Positions 1-64,000 of a DNA stretch of 64,000 bases are shown one piece after another. The DNA is from Eublepharis macularius. Lineage: Eukaryota > Chordata > Lepidosauria > Squamata > Eublepharidae. Numbering within the stretch: position 1 is the first letter of the stretch; the number at the start of each line of letters is the position of its first letter. Under the pieces are notes generated by a model. It made no database searches. It worked only from the letters and a program-made list of their open reading frames with translations, and was not told where the DNA came from. A program made the translations under genes and the position numbers. The stretch covers positions 160,400,676 through 160,464,675 of the forward strand of contig NC_072792.1 of assembly GCF_028583425.1 (NCBI RefSeq), given 5' to 3'.

Positions 1-948
1 CATTTATAAGATCCTGAGATCAATCTACAGCACCTTTACTTAACAAAGCTTTGTTAGTAGGACTGGAAAGGCAGTTGCCAGTCAAAACAGACAATGCTGG
101 ACCAATGCTCTGCCAGTTTATGTCCACTGTATGTGATCCTATGTAACTTTTTCTGCACCAACTTCTGTTAGTGAAAGAGTGCGAAAGCCTTTTTGTTTCT
201 CAGAATTTCTTTCTTCATTTCTAAATGAGGGGAAAGGTTTGTGTGTTATATACAAGCTTATATTCTCTGAAATCCTCACAGTTTTTCCTGATAATCCTGA
301 CTTTGTGTGTCGTGTAGTGCAGTCCTTCACAGGCTTAGTCTAGTCTAAGCCCAAGTCTATTATCTTGTGTATGCCTTGCATGCAAAAGACGATTGCTTTG
401 CTAACTTTCGAAGAGCAACAGAACAGCCTCTAGCTTACTCAGAAGAGCACATTCCAGCTTTATCTGTGCTCAAGGTGAACATCTTATGTGCACTGGTTGT
501 AGCATTTTTACACTCAAAAGGGGGACCGCAGGACAAATTAGGTTACCTTTCCCCCTTGTCCATGCTTTCCTCCACAAACTTATTAATTTGATTCATTGTG
601 CTTTTGATCACTGGCAGATCAACCAGCCAAGGGACCTTGTCAGCCGAGTGTGGGATTTCAAAGAGTGGATATATTTGGACAGGATTTCCTGTGGGAGGTG
701 CAAAAACTGCCGTCTTTCATCCATTTCCAAGAATAGCTTCCACCTTGAGTTCTAGATAGGATCCAACACTGTCTAGGCTGATGTGGAGGAGGTGGACACA
801 CAGGCACATGCGCACGTGCACAAACACACATGTGCGCACAGAACACCTTCCTATGTAAGCAGGAAGGAAGGGAGAGGAAAGCCCTTGCATGCATTCATAT
901 AAGACTGTACAGCTTGTGACAAACCAAGGCAAGCGGGACTCATCAGGA

Positions 949-1075
949 GGGGCTGTGGCTTAGTGGCAGAACATCTGGTTTGTGTTGCAAAGATGCCAGG
1001 TTCAGTCCCTGGCATCTCCTGGGAAAAGGATTGTGAAGACCTGCAGCTGGAGAGCCACTGCCCATCAGAGTAGAC
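949..1075 (+). repeat. tRNA-derived SINE, family A
   Basis: A tRNA-like head (GGCTGTGGCTTAGTGGCAGA for the A box and GGTTCAGTCCCTGGCATCTC for the B box) is followed by a body ending in AGTAGACAATACT. The same head and body recur at 2662-2835. The A and B boxes are internal RNA polymerase III promoter elements of the kind that drive SINE transcription. It is not a tRNA gene, because there is no acceptor stem and the body runs on. Confidence 0.75.
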
Positions 1076-1649
1076 AATACTAATTCCTTTTCAAAACTGG
1101 ATCTTATGTTCAGTTTGGAAAACTGGAGGGAGGAGGGTTGGAAAAGCTATCCTGTCCCCACTCCCCAAATGTCTGGCAATTTTGTCACTAGTGAACATAT
1201 AAAAACATACAAAGCTGGCTTATATAGTAGCTCATGCCAGGGTGTCTGTCTGCTTTGACTGGCAGCGACTTTCCAAGGTGCCAAGCAGGAACCCTGTTCC
1301 CTGAGAGCCGTGTAACAGGAGATGTTAAGAGTGGGACTTGGGACTTCTTGCATGTCTAGCAGACACTTTGTACTGCAGTATAGCTCCTCCCTGTGGATAA
1401 GTGGATGGGGAGCAAGGTTGACTAATTAGGGCAGCAGAGGTGATACATAGGGTTTGGCATCAGGGAAAGGACTGAAACCTACCATCTCTCTGCCCACTAA
1501 ACTTCACACTCCTTAACTAGTTCAGAAATAAGTAACACAAACATTAATCATAAATAGGAATTCCATACGACTCACTGCAGCAAAATAAGTTAGTAAGAGT
1601 AGAACATGAGAGCCACTGGGTTATAGTGGTGAGAATGTTGAACCACAGT

Positions 1650-1895
1650 CCAGAAAGGAGCCAGTTTGTTGTAGTGGTTAAGAGTGACGGGACTGTAATC
1701 TGAAGAACTGGGTTTGATTCCCGACTCCTCCACGTGAAGCCAGCTGGGTAACCTTGGATCAGTCATAGCTCTCCGGAGCTCCCTCACCCCTACCCACCTG
1801 TGAGGATAATAACACACTTTGTAAACTGCTCTGAGTGGTGTCCTGAAAGCTGGTATATTAATTGAATGTTATTGTTGTTATTGTTATTATTATTA
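1650..1895 (+). repeat. tRNA-derived SINE with CORE/MIR-like body, family B
   Basis: The tRNA-like head (TTGTAGTGGTTAAGAGTG and GGGTTTGATTCCCGACTCCT) leads into a CORE-like body containing AGCCAGCTGGGTAACCTTGG. It ends in the LINE-like tail TGTCCTGAAAGCTGGTATAT and a TTATTG/ATT run to about 1895. This is the commonest SINE here, with copies at 26398-26645, 39530-39778, 47038-47935 (split) and 48430-48655. Confidence 0.75.
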
Positions 1896-2047
1896 AGGGC
1901 TCTGTTCAAAGCCCCACTCTGCCATGGAAGCTCGATGGGTGACCTTGGGCCATCCATTTTCTCTCAGCCTACTCTGTGTCCCAGGCTTGTGGTAGGGATA
2001 AAATGGGGAAAGGTGAGCCCTGAGCTCCTTGGAGGAAGGGCATGTTA
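1896..2047 (+). repeat. Partial CORE-type SINE, family C
   Basis: The stretch CCCCACTCTGCCATGGAAGCTC followed by a GGTGACCTTGGGCC core matches the SINE bodies at 13564-13740 and 17795-18025. The tRNA-like head is missing, so this copy is truncated at its 5' end. Confidence 0.6.
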
Positions 2048-2535
2048 TTTATTTATTTATTTAATTTAGATTTCTATTCTGCCCTCCCCAGGAAGGGATC
2101 AGGGCGGATTACAGCATATTAAAACACATTAAAGTTAATTTATACAGTTAAAACCATAATAGATTGATAAAAATATATAATATAATATACTCACATATAA
2201 AAATATATATTCAGATGGCGGCAATCAATAGCAGCAGACACAACTCGACATGATAAGGTGGTGGATAACCTTAGTAGGGAGGGGTTCAGATTTTATTCTT
2301 CTCCATTTTTCAGGCCAGTGGAGGCCAAGCCTGACCTCAACCATATGCCTGGCGGAACATCTCTGTCTTACAGGCCCGGCGAAATGATAACACATCCTGC
2401 CGGGCCCTGGTCTCAGTAGACAGAGAGTTCCACCAGGCTGGGGCCAGGACCGAGAATGCCCTTGTTCTGGTTCAAGCCAGGCGGGCCTGCTTGGGGCCAG
2501 GGACCACCAACAGATGTTTCTCTCCTGATTGGTTA
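2048..2535 (-). repeat. LINE 3'-end fragment with ATTT tail
   Basis: A (TTTA)n run at 2048-2066 precedes TTCTATTCTGCCCTCCCCAG and GGCGGATTACAGCA. This 3'-end motif recurs at 17341, 47930 and 51660. Beyond it lies a GC-rich body with GGCGGAACATCTCTGTCTTA and CAGGCCCGGCGAAATG. Because the A/T tail lies at the left, the element reads on the minus strand. Assignment to an L2- or CR1-like LINE is inference, since no coding part is present. Confidence 0.5.
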
Positions 2536-2661
2536 AAATATGCTAGGGAGATTAAAAAAAAGGTAGAAAGGAAACAAAGTTTTTGAAAGAGGCCTAGCAG
2601 ATGGGATAACTCCTCCTGCTGTCAGGCAGCATATTTTGTCTTTGTGTGTAATGCTTGGAAG

Positions 2662-2835
2662 AGGATGTGGCTCAGTGGTAGAGCATTTGCTCGACATGCT
2701 GAAAGTTGCAGGTTCAGTCCCTGGCATCTCCAGTTCAGGATCAGGTAGCAGATGATGTGAAAGATGTCAACCTGAGACCCTGAAGAGCCTCTGCCAGCCA
2801 GAGTAGACAATATTGACCTTGATAAAGCAAGAGTA
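2662..2835 (+). repeat. tRNA-derived SINE, family A (longer copy)
   Basis: The head GATGTGGCTCAGTGGTAGAG and B box GGTTCAGTCCCTGGCATCTC are followed by CAGGATCAGGTAGCAGATGA and AGCCTCTGCCAGCCAGAGTA. It is the same family as 949-1075 but longer, ending near TTGACCTTGATAAAGC. Confidence 0.75.
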
Positions 2836-3594
2836 TTAAGGCATCTTCTTGTGCTCATGGTTTTAAGCACTATAAAACTAGGTAGTGGGATTTTTGGGAT
2901 TTTTTTTTATGATGAGCTTCCCCTTTCTGCTGTGTTTGTGAAAATACTAGAGTGGTATAGAAACTTGAGGCCTGGCAGTGATACATGAGCACTTGTGCAG
3001 AATTCCCCCCCCCCCCCGCCCTCAAGATCCTGAGAGTTTCGTAGTTTATACTGTACCCTCTTGTGGGCACATCAGTTCAAAAGAGGCCTATACATTCCAT
3101 AAATAAACATATCAAAGGGAATGAAGTTGTGGCATCACTGGAGAAAACCTCCCCGTCTCCACCAGACAATTTAAATGTTGCATTTATTGAAAAGGGATCC
3201 AGGCTGTAGTTTAGGACTGAACTTCACATTATGTTGATGCCTCAGGGTTTTTTTTTCTTTAAAAAGGCTTAAAAGCAACCACAGAGGGAGGGGTATTTTT
3301 GGACTGGAACTGTGGCATCATTTTAGCCATTTCCCCCATGACATTTCTGTGATAGGACCCCCCCACCCCCACCCCACATCCTTTCCCAAAGCAGCTATTA
3401 GTTTCACAGGGGGAAATAGGTAGGAGCCAAGGTAAATGGTTAACTGTCCCCACTCCGCATTGTCCCTCCAGTCCAGTTTGCATTGTTAAAACAAACTGGG
3501 AGATTACACGAGTTTATAACCCACAGATTTCAATAGGCTTAAGGTAGAGTAATCGTATAGGTTTGTACTGTTGATCATGGCCTTCCCACATAAT

Positions 3595-3690
3595 GGCTGC
3601 AGTCCTAAGGATGCTTTCCTGGGAGAAAGCCCTACTGAATAATGCAGTACTTGCTTCTGAGCAGACTTGCTCACGATTGCTCCTGATGTG
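3595..3690. repeat. Degenerate palindromic MITE ('CCTAAG...CAATGGGC' type)
   Basis: GCAGTCCTAAGGATGCTTTCC and a matching inverted half with CTTCTGAGCAGACTTGCTCA resemble the palindromic repeat seen best at 19575-19627. Similar decayed copies lie near 34930-35020, 35325-35400, 37880-37970 and 45950-46035. Non-autonomous hAT origin is inferred from size and shape only. Confidence 0.35.
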
Positions 3691-3788
3691 TAGCTTGGCC
3701 CATTGCAAAATATTATGGATGCAAAAGGGAAGATCGTGCGTTTGCATACGAAGGCAATGTTCTTAATCTCTGTTTTTGCATTGGTCAG

Positions 3789-4037
3789 TTTTCAGTGCTT
3801 TATCTCCTGTCCTTCGCGGTCATCATGGTGGGGTTCATCCTTTATTGCTCCACGCCGACCCGCACCGCAGAGACGGCCGAGACCAGTTTGCCACTGGCAG
3901 CCAGCACTGGATTTGACAACCTTGCCTTGAAAGTTGAGGAGAACCATCTGGATGTCGCAGCTGTCTCACCTGCACAGCATAGCAGAGAAGAAAGCGGAGC
4001 AGGGGAAGCACTGACTGCTGAACCACCAGCCTTGTGA
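3789..4037 (+). CDS. SLC35F2: SLC35F2 terminal coding exon (solute carrier 35 family)
   Basis: This is the last coding exon of a nucleotide-sugar-transporter-like membrane protein of the DMT superfamily. The frame reads [20 protein letters not shown], the final transmembrane helix. The cytosolic tail follows, with CSTPTRTAE and [12 protein letters not shown], and ends in PPAL-TGA at 4037. The STPTRTAE and DNL-LK-EEN signatures match the SLC35F2 C-terminus as I remember it; the F1 paralogue tail is different. The exon start uses the AG at 3787-3788 after a pyrimidine-rich stretch. The AG at 3794-3795 is a possible alternative. The tail is about 25 residues longer than I recall for human. In mammals SLC35F2 is a riboflavin transporter at the plasma membrane. 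Earlier exons lie left of the window. Confidence 0.85.
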
Positions 4038-5301
4038 AATCAAGAGAATGCTTGGGTTGCCGGAATGACTTGGAAATGTCAACAAGTGAGAAAATGGACA
4101 TTAGACTGTACGAGGAGCCAGAGGGAGACCCGTTGTGGAATTTGCGCTCTTGCCAAAGGTTGGAATTCCACCTCAAGATAGTCAGGGTGAGATCCTTGAG
4201 TTGAATAATCTGCATTAAGTTACATTCCCAGGAAATCTGGACTTTTGAACTGTCAGAGGAATGAGTAATAGACATGGCAGGAGAGAGGGGGGAAAGTCCA
4301 ATCATTCTTTTTAGTAAGAACACAACTAATTAAAAAAATTGCTTTCCAAAATAAATAAGTTCTTCTGTTTCCAACGTTTACATTTTCAAGGACTGCAGGA
4401 TTTTTTTTTGGCAATAACATGGTTGACAAATGGATAGAGAGGAAAGTGGAGAGAGGATAAATATAGGCAAATAAGATACTGTGGATGCGATTAGAAGGTC
4501 AGTGGGAAGAGAGGCCGAGTACAGTAAAGCAAGAGAATGAGCATGCACTCCTGAATCCCCACCTCTGGACCACGGAAAGCCCTACACAATTGCCTCTGTT
4601 TTTGTACTTTCTTCTAAATACTGCCTTGATGAGGACTAGACATTATTTTTAACGTGAAATTGCTCACCATATTCTGCCACTGCAGAGTTAACATGCAGAT
4701 TATACGTAACATGCAATAAATTGAAGTACATCTTAACACTGGGGAGGCCGGTATAATTACACCCAGTTAAGATGTTTCCATCAAGCATCTCTGAAGCAGT
4801 GATGCTATCAAAGCTGTTACTAAATTAAAGGATGTTCTGAGCTCTTGACTGATATTTCTGTCTTCCTTAAATTGTCTCCTCCTTTTAAGCCACAGATATA
4901 ATATGTCGTACTACTTCTGGGGTACAGTGTGTATTTTTAAAAGTTTGTGTAGTGCAAAATCTCTGCACCTCAGCTCTTTGAAAATGAAAAGATAGCCTCA
5001 GCGTTGCTAATGCCACAGTACGTTGTTTACACACACACAAGAACAGAACAGTCCATTCTAGACTGGACCAGCGGCTAGTTGGATGCCAAAAGGAAGCCAC
5101 AAGCAGTGCTTGCATTTCAATTATCCTGTAATCTGCCTTGAGTCTCAGTGAGAAAGATGGAGTATAAATAAAGTAATGATGATGATAATTCTTGAATTTA
5201 TTGAGTTCTTTTTGTTCAAGATCTGCCTAATGACCTGCTATTACAAGGGAAGTCATCAGAATCCAGCTGTATGACCTCCAATGCCTGTTGTAGCCAAGGA
5301 G
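4038..5301 (+). promoter_or_regulatory. SLC35F2: Probable SLC35F2 3' UTR with candidate poly(A) signals
   Basis: Non-coding sequence follows the TGA. AATAAA hexamers occur at 4350-4355 and 4715-4720, and another sits in a LINE-like tail near 5166 (TCTGCCTTGAGTCTCAGTGAG before it). I cannot tell which is used. RNA 3'-end data would decide. Confidence 0.45.
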
Positions 5302-5502
5302 ATAAATCAAGAGGGGTAGCCGTATTAGTCTGACTGTAGCAGTAGAAAATCCAGTAGTATCTATAAGACTAACCAAATTTGTGGTAGGGTATGAGCATTC
5401 ATGAGTCACAGTTGAAGAAGTGAGCTGTGGCTCACGAAAGCTGATACCCTACCACACATTTGTTTAGTCTTACAGGTGCTACTGGAGTCTTGCTCTTTTC
5501 TA
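5302..5502. mobile_element. PLE-terminal-like palindromic repeat, hammerhead remnant
   Basis: The two arms are inverted copies. The left arm has CAGTAGTATCTATAAGACTA and TTTGTGGTAGGGTATGAGC. The right arm has GATACCCTACCACACATTTG and TAGTCTTACAGGTGCTACTG. Flanks CTGTTGTAGCCAAGGA (ending 5300) and CTGTTATAGCCAAGAA (from 5503) look like a diverged TSD of about 14-16 bp. On + the centre reads TTGAAGA (5412-5418), a perfect GTGAGC/GCTCAC stem, then GAAAGCTG (5436-5443). That is a hammerhead layout with two core substitutions (C3 to U and a G at the cleavage position), so it is probably inactive. Confidence 0.6.
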
Positions 5503-6922
5503 CTGTTATAGCCAAGAATATAATTATGTTATTTAAATTACACTTGATTAATAAAATTCACAGGAGTAGTGGCTTCAAGCCACTATATTGTGCCCAGGAT
5601 ATGTTCTCAGTAATTTAGCAATCTTGCTGACTTGTTCAGAACAATCTGAAGTTTCCCAACAAAGGAGGGAGAAGAAGCAAGCAACCTCTCAAGGTGCCCC
5701 AGAGTCTGTGCTTCCAGTCTGGTGGTGGAAGAGGGCAACGAGGCATGAAGGGGGTTAGTGCCCACCAGCCCCTTGTGGAGGATGTGTGTGTCCCTTTCAT
5801 GGTGTTTCTGTATTCTTACTCTATAGGAAACGCTGGTGAGTGTCAATCAGAACATTCGTGGCTTGTGGAGTCTGATCCTGTGCATACATACGGAGAAGGT
5901 AGTCCCGCTTTATTCAGTGAGGTTTAGTTGGAGCTATATGTGCTTGGGATTTACCTAGCCCATTTTCTTGTTCTGTGCAACCCGGAAAGCTCCCTCCCCT
6001 CAATCCTCCCGTTTTTCCTCTGTGCTGGCAGGATTCCCACTTTCATTTTCTTTTCTCATTGCAGGGTTTGCTCATCTACAGAGGAAAAGATATTTTTTCC
6101 TCCAGTGGGCTGGTGGGTGCAAAGCTCAGTAATTATCTCTAAAATACCAGCTGTGGAACCAATAACAATAATCCCTTCTTCTAATCCCCAGAAATAGTGT
6201 GTGAGAGAAGTGTTAAATGTTTGCTGTCTATCAACCAAAGAAAAGCAGGAAGCTTTGGGATGTTGTTTCCCTTCATATATATGTGCCTCACATAATCACA
6301 AACAAAACTATGAGGTACAGGGTATCTGAATCCATTTGGCAAGGGTGGCTCTTCATTCATTCTCCTGCTCTCAGCCCACTGCTTTCTACAGTCTTGCCAG
6401 TCTTCTGCAATTCAGGACTATCATTTTAAAAGGACATGAGTCTGCCTTCTCTACTCCCAGCTTAGATGTAAGTGAATTCAACTAAAGTTGATCTGCAGAT
6501 GGCTCTGTGGCTTTCAGTTCTTCTCATGAATTCCCATACTTCTGGCAGTACAGAGAAATCCTGGTACAGTGGGGTAATCCTGGCACCAATGAATCTGTGC
6601 TCTGATCTGTAATGATAGCCCTTCTCTCTATTTCTAGTTGTTTGAAAACAGGCTGCTGTTGCTTTATACTGGGGGGCTGGGAAGAAGCATTTTAAATGTT
6701 AAGCAGCATAAAGCATTGTATGCCAGCCCCTTGTGGTCACTAGATGGCACTCGGACATCTTCTCTTAATACCACATTTCATCATCAGAGACAAATAACCT
6801 TGTTGCTGTTCATGATTCTATGTGGGAAAGGATTTAGGATTTCTCCCCCTCCCTCTCACGCACACTAAATATTTATTTACATTTATTGAACAGAGGACAC
6901 AAGATACCTAAAAGAATTATTT
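5503..6922. other. Intergenic, no gene recognised
   Basis: I see no splice-supported exon, RNA gene or familiar transposon in this stretch. Short frames are present, but none has a recognisable domain or coding-like conservation signal. Confidence 0.5.
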
Positions 6923-7074
6923 TAGATGGGTAGCCATGTTGGTCTGCAGTAGGATTTAAGTCTAGTAGCACCTTGGAGACCCAACAAGATTTTCAAGGTA
7001 TGAGCTTTCAAGAGTCAAAACTCCCTTCTGAAAGTCTTGTGGGTCTCGTAAGGTGCCATTGGACTCAAATCCTG
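6923..7074. mobile_element. PLE-terminal-like palindromic repeat with 14-bp TSD
   Basis: The left arm has GTCTAGTAGCACCTTGGAGA and the right arm has GTCTCGTAAGGTGCCATTGG, its inverted copy. Flanks CTAAAAGAATTATT (6908-6921) and CTAAAAGAATTGTT (7075-7088) form a TSD with one mismatch. On the minus strand the centre reads CAGAAGGGAGTTTTGACTC then TTGAAAGCTCATACC. This resembles a hammerhead core whose CUGAnGA box has lost bases. Confidence 0.6.
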
Positions 7075-9248
7075 CTAAAAGAATTGTTCATTTTGAGTTA
7101 AAAGGGTAATATGGCAAGGTGGCCTCTTCCTTGATGTGGGGACATTGCCATGAAAGTATTGGACCTCGTTTATCGGTTCATCTGTGGTGTGGTTTTCACT
7201 TCAGTATAGTCATGATAGCATAGTAAGATCTCAAACAGGGGACTTCATGTTTTATAGATGTGCCAGGAAAACTGGTCCATCACATCCAGGTCAAAAAATG
7301 GTCACTTCCGGGCCAGCAGAGGGTCACTTCTGGGTCAGCAGAAGGTCTGCAGGAAGTCCATCCCCTGTTGCCTAGGAAACTTATTGATCAGCACCAGGCT
7401 ATCTAGTGATGAACCAAAAAAATGAACCAAACAAATCAGCCTAAAGTTAATGGTGGTTCATCAGAAATGGGATCTGATGAACCGCTGGTTCGCAAACCAC
7501 GAACTGGCCTGGTTCGTCATGAATTTTGGTTTGTTTGAAGTGGTACTGTCCAGCATCACATGATTGTATTGGTAGTGTAGCTTAGCTCTTAGATAACCAC
7601 ATGAAGCCTATTTGTCCTTTTCAATTCAAGAGAAATTGGCCCGCTGTGAAGCGCATGAACGCTCCTGCGCCTGTGCGATAACATCACCTGGAACTGATGT
7701 CACTGGAAGTGATGTTATCATGCAGGCACAGGGGAACATGCATGCAAAGAGCGTGGTGGTGGTTGGTGGTAGGTACCAGGATCCCTCCCACCTACTGGGA
7801 GGATAAGGGGACCTGGCAATCCTATAATCCATACATTGTTGCAGAAAATGTATTAACCAAATGTATTAACCTTAAACTTTATACATGGAGTTTTCATGTA
7901 GCTGCCTTACGACAGTTCCTGACTTCCGCCCCTTTTTCTTTGCCCTTTGTTCTTAGAAGCTAAGCAACTGATAGACCCTGAGGGATTCTGTAACAAAACA
8001 GACTGATTGTGTATTTTAAACACATCCTAGTAATTTATGATTCGATTTATAAAGGAACTTTATTTTACCACATAATTGACAGTGCCTACGGTTCTGTTAA
8101 GTGCTGCTCACAGTTGAAGCCATTAGGAAGATTAGTGTTATCTTAAGTAAAAGAAGAATTATAGCTGCATTAGATTTAATTGAATTCCTGACCCCGTGCC
8201 ATTCTTGTTAAAGTTTTGGTAAAGCCTTTGGGCTATTTCTAAAAATGGAAACTTTATTATTATTAGTACTACAATAATAATATCCCGCTTGATGATCAGT
8301 AATCTACAAGGGGGCTAAAAAACAAAAATATTACATCGTAAAAAAAAAATCACACACATGTGGAGAGCTGGTACAGTGCAACGGCTGATTGATCTGTGAG
8401 AGATTTGCCAGTCGACCAGAGAGATGATTTTTCATCAGTCATTTTCATGTTTTTGTACAGTATGTCCCTGTTTGCTATGTTACTTTTTTGGGTATTCAAA
8501 TAGTACAGTACAGTGCAATCGGCAGTGTGTTATGCATGCACGTTTTCACACAGCCTAGTGAGAGCTGTAGTTTTAACCCATCCCCACAGACCTGTCATCA
8601 AAATGTGCCCCCTGCCAGTCAATCATATCAATAAATGGTGAGAAAATCAAATCAGTCAGCCAGTGTTTATAAAAACTCTGTATTTTAAAAAGTGTTACCT
8701 TATGGTATGTAAGTCTGTATTATTGAGGTTATTTCCTGTATGTGCATTTTAAAACCTTATGAACGAGTAGTTCCCTTACTGTATCTTTTAATTGTGTAAC
8801 CCAACCGTCTGTAACCTTGGGGGAGAATTGGTTTCTCCTACAGTGCATATGCAAAAGCACCTAGAGGCAAGGAAATGGGACTCCATTACAGCTACTCCAA
8901 CAGCTGTTTGATAGCAATTCAACCCAGATGGCAGCAAACCAAACCACAGCTGCTGAAGGAGCACAGTATTTTCTCCCATTGAACCTGTTTGCTGTGACAT
9001 TTGCAGTATCTCTACTTGGAAGGTTAACGGTTCAGATTGATCAGATCTTCAAACTTGCAAGTGACCTCCAGGAAACCACACACTCAGCCTCACATCTGCA
9101 CTGTGGGTGTGAAAATATTATTGACCTCTCTTACAGGGCTGTTGTAAGTGGAGCAAATATTTGTTATCATATTTATAGCTGAGATTTTCAAAATCAGGGA
9201 TGGCCCAAGGGTAACAGATAAATGTTGAGTGACAGAATGATAGTTTGA
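7075..9248. other. Intergenic, fragments of unplaced repeats
   Basis: 7380-7545 contains repeated GAACCAA/GGTTCGT-like motifs in both orientations, suggesting a decayed inverted-repeat element. 7640-7800 has the imperfect inverted pair GATAACATCACCTGGAACTG and AGTGATGTTATCATGCAGGC. The rest, 7840-9240, is AT-rich and shows nothing I recognise. Confidence 0.4.
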
Positions 9249-9466
9249 TTAGATCCAGAGGAGTTAGCCTTGTTAGTCTGTAGTAGCAAAATAGAAAAGC
9301 GTCCAGTAGCACCTTTAAGACTAACCAACTTTTCTGTAGCATAAGCTTTCGAGAACCACAGCTCTCTTTGTCAGATGCATCTGATGAAGAGAACTGTGGT
9401 TCTTGAAAGCTTATGCTACTGTAAAGTTGGTTAGTCTTAAAGGTGCTACTGGACTCTTCACTATTT
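9249..9466. mobile_element. PLE-terminal-like palindromic repeat with hammerhead core on +
   Basis: The left arm includes CCAGTAGCACCTTTAAGACT, AACCAACTTTTCTGTAGCAT and AAGCTTTCGAGAACCACAGC. The right arm is the inverted copy, with TATGCTACTGTAAAGTTGGT and CTTAAAGGTGCTACTGGACT. The left end extends further outward (AGAGGAGTTAGCCTTGTTAG) than the right. Such one-sided extension also marks the 30300 and 55835 elements. I could not define a clean TSD. Confidence 0.65.
9370..9425 (+). ncRNA. Candidate minimal hammerhead ribozyme (type I layout)
   Basis: CTGATGA at 9381-9387 matches the hammerhead CUGANGA box. One extra A (9388) is followed by stem II, AGAAC/GTTCT (9390-9394 with 9399-9403), and then GAAA (9405-9408). 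Stem III is reduced to AG/CU with no loop. The predicted cut follows U9412 in a CUU triplet. Stem I is GCAT (9377-9380) with ATGC (9413-9416). The antisense copy in the left arm reads CTGACAA, with G8 changed to A, so only the + copy keeps the core. Activity is inference. Confidence 0.5.
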
Positions 9467-9953
9467 TCCATCAACAAGAAAGCTTGTAGGTTGTCCTGCA
9501 ACCTGACATTGAACATGTAAACCATCTTGGCTAAGTAGGATAAGCAGGGCTTGAGAAGCAGATGAACAATTTTTTTTCGTTTTTTCTGTTCTCATGTCTA
9601 TCCAAAAATTTTTCTAACTGCATAAGACTAAGAGGAATGGAAGAGGGATCCAGCAGTGGAGGAACCATAGGGCCTTGTAGAGAACTTGATAGAACTTTGA
9701 AATTTTCTCCTCTACCTTTTCCCCTGTTCTTTTTAGGAATAAAATTTGGGATTAGTAAAGCCATGAGTTTAGCCTCAGCACAAGGCACTAAAAATTTAAT
9801 GAGAGGTTCCTATTTGTGTTGTTTACATGCATTGATTTTAGTCCAATCAGCGGCCTTAGAACCAACTTTGAGGATGGATGCTATTATTTCTTGTCAGGCT
9901 GCAGTTAAGGGCTAATGTTGATCAAGAGGAACTGACTGGCTAGGCCATGTTGC
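9467..9953. other. Intergenic, no gene recognised
   Basis: A 117-codon frame runs through 9562-9915, but it has no recognisable domain and no splice context. I treat it as chance. Confidence 0.5.
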
Positions 9954-10104
<151 letters not shown>

Positions 10105-10152
10105 GGTCGGTCGGTCGGTCGGTCGGTCGGTCGGTCGGTCGGTCGGTCGGTC
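10105..10152. repeat. (GGTC)n microsatellite, 12 units
   Basis: Twelve perfect GGTC units follow the TTTC array with no spacer, then TTTCGGTC and CT-rich sequence. Confidence 0.95.
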
Positions 10153-10587
10153 TTTCGGTCTCTCTCACACACTCTCTCAAATAGCATGTAACACATGTTC
10201 ACAATCTTGCTAGTAACTTGTATCAATTGACTACTACTTCCAGTTTTGTCTCGCAATTTTAGAGCTGTCAGTGTGCAACCAGTAGATGGCAGGCAAAGAT
10301 TAGTTTTCACATCCTTCTGATTCTTTATTCCTCAAGTGGGAAAACACTACCATTTATCTAAAATCTACAAGTCAAGTGTACCGAAGACAGCATCTTCTTA
10401 GGGGGGCAAAGTTACCTCTTTAGACTGACCTCCCTCCCATTCCTTTCTGCCACTCTTATGGCCTGAGAGAAATGTTATTTCTTTATTTCATGCGCTTTGA
10501 AATCCACTACTACAGCACCTGAGTCCTTACCTTTACTGAATCCGGAGTCACTGACTATTCCACCTAGTGGAATGGGTCACCTGCTCC

Positions 10588-10898
10588 CAGGGCTTTTTTT
10601 CAGAAGGAACGCGGTAGAACGGAGTTCAGGCACCTCTTAAAAATGGTCACATGGCCAGTGGCCCCGCCCCCTGATCTCCAGACAGAGGAGAGTTTAGATT
10701 GCCCTCTGTGCCAGCGCAGAGGGCAGCCTAAACTCCCCTTTGTCTGGAGATCAGGGGGTGGGGCCAGCGGTCATGTGACCATTTTTGCCGAGGGCAATTT
10801 AAACTTTAAAAAACTCCCCGCTTGTTCCAGCTGGCCCAAAGTGACATCATTGTGCGGTCTTGAGTTCCACCACCTCTTTTCCCAGAAAAAAAGCCCCG
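10588..10898. mobile_element. Non-autonomous hAT-like MITE with 8-bp TSD
   Basis: The element starts CAGGGCTTTTTTTC and ends in the inverted AAAAAAAAGCCCCG. It is flanked by the 8-bp duplication CCTGCTCC (10580-10587 and 10899-10906). The interior is largely palindromic: CTGATCTCCAGACAGAGGAG answers CTTTGTCTGGAGATCAGGGG, and GGTCACATGGCC answers GGTCATGTGACC. An 8-bp TSD with CAGGG ends is typical of hAT. A related copy lies at 45574-45777. No transposase is encoded. Confidence 0.8.
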
Positions 10899-10906
10899 CC
10901 TGCTCC

Positions 10907-12822
10907 TATTCTAGGAGCCAGTATCTGAATACCTGAGTATCCTGTATTGTGTCATGCAGCTTATGATTGGTTACAGCCTAAAAGCACTTGTTGCTCACAC
11001 ACTAGACATACATCTTGCATTAAACAATAGCAGCATAAACACTCTGCTTCCTCTTATATAGTCAAGGCTGGTACGTAGCAGTACTGTGTTTTGCAACAAT
11101 GAAATTCTTCTCCCACAGCACGGTGACATGTTAAAGCGCAAGTAAACTGCCAAATCAGAGTTCTATATGTGACTGAAGTGGGGGGAAAGCATCTATAGAT
11201 GTAACTCTAATGGAATTTGAAGAAGGAAAAGAGTTCCAGGCTATTTTTAAAATGCTTTAACCTTACTTATGCTGTCATAACATTAGTTCTGCATGGTGTG
11301 ACATTCATGACTAACACATCCATTCTTGTCAGCAACATTTTCTCAACCTCTCTCTCTCTCAGTCACAGGGACACATACTTTGTAGCAAAGCTCATGTTGT
11401 TCTCTTCTGATTGGCTAATGCTTGAACATAGTTCAGAGCACTTGACTTATTATGGTAATTCTGCATGACTAACCTACGAACAATCAGAAATAATTGCACT
11501 GTTCTATACATTATGTACAATTTGTCAGACTATGTCATTACAGACCTGATAGTCTGCTTCACTCCCTTCTGCAAGAAGACAAGGTCTTTTTGATTTCAGA
11601 AGGTTTATTGTGAAAAACAGCATTCATGTCCAGATGTACATATTCCAGGATAGAGATCCTGACCGACCAAAGTATTGTCAAGAATGACTCATGAAACGAA
11701 AGTGGTTACATTTCACCCTCCCCCCTGAGTTCGCACAGCAAAGCTTCTCAGAGGAACGTGGAGCTGGCCAAGGTCGAGCAGACAGATAAGAGAATTTCCT
11801 TTCCCATGGATTCGGCTCCTTGCAGGTGTTGGGGCCTAGAGGGAAAGAAGACTAAATACTACAAAGTTAAACATGGCATTACTCAGGTTAAACAGGCTCT
11901 GACACAATTAAACATTCAGGAATAGCATCAGCTTTTCATCTTGTCCTGTTTGATACTACTTGGAATACAATTTTTGAAGTACTAGAGTTACACTAGCTGG
12001 AGAATGATAGGATAAAAACTATACTACACTGAAATTGCATCACTGTAAGCAGCCGCCAGTGTATCCAGGAGTGCAGGTTTGCAACATTCATTTATTAGAC
12101 ATTTTAGTCTCATGAAATACACCAGTGTACTGGAGTGAAAACAGGAGGATTCATACATCATGATTTTTTGCTGCATGATATTGATAGCAATTTTGGGTAC
12201 AGTATGATTCTTCTCCAGCACCATGTATCTCCAGATGTCATTACATTTTTTCTCTATACCAAGCTTCTGTATGCTGTGAATAATTAGGGGTGTGCACTGA
12301 GAAGATTTTGAGGGGAAATTTTTTACCATGCTTATTTCCAGGTAGGATATTACAGGTTTGGGAGTCAAATCCGAGGTTTTTTTTCCTTTTGGAACATTAT
12401 TTTCGACGGGAAATCTATTCAAGGACCTGGGGCAGTTGTTTACAAAGATAATGGCACCAAATTTGCACAGAATACAGTCCTTCTTCTAAGCTAAAGACTT
12501 TCTAAGTTTCAAGCAGATTGAACAAAGGGGGTCAATTTTGCAAACCCCTCAGATTAGGTCCCTCTTCATGCAGCTGCACTTACCTCTACTGATTTCGAAA
12601 ATGTCGGCAGCCTAGCAGGAGAGCTCCAGACTGGGCATAGCACAACCTCTCCCCCCATCTTCATTCATTTAATTTTCATACTCTTACAGAGACTGACTGA
12701 CAATAAAAAACTTTCTGCTGAAAACTCTCTGTTTGCCATGCTTTTTTTTGCTGAGGTCTGTTTAACAAAGTAAGAAATGAGATTGACAGGGTGTTTTTTT
12801 CCCATTATTCCCTATGGGGGAT
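10907..12822. other. Intergenic, no gene recognised
   Basis: No exon or RNA gene is supported. A stretch around 12285-12420 begins AGGGGTGTGCACTGAGAAG, like the ends of the GGGTGTGCA-type DNA element at 29205-30145, but I cannot set its far boundary. Confidence 0.45.
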
Positions 12823-13500
12823 TGTGATGGACTGCAAGTGCAGCAATCAGAAGGCTGGGAGGGAAAGAGTTAACTCTTGCTTGAAATGGAGAGCTTAAGT
12901 GACAGGCTGCTCCCTCCTCTCTGACTGGTCAGTTATAACTGGGCTAAAGGGCTGACAGTTGCCTTCTGACAGGATTGTTCAGAGAAAGAGAGTTTTGTGA
13001 CTGAGTCTGAAAGGGAAGATCAAACAGGTTCCCCACTGAAGTGAGGGAAGAGGAATCTTTCGTCTTAACTATAACATCACTGTCCCGAAGAAGAATTCTA
13101 TTTAAAAATTCTTAGTATAAATGTCAACATAAGCTGAAGCCCACTTGACACAGACACCATAGAACTGAGAATGTGTTTTGGCAAGAGTGATTGGGTAGTG
13201 GGTGGAAAAACGTTTTCAAGCCAAAAGAAGAAGGGTTAAATCTTCTTAGGAGAAGATGAATTCCTGCCCAGTTCCTAAAGGGTGTTTAGCTCTGAGGAGG
13301 ATCCCAGGTCTGTTGTGAAGGGAAAACAGTTTTATACTGGAATTGTCATAGGAAACTTTGTGAAGAAGCATTCTTGCTGTAAATAAAGCATTAAGTAAAA
13401 TACCTCTCATTGCTAAGAACCAAGAATATACAAAATTAAGCTTCAAGGAAACTGGACTCACTGGAGCCAGGCCTAAAAGCAACCTCCGGGTAACTTGCTA
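12823..13500 (+). mobile_element. Probable solo LTR, Gypsy-like (TGTGA start)
   Basis: It begins TGTGATGGACTGC and contains short blocks shared with the LTR at 38170-38999: AGTGACAGGCTGCTCC here against GAGTGACAGGCTACTCC, and GGTGTTTAGCTCTGAGGAGG against a similar block near 38550. An AATAAA sits near 13382. The right boundary near 13500 is uncertain and no TSD was resolved. Confidence 0.5.
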
Positions 13501-13563
13501 CCACATGATTTCCATGATTCACCCATGCCCAGCTGTTCATGACTGTTCAACAGCAGCCACCCT

Positions 13564-13740
13564 ATGAAAGTCAGTATTGTATAGTGGTTAGAGTTTCAAA
13601 TTAGAATCTGGGAGAGCCAGGTTTTAATCCCCACTCTGCCATGGAAGCTCACTGGGTATTTTTAGGCCTAACCTACCTCACAGGTTGTTGTGAGGATAAA
13701 ATGAACAAGATGAGGAGGATGTAAGTTGCTCTGTTTATGT
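13564..13740 (+). repeat. CORE-type SINE, family C
   Basis: AGTCAGTATTGTATAGTGGT, GGTTTTAATCCCCACTCTGC and ACCTCACAGGTTGTTGTGAG mark a tRNA-like head and CORE body. It shares this layout with 17795-18025 and the minus-strand copies at 18770-19005 and 34450-34690. Confidence 0.7.
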
Positions 13741-13870
13741 CACAGAATCACAGAATCACAGAGTTGGAAGGGGCCGTACAGACCTTCTAGTCCCACCCCC
13801 TGCCCAATGCAGGATGAGCCTAAAGCATCTCTGACAAATATTTATCCAGCCTCTTCTTGAAAACTGCCAG
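13741..13870 (-). repeat. CR1 LINE 3' end
   Basis: Repeats of CAGAATCACAGAATCA lead into GAGTTGGAAGGGGCCGTACA and AAGCATCTCTGACAAATATT. CR1 elements characteristically end in ATTCTATGAT-type repeats, so this copy lies on the minus strand. Similar 3' ends are at 15566-15672 (minus) and 25742-25858 (plus). Confidence 0.8.
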
Positions 13871-13889
13871 TGATGGGGAGCTCATTTCC

Positions 13890-14240
13890 TTTCTCACTGA
13901 GACTCAAGGTGGATTACACAGTGTGAGATTAGTACAATCAATAGCAAGGACATTTCCACAGTGTCATGGACATTTCCACAAACAATGTCGTAGGATAAAT
14001 TAAAAAAAAGTTTACAAAGACATAGCATTAGTGAGGATCCAATACGGAGTTGAAGAATTGCTGAAACAGAACATAATGAATTCTAGGACTGACATGAGAC
14101 AACATGAAGCACAGGTAGTATATAGGCAGTATATAGGAATACATATTTAAAGCACCAGATAATATGTAAGGCAACATAGTAGTGAAGTCTATAGTCCATA
14201 ACTCATTAGTGAAGCTTTGGGTCCTCATTTTGAAAAAAAG
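13890..14240. repeat. LINE-like 3' region repeat, shared with 54515-54900
   Basis: CACTGAGACTCAAGGTGGAT, GACATTTCCACAAACAATGT and GAATTGCTGAAACAGAACAT are matched by diverged equivalents at 54515-54900 in the same orientation. It is a dispersed repeat; its class is not clear to me. Confidence 0.45.
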
Positions 14241-14258
14241 ATGGGGTACAAATGAATA

Positions 14259-14457
14259 GGGTCACCAACTCAGTGTTGGGAAATTTCTGGAGATTTTGGG
14301 GGGTAGAACCTGGAGACGACAGGGTTTGGGTAGGGAAGGGCCTCAGTGGGGTCTAATGCCATAGAGTTCACCCTCCAAAACAGCCATTTTCTCCAGGGGA
14401 ACTGATCTCTGTAGTCTGGAGAGATCTCCAGGCCCCATCTAGAGGTTGGCAAACCTA
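14259..14457. mobile_element. Inverted-repeat element (AGGTTGCCAAC type)
   Basis: It starts AGGGTCACCAACTCAGTGTT and ends GAGGTTGGCAAACCT. The interior has GCCATTTTCTCCAGGGGAAC and GAGATCTCCAGGCCCCATCT. An opposite-orientation copy is at 49933-50150. The terminal inverted repeat is short and imperfect; its class is inferred. Confidence 0.55.
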
Positions 14458-15565
14458 AAAAGGAAGCAATCAGATAATAAATATAGATGAAGATGGGAGG
14501 CAAAGAAAAGGTAGGTTGGTCAGTGGGTGAGAAGGAGAGAAGGAAGCAGGGAACATCAAGGATATGAGGAATGCCAATAGGAGCAAAAGGGGAATTGTGC
14601 AATGGGACCTGGCCCAGCCTGATTGGCACCATGTACATAAGCCCAGCCCAGCAACTGGCACTACATAACTTGGGCAGAATTTTCCTTTGGAGAGGCTGCC
14701 AGGCAGAAGGAAGGAGGGAAAGCTGAAGACGAGAAAGCAGTTAAAGGTAAGTTGTCTGGAGGATTGGAATGAGAAAAAGAAGCAGGCATAGGGAGAGGCT
14801 ATGGGAGCTTTCAGGAAAGGGAAAGAAGAAATAGTGAGAAAGGGGGAAATAAAATGCCCCCCCAACTCCTTGCAGGTCCCCCACTTGTCTAATATAATGC
14901 AACTTTATATTACTTTGTGAAAAAAGTCAACTGGAAGAACCTACCACTGTTAAAAGAAATGTATCATCAAGTGATTTGATATGAGCATAAGAAAATAAGA
15001 AATTTGCTGGATCTCATCTGTGGTCCATCTAGTCCAGCATCCTGTTTCACACAACATTGGAACAGAGGCCAAGACAGAGTTGCCAGATTCCACCCATGTC
15101 AAAACTGGGATGTGCGTGAGGGGACAGGTTCTTATCTGTGTGGGCACATACGACCACATCTGCAGGCAATTATGTTGTGGTGTGACCCAATGTTTCCAGG
15201 TCATCACCAGGATTCACAGGTGCAGGTGCCTTTGAAGGAGGACTCATTGGAACCAGCCTGTGTCCAGGCCTGTCCCCCTGTTTCACCTCTGTTTCCCCTG
15301 TCAGCCAGGTGAGCAGTAGCGACACTGAGGGTGGGGGATCGCCCTCCCACAGTAGGGAGATAGCAACCCTGGGCCAAGGCCTTCCCCTGATGTTACGATA
15401 ATGTTTTTTTTTTAAATTTTAATTCCCAAATAATCTCTGGAATCGATTTTGCATTTTTCACTGTCGCCACACACTGAGTTAACATTTTCATCAAGCTGTT
15501 CATTGCAACCTCACAATCACCATTTTCCTCTCAGTCTCAGCCACTTCAGACCCCATCAGCATATA
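14458..15565. other. Intergenic, no gene recognised
   Basis: The purine-rich stretch 14480-14850 resembles 18050-18420 in intron 1 of the TMEM45A-like gene (GAAGGAGAGAAGGAAGCAGG, GAAATAGTGAGAAAGGGGG), so it is a dispersed repeat. The long open frames on its minus strand follow from the base bias. Confidence 0.5.
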
Positions 15566-15672
15566 GAATCATAGAATCATAGAGTTGGAAGGGGCCATAC
15601 AGACCATCTAGTCCAATCCCCTGCCCAGTGCAGGATCAGCCTAAAGCATCTCTGACAAATATTCATCCAATA
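15566..15672 (-). repeat. CR1 LINE 3' end
   Basis: GAATCATAGAATCATAGAG, then GGAAGGGGCCATACAGACCA and CAGCCTAAAGCATCTCTGAC. Same CR1 3' end as at 13741 and 25742. Only the terminal ~100 bp is present. Confidence 0.85.
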
Positions 15673-16602
15673 CTGAAAGTTAGGGTTTATTTAAGTGTAT
15701 ATCACCTTACTACACTGCACTTTGGGAGGCATGTTGTTGTCCGCTCACCCAAATTTGTGGCAATCCTTCAGTAGCTCTTCACCATCTGTCTTGGTTTTCA
15801 CCATCCTGAATAATTTGATACCATAAGCAAATTCAGCCAGTATGCTGCTCACCCCCAATTTGATGTAATTTATGAAATTGTACCAATACCAGTACTAATC
15901 CTTGTGGGATCCCACTGCTTACTGGAAATAATAGACACATCTAGAAAACTGCTATGATCATAAAGCCTGATTTGGATCTAGCTTGGAAATAATAGTCAGG
16001 GGTCAGAAAACAGACTGTGTGATATGTGTATGTACATGGCAGCTTTGTACTGTGTCTTGCTTTTTCAGAGGGAAAATGTTTCCAGCTATCAGGAATGAGT
16101 GGGGCTACCTGGTGACTGTGAATTAATATAAATACAAAATCCAGAAGTTTCTAGTCTGACAATTATGACCTGACATGCAGTGTTAACAAACGTTTAGCAT
16201 ACCTTAGCAACGTTTAAGGTGCTTTTCAATTTATTAGATATTAAAAGGAGCGAGGAAGTCTGTAGACTGCTTCAGTGAGAAAGACAGAACTCAATATATT
16301 GTTTTGTTGGAAATAATATTCTTCATAAAATTATTATACTAGGAGAGCAAACCAAAGCAGTTTTACTCAGAATCCTAATTAGGTCTATACAGTACGGCTT
16401 ATGCCTAAATGGTCTAATGGTCTAATGATTACATTGTTGGTCCCTCTCTGCCATTTCCAAGGCTGCATCTGTCCAATAGAGAAGATCCATCACCTGCAGC
16501 AATTATCTTCTTGTGGATACAGGGGAATGTTCTTTAGATCTATAAGTAATAGATTCTTCCTAGACCTACCTTACTTAAAATGTTGTCTTTAGATTTTTGC
16601 AG
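15673..16602. other. Region upstream of the TMEM45A-like coding exon
   Basis: No repeat or exon recognised. The acceptor at 16602 implies at least one non-coding 5' exon farther upstream. I could not identify it or a promoter. Confidence 0.4.
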
Positions 16603-16613
16603 AATAGAGAAAG

Positions 16614-16800
16614 ATGGGAACTTTTGCAGGTCATGTTCTTCCAGGGAGTTTTTTCCTCCTCTTTGGCGTGTGGTGGTCTGTGAAGTATCCCTTGAAATAT
16701 GTCTGTCAAAAGAAAAAGAACACTTCTTACCTTGGTTCCAAACAATTGCATCGCTTTGAATTTGCTGAGGGCATCTACAAAGCTCTATGTGCCCTTATTG
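16614..16800 (+). CDS. TMEM45A: TMEM45A-like, coding exon 1 of 5
   Basis: First coding exon of a TMEM45-family (DUF716) multi-pass membrane protein. The acceptor is TTTTTGCAG at 16602, 11 nt of 5' UTR follow, and AAAGATGG is a good initiation context. The protein starts MGTFAGHVLPGSFFLLFGVW, a first membrane segment. Then come WSVKYPLKY, the family-typical SYLGSK and LHRFEFAEG. The donor is GTAAGTGAGT at 16801. The exon is 187 nt and ends in phase 1. The opening and the YLGSK block favour TMEM45A over TMEM45B, from my memory of both human proteins. TMEM45A is a Golgi/trans-Golgi membrane protein linked to keratinocyte differentiation; its biochemical activity is unknown. Confidence 0.88.
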
Positions 16801-17794
16801 GTAAGTGAGTTTCTTTGTTTGTACTTTCAAATAAATGTTGTTAGATTGAGCTGTCTGTCTTTACAGTAAAAATAAGCAGCAATCTAAGCAGAATATATAT
16901 ATATACTTATTAAAAGAGAAACCTATCGGTGTTGTTAACACTAAAGCAAATTATAGTGAAACGTGATGCCAGAAATCACTTTGTCTTTTAAAAGCAAGAC
17001 ACTTCCTGGGAAATTATAGAATGGATTCAGCTTGTGATTGAATATTGCATCGATTTAGCGGCTTATTGTAAAAGCCTTGAAATACATTGTTCATGAAATT
17101 AAGATGGGGTGCAAAAGATTATTGGCAAACATTATACATTTTAGTGTATACTTGGGAAAAAATCATCTCATTTTATCCATTTATCCAGGGTCCTTTGGTT
17201 TTTTGGTGACGTTACTCACTAGTATTGAGTACCACTAACTTTCTCAGGGCTTTCCCAAGTACTGAAGGGAAAATTAGTAGAAACTGGCACAACCAAATAT
17301 ATGAGTACTAACACTTTTCTAAAAAAAAATATATATATATATTTATTTATTTATTTATTTGATTTATACCCCGCCCTCCCCACAGATGGGCTCAGGGTGG
17401 CTGAGCACTGAATATATCTAATTCTCAAAGTGGTCAGATCTGTGGATACTTAAATCCAAATATTGGAGCCATAAACAGACAAGACAGAAATCTTTCTACA
17501 AGATCTGGAGAAAAATCTGAAATCTAAAGGGGAAAAACGACTGGGAGAACTAACCCCCACCCCCAATGATAAAAGCAGCACTTGACTTTAAGAAATAAAT
17601 GCTCTCAGTGGCAATTGCTGGGCAACCTCACCAGTATTGCTCATTGAAGCCTTGGTTTCTGTCAGTAAAAGGCAGGGGAGGAGACAGGACCCTTTCTAGG
17701 CATGTTTTGGCTTTTGTGGGACAAGCCATCAGGACTATGTAACTTGCAAGACTCACCCAGGACTGGCTGCTTGCAACTGTTCAACAGCAGCTAC

Positions 17795-18025
17795 CCCACA
17801 AAAGCCAGTGTGGTACAACGGTTAGAGTGTTGGACCATGAACTATGATATCCAGGTTTGAATCCCCATTCTGCCATGGAATTTTGCTGGGTGACCTTGTG
17901 CCACTCACACACTCTCAGCCTAACCTACCTCATCGTGTTGTTGTGAAAATAAAATGGAAGGAAAGGTTGAAAGTTGCATTGGGCTTACAGTCTGGGAAAA
18001 GGTGGGGTATAAATGAAGCAACTAA
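17795..18025 (+). repeat. CORE-type SINE, family C, full copy
   Basis: Head CCAGTGTGGTACAACGGTTA with B box GGTTTGAATCCCCATTCTGC, body GGTGACCTTGTGCCACTCAC and tail AAAGGTGGGGTATAAATGAA followed by an A-rich end. This layout (tRNA head, CORE, LINE-like tail) is typical of CORE-SINEs. Confidence 0.78.
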
Positions 18026-18769
18026 ATAATAAATATAGCTGAAGATGGATGCAGATAAAAGATAAGTTGATTGGTGGGTAGGAAGGAGAGACAGAATCAG
18101 GGATATGGGGGTTGCTGGTGGGAGGAGGAAATAGTGTGAGGAATGGAAAACAGGAAAAATGAGGTACCCCCTACAAGTCCTTGAGGGTTTACCACAACAC
18201 AACTGGACCTGTCCCCGGCAACTGGCCTTGCAAAACTGGGCCATAGTTTTCCCTAGTAGAGGATGCCAGAGGAGGGAAAATTGAAGATGGGATAGATAAA
18301 AGTAGTTTGGATGGTGGATGAGAAGGAAAGAAGGAAGCAGAAAAAGAGAAGAGGCTACTGGGGCTTTCAGGGAAGGGAAAGAAGAAATAGTGAGTGATGG
18401 GGAAATGAGATTTCCTCTGCAAGCCCTTGTTGGTTCTCCATTGCTCAGCTGGGCCCAGACCAGAAACTGATAGAGTTGCAGTGCCACCCTAAGCAGACAG
18501 AATTGCCAAGCTGGGCTTGGCAACCAATGGGAGGGTTGGGGATGAGGACAAGGTGGGGTACATTGTGGGCATGATAATGTCACATTTGGGGGAAATGTAG
18601 AAGTGTTGGTGGGTTGCTGAAGCTACCCTTCTAGATTCTCCTCTGAAGTGGTGTTGTCACAGCTGTGACACAGTGTTTTTTATTTCCCCCCTACTGCTGC
18701 CTGAAGCAGTAGTCAACATCAACAACAAAAGCTTGGCAGCCTTATAAGCTGAGTTCTACCCTTCTAAGT

Positions 18770-19005
18770 CCATTCATTCATTTATTCATTTATACCCCAC
18801 CTTTCTTCCCAATGGGGGCTTAACACAGTTTATGTCATTCTCCTCTCCTCCATTTTTTCCTCACAATAACCCTTTGAGGTAGGTTAGGCTTAGAATGTAT
18901 GACTGGCCCAAGGGCACCCAGCGAGCTTCCATGACAGAGTTGGGATTTGACCTTGGAAGTCTCAGATCCTAGTCCAACACTGTAGCCACTCCACCAAGAT
19001 GGCTT
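18770..19005 (-). repeat. CORE-type SINE, family C
   Basis: It starts with the tail TTATACCCCACCTTTCTTCC and ends with the head region GTCCAACACTGTAGCCACTC. It is the inverted counterpart of 17795-18025. Confidence 0.75.
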
Positions 19006-19225
19006 CAGTGCTTAAGATGACACTGTTGCACTTGCTTTCTGGACAGTGTCCACAACTTTCTAAACTCTCAGGCAAAGAGGCACCTGCATATCTAGCTATT
19101 TCATCTGACCTTACAAGGACAAATATATCAGTGTATCACTGCCAGAATTCTAAGATTTATAAAGTGGCCAGTTCCCTAAATAAGAATCAAGAAGGCTACT
19201 GACGCACTTATTTTTTTACACACAG

Positions 19226-19438
19226 GTATGCTAGCTGAGCAGTTTGGTCCTGATGGACCTCAGCTGAAACTATACAATGATGAAAAGAAACAATGGGTGC
19301 GTCTTGTGAGATGGCAGCATACCACTATATATCTCTTTTATGGCATCTCAGGGGTCATGGACATGGTGGCTAGCAGAACTAAAGTGTTACCAGGAGCCAT
19401 GGACAGGATGGTACTTTCACTAGCCTTGTTCGTGGAAT
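19226..19438 (+). CDS. TMEM45A: TMEM45A-like, coding exon 2 of 5
   Basis: Exon 1 leaves one base, and GT at the start of this exon completes a glycine. The frame then reads MLAEQFGPDGPQLKLYNDE, WVRLVRWQHTTIYLFYGISG and LPGAMDRMVLSLALFVE. These align well with the family's AEQF-P-GPHL-LY and W-H-T-Y-F blocks. The exon is 213 nt, ends in phase 1 and has donor GTGAGT at 19439. It supplies the luminal/extracellular loop and the next two membrane segments. There are no stops or frameshifts. Confidence 0.9.
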
Positions 19439-19574
19439 GTGAGTTTAGCATATTGTTCATAAAGAGATTCTTTTCTGAACCCAAATGAAATTGCATAGAT
19501 AAACATTTTTGGTTTATTAGAGTAACAATGTTTTGTATGAGACAAAAAATGCATCAAATGGCAGAACTGTCTAT

Positions 19575-19627
19575 GAGTAAAATCCTAAGCAGAGTTACTC
19601 TGATCTAAGCCCATTGAAATCAATGGG
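19575..19627 (+). repeat. Left half of a palindromic MITE
   Basis: AAATCCTAAGCAGAGTTACT, GATCTAAGCCC and then ATTGAAATCAAT, the symmetric centre, ending GGGC. The expected right half (GTAACTCTGCTTAGGATTT) reappears at about 20658-20676. The element has therefore been split by the LTR at 19628-20650. Confidence 0.6.
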
Positions 19628-20650
19628 CTGCATCCAGCAAGAGGCAGGTAAAGGCTTGTAACTGGAGCAGGTAGGGAGGTTGATTGACAGGTCCCTTCCC
19701 CGTTATGGCTAGCCTGAGAGAGAATGGCAGTTGGCAATAGAATGATGAGCCAACAGTTGGTGCTAACAGAAGGGGGGGGCGTTGACGGATTTAACTGAAG
19801 AGTTAGGGAGTTGGAACCTGGCATTTGACCAGAGAGGGTCAGCCAGAGAGCCCTTTGTATGAGGAAGAAAGAGAAAAGTGTACCCTTACAGTAAAAACAT
19901 TAAGTTTATGAAAGACTTTTAGCCCTTGTACTAAAGTGAGATAGACAGCACTGAATTTTACTGATACACAAGAGAACCTGGAACTTGTAACAAACAGCAG
20001 AAGTGGGTAGAAAGGAGTCTTCCCTTTGGCCAAAGGAAAAGAGTTATAGCTTTGGTATAACTATAACTCCTGCCCAGTATCTGAAGAGGATTCTAACTCA
20101 GTGGAGTACCCTGAGGTCTGCAGTAAAAGGGAAGTAGTGTTGTGCATGTGTGTAAATTGGAGCACTTAACCTGTGAAGGAGCATCAAACAAAGAAAGAAC
20201 TTTAAAGAGTTCAAGTGTTGCCAACACCATCTTCTCTCATTTAAGTTAGCAACCATAAGAAACATAACTGTACTAAGTGTTTTGTGCCTAACTCAAGTGA
20301 AGTAATCTGTGCAAATACTACTTACTGAAGTTTTAAGTATCTACCTACACTTCTACCTATCCAACCTACCTGTAAATAAACCATCCGTTTCCTTTTAAAA
20401 CTCCATAAGCCTCATGTGCCAGTTTTATTTCTAAGGGAAACACAAATCCCTGATCCTCCCTCTATGTAAACTTGGCTGGGTAAACACACAACCTATATGT
20501 TCCTTAAGAGTAGGACAATAAAGAAAGTTGAAGCTACAAACACAACAATGCTACTAAAGTCTTCCCAGCCCAGTAAACAGCCTCATACACTTTGGGAGGA
20601 AAATTTTACCTCAGAGTACGGGAAGAACAGCCCAAGCTTGAATGAGCCAA
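19628..20650 (+). mobile_element. Probable LTR insertion (Gypsy-like)
   Basis: This sequence separates the two MITE halves. It shares TAACTCCTGCCCAGTATCTG and the following GAAGAGGA and CCTGAGGTCTG blocks with the LTRs at 12823 and 38170. A poly(A) signal AATAAA lies near 20376. Sequence after about 20480 may be internal rather than LTR. The ends and TSD are not resolved. Confidence 0.5.
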
Positions 20651-21429
20651 GGGTTTGTGACATATGTAACTCTGCTTAGGATTTCTCTGCATTTCTTCTC
20701 TTCAACCATGCTATAACTTCTGTACTTCTATTTAATAATACTTTAAATAAATTAAACAGAAACCTGGTAGATAATACATTGTTTACTCATGAATAAGAAT
20801 AGGATTAGGACTGCAGATACTGCCAAATGCTAGTCCTTCAAAATGTTCATACTGTGAGGTTCATTTACTTCTCTCCTTCCCTGCCTTAATGGAATGTTTT
20901 TACTTAACATAAGTGATCAAAACACCAAGCAATGGTTCTGTGCCTTTTACCACTATACTTTCTTCACACAAGTAGTTTAGTCTTTCTCCCTCTAGATGCT
21001 TTTACCACAACCATTACACAGCTAGCATGTGTGCCTGACCTTCTTAGTATGAGAGTACCTAACATCGTTATCTCTACTGCAGACATAAAGGCAAGTGGGA
21101 AGATATATTTTCCTCTCCTTTAGAGGTTCTATAGATCTGAACACCTCCTGGTGTCACTGTATACACTTGAGCTTCTTGATACAAAATTGAAATTGTATGT
21201 GTGACATCCTCCCACCCCACGCCCTGGCTAGATCTACCACCCATGCATTCACTGTTGTGAGAGATCAGGCTACGGTTACCAGCCCCCTCATTGGGGATGG
21301 GGGATCCCCCACTCCCAGCTTCCATCCCTCACTGTTACCCAAATGGAGGGGTCTCCTTGCAAATTGGGGGAATTAGCATGCAAGGAAACGAGCTAGCAAA
21401 AGGGGGTAACAGGGACCTCCACCTATTTA

Positions 21430-22074
21430 TACCAGGTCCCTTCCCTCAGAGGACTCTCGGAATGACCGAGCGGGTGTCTAACAAAAATTATTTTATTAAA
21501 GGGGCATCAAAAACAATTATGCAAGAACATACACCACACACATACAGAGTTGCCTAGGAAAAGCAGAGAGGAGGTCGAATAGAGTTTTGGGAGTTTTAAG
21601 TTACTTTACCAGTCCAGAACAGGAGCAGCTTGATGTTCAGTGTTTTGTGGCAAGAAGAGAGGGGGGGGGGCTCAGATATGCAGTCTGAAGGTGTGCATAG
21701 AATCCCAGAGCACACACACACAATTATGACGGAGGGTAGCCCAATTATACTGTGGAACATACCCTGGGGAAGGATAGTGTCTTCTACTCCCCAAAAATAA
21801 CTTAATGACTGTCTATGGAGGTGAGACAAAGAACAGGGAAAGCTTTGATTTAGCTTTCCTGGGAGAAACTAAAGTTATCAGTGATGATTAATGAACTGTG
21901 ATGGCTGGATGGAAGCAGCTATCAGAGCCCTGAATAGCCTTGATTGGGAGAGTGGATAAGGAAAGATCAGCAGGGTGTGGAGGAGATTAATTCAGAAACT
22001 TCTCGAATACCCTATTTTTTGAATTCTTGTGCATTTCCAGGGCATGGAGAGGCAACTAGTCAGCCTGACACACA
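21430..22074 (-). mobile_element. Probable solo LTR, minus strand
   Basis: It shows block-wise similarity to the minus-strand LTR at 41139-42726. Here GGTCCCTTCCCTCAGAGG corresponds to GGGTCCCCTTCCCAAGG at the left end. AAACTAAAGTTATCAGTGATG corresponds to AAACTTATCAGTGTTG. The right end is CCTGACACA, the complement of a TGTGTCAGG start. Boundaries are approximate. Confidence 0.5.
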
Positions 22075-22260
22075 TTCTAGTAGTTTTCCATACTCCAGCC
22101 AGAGCTGGCAACTGCATTCTGCCTAGTCAGGTCATTTGGTGCTTGATGCACATGGGGGGGAAAGGGACTTATGATATTCCATATTCATAAGCTTCTCTTT
22201 CCAATATAATGAAGAGGCCTGACTGCTAACACCACCTTTCACCTGACTGATGGGTTTGTG

Positions 22261-22684
22261 CAGGGCTCATTTTGAGGGGGAACGAGCAGGAATGCAGTTC
22301 CAGTAGTTCCCCAAAGAGGTCACATGACCAGTGGCCCCTCCCATCTGACTCTCAGCCATTTTGGGCCTGTTTCGGCATGGATTGGGGCCAAAATGTCCCG
22401 GATCGGGCCACTGATGGCTGGTGGATCGCTCTCCCACTCAGCAGCGGCTCAATCCTGATCATTTGTGGGCCATTTTCAGAACTTTTTGCCATTTTGGGCC
22501 CAATTTCAGCCCTGAATAGCCAGGATTGGGTCCAAAACAGTCAGGACAGGTGATGTCAGGGGGTGTGGCATATGCAAATCAGTTATGCTAATGACACACT
22601 TCCAGTGATGTCAAGGGGCATGGCATATGCTAATGAGTTATGCTAATGAGTTCCTCCAACTCTTTTTCTATGAAATGACCCCTG
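22261..22684. mobile_element. Non-autonomous hAT-like element with 8-bp TSD
   Basis: The ends CAGGGCTCATTTTGAG and TATGAAATGACCCCTG are inverted. The element is flanked by exact GGTTTGTG duplications (22253-22260 and 22685-22692). The interior holds CATTTTGGGCC-like repeats and two copies of GGCATATGCAAAT/GGCATATGCTAAT. An end of the same type, inverted (CCAAATGAGCCCTGG), occurs near 47780. No transposase is encoded. Confidence 0.78.
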
Positions 22685-23352
22685 GGTTTGTGTGTATATA
22701 TGGGAGTGGGACTGGAAACTCTAGCACATGCTCCTGCACTCTCTGGAGCATTCCTATGTGGTGCTGGGAATGATGTCGTTTGCATTGCAATGCAGAAGTG
22801 ATGGGTTTCACTGTGGACCGATTCAGTAAAAATCAGCACCCGAAACCAGCACCCGAAACCAGCATCATGCCAGGAATGACATTATTCCCAGTGTGACACC
22901 AGAGCATTCTGGAGTGCACATGCTGCAAGCATGCACAAAGTAAGATCCCATCAGCGTGCCCCCCCAATGACTCCACATCCTCAGCTTTCAGCTGGGGGCA
23001 GGGTCTGGAAAACTCTAGTTCTGACCATTCCCAAAGCTACCCAGAAGTAACAAAGGATAGCTCTAGAAAACACTCTATGGTAAAGCCAGACGTTCTTACT
23101 ATACTTTCAGGAAGCTGAAAGAACTCTTGCCAGAACTCTATGATAAGAACTTCCTATAAGCTGATGGAGCTTTATTTTCTTCTTAATTGTTCTCCTGGGA
23201 TACTGTTTCCCCTCTCCCCCCGCCACAACCCTCCCAACCCTTGCCACTGTGTGGCAACCCTAGGAGTCCAGGGATGGGTCCATCTCCAGATGGTATGATT
23301 TATAAACAAATCCAGGAGGAAAAAAACCTGATTCCTCTCATTCAATTACCAG

Positions 23353-23537
23353 CTTTTCAGTTATATTATCATATTCAAAATCAAGTCATGTTGGAACGCC
23401 ACCTTCATCAATTACTCCTGCCAGCCATCACTGGAGCAGCAGTCTGCATATTCCTGGAAATCCTGTTCAATGACGTTGTAGTCTTCAAGATATTGAAAAC
23501 AAGTCTCTGCATATTGCAAGGGAGCTGGTTATGGCAG
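23353..23537 (+). CDS. TMEM45A: TMEM45A-like, coding exon 3 of 5
   Basis: The acceptor AG at 23351-23352 was chosen because phase 1 then yields S-FQLYYHIQNQ, which aligns with the family's FLFYYHVHN block. The AG at 23359-23360 would break the frame. Further blocks are HLHQLLLPAITGAAVCIFLE, FKILKTSLCILQGSWLWQ and the donor CAG|GTGAGT at 23538. The exon is 185 nt and ends in phase 0. The HQLL and LQGSW residues are family signatures, and the segment contributes two more membrane helices. Confidence 0.9.
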
Positions 23538-24234
23538 GTGAGTCATTCAGCCACTCCACGGAGTAAAGTTTGAAGCCTTCCTCCAGTCTGAGGGACCTTC
23601 CTCCCACTCTTATTCTATCTGAAGAACTACCTAAGTGGGAGGAAGGCTCCTGTAGTCTAAGGGAGGATTCTGTCTGTTATGTTCGACTTCGTTATGACTT
23701 TTATGCATGGAAAACACTGAACTAATTAGATGTTTTTGGCAGAGGGAGGGTAATGTGTAGTTGGGAAATATTATTCCTGGGGGAACAGCCTCAAAGATCA
23801 GATTTCCAAATATTAGGAAAATAGATTGGCCCCAATACAGACAAATTTTCTGAAGGACTGTAGCATGCTCTACGTTCAACTGGCCTGGAAATAACCTGAA
23901 CTTTTCACAGTTGGTGTACAACAATGGAGATTGTTTGTAAGTGCCCTGGGCTTCCCTGAGCACCAGGCGAAGCCTGAAACAACTTCACTGGTTGCTTGTG
24001 TGTTTGTGGGCTGTTTAAGGGGCTGGCTCTTACCCATACAGCTCTTCATGACCTGAGTCTGCATATTTGAACAGCTACTTTTTCCTTTATAAACTCACAT
24101 GCCTGCTTGGTTTTCCGAGCAGCTTCTTTTGACTGTGCCATCTTCCTGCCAGATTCTCCATCAGGTAAATAGCTTTCTGCAATAGCCCCTCTTCTGTCGA
24201 ATGGCCTGCCTGAGGAGATTCACAGGACTTCTTT

Positions 24235-24707
24235 TTTTGTTTTAATAAAATTTTATTGGTGAGTGGAAAAAAGAAAAGAATATTCAAATTTAACACATAT
24301 AATCCCATTTCCCCACCTCTATCCCCCACCCTTTTCCTCCCCCCTCCCTATTGACTTCCAACAGCTTTCCAACCCTTAACCCTTCTTATTGCTTAAATCT
24401 ATTTCATTTACATTTTCCTACCCTCTATAAATCATAATAACTCTTACTCTAAGCACATTCTGATTCTTTTACATAGACTCTATCCATATAATATATATCG
24501 TGTCAATAAAGCATAACCATATAGCTTAGTATATAGCAAGGATCACAGTGTCTCTTACTTTAAACATGTTCTATTTCTTTTAAACATATACTCCATCAAA
24601 TATACTATCAATATAGTATATATTATAAAACATATATTGTATGCTATGCCACCAATGTAACACAGCACACAACATAGTATAACACAGAAACCTGATATTG
24701 TATTAAA
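24235..24707 (-). mobile_element. 5'-truncated L1 LINE 3' UTR with TSD
   Basis: Flanked by exact AGGACTTCTTT duplications (24224-24234 and 24708-24718). On the minus strand it ends in CACCAATAAAATTTTATT, then an A-rich tail. The body has no open frame and a G-rich purine tract, as in an L1-type 3' UTR. Clean TSDs suggest a fairly recent target-primed insertion. The L1 class is inferred from the tail and structure. Confidence 0.7.
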
Positions 24708-25741
24708 AGGACTTCTTTGATATTATTCAAAAACATTCTGCAAGACAGTTCTTTTTCAGAGGGCCTTTGGAATACGGAAAGGTTACGGCAGTATTTAAAG
24801 TTAAAGAATGTTTAATAGAATTGGTTATAAGTTGGCTCGAGCATATGGATGAAGTAGGATATAAATTTTTAAAGAAATGTCTACTTGTTATCAACATATT
24901 TAATCCATTTACTGGATAGAGGTGGTAGATTACATTCAGTTGGGTAAATTTTCAGTTTCTAGAATGAGTCCTCCCTCGTTCCATTGCTGAAGCTACCACC
25001 ACATCTAAGTTCTACGTTAAGGACCAAGAGACACTGGGATAAGAAACACTGGTCTCCCTTTTACAAAGCTTCTGTGCTTAGTTGTATAGATATAACTTCA
25101 GCTACTTTACCTTCTATCCTGAGGAGGGGTCCATAGGAATAGCCTTGGATCCAGTGATGCCCAAGTGGAAGCGCAAACAGGCTTGGTACAGTTCTGCTTG
25201 ATCTTATGCCACACCTAGCATTTTCCTTGTAGTACCCAGAAAGTGCCTGCACAGCATCTATGTTTAACTTTGCACAAGGGGCTAGTGTGAGTTTTTTTCA
25301 CACTTCTGCTTGTGCAAGGACCCTCGCACATGTAGAAATCTTCTAGTCTGTCCAAGCTATACAGCTCTATCAGCATAAGAGTTCTCTCTCACACCCATCT
25401 GGTATTCCGTTTTTGAATTATTATGTATAAGTTCTACGGCCATTCATTGTGTTTTCTGTTTGGCTATGTGTTAAACACTTATCTGCAACTATGTATATTT
25501 GCACTGAGGCTGTAAGAAAAAAATCCAATGTGCATCATCAAGTACAGGATGATTTGAAATGCAATTGTAAATTAACCTTGCTGTTTGGCCACTAACTGAC
25601 TGAAAAGTCCAATAGAAATGCATTCAAAATGCCTGTTACTCTACTTGTTGGGAATCCGATATATGTGGTTTTAAACGGCATTCACATTTTCTGCTTGTGT
25701 ACTGACAGCAGGAGAAGGTCTGACAAAGTACTTCAAGCAGT

Positions 25742-25858
25742 CCTTATGAAAGGATGGATGAATATTTGTCAGAGATGCTCTAGGCTGATCCTGCACTGGG
25801 CAGGGGGTTGGACTAGATGGTCTGTATGGCCCCTTCCAACTCTATGATTCTATGATAG
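25742..25858 (+). repeat. CR1 LINE 3' end
   Basis: GGATGGATGAATATTTGTCA, GAGATGCTCTAGGCTGATCC and GGTTGGACTAGATGGTCTGT precede ATGATTCTATGAT, the terminal CR1 repeat. It is a complete 3' end in plus orientation. Confidence 0.88.
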
Positions 25859-26397
25859 GATGGGTTAAGCCTATAGGAAAAGAAAATCACCACCAACACA
25901 AAGGAGTTAAATAGGAGAGAATTGGAATTATGTTTAAAATTGGGTCTAGACAGTATGGTGAATTTGCTCCGGGGAGAGCTTTTCAGCCACTATGGTTTTG
26001 CTTAGTGAATCTGTATGTGATGGGGGATATAACACAAAAAGACCCTCAACATTCTTTAATTACTGTAGAAGTTTCATGAGTGGGTCATTTACCTGCACAG
26101 GTAAGACAAGTGCTTGCAGACTGTGTGAGAGCAGTAGACAGTTCTGCAGCTGAGATGGGCAGAAAGAGATGGGGGTCAGTGCTGAAGGCTGGCTGAAGCA
26201 CTGTGGGGTGCTGAGTCTCTCTGAGGATGCTGGGTAGTGGATCTGATGCTATAGAGGACTGCCTGTTTGCTTCCATTTATGTCCTGCACGTACATTCAAT
26301 AAAACAAATCTTAAGTCTCCACCATGTAGTCATTCGAAGGGAGCCAAACTTGATAGCATCACCCATGGAATTTTTCACATGTGGGCTTAGAGCAGTA

Positions 26398-26645
26398 TTT
26401 TTAACAACATTCGATTTATATACTGCCCTTCAGGACAGCTTAATGCCACACTCACAGCAGTTTACAAAGTGTGTCATTATTATCCCCACAACAATCACCC
26501 TGTGAGGTGGGTGGGGCTGAGAGAGCTCCGTGTGACTGACCCAAGGTCAATAAGCTGGCTTCAAGCGGAGGAGCAGGGAATCAAACCTGGTTCTCCAGAT
26601 TAGAGTCCCATTGCGCTTAACCACTATACCAAACTGGCTCTCTTT
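26398..26645 (-). repeat. tRNA-derived SINE, family B
   Basis: It starts with the tail ATTCGATTTATATACTGCCC and ends at the head ACCACTATACCAAACTGGCT. The body has CCAAGGTCAATAAGCTGGCT and GGAATCAAACCTGGTTCTCC. It matches 39530-39778 closely in the same orientation. Confidence 0.82.
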
Positions 26646-27391
26646 TCTTTTTTCTTTTCTGACTGACCTTTTAAACTGGAAGGACTGCAGTATGCACCTG
26701 GACTGAAACATTTAGTATTCTAAAACCAAAAAGTCTTACAGTGTACTCTCCAATAAATGCAAACACTTAAGCATACATTGAGATGTAACTATGCAACCCC
26801 TTCATATTTGGATCAAGTTAATTAAGGATAATGTTTCTTCAATGCATCTGAGAGAAAACTCCATTATAATGAGGAACCTCATTAGGTTCAGTGGTTGAGG
26901 AGTGCAATTGTACTGCCTGATCTCATGTAATTTGGAAGCAAATCGTGCATAAGGTTGCAGCCTAAGACTTATCTTTACTTTTTGACAAGCCTCTTTGGTT
27001 TTCCTGTCCTGTTATTATCAATATCAGTCATCAATAATGATTAAAATAGCACAATAGCCAGTGGTGTGTGAATCCTCTCTGCATGAGTATGTGTGTTGCC
27101 AAATACATGTCCAGCTTCAATAAAATGCATATGAAATATGATTTGGCAAGAATGGCGCCAGGATTCTGATTTAGTTCATATCGTTTAAATATGTTTTGAA
27201 AAGCAAAAGTTACCTTTTATCTGGTAAGAAATATCTTCAGTGCCATGGACGAATTGAGTGTTGCATTCCTTTTTTCAGGGGATTCCTTTGTCAATTAAGA
27301 CTTTCACCTTCTTTTGTTGTTCGTTGAAAATTCCTCTTAAGAAGCTTTAAAGCAAACTTAAATGTCAAAATTACTTTCCCTGGCTCTTTCT

Positions 27392-27473
27392 TTGGCTATT
27401 TCCACATGGCTTACTGCTGCTCGTAACAACACAGAAGATCGCTCAAATAATGCAGTAAGCCGTGTGGAAATGG
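27392..27473. mobile_element. Short palindromic MITE
   Basis: GGCTATTTCCACATGGCTTA at the left is answered by TAAGCCGTGTGGAAATGGCC at the right. The ~82-bp element is nearly all stem. No transposase; class unknown. The TSD is ambiguous because the flanks are T-rich. Confidence 0.6.
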
Positions 27474-27902
27474 CCTTTTTCTTTTTTTTCAGCTTAGTGT
27501 TATTACATTTTTTTAAAAAATATTGCTTGCAATTAATAGTCAATTTCTTATTTTACATTTACATTTTAAATCAGATGTTTGTCGTTTGGGGCAAAGTTTT
27601 CTGCTTTTGAGATATACTTCTAAACCAGCCAGAGTTGAATCTAAGCAGTGGGGCTCCCACACAGGCAAGTAACTGCTGAGTGTGCAGGAGAAGGGCACAG
27701 TCAACAAGCAAAGGCACTGCTCGATGGCAACTTCCTGCAATCCCAGTTGGGAACTGTAACATAGAACCAGGAGCCTGGGATATAGCCCAGGAAAAGGCAG
27801 TCAACTGTTTCTTTCACAGTCTGCGCATAGCTGTTCCCTGCTAACTCTGTAGACTGGTGAATCAGTGCGAGCTGAAGGAAAATGTACAATATTGGTAAAA
27901 AG

Positions 27903-28195
27903 GTAAAGGTAGTCAGTCCCCTGTGCAAGCACCAAGTCATTACTGACCCATGGGGGGATGTCGTATCATGATGTTTTCTTGGCAGACTTCTGTTATGGGG
28001 TGGTTTGCCATTGCCTTCCCCAGTCATCTACACTTTACCCCAAGGAAACTGGGTACTCATTTTACCGACCTTGGAAGGATGGAAGGCTGAGTCAACCTTG
28101 AGCCAGGTATCTAAACCCAGCTTCCGCCAGGATCGAACTCAGGTTGTGAGCAGAACTTGGGCTGCAGTACTTCAGCTTACCACTCTGTGCACCAT
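27903..28195 (-). repeat. tRNA-derived SINE, family D
   Basis: GGTAAAGGTAGTCAGTCCCC, GGTTTGCCATTGCCTTCCCC and GGAAGGATGGAAGGCTGAGT run to a minus-strand tRNA-like head (GGATCGAACTCAGGTTGTGA, TTCAGCTTACCACTCTGTGC). The head resembles a tRNA with A and B boxes on the minus strand. It is a single copy in this window. Confidence 0.75.
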
Positions 28196-28499
28196 TGTTT
28201 TAAATATTTATTGTGTTTTTGAGTGCTTTTAATGTTTATTTTGCTTATCTTTACTTCAATAACCCTCTGAGAAGGAGCCATTAATGTACCCATATTATAG
28301 ACAAGGAGCGGAGAATAAGTGATAATGATTTCTCCAAGGACATACATAACAGAGCTGAACCATAGATCTGAGCACCAACACTCTCTCCATTGCAGCACAG
28401 AGAGCTCTGCATGGCATGAGCACAATATTGTAAACCACAGATATAAAATTAACTTTTCTAAATAGATTGATGCCTTATCCTTTTTTTTTAATTTGACAG

Positions 28500-28645
28500 A
28501 TGGCATTTGTATTTGATCCTCCAAGTGGGAGTCCAGAGTGGAACCAAATGGATCATGATAATGTGATGTTCCTTACAATGTGCTATTGTGGGAATTTTGC
28601 ATTTGCACTTACTATAACGATTGTGAATTATACTATGGTGACCTG
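28500..28645 (+). CDS. TMEM45A: TMEM45A-like, coding exon 4 of 5
   Basis: Phase 0 start: MAFVFDPPSGSPEWNQMDHD then NVMFLTMCYCGNFAFALTIT and IVNYTMVTW. The PPSG-P-W-MDH block is a strong family signature. The exon is 146 nt, ends in phase 2 and has donor GTAAGT at 28646. At the position where both human paralogues have CFCWHY (as I recall) this gene reads CYCGNF, so Trp and His are replaced by Gly and Asn. The exon shows no frameshift or stop, so I still read it as functional coding sequence. Confidence 0.9.
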
Positions 28646-28810
28646 GTAAGTTAATTGTTCTTCTGAACTGCTGTTGTTAAGGACTCTGTTTTGCTTGCCA
28701 GAGTGTACAGAGTTTAAAATTAATTTGGTTCAACTGAAGAAAAATGGATTCCAGTTATGGAGGATTCTAAAATCACAGACGTGATGTGAAAGACCTCTAC
28801 CGGAGACCTA

Positions 28811-29002
28811 GGCCCTTTTCACACTACTTACTTTCTTCCGGAACATCGCGAAATGTAGCGCAAAAAACGTGGAAGATAGCATCTTCTCGTGAGAGTTTTG
28901 CACAACATCGCGCAAAACTGTTGCGAGAAGACGCTATCTTCTGCAGTTTTTGCACTACATTTCGCAGTGTTCCGGAAGCAAGTAAGTAGTGTGAAAAGGG
29001 CC
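28811..29002. mobile_element. Near-full-length palindromic MITE with CTA TSD
   Basis: The left end GGCCCTTTTCACACTACTTA and the right end TAAGTAGTGTGAAAAGGGCC are exact inverted copies. The symmetry extends inward with mismatches (AAGATAGCATCTTCTCG against CGAGAAGACGCTATCTT). CTA flanks both sides (28808-28810 and 29003-29005). A 3-bp TSD hints at a Harbinger-like origin, but this is weak. Confidence 0.7.
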
Positions 29003-29204
29003 CTAGAAAGATACTGTCGATCAGAGAAAACTTTGATAGATTAATTGTTTTTTAGAGTTATGTGTTTATTAGCATCCTTTCATTGAATCTGTGGCTTTTC
29101 AAGCAGCTTACTGGGCTTAGCGTGTGGTCTACAAAGAAAAACAAAAGTTTTACATTTTAAGTTAACAGTGATTTTCTCATTCTTCCAGGAGACACAACAA
29201 CTAA

Positions 29205-30145
29205 GGGTGTATAATTTGGCTCGGGAATAATGAGTATATACTCAAAAATAGATATTTGGAAATATTTGTGTATATCCAGCATATTCAGATATATCCGGAT
29301 AAACTGGTATTTATATTACCGAATTATCCAGATATATTCAGGAGTATCAGGGAATTGCATTTTAAAGGTCGCAGCAGCTGGTTCCCCTCCTTTTGCAGGC
29401 TTCCCAAGCCTCCCAGGCAACAGGAGGAGGGGGGGAGGCAGCATTACTATTTGGGTCTGTGTCAGGGTCAATGTTGCTTGCTTGCCATATGCCAGGGCTA
29501 GTTGCTGCCTTGATATTACTGGATTGCTAGATTGGATGCTAGGATTCTCTGGTTTAATGTTGGTTCTGTTGGGCTTGTGATGGTGTCCCTTGCTTCAGTT
29601 TGGTTCTGCTGGGATTCTCTGGTTTGACTTTGGTTCTGCTGGGATTCTCTGATTTGAAGTTGGGCTTGCATTGGCCCTGGGTTCTGCCTTGCATTTTTGA
29701 GTGATGCAAGTTCTTAAGGGCTTGCAACAGTGTCCCTTGCCTTAGTTTAGTTCTGCAGGGCTTCTCTGGTTTGATAATGATTTCCTGGGATCCTCTGTTT
29801 TGACTCTGGTTTGGCATTGGTTCTGTTGGGCTTTGTTGATTTGGTTTGCATTGGGACTGGCTTTTGGCCAGAGGTTGCTCCTGTGCATGTGGTTAAGGTT
29901 TCTTTGCCCTGGAAACAACAAAGAGTGGCTGGGGGCACCTTGTTCAGAGGCCGGTAGAATTAGCCCCCTGGGTCCAAATGTCTTGAAACTTGGGGGTTCT
30001 TTAGTGGACAGGAAGGACTAGGTTCCATGTCATTTTGGTGAGGGTTGCATGAAAAATGCCCCCCAGCCTTCTGAATAGTTTCCGCCATAGGGAATAATCG
30101 ACCAAATATATTCAGGATTCTCTTATAAAACTGTGCATCCCTAGT
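29205..30145. mobile_element. Candidate non-autonomous DNA element with internal minisatellite
   Basis: The left end CTAAGGGTGTATAATTTGGC and the right end AAAACTGTGCATCCCTAG form a weak inverted pair of the GGGTGTGCA type. The interior (about 29540-29840) contains degenerate repeats of TTTGGTTCTGCTGGGATTCT. 29925-30090 has a TGGGTCCAAATGTCTTGAAA block. The boundaries are tentative. Confidence 0.45.
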
Positions 30146-30339
30146 AACAACCCCTTAAGCTTTCCCTGAAGTTCTGCTGGGTTACCTTACCTGTTCTCAG
30201 AACTTAAAATAAACCATAGAACAGAAACAGTACAACAGAGCCTCTGAGAACTCCAGCATTCCCTCCTATCCCTGAATAACTGCAAGCAATCCATACACAA
30301 TGGTTGTTGGGGGTTTTCCGGGCTGTATTGCCGTGGTCT

Positions 30340-30404
30340 TGGCATTGTAGTTCCTGACGTTTCGCCAGCAGCTGTGGCTGGCATCTTCAGAGGTGTAGCA
30401 CCAA
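30340..30404 (-). ncRNA. Candidate minimal hammerhead ribozyme (antisense arm)
   Basis: Exact mirror of the + copy at 30446-30510. The minus strand reads CTGAAGA, a GCCAGC/GCTGGC stem, GAAA and then CGTC, with the predicted cut after the C pairing with 30356. All details are as for the + copy. Confidence 0.6.
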
Positions 30405-30445
30405 AAGACAGAGATCTCTCAGTGTCACTGAGAGATCTCTGTCTT

Positions 30446-30510
30446 TTGGTGCTACACCTCTGAAGATGCCAGCCACAGCTGCTGGCGAAACGTCAGGAAC
30501 TACAATGCCA
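30446..30510 (+). ncRNA. Candidate minimal hammerhead ribozyme (sense arm)
   Basis: CTGAAGA (30460-30466) fits the CUGANGA core. One extra U (30467) is followed by stem II, GCCAGC (30468-30473) with GCTGGC (30481-30486), and a 7-nt loop. GAAA (30487-30490) follows. Stem III is just A-C with G-U and no loop, giving the classic GUC cleavage triplet at 30492-30494. Stem I can start CCU (30457-30459) with AGG (30495-30497), then an internal loop. Minimal hammerheads with tiny helix III are known from Penelope-like elements. Activity here is inferred from the core only. Confidence 0.65.
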
Positions 30511-31114
30511 AGACCACGGCAATACAGCCCGGAAAACCCCCAACAACCATCGTTCTCTGGCCGTGAAAGCCTTCGACAATACAATCCATACACACATGGG
30601 ATCGGGAGCATGGGCTGCTGTGACAAAAAGTTGCATCCTGTGAGGCGTTACATATCTTGGATCTGCAAATCAAAGAATCTTTTCTGCCAGTAAAGCCAAA
30701 GGCAAGGGGTTGTGGCTGTTGTGTTTTTGATCTACATGCTAGTCCAGCTAATTGGTTTATTGTTGCATTGCATAAAAGGGCCAAGGTCTTTGCTCTTATT
30801 TCGGCACAATGTTGACAGGTGAATGAATTAGATCCCACTGCGTTATGACTCTGGTGAAGAACATTCTTTGTTAGCTTTCATTTGCAGAGAACTATTTGGT
30901 CATCCCTTTTCAAATGTTGTTGCCTGACTAAACAAAATGCTCATTGTTCTGACAGGAGGAATATATATATAGGTAAAGGGTCTGTGTCACGCGACTCCTA
31001 TACACATTAACATGGCATCTCACATCAGAATGCTCAGCCTCGTACTTGCTCCTTACTTGATTTAGAAAATGTGCAGACATTGTATGACACACACCTTGTT
31101 TTTTCCCTCTTCAG

Positions 31115-31208
31115 GATAGTTCATTCAAAAATGAAACAGGTTTCAACAATGGAAGTCGGATTATTGAAAATGGCCGAGCATGACCAGGAGTCAGAAGATG
31201 AGATCTAA
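31115..31208 (+). CDS. TMEM45A: TMEM45A-like, coding exon 5 of 5 (C-terminus)
   Basis: The phase 2 start completes a tryptophan, then IVHSKMKQVSTMEVGLLKM and AEHDQESEDEI-TAA at 31206-31208. The EVGLLK-AE--QESE-E ending is the TMEM45A C-terminus pattern as I remember it and differs from the TMEM45B tail. Total coding length is 187+213+185+146+94 = 825 nt, or 274 residues, the normal family length. The cytosolic acidic tail is intact. Confidence 0.9.
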
Positions 31209-31590
31209 TTTCACATACATATTTTCTTGCAGTTATACTTTTTCCACTCTGAAGCTCCACTGGCACTCTATACCAACCCATTTTGGCTTACGCCATCTGT
31301 GCATGTACCCTCTATCATGTTTTGTAATTCCATCTAATTTTATGTATGTGTGTTGTGCACTGTCAAGTTGCTTCCAACTTATGTTGATCCAATGAATGAA
31401 AAAACTTCAAAATGTCCTATCATTGACAGCCTTGCTCAGATCTTGCAAACTGGAGGACGTGGCTTCCTTTATTGAGTCAAGCCATCTCATTCTGGGCCTG
31501 CCTCTTTTTGTACTGCCTTAAATTTTTTCTCTGGCCCTTTGACTTTTTGGATTGGGTACAATAAACCTGAATAAAAGAAATACATGGAAT
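31209..31590 (+). promoter_or_regulatory. TMEM45A: TMEM45A-like 3' UTR with embedded repeat and two poly(A) signals
   Basis: AATAAA occurs at 31560-31565 and 31570-31575, giving a likely 3' end near 31590. 31333-31530 is a dispersed repeat (GTGCACTGTCAAGTTGCTTC, CCTATCATTGACAGCCTTGC, TTCCTTTATTGAGTCAAGCC), so most of the 3' UTR derives from a transposon. Confidence 0.6.
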
Positions 31591-33821
31591 GGATCTCCTT
31601 TCCTTCTGCACTGCCTGAAAAGTAGTTTTTAAGAGGTGGGAAGATCCTTGGGAACACTGTAAGGGCTTGTAGTTCAGAGGGGAAGGGATAGAAATCATGC
31701 TCCTCATTTGGATCAGATCTTTTGCAAACTGAGCAATAGTTCATGTAAAGGAGGCAATTTCTGCATACACTAGAGGCTTCAGGGGAAAGGAGGGGCATAT
31801 TTATTCTGCTAACTTGTTGTGTTCTTATCATAATTCATTGGATTCCTTCTGGACCCAGTTCATACAATAAGGTGACCCCCCACACACACACACACCATAT
31901 GAGCTCCATGGATCTACAGGGAGCTGCTGGCCATCTTGTGACCTTTCTGTAATTGTGCAAATTGTTCGTGAAAATGGGACCTCTACTTGGAGGTGTTAAT
32001 GCAGTTACCATGATCCATGCAATCAAGACAGTTGAGTCAACAGCCCCCAAGGGGAGGTACCTACCAAATGGCAGATTGGACCCAGACTAATGTTTATGTG
32101 GGTGCAAGGATCTAGGCTAGACATCTCCGTAGGCACAAGGATTTCTTCCTGTGGAATGCAATTTTCCTGCCTCCCCCCTCCTGTGGCAGCCCCTAAAGTC
32201 CCCTGAAATCCTGTTTCGGGGGTTGCTTCTCTTATAAGAACAAGATTGGGGGGAGGTGGCTGGACAGGGAAAATCACATTCCATAGGCAGAAATCCTTGA
32301 GCCTGCAGAGATGTCTAGTCTGGATGTAAGCTGTCACTAAGTGCATGCAGTTTTGCTGCCAGCTTCCTGGGTTTCCCACATGTTTTCCAGGCACTTTAGC
32401 AGACGTTCCATTATGTATGAGCAAAAGCTCTGAAATGATGACGTTGAGAAGGCTGCAGTACAGGGGGCTTGTCTATCATTTCAATTCAATGTTCTGAAAT
32501 CTTGGGCTGCTCTCCTTTTATTTGCTCGTACAAGGGAGAAATGACTGTATGTCTGGTACTTGGGGAACATTTTCTCCAGACAGTCCCCCAAAATACCAGA
32601 CTGTCCATGTGAAAACCAAACACCTGGCAACCCTAAATGAGAATGAGATAGAATGCAGGGAATGAGCCTCCACCTATGACCTAGATCATCCCCCTCACAC
32701 CTGGGTTACGCAAGCACCCTATCTATGCTTATTTCTCTGGGAACAAATAGCTCAAAGTTTCAACAAGTTTCTCAGAGATTTCTTTTGTGGCCTGAGAAGC
32801 CTAAACCAAAATTTAGCTGAGAAATGGGCTAGGATTGGGACAGTTTCTTGACAATTAGCAATAGCTATGAATGCATAGTCTCACGACCACCAGAGATATA
32901 TGTGTGGGGTTTCTCTCTCTTCCTGGAAGGAGCCTATTGGCAACACAATGGGGAGACTTCCATCTCTTCTCCCTTAGCAAATTCAGGGTGAAGAAAGTAT
33001 TGTAAAATATGGCCAGCCAATATCTGACATATGTACATTTTAGCTCCTCCACCACCACCCTTCCCTAAATCCCACCATACTCGTTTTCAAAAAGTCCAGA
33101 ACCAAGAGCAGAACTGACCCACAATTAAGACCATTGGAATACAGTAAACAAACCAGAAACTATAAACAGTCCGCACGCATATTTAACCAGGATGTGTTAC
33201 ATTATTTATGACACTTTTTGAGAGTGTTTTTTCCCCCAAGACGTCAAGCTTCCAGAGAAATCCCAAGATGTCTCTTTCATAGAGTTTGGTACCCTCGAGA
33301 CCTTTTACTTATTAAAGATTGTCTGCAACACTTAGCTTCCCTAGTAATAGCTATAAGTAAATCTTCTTTATATGATATGTGTTTACTTGAAGTTTGCTCA
33401 AGCACCGTCTGATACCACATTGCCAAGCATAACCATATGCCATCCTAAGGCAGCAAGGGACATTAAGCAGATATTCATTAACCATAGAAACATTTGGGCT
33501 CTTCCAACTTTTACTGGGGTTCCATTCGGTTTCCTCCTGAAGCAGTAAACCGGGGGATACAGATAGCTTATGAATTACTGGTAGCTCGCTGGGTGCTGCA
33601 GAGCAGTTTGTATGTGTCCCCCCCCCCGCCCCGAAGACCTGTGAAAAGATCTGCTGTAGGCTTTTTTACAAAAAGGTTTTATTTCATAAAATTTGTTCTC
33701 TGTGCTGCCTAGGGGGTTGCCAGATTTAAAACAAAAAACAAAAAACTAGGCACGCTTGATAAAATTTTGTTGACCAGTAAGCATGCATAAAATAAAAAAA
33801 AGAAAAGTGCCCTGTCCTTGA
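31591..33821. other. Intergenic, no gene recognised
   Basis: No coding, RNA or clear repeat feature. A short (AC)n run lies near 31878-31895, and a C homopolymer near 33621-33628. Confidence 0.5.
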
Positions 33822-33902
33822 GTCCAGTAGCACCTTTAAGACTAACCAACTTTACTGTAGCATAAGCTTTCGAGAAACACAGTTCTCTTTGTCAGATCTC
33901 TT
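33822..33902 (-). mobile_element. Single-arm PLE-terminal-like insertion with TSD
   Basis: CCAGTAGCACCTTTAAGACT, AACCAACTTTACTGTAGCAT and AAGCTTTCGAGAAACACAG are one arm of the 9249-9466 family. CTGTCCTTGA flanks both sides (33812-33821 and 33903-33912). The minus strand reads CTGACAA, a stem, then GAAAGCTTATGC, a hammerhead layout with G8 changed to A. It shows that one arm alone can insert. Confidence 0.65.
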
Positions 33903-34449
33903 CTGTCCTTGAATAGAATCTTGTGTGTGCAAATGGGACAAGAATTGTTCTCCAGGAAGGTGGCAACCCTAACCAGGATCTACCCAATCCTAGTCTTATA
34001 TTCTCTAACCTCTTATTATACCACATGCAACCACATACAGGGGGTTCTGGGTTTTAAATAGTGTGCAGCAGGTAGAAATTCAACTGACAAAGCTTACAAT
34101 AGGTTAAGTTTTCTTTATGCTTTTTTATATCTTCTCAAAAGCAAGACCACTGAGTTCTTGCTCATATTATGGTCTCTAGGGGACAAGTAACAAAATGAAA
34201 GCATATATTTAGGTGTTGCACATGTTTTGCCACAACTGCTGGTTCACATCAGTTCCTCAGTCTCTTTCAGCTCCCCTGCTTCCCCCCTATCAGCTTTATT
34301 CAGTCTTGGGTGGGGGGCATAACATGGCATCAGCATCTTTGCACAGATCTTTACATATAGCATGCATAGAAAACTAGCATGCCAGAGAAAAGACTACGCT
34401 GGAGTTCTTCTCTCTGACATCCAGTTTTCTATGTGCAGAAGGATTTATT

Positions 34450-34690
34450 TGTTTTACTCCATTTATACCACACTTTTCTCCCCATTGGGAACCCAAAGCA
34501 GCTTACATCGTTTTCTATTTGTCTACTTTATCTTCACAACAATCCTGTGAGGCAGGTTAGGCTGAGAGTGTGATTGCTCCAAGGTCCCCCATCACGCTTC
34601 GATGGCAGAGTGGGGATTTGATCTGAGTGTCCCAGACCCTGGTCCAATATTCTAAACACTACACCACACTGGCTCTGTACTGGCTAAGTG
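34450..34690 (-). repeat. CORE-type SINE, family C
   Basis: Tail CCATTTATACCACACTTTTC, body ACAATCCTGTGAGGCAGGTT and B-box region GAGTGGGGATTTGATCTGAG, then the head ACACTACACCACACTGGCTC. Reverse counterpart of 17795-18025. Confidence 0.78.
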
Positions 34691-34805
34691 CTGTAATAAA
34701 GAATACTACTACTACCACACTGGCTCTATTTGTTGTTTCTTTTTGAATATGAACATTTCACTTTGAATCGTTCTGAAAGTGGATACGTTTTACCGTATCT
34801 GTGAG

Positions 34806-34870
34806 AACTATGGCAGTGGGTCCTGTGGCACCTTAAAGCCTAACAAATCTATCATAGCTTTGCAGTTGAC
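34806..34870. repeat. Decayed PLE-terminal-like fragment
   Basis: GTCCTGTGGCACCTTAAAGC and CTAACAAATCTATCATAGCT match the general arm pattern of the 5302 and 9249 repeats. Too short and diverged to show the ribozyme core. Confidence 0.35.
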
Positions 34871-34929
34871 GCGTTTCTAAATTGAAAAAAGTCTAATGTT
34901 TCCAACATTATGTTTATGTTTGACAATGT

Positions 34930-35400
34930 ATATTTCAATCCTATGTAGTTCCTTTCAGTCTAAGTTCACTGAAATCAATGAAATAATTAGAAAGGAGTAA
35001 ACCTACATATAACTACAGTCTAGGAAATTATATTTTTACAGTATTAAAGGAGAATAAGAAGAGACACGATACATCCCAAACTTGGCATTTTAAAATTCCC
35101 ATTGTCCTGAATGGGAAGCAGCATATGTTTAGTGCTTTTTTGTTTTTAAAACCAGTGCCGGTATTCATATATAAGGTCATACAGATTTGCTCTAAATCTA
35201 CCCTCAGGACTTAGGAGAACACCCCGAAAGGCGCCTCTACTCAGTACCTGTTATTACCGCCACAACAAATGAACAAAAAAAAAGCCCTAGTAATTTCCCA
35301 CGGAAATTACTAGGAGAATTACCATGGAATCCTAAACAAGTTTACTCAGAAGTAACCCTCAGTGAACCGAATGGCACTTACTCATGAGTAAATGTGCATA
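34930..35400. repeat. Two decayed palindromic MITE copies
   Basis: 34930-35020 has TTTCAATCCTATGTAGTTCC and a centre with CACTGAAATCAATGAAAT. 35325-35400 has GGAATCCTAAACAAGTTTAC. Both resemble 19575-19627. The stretch between them contains nothing recognised. Confidence 0.35.
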
Positions 35401-35848
35401 GCCTTTCACCCTTACAGTACTTAGCAGTAAAGTGCCTGTAGTCACCAGGACTATGCAAAAGATAAAAATGCAGGGCTAACACCACGTCCACATACCACCC
35501 TCCAAGAGATTTGCTGCCTCCAAACTCTCCAGCCTTTTCTACCACCATGATCCCTCTATGATTATTTCCCACTTTTCTTTAGAAGATTCCATTCTGCCAC
35601 CATCCACTCCCACAGTCAGCAGGAACCCACGTGGGAGGCTGATTTATCGGCCGTGAAAGTCCCGCTTTTTCCAGCTTTCCTTGGTCAGTCCAATAGGATT
35701 TCTCCAGGGTTGTGCTGCCTGGCTGCTGAGTAGTATGTTTGGTTCTTTCAAATCTTGCTGGCTTCTATGGAAAACAAGCAGATAGGGGTGTTGTTGCTTT
35801 AGCAAGCCTCAGGGGGCAGAGAGTAGTTTGGGATAGTTTTCATTACTG

Positions 35849-35968
35849 AGGGCCAAGCTACACATGACGAATGACACTTGAATGGCAAGTGTATTTCTCC
35901 CTGTTCACTTGCCCTCCACTCAATCCACTTGCCGTTCAAGTGTCATTCGTCATGTGTAGCTTGGCCCT
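35849..35968. mobile_element. Palindromic MITE (AGGGCCAAGCTACACATGAC)
   Basis: The left arm AGGGCCAAGCTACACATGAC and AATGACACTTGAATGGCAAG are answered by CTTGCCGTTCAAGTGTCATT and GTCATGTGTAGCTTGGCCCT. The arms are about 43 bp with one mismatch and a ~33-bp loop. The TSD is unclear and the class unknown. Confidence 0.72.
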
Positions 35969-35999
35969 GCGAAGCAGCTGGCATTAAAGGACAGATTGG

Positions 36000-38169
36000 T
36001 GGCCCTTGCAGTAAATGGAATTGCATAGACCAGAACTTTTAAGGGGCTACTTAAGCAGGGCCAAAACTTATTTAAGTCTCCCCCAATTCAATCAATAAGG
36101 TTTTAAAATTATTATTACGTGAACACGAGTATCCCATTCTTCATTCCAAGAAACTTAGGGTAGCGTGTATGGGTCATCCCTGTAAAAGACAAAGAACAGA
36201 TCCATGAGGACCATTTTTAGCTGGTGAGATATAGGCAGAGGGAATACACCAGGGCAATTTCTTCATCCTGCACCCAGATCCATTTTGGATGCAGTCACTT
36301 TTCCCTGAGACACAGACTGGCACAACTATTTGCATTGGTACCTGTTTTCACAGCAGATAGCTGATAGTGAGTTTTTGACTAATGTGTTTGGCACAACAGA
36401 TAGGGGAAAGGAATTCAAGCATTACATTTGGTGCATCGGTCACTAACATTAGGCACCTTTCAGCAGTAGACATGGGAGGCTGTATTTCACTATAGGTTTC
36501 TCTTTGTTTTTATAACACCTTATCTGTCATGTCTTCCTGAAAGAACTATAGTTTGATGAGGTGCTGAGAATTCTTTATAAGACTGCTAGTTTTAAATGAC
36601 CCACCCTTCATTTTTTGTACAGAAGCTGAGAATGCAATTTAAAGTTCAAAGCCACTGTGTGAGAGTGGGGCTGCGAAACCTTTCTCCTCATGATGTTTTT
36701 TTTCCTGCTGATATTTGCTGCTTCCCAGCTATTTTTTCCTCCACTTGGGGTGGTTATTGGACTTTCAGAGTCAAAATGGCTTGAGGGGAAAGCTTAAGAA
36801 GAGTCCCTCCCTCACCCAGCTCTGGTTTTGGACTTCAAATTGTAGCTTCAGCAGCTACATTTTTTTAGAAAGAAAACAACGCCTTCAAACTATTATAGAA
36901 CTACCTAGACATATAATTCCCCTATCAATAATCTGTTCAAGGTAGTCAGCTTTTTGATGGAAAGCCTCTTATGCTTTTAACATGTGCATGACAAACAGGT
37001 TTAGCAAGTGAGTAATATAATAATAATAAGTCTGTTCTGGAGAGTTTCACAGAAAATTGCAAAACTTTGGAGATAAAGTTGTCACGAAGCATTTAATGGC
37101 ATAGGAGTGCTGCTGGAAACTAAATATTATCTACATTATTTTAACAAATTGTTTTGGGACCCTGAAGGCCTCCATGCCAAACCCGCCATTTTTGTTCCAA
37201 AGCAACACATTTATACATGGCGCCTAACTTCTGGTCTAGCCAATTGCTGCAAACCAGTAAAAATTGCGATTGGTTTACTTTATCTATGTTTTGAAATGCG
37301 TTTGCGGGCTCTCTTCAGTTCGGATGCCCCCCCCCCTCAAAAGACAGATGTAATCAGAGTATAAAGATGTGTTTTGATTGCACATGCCTGGGATTTATTG
37401 CTCTGAGTTCATGGCAGTATTAGAATCAACAATCATCTGCTGAGATGAAGAAGCTCAGTTAAGCTCCTAGGCCTCCTTTAATCCCTTTCAGCAGGTGCTA
37501 CATACAAGTCCAGCGAAGACCTAGTTATTTCGCCTGCTCACTGACTCCAGGCTAAGCAGAAGCACTCTTTTGCTCTCTGGCTAGGAAACATATCTTCAGT
37601 CTCTCATTGCAATGCACGCAGCAAAGGTAGCAGCCAAGGGCAATTTTGTAAATGGTTGGGGTGGTAGGGAATGAGGGTTTAAAATTGGATTTTAGAATTG
37701 TATTCTAAGTCTGTTTCTCTGCTTATAAGAGGAGCCAGTGTAAATTAAGCCCGTGAAACTTTTCCTGGTGTAAATAATAAGAAGAGTGTCACCTCTTGAA
37801 TTCCTGTGTTGGATTGCTCTCATAGGCACAAAAGGGCAGGGGAAACATTTAGTTAAACATTCAAAGTAGTGTCTGGGTATTGTAGTCCGATCCTATGTAT
37901 GTTTAACTCAGATGTATGCCCCAGTGATTTCAAATGGTTTACTCTTAAGTAAATGGCTATGGGAGTACTCCATAGTGTCTAAAAGGCTCCATGACTGGAT
38001 TTCATGATCAGCATTGTCTCTTTAAAGATATGATTTTTAATGCCCATGTGTATCATTAAGACTTCATTTAAAATAACAGAGCGATGCCTCCCATCAGTCA
38101 TCCTGTCCTGATCTGGTTGCAACTGTTGACAGTGCCCTCAGGTGTTACCTTCTCTCATACCATGCCAGA
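36000..38169. other. Intergenic, no gene recognised
   Basis: AT-rich sequence without an identifiable element, apart from a decayed palindromic repeat near 37880-37970. Short frames such as 37107-37364 lack recognisable domains. Confidence 0.5.
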
Positions 38170-38999
38170 TGTGACAGACTGCACTTTTTAAAAGCTTAGA
38201 AGTGCTATATATACAGCTGAAGGACCATTAAGGGTTAATTCTTCACAGAAACAGAGATCCTTGAGTGACAGGCTACTCCAAGGAATCTGATTGCGTAGCA
38301 TGAGCTGAACAGAGAGACTTCTGAACTGGATGCTGGGGAGAAGGGAGTGTGATTTCAGCCTTAGCTGAAAGGAGTCGAGTATTAACAGTTTGGACTCAGC
38401 CCTGACTGAGAGCAGTTTAACTCAGACAGGAGAACTGGGGGAAAGTTGGCAAGGAAGCTTGGGAAGTAGGCATAGACTCCCATTTGGGCCAAAGAAAGGG
38501 GATAGATTTTCTAGTGAGAGGAGAATTTCCCTACCCAGTCAAACAGGGAGGTAGCTCTGAAGAATGAAGAGATCCCTGGTCTGGTGTGGTTAGAAACTGC
38601 CTTTGGAGACCTTAAGAGTCAGTTAAATACTGAGGATGAGTACTGGTGTTTCAAGAGAAGGGGTTGGGTACTGGAAAGAGGGTACTAGCCTTCTTAAAAT
38701 CAAAAAAGTAAGAGAATACTCAAACAAAGTATACTAGAACAAAACACTGGAACATAAAGATTTAAGTAACCATGAAGATCTTGAGAAACTCTCAGTCTGA
38801 AATCTAAGAACTAAAGTCTGTGAATGTACTGATTTTACCTCAGAGTTATCTATACTGAGTGACCGCAGAAATTTCCAACCCTTGAATCCACCTGATCTTT
38901 CCCCTCTATGTTAAATAAAAGATTTTATTTTTGAATTTTAAAATGCCTCTAGACATTTAAGTTGGTTAAATCAAAAAGGGGGAAGGGCGGCATCATAAT
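38170..38999 (+). mobile_element. Gypsy-like 5' LTR
   Basis: It starts TGTGACAGACTGC and carries a TATA-like TATATATACAGC near 38206. An AATAAA lies at about 38914, and it ends just before a primer-site-like motif at 39000. Related LTRs are at 12823, 19628 and 41139. Gypsy assignment rests on layout and the gag-like frame downstream. Confidence 0.6.
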
Positions 39000-39017
39000 T
39001 GGCGGTAGCATCGTGAC
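39000..39017 (+). promoter_or_regulatory. Candidate primer binding site
   Basis: TGGCGGTAGCATCGTGAC lies directly after the LTR. It begins TGG, as tRNA-primed LTR elements do, and sits about 97 bp before the gag-like ATG. The matching tRNA was not determined. Confidence 0.4.
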
Positions 39018-39114
39018 ACAACTAGTTTGTCCTACTACAAATACAAACTAAAATAAGAAAATATTTTGTAAATTTGTACATTTGTGAGGAATTACCACAG
39101 ACTTCCTGATAGAA

Positions 39115-39408
39115 ATGGCACCAGCACATAGACCTAGAGAGGCACATGCAGGTGTGGGAGAGGAAACAGCCACTGAAGAGAATCTTAGTCAGGAGGCAGG
39201 AATTATGAGAACCGAAATTGAACTTGCAAAAATAGAAGCAGATAAAGAAAAAACTAGAATTGAAGCAGAAAAAGAACAACAGTTAGACAAAATTCAGGCA
39301 GTAACTTCTCTTAAACCAACAGGACTGACTGCCTTGCAATGGAATAAGAGATTATTGTGTATTTTTGATCTGTGTCTTTATGTTTGCCATGATTTAAACT
39401 GCCCTTGA
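39115..39408 (+). pseudogene. Gag-like N-terminal fragment of an LTR retrotransposon
   Basis: The frame begins MAPAHRPREAH. Its middle is a charged, heptad-like stretch (IELAKIEADKEKTRIEAEKE), as at the N-terminus of many retrotransposon Gag proteins. Similarity fades after about residue 65. No capsid, protease or RT follows, and a SINE lies at 39530. It is therefore a truncated internal remnant linked to the LTR at 38170. Confidence 0.45.
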
Positions 39409-39529
39409 GAAAGCATTGTGAAACAGATGGGGGCTAGCAGTCTGTTGAGTAGAGCTTGCAGCAGCAGCGTCCCCTTGGCTGGAGTTACCTGTAAGAGAAG
39501 AGTTTACAGCATGAAAATCTCTCCATAAA

Positions 39530-39778
39530 AACAACAACAACATTCGATTTATATACCGCCCTTCAGGATAACCTAACGCCCATTCAGAGCGGTTTACAAA
39601 ATATGTTATTATTATCCCCACAACAATCACCCTGTGGGGTGGATGGGGCTGAGAGAGCTCTGGAAGAGCTGTGGCTGACCCAAGGTCACCCAGCTGGCTT
39701 CAAGCGGAGGAGTAGGGAATCAAACCCGGTTCTCCAGATTAGAGTTCCGCACTCTTAACCACTACACCAAACTACCCA
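39530..39778 (-). repeat. tRNA-derived SINE, family B
   Basis: An ACAACAACA tail, ATTCGATTTATATACCGCCC, CACCCTGTGGGGTGGATGGG, AATCAAACCCGGTTCTCCAG and the head ACCACTACACCAAACTACCC. A full-length, well preserved minus-strand copy. Confidence 0.85.
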
Positions 39779-40079
39779 TAAACTCCAATACTTACCCAAG
39801 CTGAAGTTGGACTCTGCCACTGGTATTCCTTGGTTGATGTATAATAGACAGCTTGAAGTCTCCAAAGGAGGAACTGCATACAGAGATTGGTTACTGTGTG
39901 GTTGTGATGCTGACTGGAGATTATTTATTGTAGTATTTATTGTACCATTCATGTTTGAAGTTGCACTTTTTGCACGGTTGCACTTTTCTATGCACTTATA
40001 TAAATATAGGAATTTTGTATAAAAAATGATTATATCTGTTGACTGCATTCCCTTGGGCGGTTTTGCTACCCAGGCTTTG

Positions 40080-40300
40080 TCAAGTATTGAATATAACATG
40101 AGAATTGCTCATACACATATAAAGAAAAATCAAATGTACACTGTACACAGAAGCTCTGTTCACTTGTTACAGTGAATACACATACCGTCTGTGTAAGGTG
40201 TACACTTGATATTTTTATATACATCCATTGAGTAATTCTCACATTACATTCAATGCATGTGCAGCTGAACATGTGATATACACTACATATTGATCCAGGT
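40080..40300. repeat. Inverted-repeat element shared with 54265-54400
   Basis: AACATGAGAATTGCTCATAC at the left mirrors GAGTAATTCTCACATTACAT at the right. The centre includes CTGTTCACTTGTTACAGTGAA. Similar order and motifs (TTGTTCACAAGTTAGAGTGA, GTGCTGAGTAACTCCTGTGT) occur at 54265-54400. Probably a MITE family; the class is unknown. Confidence 0.45.
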
Positions 40301-41133
40301 ATTGGTTACCAGTTTCAAACGTGCATTGGCTCTTTCTTACAAACAGATTATGATGTATGTGCATTCACAGTAATGTGTGAGCAGGGCCAGTGTCAAGTGG
40401 CTCTCATGGAAGTAGTTGTTCCTATTCATGACATACAGCTCTTAAAACATGTCTTTAAGCATCTCTTTTTGACACTTTGGCAATCATTCCTCCCGCTGAG
40501 AACAAGGAGGCATGAAAGCTGGAGAGAAGATGTGACAAACTAAACTTTTCCTGATTCTCTGCTGCTGTTCATGTTATGAGTCATGGCGGCCTGGGAACTG
40601 GTTGATCTTAGTATGGCTGTCAACATCCTTCTTAGAATCCATTTGCTAGCTGGCAGCTTAGCTAGACTGGGCTGCAGTCCATGCGAGCCCCTTGCCTCCC
40701 TCTGAGGCTGACCTCTGTGATGGGGGCTTGTGGCACATAGGTGTAAAAATTGGCTGTGCTGAAGACACATGTCAGTCTCTGCTTATCAGCTGCTAGGCAG
40801 CCCCAAACTGTTGACATACATGGCAAAGCTTTACATGGACAAGGCTGCCAGTTGACATATGCTGTATTATGACACTTGTACTTTCGAAGCCAAAGAATGA
40901 GGATAAATCAGATGGTGCTACATATATACTTTATCACAAACAAGTTGAGGCCCCTTCTCTCATTATCTTCATGAATGCTGATCTGCAATAATACATCTCA
41001 TGCCTTTACCACAATAATACATCTCATTCCTTCACCACTTTGTTACCTGAATGGCTCCTTGCTAGTGGGGGGGGGGGGGTGGGATTAGTGGCAAGGAGTA
41101 AGGCTATGTGAGAGGGGTAACTACGGGATAACT
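40301..41133. other. Intergenic, no gene recognised
   Basis: Nothing identified except a G-run near 41068-41081. Confidence 0.5.
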
Positions 41134-41138
41134 CCAGT

Positions 41139-42726
41139 AATGTTTATGGGGTCCCCTTCCCAAGGTAGCAGATGAGACTGGTGCTTTTAAGTCAAAGAGT
41201 TATGTATCATTCAAAGAGGCAAATAAACATACACACAAGAGGCAGTTAAAATGATTTGGTAACATACACGCAGAGTCCTAGGAAGTTAGCCAGAAATTGG
41301 AATAGAGTGAGGGAGAGGGGTGGTATATTTACTTATCCAGAAGAGTAAAGCAGTCCATGGAGGAAGAGAGCTTCAAACGTCCTGCATTCTCGACCAGGGT
41401 CAAATCCACATTCACCCATTACCCGCATGTTTATCGGATATTTTCCGTTTGCCTAGAATCCGTGATTTTTTCCTCTTCGTTCACATTCCTGCTTCCAATC
41501 CGTCATTCTCGTGCGTCCCTCCGGTCACACGGCCGCTCAAAATCTGTTTTTTGGGGCGGGACCTTTTTTCCCCGCCCATTTTTTAAATTTTTTTTGAGCG
41601 CACTTTTCCATTATTTCGATCTTGCCTTATAAAGAAACATCATTGAAGATAATGATGCCTCTCTTTCCCCCACTGACAGCACTGATGGCTTTCTCCCGTT
41701 TCTTTTTTGGAAATTTGGAAGCATGTGGGAAGCTTTCGTACGCATTTCCTATGCAGGACAGTTCAGTGCCTGAATTTTACTGAAGTTTCACTTCCTTGGA
41801 GTGTCATTATTTCGATATTTCATAATTTCGACATTACAGTAATATAAAATAAAAAAAATAAAAAACAGTTAAAAAGGAAGTTTCGCGAGTCCGTTCTGAG
41901 GATGGATTCACCCCAAAATGATTTTTCAAACTACCAGATTTGATTCAGAAACAGCATAATCAATAAATCCAATGCTATGAAGTCAAAAACAGTCTTTTGC
42001 AGACTACGGAACACTTGCAACTTGAATCAGCCAATAGGAACTCTCGGAACGGCCGGAGAGACAGGAAGGGGGGTGGTTTTTAAAAAAACCACATAAATTG
42101 CGCATTGGCCCATTCACGGCCACCATGAAACTCACGTTGAAAACCTGTGACCACATATTCAGGAGAAGTGCGAATGAAATGCGTCTGTTTAATGAGGTAA
42201 TGTGACCAGCACTCGGGATTGCGTGGGGAATGTGGGGAACATGCAACTTAGAATGAGTAATGTGGATTTGACCCAGGAGAGGGACTTAGGGAAAGTAGCT
42301 CCAAGGGTACAACACTCAGATCTGAAAGCACAGCATGAACAGTTTGAATAGGGCAGAGCCCTGGTTCTTATAGGGTAAATGTGTTCTGAGGCTGGGGAGC
42401 CCCCTCCTTCAGCCATTGGGACAATGACCTTAAAGGTCATTTTCTGGGCATGACAAAGATTGGATTACCTTTGATTAATGTTACCTGGGTGAGACAAAAG
42501 AGTAAGATAGGATTATCCTGGTGCTAGACCAAGAAGTGGTTGTTGATTAACGTCCCTGAAGCCAGGCTGACAAATTTCGATCTTGATTACATGTTCTCAG
42601 GAAGAAACGACAAACTTATCAGTGTTGATTGATGGCCCATTGATTGTAGGATAAGATTAATCAGGGAAGGAGGGGAGATTGGAATGTGCTAAGTGGGGTG
42701 AATCAGCGAGGCCCTTTCTTGTCACA
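41139..42726 (-). mobile_element. Solo LTR (Gypsy-like), minus strand, interrupted
   Basis: The right end is TTGTCACA, the complement of a TGTGAC start. The left end is AATGTTTATGGGGTCCCC. CCAGT flanks both sides (41134-41138 and 42727-42731), a 5-bp TSD. Without the DNA element at 41398-42273 the LTR is about 710 bp. No internal region is left, consistent with LTR-LTR recombination. Confidence 0.6.
41398..42273. mobile_element. Non-autonomous DNA transposon with CAG TSD, nested in LTR
   Basis: The ends GGTCAAATCCACATTCACCC and TACTCATTC-like/GTGGATTTGACC are inverted repeats. CAG flanks each side (41395-41397 and 42274-42276). A 3-bp CWG duplication suits PIF/Harbinger-type transposition, but no transposase is present. 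The interior has GGGCGGGACC, long A/T tracts and repeated ATTTCG motifs. Confidence 0.6.
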
Positions 42727-42731
42727 CCAGT

Positions 42732-45573
42732 CATGTCTGCAGCTGGGGAGGCAGTAAATCCAATCACCTTGGTCATTTTGCATTTGGCATTCCATTCATG
42801 CCTTCCACTCCCAGGCGGGACTTGACAGCTCTTGCTTAGCTGGCTGGAATTCCCCTAATGCAGATCAGGCTGCATTAATTCAGGGGCTCTATGATTTTTA
42901 TATCACGGGTCTGTATTAAATATGTGGAGGCTGGGGCTGACTGCTTACAATTTGGGTTATGTCAGAAGCCCTAGGTTTCATGGGATAAGTCTGCACTGTG
43001 TTCGTTTCCACTAATGATGTTGTCCCAGGTTTCAGAATGCCAATATAGGTGTAAGAAAGACTGTTCCTGCATGACCTGGCCTTCCAACATTATCTAAGCT
43101 AGATAGGAAGGAGCTGCCCTAGAGAGGCTCCCATACCATGAAGGTAATGAACCTAAAATACAACTACTCCAGAGTTCCCTCTTCACATATAGCCGTAGAA
43201 ACAATATGGAATCCTCATGCATCTGTAGTCTACCTAAACATTTACAATTTTGTGGGCAGATCCCATGACACAGATCTTTCTGCCTAATGACCTTCAGACT
43301 GGGAGGAAGTATGCCAACGGATAGGCATTAGCTACATAATTAGCTGATAATTCACAGGTAGCTTGTAGTCATGTGGTTCCTACAGCACTGCAGTTATGCC
43401 TGGTCTTGGCCAGATGAGAGAAATGAGGCAGAACAGTATGAAGTGCACTGCAATCCATGATGTGAGGTTTAGGCCGGGCAAACTGCATTCTGCGATTTTC
43501 CATGAAATGTTTTATGCTTTTATGCTTCTGGGTCATTATTGGTTGGGTTTTTAATGGTTTTTAATTTGTGTGTTTTTAAAAAATGATTTTATCTTCTTTT
43601 ATTTTGTGAGCTGCCTTGAGCATGTCTCCGGAGAGGAAGCATATAAATAAATAAATAAATAAATACATTCAATACAAGTGCTGGAGTTTAAAGACAGATA
43701 ACTAGCAGCAGTTACATTGGCAGAAATAACTTGGTGCACAGTTGCCAACTGAGCCTAGTGACAGGACATGTTGAATTGCAAAAGAAGAAGAAGAAAAAGC
43801 AGACAGATTCACAACAGCCTCAAGTATTGGACTGATTCAAAAGGAATATATAAATGCATGGTTCTTTTTTCTTTTCGAAATTATGAAACCTGGTTACACT
43901 GGAGCTTTCTGCAAGGAAACTTTTAGGCTATAGCAATTATTTTTAATTACTTTTTCCCCCTATCAGTATTTGAATTCTATAACCTGAGAAAGGCTTCCTT
44001 GTCGATCTTAATAAGCTAGGATGGACTGGCTACTCAAACTGACTGGGGAAGTTCTTGGTGGACTGCTGTCCTAGAGTGAGCAGCCTGGAGCAAGCGGAGC
44101 CAAGATACGGTAGCTCTGCAACTACTGTAGAGGCTGATTGGTTCTGACCTTCAGTTGCTTGTTGTTGCCCCACTGCCGACTATGGAAGTAGCCAGTGGGG
44201 GAACCCAGTCCACTGATGGTGCTGCAGCCTGTTCTGAGTGGAACCTCTTTTCCAGTTCTGGTTTGTAGAGCCACAGGCGCCACTGAGCTTGGCCTGTTCC
44301 TGGGCCATTTTAACTTCCCAGTCTGCCCCTGCTTGTAAGTTACTCCAGTCTATAAAATGCATGGGATTTTTACTCTATTAAACTCTTGGCAGTCCTAGTA
44401 GGTGGCAAGAAGCCTGGAATGTTCTATTCTTAGTCCAAGAAAAATATAAGTAGGTCAAGTTACAATAGCCCCTGTAAACATCATCACTGCTCCATGTTGT
44501 CCTTGTTCAGTCTTAGGACTGAAATGGCCAATAGGCTTTGCAGGGGGTAACTCTGCTTAGAATTGCCCTGTAAATCAGGGATGGAAAGGCAAGTGTGCGC
44601 TAAAGAGAGAGCACAGCCTTCAATGGTGTGTAATGGCGTGGGCTCTAGGGGTAACTGGTATGAGAATGGGGGTGTTACAAAGGTGTTTCAGTTTTAATCG
44701 AGAAAAACTGTGGACAGTATGTAACAAAAAACTATTCACTATTATTATTAAGCACAACATATTTCTATTTATTGCTACTCCTTAATTACATTACAAGGAT
44801 GTTTATTTACTGAACATTTTCTCTAAAAATATGTGAGCATCTATTTTTGCACTGTGCTGAGGTTTACATACTGTAAGTTTTGATAACAAAATCTCAGGTT
44901 TATTTACAGGACTATTTTCAACATTTGTTTTATTTTCTTCCTTCATTTCTCAGCTGGCAAAACATTTAGGTACCTGAGGGAACGCTCAGAATTTTTATTT
45001 CACTGTGGACCCAGTGCCCTTGCCTGTTACTGTACAGTCAACCCTCCCCTGCCACCCCGAACACTGTTTCTGTGTGTCCTATAAACACTGTGGCTTTAAG
45101 GCACTAAGGCCCTGAATAAAATATCCATCTTGATATCAAACACAGGGACCCAGACAAAGATGGGAAGTACCCTAGGCTTTCTCATATGGGAGCAGTCAAC
45201 TGCCTGAATGCTCCAAGGAGTACATTAATCAGTGATCTCAAGAAAGCCTCCAGAGTTCCCTTGCCCACAAGACAGTGACCCACGTTTGCATAACAATGAC
45301 CATAGCCTTCAACTCCTTCCCCGAGGGTGTTTCCACACGCCCTTAAAGGGACGGCCCACTCACAGAACTCTGGCAACATCTCCATTTGCAAAACATTTGT
45401 GGCCCTTTGGCTTCCGTTTTTTCAGTGCTTTTTTTGTGACTGTGAAAAGTGCATTCCCAGAAAAGGTGCTGAAAAAACGGAAGCCAAACGGACATGTCTG
45501 GATTCCTGGGGAAAAGCTACCAGCATTTGGTGAGTGGGCTGTTGCTTTATGGGTCCAAGTCTCCCGGCTAACT
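42732..45573. other. Intergenic; LINE-like tail at 43560-43670, otherwise nothing
   Basis: TTTTGTGAGCTGCCTTGAGC then (AAAT)n at 43645-43668 is a plus-strand LINE-like 3' end. Half of a palindromic MITE (AACTCTGCTTAGAATTGCCC) lies near 44550. No exon or RNA gene recognised in the rest. Confidence 0.5.
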
Positions 45574-45777
45574 CAGGGCTTTTTTTCAGCAGGAATGCGG
45601 TGGAATGGAGTTCCAGAACCTCTTGAAAATGGTCACATGGCCGGTGGCACCGCCCTCCGCAATCTAAACTCCCCTCTGCCTGGAGATCAGGGGGGTGGGG
45701 CCACCAGCCATGTGACCATTTTCTCCGAGGGCAACCCACTGAGTTCCGCCACCTCTTTTCCCAGAAAAAAAGCCCTG
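45574..45777. mobile_element. hAT-like MITE, same family as 10588-10898
   Basis: CAGGGCTTTTTTTCAGCAGG at the left and CCAGAAAAAAAGCCCTG at the right are inverted ends. The inner GGTCACATGGCCGGTGG is answered by CCAGCCATGTGACC. It is shorter than 10588-10898 because part of one palindromic arm is missing. Flanking 8-mers GGCTAACT and CATAAACT match only partly. The long frame at 45232-45882 runs through it and is not a gene. Confidence 0.72.
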
Positions 45778-45949
45778 CATAAACTCAGCCCATCTCTTGG
45801 ACATTGGCAGCAGGAATTAATCATGCCCTCATCTCCTTGTAACTCAGTCACCTACAACTTAACTTGTCTCCTGATGCCTTAATGCATCTTCTTAACACAT
45901 CTTCTAGCACTCTCTTTGCCAAAGAAAACAATTTAATAAGATATTTACA

Positions 45950-46035
45950 GTGTAGTCCTGTGCAGAGTTAGTTCAATCTAAACCTATTGATCTCAATGGG
46001 CCAAAGCAACTCTGGATAGGATCACACTTTTTACT
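45950..46035. repeat. Palindromic MITE copy
   Basis: GTAGTCCTGTGCAGAGTTAG, a centre with TTGATCTCAATGGGCC and GCAACTCTGGATAGGATCAC give the same symmetric layout as 19575-19627. Confidence 0.5.
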
Positions 46036-47037
46036 ATGCGGGGAGGGTGGAATATAAATGTAATAAATTAAATTAAATACTATATTGTTTTTCTATATTA
46101 TTTTGCTGTATTACCATATTGTCATAACCATATCAAACAATACAATTTCATGTGCTGTTTAAGTTACATATAATGTATTTCAAGTTCTTTAAGAGGTAAT
46201 GTTACAGTCTGATAAGAAAGTAAGTGCATATATTTCATTTCCCCCCAAATGCCTTTTTTCCAAAGTTTTGCCATAGGTAATATCTAAAGAGAAAGATGTC
46301 AGTTCAATGAAAATGAGTATTTTGCAGCCTTTATCAAGCAATGCATATAAGAAGAAAAATGCAGTACAACCCATTGCCCAATAGTTGATCAAAAAGACTA
46401 AATATACTAGGTAAGATGAAGTAAACCTTGAGATTACATCATGGAATTTTAAGATAGCAAAATCAGGAACGAGTCTATTAATGTGCTTTTCAACAGACTG
46501 GGGACCACAGCAAGACAGTGTCTTCTCCCCCCTTTGGTTGTCTCTCTCCCTCAAATTAAAAAGCTCCAAACGCTTTAGAATTTCCTTGTTGTTTGACTCT
46601 CTTCATCAGCTGCTAGCTTTTTAATCTGATATTTCTATTTTTTTCTTCGCTTCACAAGGCTGAGGATGCAACCTGAAACCAGCACTGTTTTAAATCTGCT
46701 CACCAACTCAGCTTTTCACATACGATTCTTCCAAGATGAGACCTTATGGTAATGGTATGATTTTTTTCCTCCCACCTTCCTTTTCATGTGTGTGTGTGTA
46801 GCTAGCTAGCTGAAGAGTTCTGGAGAATTTGGTTGGTCCTAATAAAAGATGGCTTTTATTTTTGGATTCAGCATTTTATTTGCCCTTTTTTGTATAATTT
46901 CTACTGCGTGCCCAACTGCACATTACGTAACAGAACTGTGATCTTCAATACAAAAATCCTAAAATGTAGCCACTGGAGGTGAGGAAATTTTTCAAGGCTA
47001 AGACATGAGGAGTAGATCTTTCCCCTCAATGTCATTT
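46036..47037. other. Intergenic, no gene recognised
   Basis: AT-rich sequence. A 126-codon minus-strand frame (46189-46569) has no recognisable domain. Confidence 0.5.
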
Positions 47038-47146
47038 TCCAGTTTGGTGTAATGGTTAAGAGTGTGGAACTCTAGTCTGGAGAGCCAAGTTTGATTCCCC
47101 ACTCCTCCACTTGAAGCCAGCTGGGTGACCTTGGGTCAGTCACAGC
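47038..47146 (+). repeat. tRNA-derived SINE family B, left part (split by hAT)
   Basis: CAGTTTGGTGTAATGGTTAA, GTTTGATTCCCCACTCCTCC and GCTGGGTGACCTTGGGTCAG are the head and body. The SINE resumes at 47892 with CCTCTCTCAGCCCCACCCAC after the hAT insertion and one TSD copy. Confidence 0.82.
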
Positions 47147-47154
47147 TTCTAGGA

Positions 47155-47303
47155 CAGTGATGGCGAACCTTTTTGAGCCCAAGTGCCCAAACTGCAACAC
47201 AAAACCAACTTATTTATTTCAAAGTGCCAACACTGCAATTAAACCTGAATACTGAGGTTTTAGTTAAGAAAAAACAACTCATACAGTTGTCTGAACTAAT
47301 TCA

Positions 47304-47344
<41 letters not shown>

Positions 47345-47883
47345 ATCTCTCTCTCTCACTCACTCAGGAGCCACGAATGAAAGTAAAGCAAGTTCAATCA
47401 AAGCCGTTTGCCCTTCTTTACACCAGCAGCCTGGCTTGCAAGCACTCTCTCTCTCACTCAAGAGCCACGACTGAAAGTAAAGCAAGTTAAATCAAAGCAG
47501 TTTGCCCTTCTTTACACCAGCAGCCCAGCTTGCTAGCACTCTCTCTCTCTCTCTCACTCACTCAAGAGCCACGACTGAAAGTAATGCAAATTAAACCAAA
47601 GCAGCTTACTCTTCTTTAGAAAGCCAGCCCCAGTAGCCCAGCTGCTGCCTCCGCTTCCTGCTGCTAAAGAGATGGGCAGCAGGGAGGCAGCCTTGAGGAA
47701 AAGGAATCACGTGGGCAGGGCCAAAACCCATGTGATCTCTGCTCAGAGCTACTGGAACGCCGTTCCAGGCATTCCCCCTCCAAATGAGCCCTGGATCTAG
47801 TGATCGGCGACTTGGCTCGTGTGCCCACAGAGAGGGCTCTGCGTGCCAGCTGTGGCACGCGTGCCATAGGTTCGCCACTGCTG
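47155..47883. mobile_element. hAT-like element inserted in a SINE, 8-bp TSD
   Basis: The left end is CAGTGATGGCGAACCTTTTT and the right end ATAGGTTCGCCACTGCTG. The inverted ends agree at 13 of the first 16 positions. TTCTAGGA is duplicated exactly (47147-47154 and 47884-47891). The interior has a (CT)n tract, three tandem ~95-bp units and an end of another hAT-like family near 47745-47793. No transposase is encoded. Confidence 0.82.
47356..47630 (+). repeat. Three tandem ~95-bp units inside the hAT element
   Basis: Each unit carries GAGCCACGA(A/C)TGAAAGTAA, then CAAAGC(C/A)G(T/C)TT, then CTTTACACCAGCAGCC (diverged in the third unit) and a CTCTCT run. The units begin near 47369, 47461 and 47566. 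They differ by scattered substitutions, and the CT run varies in length between units. Confidence 0.8.
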
Positions 47884-47926
47884 TTCTAGGACCTCTCTCA
47901 GCCCCACCCACCTCTCAGGGTGTTAC

Positions 47927-47927
<1 letters not shown>

Positions 47928-47973
<46 letters not shown>

Positions 47974-48150
47974 TTTGTATTCTGCCCTCCCCACATCAGC
48001 AGGCCCAGGGTGGATTACAACTAAAATTTAAATTACATATCACAATTTATACAATTTAAAACCATAAAACATTTAAATACCATAGTTAAAATACATATAT
48101 ATAAACATATATATTATTTCTGCAGTGAGAAAATAAAATGGTACCCAGAC
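47928..48150 (-). repeat. LINE-like 3' end with long (TTTA)n
   Basis: The 12-13 TTTA units (47928-47978) are followed by TGTATTCTGCCCTCCCCACA and CAGGGTGGATTACAACTAAA. Same 3' end as 2048, 17341 and 51660. The poly-TTTA run abuts the end of the split SINE. Confidence 0.7.
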
Positions 48151-48429
48151 AGGACAAGACAGGACAAGGTAGGGGGCAATTTTGAATGGGATGAAAGGTA
48201 CAGAGAAAAAAGATTCAGTACCTGTTTCCCCTGCCTCTGCTCTGAAGAAACTGACATTCCTCAATTAAAAAAATAAAAGTTGGAAGATGGAGTAGCCATG
48301 AATCTCCTGTGCACATTTGGCCCTTACATTAATTCTGGATTCAGTACTGGTCTCTCAGTATTAGGAAGAGGATAACATTATGTGTATTTGTAATGAATCA
48401 TATTCTAGCACTAAAAAGAAATGTTATGT

Positions 48430-48655
48430 AGTGGTTTAGAGCAGCAGGACTTTATTCTGGAGAACAGGGTTTAATTCCCCACTCCTCCGCTTGAAGCCAG
48501 CTGGGTGACCTTGGGTCAGACACAGCTCTCTCGGAGCTCTCTCAGCTCTACCCACCTCCCGGGGTGATTGTCTTGAGGATAATAATAACACACTTCATAA
48601 ACCGCTCTGAATAGGCAATATGTTGTCCTGAAGGGCGGTTTATAAATCAAATCCT
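48430..48655 (+). repeat. tRNA-derived SINE, family B
   Basis: GTAGTGGTTTAGAGCAGCAG, GGTTTAATTCCCCACTCCTC, TGACCTTGGGTCAGACACAG and the tail TCCTGAAGGGCGGTTTATAA. A full-length plus copy. Confidence 0.83.
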
Positions 48656-49390
48656 TGGTGTTACTGTCAAATTCTGACCTTTTTCCTTCCGAAGCTTTAT
48701 TTCCTGAACTTTCCTATGGTAGGAATAGCTGTTTAGGGAAGGCTGGCCTTAATCTACATTCATTGGCTTGAAATATCCTAAGGGAAAACCTGCTTCAGCC
48801 TCATAAGGAGAAACTGCATCAGGAGCATCATGGAAGAAATCCATCATGTCACCATTTGAGGTCTGCTTCTCCCACTTCACCCCACTGGTCAAACTGACCA
48901 GTGTCCCCAAATTATCAATAGTAGCCCTTGATTTCAAGTGTTTCTTGACAAACGCTGAGGAAGATTACTAATAATAATACCATTAATTAATATTAATAAA
49001 TGTGATGCACAAAGTACACACATGAATTATTATTCTTTGACAAGGTGTGAGTGCAATGTGCAAAGGCCTCAAGATACTTCTGGAAAGAAGAGAATGAGAT
49101 TTCTGATAATGCATTGAAACAAATGGCCTCAGTTGTACAACAAATACCTGCTGGTATCCTTATCTTGAAAAGAAGTAAAATTAATAACTACTTCTGTCAA
49201 AGCTGTATCAGAGAAAACAGTGATTTTTTTTTAAAAAATAAGCATTTTATTTTAACTTGGATGTAATGCATTGCATAGTTAATTCCCCCACATGGAGTCA
49301 AGTATGTTATGGTCAAGAACTAGGATGCACAATGTATGGCAGTCAGGGGATCAACAAATGGAGTCCTTTGTTTGCTTGTTTGAAACATTT
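48656..49390. other. Intergenic, no gene recognised
   Basis: No recognisable exon, RNA or repeat. Confidence 0.5.
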
Positions 49391-49930
49391 ACATGCCACC
49401 TTTAAATAGTAAATAACATTTATTTATTTATTTAAAACATTTATACACAAACTTTCCACCCAAATAGCGTCTCCAAGGCAGTGAATATAGGTGTTAAAAC
49501 ATTTAAAACATTAAAATACATTTAAAATGTATATATAGATATTTAACAGCAGAATAAGAACATATAGCCATACAAACAAACACACATCCCGGAAAGAGGG
49601 ACAGTAAGTTTACTGGAAGTATGGCATTCAAAACAAAGAAGTCTTCATCTGCTGGCAGAAGACTATGACGGTGGGAGACAGACACATCTCCCTGAGGAAG
49701 GAGTTCCAAAGTTTTGGTGCCATGACCAAGAAGACCCTTTCTCAGGTTGCCATCCACATACCCTCTGATAACGAGGGCGCCCAAACTAAGGCCTCTGAAA
49801 ATGACCAGAGTGGACAACTAGGTTTATATGCGAGAAGGCGGTCCTTAAACTATGTTGGCGCCAAGCGTCTTAAACTGGGCTCATTGAGAGCTAGTGTAGA
49901 TGAAACAAGACTGGAGCAATTAGTCTGTGT
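49391..49930. repeat. LINE-derived 3' region
   Basis: (TTTA)-rich tail near 49420, AAACTTTCCACCCAAATAGC and then a GC-richer body (CTCCCTGAGGAAGGAGTTCC, GACCAAGAAGACCCTTTCTC). The layout parallels 2048-2535. It is a dispersed repeat; the LINE class is inferred. Confidence 0.45.
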
Positions 49931-49932
49931 GT

Positions 49933-50150
49933 AAGGTTGCCAACCTCCAGGTGGGGCTTGGAGATCTCCCAGAATTACATTTGATTGCAAGATAACAGAG
50001 GTCATTTTCCCTGGAGAAAATGGCTGCACTGGGAGGTTAGACTCTATGGCATTATTCCCTGCTGAGCTTCCCCCCCCCCAAATCCCACCCTCTCTGCGCT
50101 CCACCCCCCAAATTTCCAGGAATTTCCCAACCCAGAGTTGACAAACCTGT
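49933..50150. mobile_element. Inverted-repeat element (AGGTTGCCAAC type)
   Basis: It starts AAGGTTGCCAACCTCCAGGT and ends near CCCAGAGTTGACAAACCT. TTCCCTGGAGAAAATGGCTG is the complement of the CCATTTTCTCCAGGGGAA block at 14259-14457, so it is the reverse copy. Confidence 0.58.
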
Positions 50151-50399
50151 CCCTTTGACCCACTCTAGTCAGCATTCTGGCTGCATCACTTGGCATCTAT
50201 AAAACTTTGTAGGAATTTGTCTTCCATATTTTCTTTGGAATGGCGCTTGAGGGAGGATCCTCAGCTGGCCTGGAGAAAAATGGCCTGCTCCTTTTCTTCA
50301 AGCCACTTAACAACTCTATCATTCATTTATTTACTTCATTTATACCCCACTTTTCTCTCCTAAGTGACTTTCGACATTCTGTCTTCCTCTGTCCTCGCA

Positions 50400-51240
50400 T
50401 TGTGTGGGGATTTGAACCTGGGTCACAGGTGGCCAGTTTTAAGTATTTAAGGGTAGTACTACAAGCCTCTAGTTTGAGGAAGGCACACTGTGATTATGTA
50501 GCCAATGCCAGACAGCAATCTGCCCTTAATGTAATCAAATTTCTTCACATTAAGGGTCGGACTCGTCATTATATTCCAGAAACTCTTAAAACTATTTCAG
50601 GCCAAAACATTGGCACAGTTACTATATGGGACCATGCTAGGGCCACCTTCTTCATGTTTTATACTTCTGGAATGTGAGCAATTAAAATTCTTGAGAGCTG
50701 CTCTCCAGTTGTCTCATTGTATTTCAAATGCTATCTTACATTTGCAAACTGGCATGGTAAAAGTGGAGGCCAGGGTGTGCCTTGCCTTGTTCAACCTTTG
50801 GTTAAAGTTAAATTTAAGTCCCTGGGGCTTATCTCCTTTGCTCTTTGATGACAGCTATGAGTCTGCATGGTTAAAGGCAGTCAAAAATAAGTTGGAGAGT
50901 TTGGGTTTCTCTTCTCATTCTGTTCCGGAGCTGGGGTATGAACAGGCAAAACAAACTCTGAAGCAGAGCATGCTGGATATTGAGCAGCAGACATCTAGAA
51001 GGCACCAACTTTTTTGGCTCCAGACAGTTCTAGATATGTAGTTTCTTCAGCCGCCTATCTCTCTCAATTGGAGAGTCATAGGAACGCCAGTCATAGGAAG
51101 GCATTTTCACTTGCAAGAAACCAAACCCTCCCCTCTGCAGTTTTAGAGGGGTGACATAAAAAGGTTCAGATTGAAAACAGGTTATGCCCTTGCAGTACGG
51201 GGGAGATTGAAACCACAGAACATGTTTTATTTCATTGCCC
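50400..51240 (+). pseudogene. Non-LTR retrotransposon ORF2 C-terminal region, frameshifted
   Basis: One frame reads FKYLRVVLQASSLRKAHCDY and VANARQQSALNVIKF. Another frame reads LLYGTMLGPP, LKFLRAALQLSHCISNAILH, KVEARVCLALFNLWLKL and LDIEQQTSRRHQL. Near 51183 a third stretch encodes CPCSTGEIETTEHVLFHCPF, the terminal Cys/His motif. This order matches the region after the RT of Jockey/I-like or CR1-like LINEs. At least two frameshifts and stops make it a dead fragment. I did not assign the clade. Confidence 0.65.
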
Positions 51241-51295
51241 CTTCTATCAAAAAATTTGTATCAAGACATTGTAAGAATCTGTAAGGACTACAGTG

Positions 51296-52045
51296 GACAG
51301 ACATGGATGCAACATTTTATCACATATGGTGGACATGCAAGAAGGTACGAAGATACTGGAAAAAATACATGAAGAAATGCAGAAGATTTTCAAGCTCAGG
51401 TTTGAGTTGAATACGAAAAATATGCTATTAAATATTCTGCTGAGTAATATTACAAAAGAACATGGAGAACTTTTTAAGTATATGGTGAAAGCTGCGAGAG
51501 TAGTATATGCAGCAAAATGGAAGACAGAATCTTGCATGAAATGTCTGAGTGGGTAGATAAATTAGATGAATATGCATCGAAGGCTAAATTAACTTCTTAT
51601 GTGCATAATGGACCGATATTGGAATTCCAGAAAAAGTGTAAAGATTTCTTTGATTACCTATTTATTTATTTCATTGGCTTTCTATTATGCCCTCCCCGCA
51701 AGCGGACTCAAGGCGGATTACATCATTCAAAACACGATAACAACAAAGCTAAGAAAAATCAAGAGTAGTTAATACAGAAATAGAGTAATCATAACACAGA
51801 GACCTTAAAAGTGTTGAGTATAAAGCATGAAAGAGATGATTGATTAAAAACTATTGATATTAAATTTTAAGTATAAACAATTAAGGAGAGAAAAGAACTA
51901 TCCCATAAGCTAATTGTGTTGCCACATATTTTAAATATATTTTTCTGTTGTAGTTCAAAGGTAGTACTTTGTATTCTGTATAAGTTTCTATGCACTTTCT
52001 ATTGTCATTTCTATTTTTTTTCAAATAAAACATAAAAAAATAAGA
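51296..52045 (+). pseudogene. L1 LINE ORF2 3' end and 3' UTR, interrupted by a tail repeat
   Basis: Frames around 51305-51650 give ATFYHIWWTCKKVRRYWKK, the characteristic L1 ORF2 C-terminal block. IHEEMQKIFKLRFELNTKNM, EWVDKLDEYASKAKL and FQKKCKDFFDYL follow. Frameshifts split it. A LINE-like (TTTA) 3' end lies at 51656-51760. L1 3' UTR-like sequence resumes and ends in an A-rich tail with AATAAAACATAAAAAAATA near 52025. Confidence 0.7.
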
Positions 52046-52985
52046 AGAAATTCGTATTAAGTTCATCTTCCTCTTACTTAATAGGTATCCTGGCTGTTCG
52101 GAAACAGTGTATATACCATGCTGGCTCTCAGTGAATATGTGCCAATATTATGAGCTTGGAAAGCATTCTCAAAAACAGGCAAATTTCCCCTGAAAGCTCA
52201 CTGAAAAAGCTTGGAGGTAGAGCCACATCTAAATCAAATGAGGAGATTTTGTCCATCTGCAGTCTGTACACCACTGGTGAATGAGGGCCTGTTAATATAT
52301 CCATTATGATGCAGAAATGCAACTACTTAGAAACTATTTTTCCTTCCTCTCCCTATAGTACATGTATTCTCTTTGTTTGTTGGACTCAACAAACCTTTCT
52401 CTGTCCTCTCTTTCCCCCCTTACTTTGGCGCTGTCCTTATTTCCAGTTTACCCAGGGTGCTTGATGAGGGAGTGTGTCCTGAAGTCTCCTAGCAACAGCA
52501 GTATGCTTGAAAATGCCTTATGTATAAAAGAAAACATGCCATCTGTTCACAAAGCAACATGATCTGGCGCATAACAATCAGTGGAGGGGAAGTGAGAAGT
52601 ACAACTGTTACATCTGGCACAAGTGTTGTCAGCATCTTCTAAGCTGTACCTACCACAGAGAAAGATTAGAAAAGTATCAGCTATAGATAAAGATATGTAT
52701 ACCCTCTGTAATACAAGATCAACATCCTTTAGCATTTAAATGCTACTCAACAGCTTCTCTGAAATCACAAGCTCTCTGCATCAGAGGGCATGTTGGTAGC
52801 TACGTGCCTATTCTGAAAATATCTCCTCCTCCTCATTACAGTGTTACATGAGTGTTTAGCGGCCACAATTAAGATCAAGGCCAAATTGTTCAAAGCATAC
52901 CGACGCTTCAAGGATCCTGCAGCATTTAGTGGTTCTCATATGGATAAAGAGCAAACAGTAATTCCAAAGACGTTATTCATGAATG
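52046..52985. other. Intergenic, no gene recognised
   Basis: No exon, RNA gene or repeat recognised. Confidence 0.5.
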
Positions 52986-53110
52986 CATGGTTAGAACGTT
53001 GGACTAGAAACTGGAAGACCCCAGTTGGAATCCTTAGTCCACCATGGAACTCGCTGCATGACCTTGAGCGAATCACTCTCTCTCAGCCTAAACTGAGGCT
53101 TGTATGTATG
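52986..53110 (+). repeat. CORE-type SINE fragment
   Basis: GCATGGTTAGAACGTTGGAC, GGAATCCTTAGTCCACCATG and TGACCTTGAGCGAATCACTC are a diverged head and body of the family C SINE. The tail is missing. Confidence 0.6.
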
Positions 53111-53149
53111 CCTTTCCCCTTGATGGCAGTGCCTACCTTGCTCTCTTTT

Positions 53150-53420
53150 AGGCACCAAGGTAAAATATTTCTGTTTAGCCAGGCTTTTAGCTAAAGGACT
53201 TCATCTTTTTTAGCTGTCTTATGGTCAGTTCCTAGCCTACAGACTGTTTTATCAACAACGTTTTAGACTGCTTTAAGTGTTTTTATAATCCAGCTTGCTT
53301 TTATTGACTGTTTTATTAGTAATGTTTTTATTGATCTTAACTTGATTGATTTTTGCTTTTATTTACTCTCATTGATCATTTTTAGTTGTTTTTACTGTTT
53401 TAACTGTGAGCCGTAGGCTT
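53150..53420 (+). repeat. LINE 3' UTR fragment
   Basis: TTAGCCAGGCTTTTAGCTAA, then T-rich sequence (GACTGTTTTATTAGTAATGT) and CTGTGAGCCGTAGGC. This is a LINE-like 3' end without coding sequence. Confidence 0.4.
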
Positions 53421-55834
53421 ATCAGGTATAGCAGGAGGCCTCCCACCTCTAGCTTCTGGCTTCCTGCTGCTGCACAGTGCAGAAGCAGGTGAAAAATGGG
53501 GGAAGGGGGTGCTGTCACAGTGATGTTGCAATGCCCCTCCAGTTGCGCAACCACAAATGGCATCACATGTTGCTGCTCTAGTAACCCCCAGAATCTCAAT
53601 GGTAAAATAGAGATTTGTGAGATTGCTGGAGCATCATGGAAACATGATGTCACTTCTGGGTACAGGACTGGAAGTGTTGGCATGGCATGATGTGATATCA
53701 CACAACACCTAGCCCCACCCCTCAGCACTCCCAGTGAGCCACCTCTAGAAAATCTGGAGAGGCAGCATACACATTTTCTAATCTAAATAAGTAAATAAAT
53801 GGTTTGTATCCTGCTGAAAATCTCCACAAATGGAAAGGTTTTCTTGCCCGCGCAGCAATGTTGCTCTTGAAGGATGGGGGACCCCCGGAAACAGCATGAA
53901 GGGGAATCAAATATTTGCCATGGGACTTCCCAGTCAGTAGAAATGATTGGCAGAATCCAACCCAAGATTTAAAATCACTTTTGTGGAATCTCTGTTAATT
54001 GCTGGAGAATAGATTGTGCTCCTGAGCCTTCTTGGAACTTGTTTTCCAGAATCCTCTCTTTTTCAATCACAATAGCACACCCCCTTGTCTGTATGGTTGC
54101 AGATGATAGAAACACCCTTTTTCGGGGACTGTAAAGCCTCCTCACACACTTTCACTCTAATCTTCCCAAAACATACATTGTCTCCCGATAAGCCATTCCT
54201 TACAACAACCCTGGGCCAGTATTATTATGACCATTTTGCGGATGTGGCGGCAATTGTCTAAATACAAAGACCTTGTTCACAAGTTAGAGTGAACACACAT
54301 AACAATCTATGTACAGTATACACTTGATTTTTCTCTATACATGTGCTGAGTAACTCCTGTGTTACATTCAACTCATGTATTGCTCAATGGGTGATTTAGA
54401 CTCCCTGTTTATCTAGGTACTGGTCCCTATTTTCATTTGTCAAGTGAATGTGGGATGTACATTTTTGTTTATTTATTTATGTTATTTACATTCTTTATAT
54501 TTATTATGTTATTTATAGCCCACCTTTCTCACTGAGGGTCAAGGCAGACTACACAGTCTGAGTCAGTACAGAATAACCAATTTAATTTTTTAATACATTT
54601 TTTTATTTTCTAAACAACAAAAAGGATGAAGAAAAAAATAGGAAATACAGAAATACCCATTACATTAAGGGTGTACAGTCAATTTCAGAAACATTTCAAT
54701 AAACAATGTAATAGGGTATATGAATACAAGTTTGCAAAGATTCAAACCAGTAGAAATCCAAAACAGAGTGGAAGAAATGCTGAAACAGAGCATAAGGAAT
54801 TCTAAGACTGACATATTAAACCTCACAAAAACTGCCCAGTAGGAAAATATAGACTTTAAGGCTGCCTTTGCCAACATTTTGTCTTTCAGATTAAAAATTA
54901 TGAGCATTATATGTTCTGGCTAAGGAAGAGCAAATTATTACAGCATATTATTTTTGGTGGAAGCATTTTTGTGTGTGCAGAAAGTGGATCTACAGTTTCT
55001 AGTTCACCGTCCAGAATCCACATAGAAACAGAAGCTCAAAATCTGCTCAGAGCCGAATAGGCTGCATGAGTAGTATCATTAAAGTAATAGAAGCTCAAAA
55101 TGTTTTCCAACATCCATGTAAGTCAGCCCGTGGCACGCCATTCTGGGAAAGGAAGATAAAACAGCACCTTCAGCGGGCTCAGGGCATCCTTGTTCCCCTA
55201 GTAGTACATAAAGTTCCTAGATGGGAATATTTGATCTGGGAACACAGACCATATAAACGAAGAGAAGTCTTGGTTTAAGATGTTAAATATGCTAAACTGT
55301 GTGTTTGCATAACTCCAAATTAGGAGAATGTAGTTGGACAACAAGCTGAAGAATCACACGTAGAGAATCAACTTTTAGTAGACTGTCCTTTTTAAGTAAC
55401 ACTACAGAAGTCTTTATTTTCAAATCCAACCAGCAAGATACTGTTGAAAGAAATCAAAAATTTCTGTTCTTTTGAAAAAGTCTTCCTTGTCCAAAAGTAT
55501 TTCTTGAAGATGTGTTTTGGGTTTTTTAAAAACAAAGTATGGAAATATAAAATTGTATGGTCCCTACAGCCTATATTAATAGAAGCAAGTATTCCTTGTT
55601 ATTGTGAGTTATCTTGGGTTAACTTCAAGATGATAGTTGCTTGTGATAGTACTAATTTCAATTTAATTTTTAAAAGGTGCCTGGAAAGTAAGAATACTAA
55701 ATATAATTAACTTAGGAGGACAATACTTGAAAGATATAACTGAAATCGCCAGTTACCCTATATTTATTTATATACTGCAAAACTTTTTAAATAGCTTTTT
55801 TAAAAAGACAAGAAACTGAAGAGTATAGGATTAG
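53421..55834. other. Intergenic; dispersed repeats at 54265-54400 and 54515-54900
   Basis: 54265-54400 is related to 40080-40300, and 54515-54900 to 13890-14240. The remaining sequence, including 54900-55834, has no recognisable gene or element. I looked there for a continuation of the DIRS-like element beyond the PLE insertion and did not find one. Confidence 0.5.
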
Positions 55835-55870
55835 ATGTATTGTCGAAGGCTTTCAAGGCCGGAGAACGAT

Positions 55871-56225
55871 GGTTGTTGTGGGTTTTCCAGGCTGTATTGC
55901 CGTGGTCTTGGCACTGTAGTTCCTGACGTTTCGCCAGCAGCTGTGGCTGGCATCTTCAGAGGTGTAGCACCAAAAGACAGAGATCTCTCAGTGTCACAGT
56001 GTGGAAAAGATGTTGGCAGGTCATTTGTATCTACTCAGGAGGGGTGGGGTTGAGCTGAGTCATCCAGTAAGTTTCCCAGGGTGTGGAATGCTAATGGCGG
56101 GAGGCTTCACTGTATCCTGAGGAGGTTCTTTTGCATATGGATTGGTGCTTGATGTGCTAATCTTCTCTGCAGGGCTATTGTCGAGTGTAGAGTGTTTTGT
56201 TAGCCTGGTGTTTTTCAGAACTGGA
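55871..56225 (-). repeat. Left inverted arm of the PLE
   Basis: Reverse-complement counterpart of 57717-58073. It holds antisense 3' coding sequence of the element (from about 56035 to 56225) plus its 3' non-coding end and a minus-strand hammerhead motif. A few mismatches to the right arm are visible, for example TTTTCCAGGCTG here against TTTTCCGGGCTG in the complement of the right arm. Confidence 0.9.
55909..55973 (-). ncRNA. Candidate hammerhead ribozyme, left PLE arm
   Basis: On the minus strand CTGAAGA (complement of 55953-55959), a GCCAGC/GCTGGC stem, GAAA and CGTC, with the cut predicted after the C opposite 55925. The core is identical to the motif at 30446-30510. Confidence 0.6.
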
Positions 56226-57909
56226 CCCCTCCACCTACAAAAAACTAAAACGAGATCCCACCTGCAAAATCACCAGGCTAACAAATGCGCTGATCAAGAA
56301 TTCCTCACTACATCCTGACACGCACAGAAAACTATGCAAGACAGAAGCACAGCCACCCAGACTATATGGACTCCCTAAAATACACAAGGATTCAGTCCCA
56401 CTCCGACCCATTGTGAGTGCCATTGTTTCACCAACATATGAATTAGCTAGACATCTGGCCGATCTCCTGCAGGATCACATCGGGAAAACCTCGTCTTACA
56501 TCAAAGATTCAGCAGATTTCATCAACAAAATCAGTTCTCTGAAACTTAATCCACGAGACATACTTGTCAGTTTTGATGTTGTATCCCTGTTTACCAAGGT
56601 TCCAGTAAAAGACACTATTGCACTTATTAATCAGATTTTCCCAGAGGATGCAACAGCCTTATTCCATCATTGTCTGACAACCAGTTACTTCCAATGGGAC
56701 AACGAATTCTATGAACAGATGGATGGGGTGGCCATGGGGAGCCCTCTCAGCCCAGTTATAGCAAACTTCTACATGGAACATTTTGAAAAAACAGCTCTAG
56801 AATCAGCACCCCACAAACCTAGTGTATGGTTCCGGTTTGTGGATGATACATTTATCATTTGGAGCCATGGGGAGGAGGAATTGATGGGGTTTTTGAATCA
56901 TCTCAGCAACATCCACCGGAACATACAATTCACAATGGAGAAAGAAATCAAGGGAAAACTCCCATTTCTGGATACCTTGGTCATCCGCAAAGCAAACTTT
57001 CAGTTAGGTCACAAGGTCTACAGGAAACCAACTCACACTGATCGGTACTTACACAAAAACTCCAATCACCACCCCCGACAGAAAAGAGGCATAATGAAAA
57101 CATTAGTGGATCGCGCAAGACGGATATGTGAGCCGCACTTTCTCAATGAGGAAATTAATCATCTAATCCACGCACTTCAGGCAAATGGCTACTCCAGAAA
57201 TGAAATCCGAAGAGCAATCAAACCCAGGATGAATCAAACAACCAAGGACAAACAGTCTCCTACAGGAAAAGTGTTTTTGCCATATATCAAAGGAATTACT
57301 GATCAGATGGGAAAGCTTATGAAAAAGCATAACCTTCAAGCAGTATTCAGACCCACCCGAAAAATACAACAGATGCTACGATCAGCAAAAGACAGTAGAG
57401 ACCCCCTCACCTCTGCAGGAGTATACCATATACCCTGCAGCTGTGGACAAGTTTACATCGGGACCACAAAGCATAGCATCCAGACAAGAATAAAAGAACA
57501 TGAAAGACACTGCAGACTTGGACAACCGGAAAAATCAGCAGTGGCTGAACATAGCCTAACTCAAACAGGGCACAGTATCTTATTCCAGGACACCAAAATA
57601 CTGGACAACACTTCCAACTACTTTGTCAGACTGCACAGGGAAGCCATTGAAATTCACAAGCATAAGCAAAACTTCAACAGGAAAGAAGAAACCTTAAGAA
57701 TGAACAGAGCATGGTTTCCAGTTCTGAAAAGCACCAGGCTAACAAAACACTCTATACTCGACAATAGCCCTGCAGAGAAGATTAGCACATCAAGCACCAA
57801 TCCATATGCAAAAGAACCTCCTCAGGATACAGTGAAGCCTCCTGCCATTAGCATTCCACACCCTGGGAAACTCTTACAGGATGAATCAGCTCAACCCCAC
57901 CCCTCCTGA
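56197..57909 (+). CDS. PLE reverse transcriptase with C-terminal GIY-YIG endonuclease (5'-truncated)
   Basis: This 570-codon frame has no stop. Residues 1 to about 10 come from the antisense left arm, and PLE homology starts near PSTYKKLKRDPT. RT blocks in order: RLYGLPKIHKDSVPLRPIVS (about 53-72), LVSFDVVSLFTKVP (motif A, catalytic Asp, ~120), GVAMGSPLSPVIANFYMEHF (~178), WFRFVDDTFIIW (motif C, FVDD, ~212), then GKLPFLDTLVI and VYRKPTHTDRYLH. After a linker, GVYHIPCSCGQVYIGTT (about 408-424) is the GIY-YIG core, followed by TRIKEHERHC. RT copies the element RNA and the endonuclease nicks target DNA. Full PLE ORFs are longer, so roughly 150-250 N-terminal residues are missing. The ATG used here may not be a real start. 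Confidence 0.9.
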   Translation: MLAWCFSELDPSTYKKLKRDPTCKITRLTNALIKNSSLHPDTHRKLCKTEAQPPRLYGLPKIHKDSVPLRPIVSAIVSPTYELARHLADLLQDHIGKTSSYIKDSADFINKISSLKLNPRDILVSFDVVSLFTKVPVKDTIALINQIFPEDATALFHHCLTTSYFQWDNEFYEQMDGVAMGSPLSPVIANFYMEHFEKTALESAPHKPSVWFRFVDDTFIIWSHGEEELMGFLNHLSNIHRNIQFTMEKEIKGKLPFLDTLVIRKANFQLGHKVYRKPTHTDRYLHKNSNHHPRQKRGIMKTLVDRARRICEPHFLNEEINHLIHALQANGYSRNEIRRAIKPRMNQTTKDKQSPTGKVFLPYIKGITDQMGKLMKKHNLQAVFRPTRKIQQMLRSAKDSRDPLTSAGVYHIPCSCGQVYIGTTKHSIQTRIKEHERHCRLGQPEKSAVAEHSLTQTGHSILFQDTKILDNTSNYFVRLHREAIEIHKHKQNFNRKEETLRMNRAWFPVLKSTRLTKHSILDNSPAEKISTSSTNPYAKEPPQDTVKPPAISIPHPGKLLQDESAQPHPS

Positions 57910-58073
57910 GTAGATATAAATAACCTGCCAACATCTTTTCCACACTGTGACACTGAGAGATCTCTGTCTTTTGGTGCTACACCTCTGAAGATGCCAGCCA
58001 CAGCTGCTGGCGAAACGTCAGGAACTACAATGCCAAGACCACGGCAATACAGCCCGGAAAACCCACAACAACC
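57717..58073 (+). repeat. Right arm of the PLE (sense 3' end)
   Basis: It encodes the last ~64 residues of the RT/endonuclease frame, the TGA at 57907-57909 and the 3' non-coding end with the plus-strand hammerhead motif. Inverted partner of 55871-56225. Confidence 0.9.
57971..58035 (+). ncRNA. Candidate hammerhead ribozyme, right PLE arm
   Basis: CTGAAGA (57985-57991), one extra U, the stem GCCAGC/GCTGGC, GAAA (58012-58015), C and GUC with the cut predicted after 58019. It lies downstream of the ORF in the same orientation, the position reported for PLE-encoded hammerheads. Sequence and core match 30446-30510. Confidence 0.65.
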
Positions 58074-58089
58074 AACAGTATAGGATTAG

Positions 58090-58230
58090 GTTTTGTAATA
58101 GCAATAAGTTCCATCTTTGAGACATAGTGTCTGCCATGCAATTATTTACATCAGGAACATGTTTGGCCAGGAATAACATGTTCAACCTCAGGCACTGAAG
58201 AGTGAATGCCCTGACCAGTCTCATAACCCT
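58090..58230 (-). pseudogene. DIRS-like RNase H, distal segment
   Basis: The minus frame reads VMRLVRAFTLQCLRLNMLFL and AKHVPDVNNCMADTMSQRW. The HVP-VNN--AD-(L/M)SR pattern closes retrotransposon RNase H domains. The segment is cut at the left by the PLE insertion and separated from the upstream RNase H part by the MITE at 58238-58616. Confidence 0.65.
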
Positions 58231-58237
58231 GGGCGAC

Positions 58238-58616
58238 TTAGAGCTAAACTAAAAGAGATGAATTACATGAGGACATGCATGTGAAAGGAGTCGCAATGTT
58301 ATCTGGGAAGCTGAGTTTTAAAACTGATTGGGAGGATTTGTCAATTTCCCCTCTCTACAGAGCCAGGAAAGATTGCTCTACAGAGGGTTTGTTAAATTCC
58401 TCTTTGCCTCCTGAAGACTCTGTCAGCTTCACCTCCCCTTCTAGGAGGTGAAAAGGAAATAAACAAACCCTCTGAGGAGCGACCTCTGTGGCTCTGTAGA
58501 GAGGGAAAATTGATAGAGCCTTCTGATCTCTTATAAAACTCAGTTTCCTGGCTAACATTGCTACTCCCTTCACGTGTGCGTCCTTGTGAAATCTGTCTCT
58601 TGTAGCTTAGCTCTTA
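58238..58616. mobile_element. MITE inserted in the DIRS-like element
   Basis: Left TTAGAGCTAAACTAAAAGAG and GGACATGCATGTGAAAGGAG are answered at the right by CTCCCTTCACGTGTGCGTCC and TGTAGCTTAGCTCTTAG. The inverted arms are roughly 85 bp and diverged. The centre contains a second inverted pair around CTCTACAGAG. The TSD is not resolved. Confidence 0.6.
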
Positions 58617-58639
58617 GTTGAAAGGGAGTTAAGGACCAC

Positions 58640-59655
58640 TGCCTTGCTGTCACACCAAAAATGACCAGAGTGGTTAGCCAATTCCCTCTCCCACAAGCAA
58701 ACTGCCACAAGGATAGGGAAAAATTCCAAAAAGTAAGGTCTTAAGTAAGACCCCTTTTTGACCATTCAACTGGCCACATCAGTGCCCCTGGAAATAGACC
58801 CTGAAGCTGATGGACCCAGAGGCATCAGAGGTAATCTGGAGCTCTGCCTCCAGCCACTGTTCCTTCCTCCAGAAGGTAACCCCATTGAATGAGACAAGAA
58901 AGTCCTCCCACACCTGGAGGTCTTCATGCAGCCCTTACTAATACGAAGGCCGTAGTGAGGCAACCGCAGGGTGCCCATGGCATCACATAGATGCTGAAGA
59001 AACTCCCTCCCTGGCACCATCACTCTACAGGCAAAATTTAAATGCCCCACCAGCTACTGTAGATCCAGGAGGGAAACCTTGTGCTTCTCCCTAAAGGAGG
59101 CCAGCTGGGCACGAAGGTACCTCAACTTCTCAGCTGGAAACTGAGATTTGCTGCGCCATGTTGAGTTCAGTGCCCAAGAATGTCAACACTGGTGCAGGGC
59201 CATGTCTTTTCGTGGGCCAGTGGGACCCCTAATTTACCTGCAAGGCTAACAAAGAGCAGAACCACAAGTGACAAAAGGCACAGATTGGACACTTGTCAGC
59301 TTCCCTCAAGTTTTGATGGGAAATGTAGGCATCCTAGTCTTGAAGCTTGGCTCTCTGACTGCTGTCCAATGGACTTTTCAATTGTTATTTGTCCAACATT
59401 CCGCCAAGCTGCCTACATTTCCCATCAAAACTTGAGGGAAGCTGACAAGTGTCCAATCTGTGCCTTTTGTCACTTGTGGTTCTGCTCAAAGCCAGCCAGG
59501 AGACAGGCACATTGGCCCAAACCTGCAGGGCCCACAAAAAGAAAGTCATCCAAATAGTGGACCATGTCCTGGCAGTGAAGCTGGTACTACAAAGCCCACT
59601 TGAGGAAAGAGGTGAAATGCTCAAAGGCCACACATGAAACTGAGCACCCCATTGG
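58640..59655 (-). pseudogene. DIRS-like reverse transcriptase/RNase H, fragmented
   Basis: On the minus strand CPMGCSVSC (about 59629-59655) precedes the palm motif MVHYLDDFLFVGPAGLGQ (about 59519-59572), which carries the catalytic YLDD. The next part lies beyond the MITE at 59255-59486: LGVPLAHEKTW, then LVGHLNFACRVMVPGREF (near 59010-59050), and then HSD/GFGVYFRG-like RNase H residues in shifted frames. Several stops and frameshifts are present. Confidence 0.65.
59255..59486. mobile_element. MITE with 75-bp inverted repeats and CAAAG TSD
   Basis: AGCAGAACCACAAGTGACAA, GCACAGATTGGACACTTGTC and AGTTTTGATGGGAAATGTAG are mirrored exactly at the right end. CAAAG is duplicated (59250-59254 and 59487-59491). 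Removing the element with one CAAAG copy brings the flanking RT segments back together. Confidence 0.82.
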
Positions 59656-59679
59656 GAGCATCTTGTCCATGTAGAATTG

Positions 59680-61110
59680 GCCCTCGACTGGCAGACTGCT
59701 GGGAGCCTCCACCCCCATGCTTACCACCTTTTCTCAGCAGCTTGGGACAGGAGGTAAATGCATGGGGAATGTCACAGATTGGGTATTGGTGCTTGAAGCT
59801 ACAGGACTTTCTGGAGCAGACTCCCTGGGAGCTGAACTGCCAGCAAAGTAGGCTGGATTGAACCGGCTGCCCTGTGGTGGCGTAAGCACCAGAGGAGGGT
59901 GGAAGCCTTTGAATCAGATTACCACTGTCAGAGCGATCACTGGGTTTGGGTTTGGCAGGGGACATCACCTGCAACCAAAGCTGTTGGTGAATCTGGTCCC
60001 AGGGAATTTTTGGGTTAAGAGCAGCCCTTATATAGAACTCTGTCGTACTGCAACCAAAGAGCACTGGTGAAGTCCGTGTAACCCTTATAAATTATGTCGA
60101 TGTATTGGAACAGAGGGGCCGCCCACCAAGACTGCACACGAGCCAACACCCCAGTGTAGATCAGCATGCCTGGCAGCCAATTGGCCCAGGTGTGATCCAC
60201 TTTCCTGTGCTTAAGCCTCTCCTTTCCCCTGTCATCAAGGTCTTCTTTCTCCTTCTCCAGTTCCCTGAGGAGGCAGGTGAAGATGTCGACAGGATCTTAT
60301 CCCTTGTGGCCTGGGTCAGATGGTCCCCTAAAGGCAGTGCCGAGTTGCTAAAAGACAAGTCCCAAAACAGCACCGTGCCCTGTTGGGAATTCCATGAAAC
60401 AGTGGGATAATTGTGCCAAGATGCCCCATGAATGGCTGTCCTATCCCATCGTGCCATGCAAAGGGGACAGTGCCTGCCTGCATGTGCAGTGTGCCGGCTC
60501 AGCCCCCATGTTGACCCAACCAAGTGGGATGGCCTCAGGGGGAACAAGATGTAGTCATGGCTGGGACTTGAGATGGTCCAGCCTGCATGTAGGGTGTGTG
60601 TACTTGGCCTGGACAGGGGCTGTTGGCTGGCCCCAAGACCCCCAAGGCCAAGCACAACTGTTGTGGTAATGTGGTTTTACTGGTGTCTTCAGTTGGTTCT
60701 GTTGTGACTGGATCCACTGCCAACACAATGGGCTCAGACTCTGTTGACCAACCCTTGTCAGTGGCAAATATGGCCACAACTGCAGCTGCACCTCCCACCA
60801 ACTGGATTCCGCTGTTCCATTTGCCTTCAGCAGGACCTGCTGTCCCCTCAAGGGCAGAGTGATGAGTTACCACATCATGCTGGAAGGCTGCCTTAGAGGT
60901 CAGCTTGCCTGATCTCTGTTGCCTGGGCCCACCCGTCGCAGCTGACAAAGACACCCCTAGCCTGTTCAAGGGCAGCCAAACAAGCCAGAATTTCCTGCCT
61001 ACAAAGGACACTCTTATTCTCATCTGAGGAAGATAAGGTGGGTGCAGCTGGTTTGGCAGCAAGCCTTCTTGGAAGCTGCTTGCCCTTGGAAGGCCCTCTA
61101 CCTTTACTTG
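59680..61110 (-). pseudogene. DIRS-like Gag remnant
   Basis: In minus frames: MPSSKGRGPSKGKQLPRRLA at the N-terminus (~61115), LGDHLTQATRDKI (~60330), DHTWANWLPGMLIYTGVLAR and AAPLFQYIDIIYKGYTDFTS (60060-60200). Then come WDQIHQQLWLQVMSPAKPKP and a Cys/His motif, CWQFSSQGVCSRKSCSFKHQ. Frame changes between blocks show it is broken. A CCCH-like C-X8-C-X4-C-X3-H motif at the end of Gag is seen in DIRS-type elements. Confidence 0.6.
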
Positions 61111-61140
61111 AAGGCATTGTACAATCAATTATCAACACTC

Positions 61141-61990
61141 CAGATACCCAAAATGGTCAGTAGAAAGTAAAACCTAAAATGGCCACCAATCAATAGGCCT
61201 AAAAACCACAGAAGCTAAAATGGCCGCTACCCAAACTAAATTGGCTGCAGACAAGGAGCCTAAAGTGGCCTCAAACCAGAAGGCCTGAAGTGGGCTTGAG
61301 GAGACTGAAATGGCCCACAGACTAGAATTAGCCCAATGGACACACTGGGGCTTGCTAGGCCACCCACCAACAGATGAGAAATAGTAGGGGGGAGGGGGCA
61401 GCTAAGGCTGGCTGCAGAGTACTGCCCAAAGAATGAGGGGGGAGAGATTGTGCTAAATTACTCCTCCACCGCTCGAACTGTAAGACAGGGTAAGGGGGGC
61501 AGGAGCTGCTGCCGCCTCCGCAGCACAATTAAGGCCTAGCCCCCACCACAAACTGCCTGAATGAGATGGGCATGGGGCAAAGGACTCCTCAGCCAAAGGA
61601 CCTATGGCCAGAACTAGGCCCAGCCAAAGTGAGCAGCTGGAGAAGGCAGGTGCTGAAGAAGCAGTGCGGGTGAGTTTGCTGCTTTGCCATCCTGCCACCA
61701 CCATTGTGCCACCGCTGGTCTCGTCGGTGATCAGACAGAGCAAGGAAAGCATGCTCCATCTAACCTGAGCACAAGGAGCCAACTAAGAGTCCTGATGGGC
61801 GGAGCTGCCTTATAAGGTGCTTGGCTCTGCCCCTGGCAGAGGCCCGGATGCCCAGGAAGGACAGCGATGCAGCTTTCTCCTTCCCAGGTAGCAAAAGTGG
61901 CCCCCGGCCACAGCAGCCTTTGTCTGCCAGCCAGGAGGGCTGAATTACTGTCAACGTGGCTACCCATCTGAATCTATCCACATTGAACCA
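61141..61990 (-). other. Probable leader/terminal region of the DIRS-like element
   Basis: GC-rich and CpG-containing, without a coherent frame. 61150-61330 shows a loosely repeated AAAATGGCC-type motif every 25-40 bp. I could not identify a DIRS inverted terminal repeat or internal complementary region. Confidence 0.4.
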
Positions 61991-62694
61991 GATATGCATT
62001 TATTGTAACATGTGAACAGGACGATCAGGGACTGAAGGACTGTATTTGTTTTCACTTTACATATTTATTTTCCCTTCACAGAGGTCCCCCAAAGTGGATT
62101 GGATCAGTGAGGCTGGAGGAGGGGTTCTTTCTGATTGAATTTCCCACTCAAAACAAAAGTTAGCATTGCCTCTATGCAGCTGGCAGCAGCTTTGGGGGAG
62201 AGATCATGTGCTGTCAAATATGGAACTTCCTGAGGCTGCTTTAAAGTACTAACATCTTCAGAGGACACAATTCTCTGGGTCATATGTACTTATGGTCTAA
62301 AAGTGACCTGCAACATTTGCTGTTGAAGAAAAAGAGGGGGATTTCCTGATTCAGAGTTCCATCACTGACCTTGAATATCAGATTTGACGAGGTAACTTTA
62401 GGTATTGTCAAGGAAAGGTCATAGAAACCCTGGAAATTCAATGAAAAATAAGATAAATTACAATGAATCCCTGGCATTTATTCCCACAACTCATGACAAA
62501 TTGTCTTCAGCATCTCTGGCACAATGCTTAAGCACTGCCATGAGAGAAGTTCTGGTACCATCTGTCATTGTGTTGATAGACACACTATGGGTCCTTTTGA
62601 TCAAGCTCTCAGAGAACTATTTTCTCCTCTTTCAATGCCTGGAGTGGAGACTCAGGGCGCAAGCAGGCCGGGTTTAGGTTAAGTAAAATAAAAG
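61991..62694. other. Intergenic, no gene recognised
   Basis: No recognisable element or exon. Confidence 0.5.
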
Positions 62695-63010
62695 CAAGAA
62701 ATATACTAGGTGCAATCAAATGATAAGCAGGCAGTCCTACTCACACAACATATATGAAGCTGCTCTCTCTTGGTAACTTGGGTAAATTATCCTTATACCC
62801 ATAGGATTCTCTTGGACCAGATGGAAGATCACGTTCTGTCCAGAGATTTAATAAAATTAACTCAGGTTTAAAAGGGACTTCATACCCTGTAATCAGCTTA
62901 ATACAGTTTAACACTTCAATCCAAAATTTTTTGATAACCTTACAGGTCCACCAACAGTGACAAAAAGAGCCAACTTCACCGCATTGTTTCCAGAGTGTTG
63001 AAGGAATGTT
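62695..63010 (-). pseudogene. L1 LINE ORF2 C-terminal fragment
   Basis: The minus strand encodes GSFCHCWWTCKVIKKFWIEV then LNCIKLITGYEVPF. The CWWTCK--K-FW signature is the L1 ORF2 C-terminal block also seen at 51305. A short remnant truncated at both ends. Confidence 0.65.
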
Positions 63011-64000
63011 TTTATTTCAGTAATTGAGTTTTTGAGGAGTAATGTACCACCTTGTTAAAAGTTTAATGGTGTCTGGGGTTGAGCACCCCAAGCACCCTGG
63101 ACTTGCCACAGACCCCTTACCTGAAGGTCAATGGAACCCCAACTGCAGGCACAGGAAGCCCTAGGGAGGGGGTTCAGCTCCAGACAGCAGCGAGGGAAGG
63201 GAAAAAGGAGCCAGAGGGAGAAACCAGCCAGGTGCACGCTGCCCAATCCCGCCCCAAAGGGCAAGAGGCACACACGCCTGCCAGAGATGCCAACACCAGG
63301 ATGGAGGTACTGGAAGCCCCTGCACAAGCCCTAGGAGGAACCTGCAGCAAGAGCCACCTGGGAGAGCTGGCTGGACCCCAGGAGACCAGCGCAGCACCTC
63401 ATGAGCAGAGACAGAGGAGGCCACGCCACATCGCCTGGAAGGCCCTGCCAGCTCTGTCCTGCAGGAAAGAATAAGAAAGAAGGGAAGAGAGAAAGGAGGC
63501 ACACCTGAGGAAAGCCCAAGCTGGGATGCATCCAGCCCTGCCCTGCAAGAGAAGAGAGAAACGCAAGGAGAAACTAGGGGGAGAGAAGAAACACCTGAGG
63601 GCATACACAGCTGGCCAGCATCAGGAGTGGGAAGGAGCCTGGGAGGAAGGGCGGAGGAAGTTGGAGGAAACCCTATAAAGGCCGGCTTAGGAGAGAGATC
63701 ATGGTGGGAGTGGGAGTTGTTGGAGGTTGGTTGGCAAGGAGGAGTATGAGCAAGTAAGGAGGGAAAGGAAGGTCAGTGAAGGAGGGAGCAGGGAGCAGGG
63801 GCTGGATCAGGTTGAGCGGGCCTGTGAGTGGACTGAGAGGGAGTAAGGGTGAGATATACCGCCCCTCCTTCCACAAAGTAGGACCCTGCAGTATCCCTGA
63901 TGACCCCCCAGAGCCAGAGTCAGGTACCCCGGCATCTGGCAAGCAGCACCTTGGATGAATCCTGACAAATGGATTGAGTTCTTTTTGTGTGTGTTAAAAT
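63011..64000. other. GC-rich, purine-rich region of unknown nature at window end
   Basis: High G+A content. Two related ~80-bp blocks (63455-63520 and 63530-63605) share AAGAGAGAAA and CACCTGAGG motifs. A TATA-like CCCTATAAAGGCC sits at 63670-63682. A 131-codon + frame (63079-63474) has no recognisable domain. It could be an LTR/leader of another element or a CpG-rich gene start continuing beyond the window; I cannot decide. Confidence 0.35.

Follow-up and report, generated by a model that had tools for sequence, protein, structure and literature searches.

Minimal hammerhead motifs overlapping the start codon in the inverted arms of a Penelope-like element from Eublepharis macularius

The stretch of Eublepharis macularius DNA analysed here (64,000 nucleotides, the 64-kb window) carries a Penelope-like element (PLE) whose two arms, or pseudo-LTRs (pLTRs), face each other across a truncated reading frame. 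The element is bracketed by a 13-nt identity and consists of the following parts:

55822..55834, no strand: left target-site duplication, AGTATAGGATTAG, a 13-nt identity with 58077-58089
55835..56225, minus strand: left arm, an inverted pLTR that includes a tail (55835-55869); inverted repeat of the right arm, 97% identical over 55870-56225 (347 of the 358 columns aligned with 57717-58074)
56197..57909, plus strand: 5'-truncated PLE ORF (RVT_1, E=9e-13; 74% identity to the Anolis proteins P0001 and P0002)
57717..58074, plus strand: right arm (pLTR) without tail, ending at +84 from its own ATG
57914..57922, plus strand: ATATAAATA, a TATA-like box ahead of the hammerhead core, called by sequence match alone
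58077..58089, no strand: right target-site duplication, AGTATAGGATTAG

With pLTRs, a tail on one end and a target-site duplication, the insertion has the features of a PLE. Left-arm sequence supplies the first codons of the ORF, from 56197 to about 56225, where the ORF is joined to it. Nothing in the ORF corresponds to about the first 300 of the 836 residues of P0002. The ORF encodes a PLE reverse transcriptase, RVT_1 being its sole Pfam domain at E<=0.01, and P0001 and P0002 from Anolis are the best among the matches listed, the identity of 74% extending over 89% of the query. These relatives point to a vertebrate host, probably a squamate. We also take the stretch GVYHIPCSCGQVYIGTT in this ORF to resemble the GIY-YIG endonuclease motif. 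A partial protein named Escherichia coli (P0083) shares 59% identity with the ORF and is probably eukaryotic assembly contamination.

A blastn comparison of the whole PLE with the window returned only two elements, the PLE itself and a mini-PLE at 30301-30581, whose two inverted arms form a palindrome that encloses no ORF:

30287..30299, no strand: left target-site duplication of the mini-PLE, CAATCCATACACA, a 13-nt identity with 30582-30594
30301..30428, minus strand: left arm, tail-less, ending at +84
30356..30390, minus strand: hammerhead core of the left arm (exact pattern match)
30426..30581, plus strand: right arm with tail, ending at +116
30460..30494, plus strand: hammerhead core of the right arm (exact pattern match)
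30582..30594, no strand: right target-site duplication, CAATCCATACACA

The mini-PLE arms overlap by CAC at 30426-30428. The palindrome, measured from 30297 to 30581, is nearly perfect, with 128-nt arms that are 99% complementary around a 1-nt centre at 30425. A single unexplained nucleotide (30300) separates the tail-less arm end from its duplication, and two unexplained nucleotides (58075-58076) lie at the corresponding place in the PLE, between the end of the right arm and the duplication. When random pairs of 41-bp windows were compared as a control, an identity of at least 13 nt occurred in 1 of 3000 pairs and was then 40 nt long; the search that found the mini-PLE duplication used 48 and 71 bp.

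Both arms of the PLE contain the same 35 nt, CTGAAGA-T-GCCAGC-CACAGCT-GCTGGC-GAAAC-GTC, on opposite strands:

55925..55959, minus strand: hammerhead core of the left arm (exact pattern match), with the predicted cut 3' of C55925
57969..57975, plus strand: 5' strand of outer helix I, partner at 58032-58038 (predicted pair probabilities 0.68-0.91)
57985..58019, plus strand: hammerhead core of the right arm (exact pattern match), with the predicted cut between C58019 and A58020
57985-57991, plus strand: CTGAAGA of the right arm
57991..57993, plus strand: PLE start codon ATG, which is A9-U-G10.1 of the core; reads MPATAAGETSGTTMPRPRQYSPENPQQP (compare P0002, MPAIDVGETSG...)
57993-57998 with 58006-58011, plus strand: right-arm stem II, 6 bp, GCCAGC with GCTGGC
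58012-58015, plus strand: GAAA of the right arm, followed by C58016 and GUC at 58017-58019

A sequence-only reading of this DNA had reported the core parts in order in the right arm and mirrored in the left arm, and the exact matches on both strands bear this out. Its bounds, 57971-58035 and 55909-55973, also include part of outer helix I. The two mini-PLE cores, the extra U57992, the missing helix III loop and the start codon inside the core go beyond that reading. The order CUGANGA, GAAA, UH is that of a hammerhead. The motif departs from the canonical form in two ways: A9 and stem II are separated by an additional U57992, and helix III consists of A58015-C58016-G58017-U58018 only, with zero loop nucleotides between C58016 and G58017. 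The motif therefore lacks the intramolecular, looped helix III of a canonical type I hammerhead. The start codon at 57991-57993 sits within the core, and the predicted cut falls 26 nt past it (57994-58019). The pattern CTGANGA-N(4-30)-GAAACGTC occurs four times in the 64-kb window, compared with a mean of 0.01 in 100 shuffles, none of which had four; the copies are one family and not four independent events.

The arms are the pseudo-LTRs of a Poseidon/PAc-like Penelope element, each with a PLE-type minimal type I hammerhead. This kind of hammerhead is itself already known and the copies described here are new members. Judged from the sequence, the label appears to fit the core, stem II, the reduced helix III and the pLTR location. 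The sequence-only reading had pointed to minimal hammerheads with very short helix III in PLE terminal repeats, and the motif agrees with the descriptions in two reviews, according to which minimal hammerheads in PLE pLTRs lack helix III (PMC6155905, PMC7761336), are arranged in tandem and may work as dimers (PMC7761336). Cervera and de la Pena (2014) and Lunse et al. (2017), as far as citing papers describe their work, dealt with minimal type I hammerheads in which, as here, helix III has no non-conserved nucleotides and the location is a PLE pseudo-LTR. Those hammerheads are in tandem and perhaps dimeric, whereas the copies in the window face each other and leave one sense core per transcript.

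One of the closest known systems is PAc, the Poseidon hammerhead of Anolis carolinensis (Frangieh et al. 2024, PMC11167929). PAc RNA is cut 26 nt past the AUG and has C3 and G8 upstream of it; the mutants C3G and G8C lose cleavage and the double mutant partly regains it (PMC11167929). Cleavage does not occur without protein but does with an endonuclease-dead protein, no RNA-seq ends were found at the cut site, and insertion in vitro is unaffected by hammerhead mutations (PMC11167929). The window copy is like PAc in having the start codon where stem II begins, the cut 26 nt past the AUG and C3 and G8 before the AUG, but it is 5'-truncated and its arms are inverted instead of tandem. Its N-terminus reads MPATAAGETSG, compared with MPAIDVGETSG in P0002. 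The latter, the A. carolinensis protein with 74% identity to the window ORF, is presumably PAc itself, which we consider likely.

We hold it highly probable that the arms carry a PLE-type minimal hammerhead whose lone RNA is largely inactive and requires a protein or a second sense copy, and that the inverted layout arose from two-ended priming. Cleavage, if any, would then require the element's own protein or another sense RNA; in the dimer route, helix III would form between two palindromic ACGU strands. Such cleavage, 26 nt past the AUG, would separate the start codon from the ORF and give 5'-OH RNA ends at AGGAACTAC. If the core works, stem II should be kept and GAAACGUC should be constrained at synonymous sites in related PLE DNA. 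During insertion, each end of the broken target would prime reverse transcription, one at the tail site (about +116) and the opposite one at the tail-less site (+84), and short homology would then serve to join both cDNAs. On this proposal there is one core per strand because two-ended priming inserted the arms inverted.

The ends of the arms are informative here. Numbered from the A of each arm's ATG, the tail-less arm stops at +84 in the PLE (58074) and likewise in the mini-PLE (30301), and the tailed arm stops at +119 in the PLE (55835) and +116 in the mini-PLE (30581). PAc cleaves and extends both strands; its reverse transcription begins 111-118 bp into the ORF, and its two start sites, which lie on either side of the tail and account for it, do not differ between the strands (PMC11167929). 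Two separate insertions, each with 13-bp duplications and with ends at +84 and +116/+119, fit the two starts of PAc in vitro. At their other ends, the mini-PLE arms reach template positions 57947 (left) and 57951 (right), and both stops lie 32-36 nt past position 57915, where TATAAAT begins with its first T. Such stops resemble run-off at the 5' end of the RNA.

The same ribozyme could also have come to lie in inverted arms through self-priming (snap-back) of one cDNA, an account that we regard as possible but distinctly less probable. Self-priming was proposed as the cause of the Penelope inverted repeats of Adineta vaga in the accessible part of PMC3846280, and the near-perfect palindrome of the mini-PLE with its 1-nt centre would suit it. 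Snap-back copies one arm from the other, however, so that like ends are expected, whereas each element has two different end sites, both of which agree with where PAc is known to start. This inequality of the arm ends argues against plain snap-back, and both mini-PLE arms halt at 57947-57951, as would be expected of two run-offs. The accessible portions of PMC11167929 and PMC3846280 do not state two-ended priming for PLEs. The element Pen2a_Av of Adineta vaga resembles the PLE of the window: in the part of PMC3846280 that describes it, an inverted pLTR completes the insert, one inverted pLTR may bear a tail at its 3' end, the TSD is short (9 bp) and the pLTR includes the first ORF codons. In that same part the word hammerhead has 0 occurrences and no ORF-less palindrome is described. 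The ribozyme was already known; what is useful here is a fossil record of PLE insertion, and two-ended priming can be tested by counting arm ends in any lizard genome.

The core is also coding sequence, GAA ACG TC(N) being translated as E-T-S, and the motif might therefore be kept for the N-terminus of the protein (MPA...GETSG), with no ribozyme at all and a coincidental stem. The position of the core inside the start of the ORF, the conservation of ETS as amino acids and the independence of PAc insertion in vitro from hammerhead activity (PMC11167929) are in line with such a reading. For a comparative test we used the N-termini of related proteins, since the core is translated and no useful related DNA was obtained for covariation: a pattern scan of viral contigs gave 0 hits, two protein-guided scans of viral contigs gave 5 and 46 stretches matching the pattern and no relative among them, and one scan of genome contigs gave only L001 and L002, neither with the core pattern. 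L002 matches query residues 339-368 only. L001 contains at 2143-3557 a broken PLE coding sequence; its contig is filed under a Pseudogulbenkiania MAG and is probably a piece of eukaryotic DNA that was binned with bacteria.

The protein pool (n=166) comprised the best 120 of 3290 matches listed, the results of an N-terminal search and the best 120 of 1668 profile matches. As the N-terminal search gave 6 proteins including the query, a full-length profile search was used; its profile was built from 10 proteins that include all 6 with Met-x6-ETS, and the sample leans toward their kin. An LYGE-like anchor was present within the first 170 residues in 34 of the 166 proteins, 23 of which had at least 20 residues before it. 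Among these 23, ETS precedes the anchor in 7 and stands exactly 7 residues past a Met in 6, and 16 are without ETS; any other combination of tripeptide and offset (offsets 1-39) is found in at most 3. ETS was noticed first and counted afterwards, which makes this test post hoc.

For the codons, we compared the six Met-x6-Glu-Thr-Ser proteins and the window (seven sequences), with DNA inferred from protein. Stem II was represented by the codons of residues 2-3 and 6-7, any synonymous codon was allowed and the 3' halves were permuted. Watson-Crick pairs were possible at 37 of 42 positions against a permutation mean of 26.9, and 2 of 5040 permutations, the true order included, were as good. Leaving out the window gave 31 of 36 against 22.7, with the true order itself as the only one of 720 that was as good. 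With G-U pairs allowed the figures were 40 of 42 with 4 of 5040 as good, or 2 of 720 without the window. The effect is abolished in six registers slid by 1-3 nt either way, in which 500 to 3930 of 5040 permutations were as good. Three of the proteins (P0007, P0016, P0067) entered with a Met that is not the first residue (1, 61 and 23 residues downstream, respectively), and P0043, with ETS 3 residues past its first Met, was left out. A source is named for two of the six, Anolis for P0002 and the ladybird Henosepilachna for P0016.

In this small and indirect test, distant PLE proteins thus appear to keep codons able to pair as stem II in the hammerhead register only. Against a purely coding role, residues 2 and 7 vary (P/G, L/S, S/D, E/S, P/C, E/F), yet their codons can remain complementary, in that register only. 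Moreover, CTGAAG, which lies ahead of the ATG and so outside the coding sequence, fits the core, and PAc cleavage requires C3 and G8 (PMC11167929). We therefore judge it very improbable that the motif is there for the protein only.

For the PLE-type minimal hammerhead that we favour, the predicted folds bear on whether one RNA could act alone. Stem II forms with pair probabilities of 0.93-0.99. For stem I, CCU/AGG plus the outer 7-bp helix are possible, but in the energy model the inner pairs lose to a pairing of the core CUGA with UCAG around the cut (0.005-0.008 compared with 0.70-0.96), and U57992 pairs with the core base G58012 at a probability of 0.82. The CUGA-UCAG pairing belongs to the minimum-energy monomer fold at -22.6 kcal/mol, compared with -18.6 kcal/mol for the hammerhead fold. 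As ACGU is self-complementary, helix III could form between one sense RNA and another (4 bp, worth -1.7 kcal/mol by itself), and a knot-free double-hammerhead dimer can be drawn at -37.7; the best free dimer scores -51.7 and a pair of monomers -45.2. In this model, which excludes tertiary contacts and protein, secondary-structure energy favours inactive folds in monomer and dimer alike.

The arrangement of the copies matters as well. Tandem sense copies are absent, both elements in the window carrying two inverted cores, although tandem arrangement concerns how copies lie and is not a property of the hammerhead motif. Whichever strand of an element is transcribed, the RNA holds a single sense core together with an antisense arm; dimer action in one molecule would require two sense cores in tandem. 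A dimer between the two arms of one element was considered and rejected: the arms are inverted, and the partner of a core would be antisense. The sequence-only reading had suggested that the arms could pair with each other in competition with the ribozyme, and this holds up in the predictions, with an arm duplex of -718.9 kcal/mol and a mini-PLE that folds end to end as a hairpin.

The same reading had proposed that transcripts from either strand self-cleave at the arms and set precise RNA ends, and had named a lack of support from a covariance model among the results that would refute it. Searches with Rfam found no hammerhead in the 64-kb window at gathering cutoffs; at E<=10 the right arm gave no match of any kind and the left arm one unrelated weak match (STnc550, 11.4 bits). 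In our judgement Rfam is a poor test here, because its model expects helix III and the motif is without it. An arm RNA of either strand that folds and cuts itself unaided is nevertheless hardly credible, all letters of the catalytic core being present but a helix III without loop being one that a single molecule cannot form, inner stem I being predicted at very low probability, PAc RNA staying uncut without protein and showing no RNA-seq ends at the site (PMC11167929), Rfam being silent, and inverted arms with one sense core per transcript making unaided cleavage from either strand unlikely.

If the protein is what the minimal hammerhead requires, a further consequence can be considered. Because PAc is cleaved only in the presence of its protein, freshly synthesised protein could activate the ribozyme. 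In PLEs from beetle to lizard the start codon would be a functional element of the core (A9-U-G10.1), and new protein would trigger the cut and end translation, a switch from translation to transposition. We offer this as a speculation with a slim chance of being correct. If it were true, the extra U would be the price of having an AUG within the core, and the cut 26 nt into the ORF would turn the messenger into an untranslatable template.

The overlap of start codon and core is visible in proteins and suggests a cheap search for PLE hammerheads of the kind missed here by Rfam. Two gene models of Anolis carolinensis contain related sequence. The model of leukocyte elastase inhibitor isoform X1 (P0122) starts with MPAIDVGETSGENASGTWP..., which corresponds in translation to PLE arm with start codon and core, and its sequence suggests that a PLE arm may be used as first exon. 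The FGD4 model (P0121) contains ENTSGTWPHSPKDLQQPCDSGHESLRQH, a peptide of PLE arm plus tail within a host gene model. A scan for bacterial promoters and terminators is uninformative for eukaryotic DNA such as this. Elsewhere in the window, a tRNA-like match at 2661-2732 (Rfam RF00005, 39.3 bits) is possibly the head of a tRNA-derived SINE, and an ORF at 59621-60064 on the minus strand has a CCCH-like stretch (CWQFSSQGVCSRKSCSFKH) and is perhaps a gag-like piece of another retroelement.
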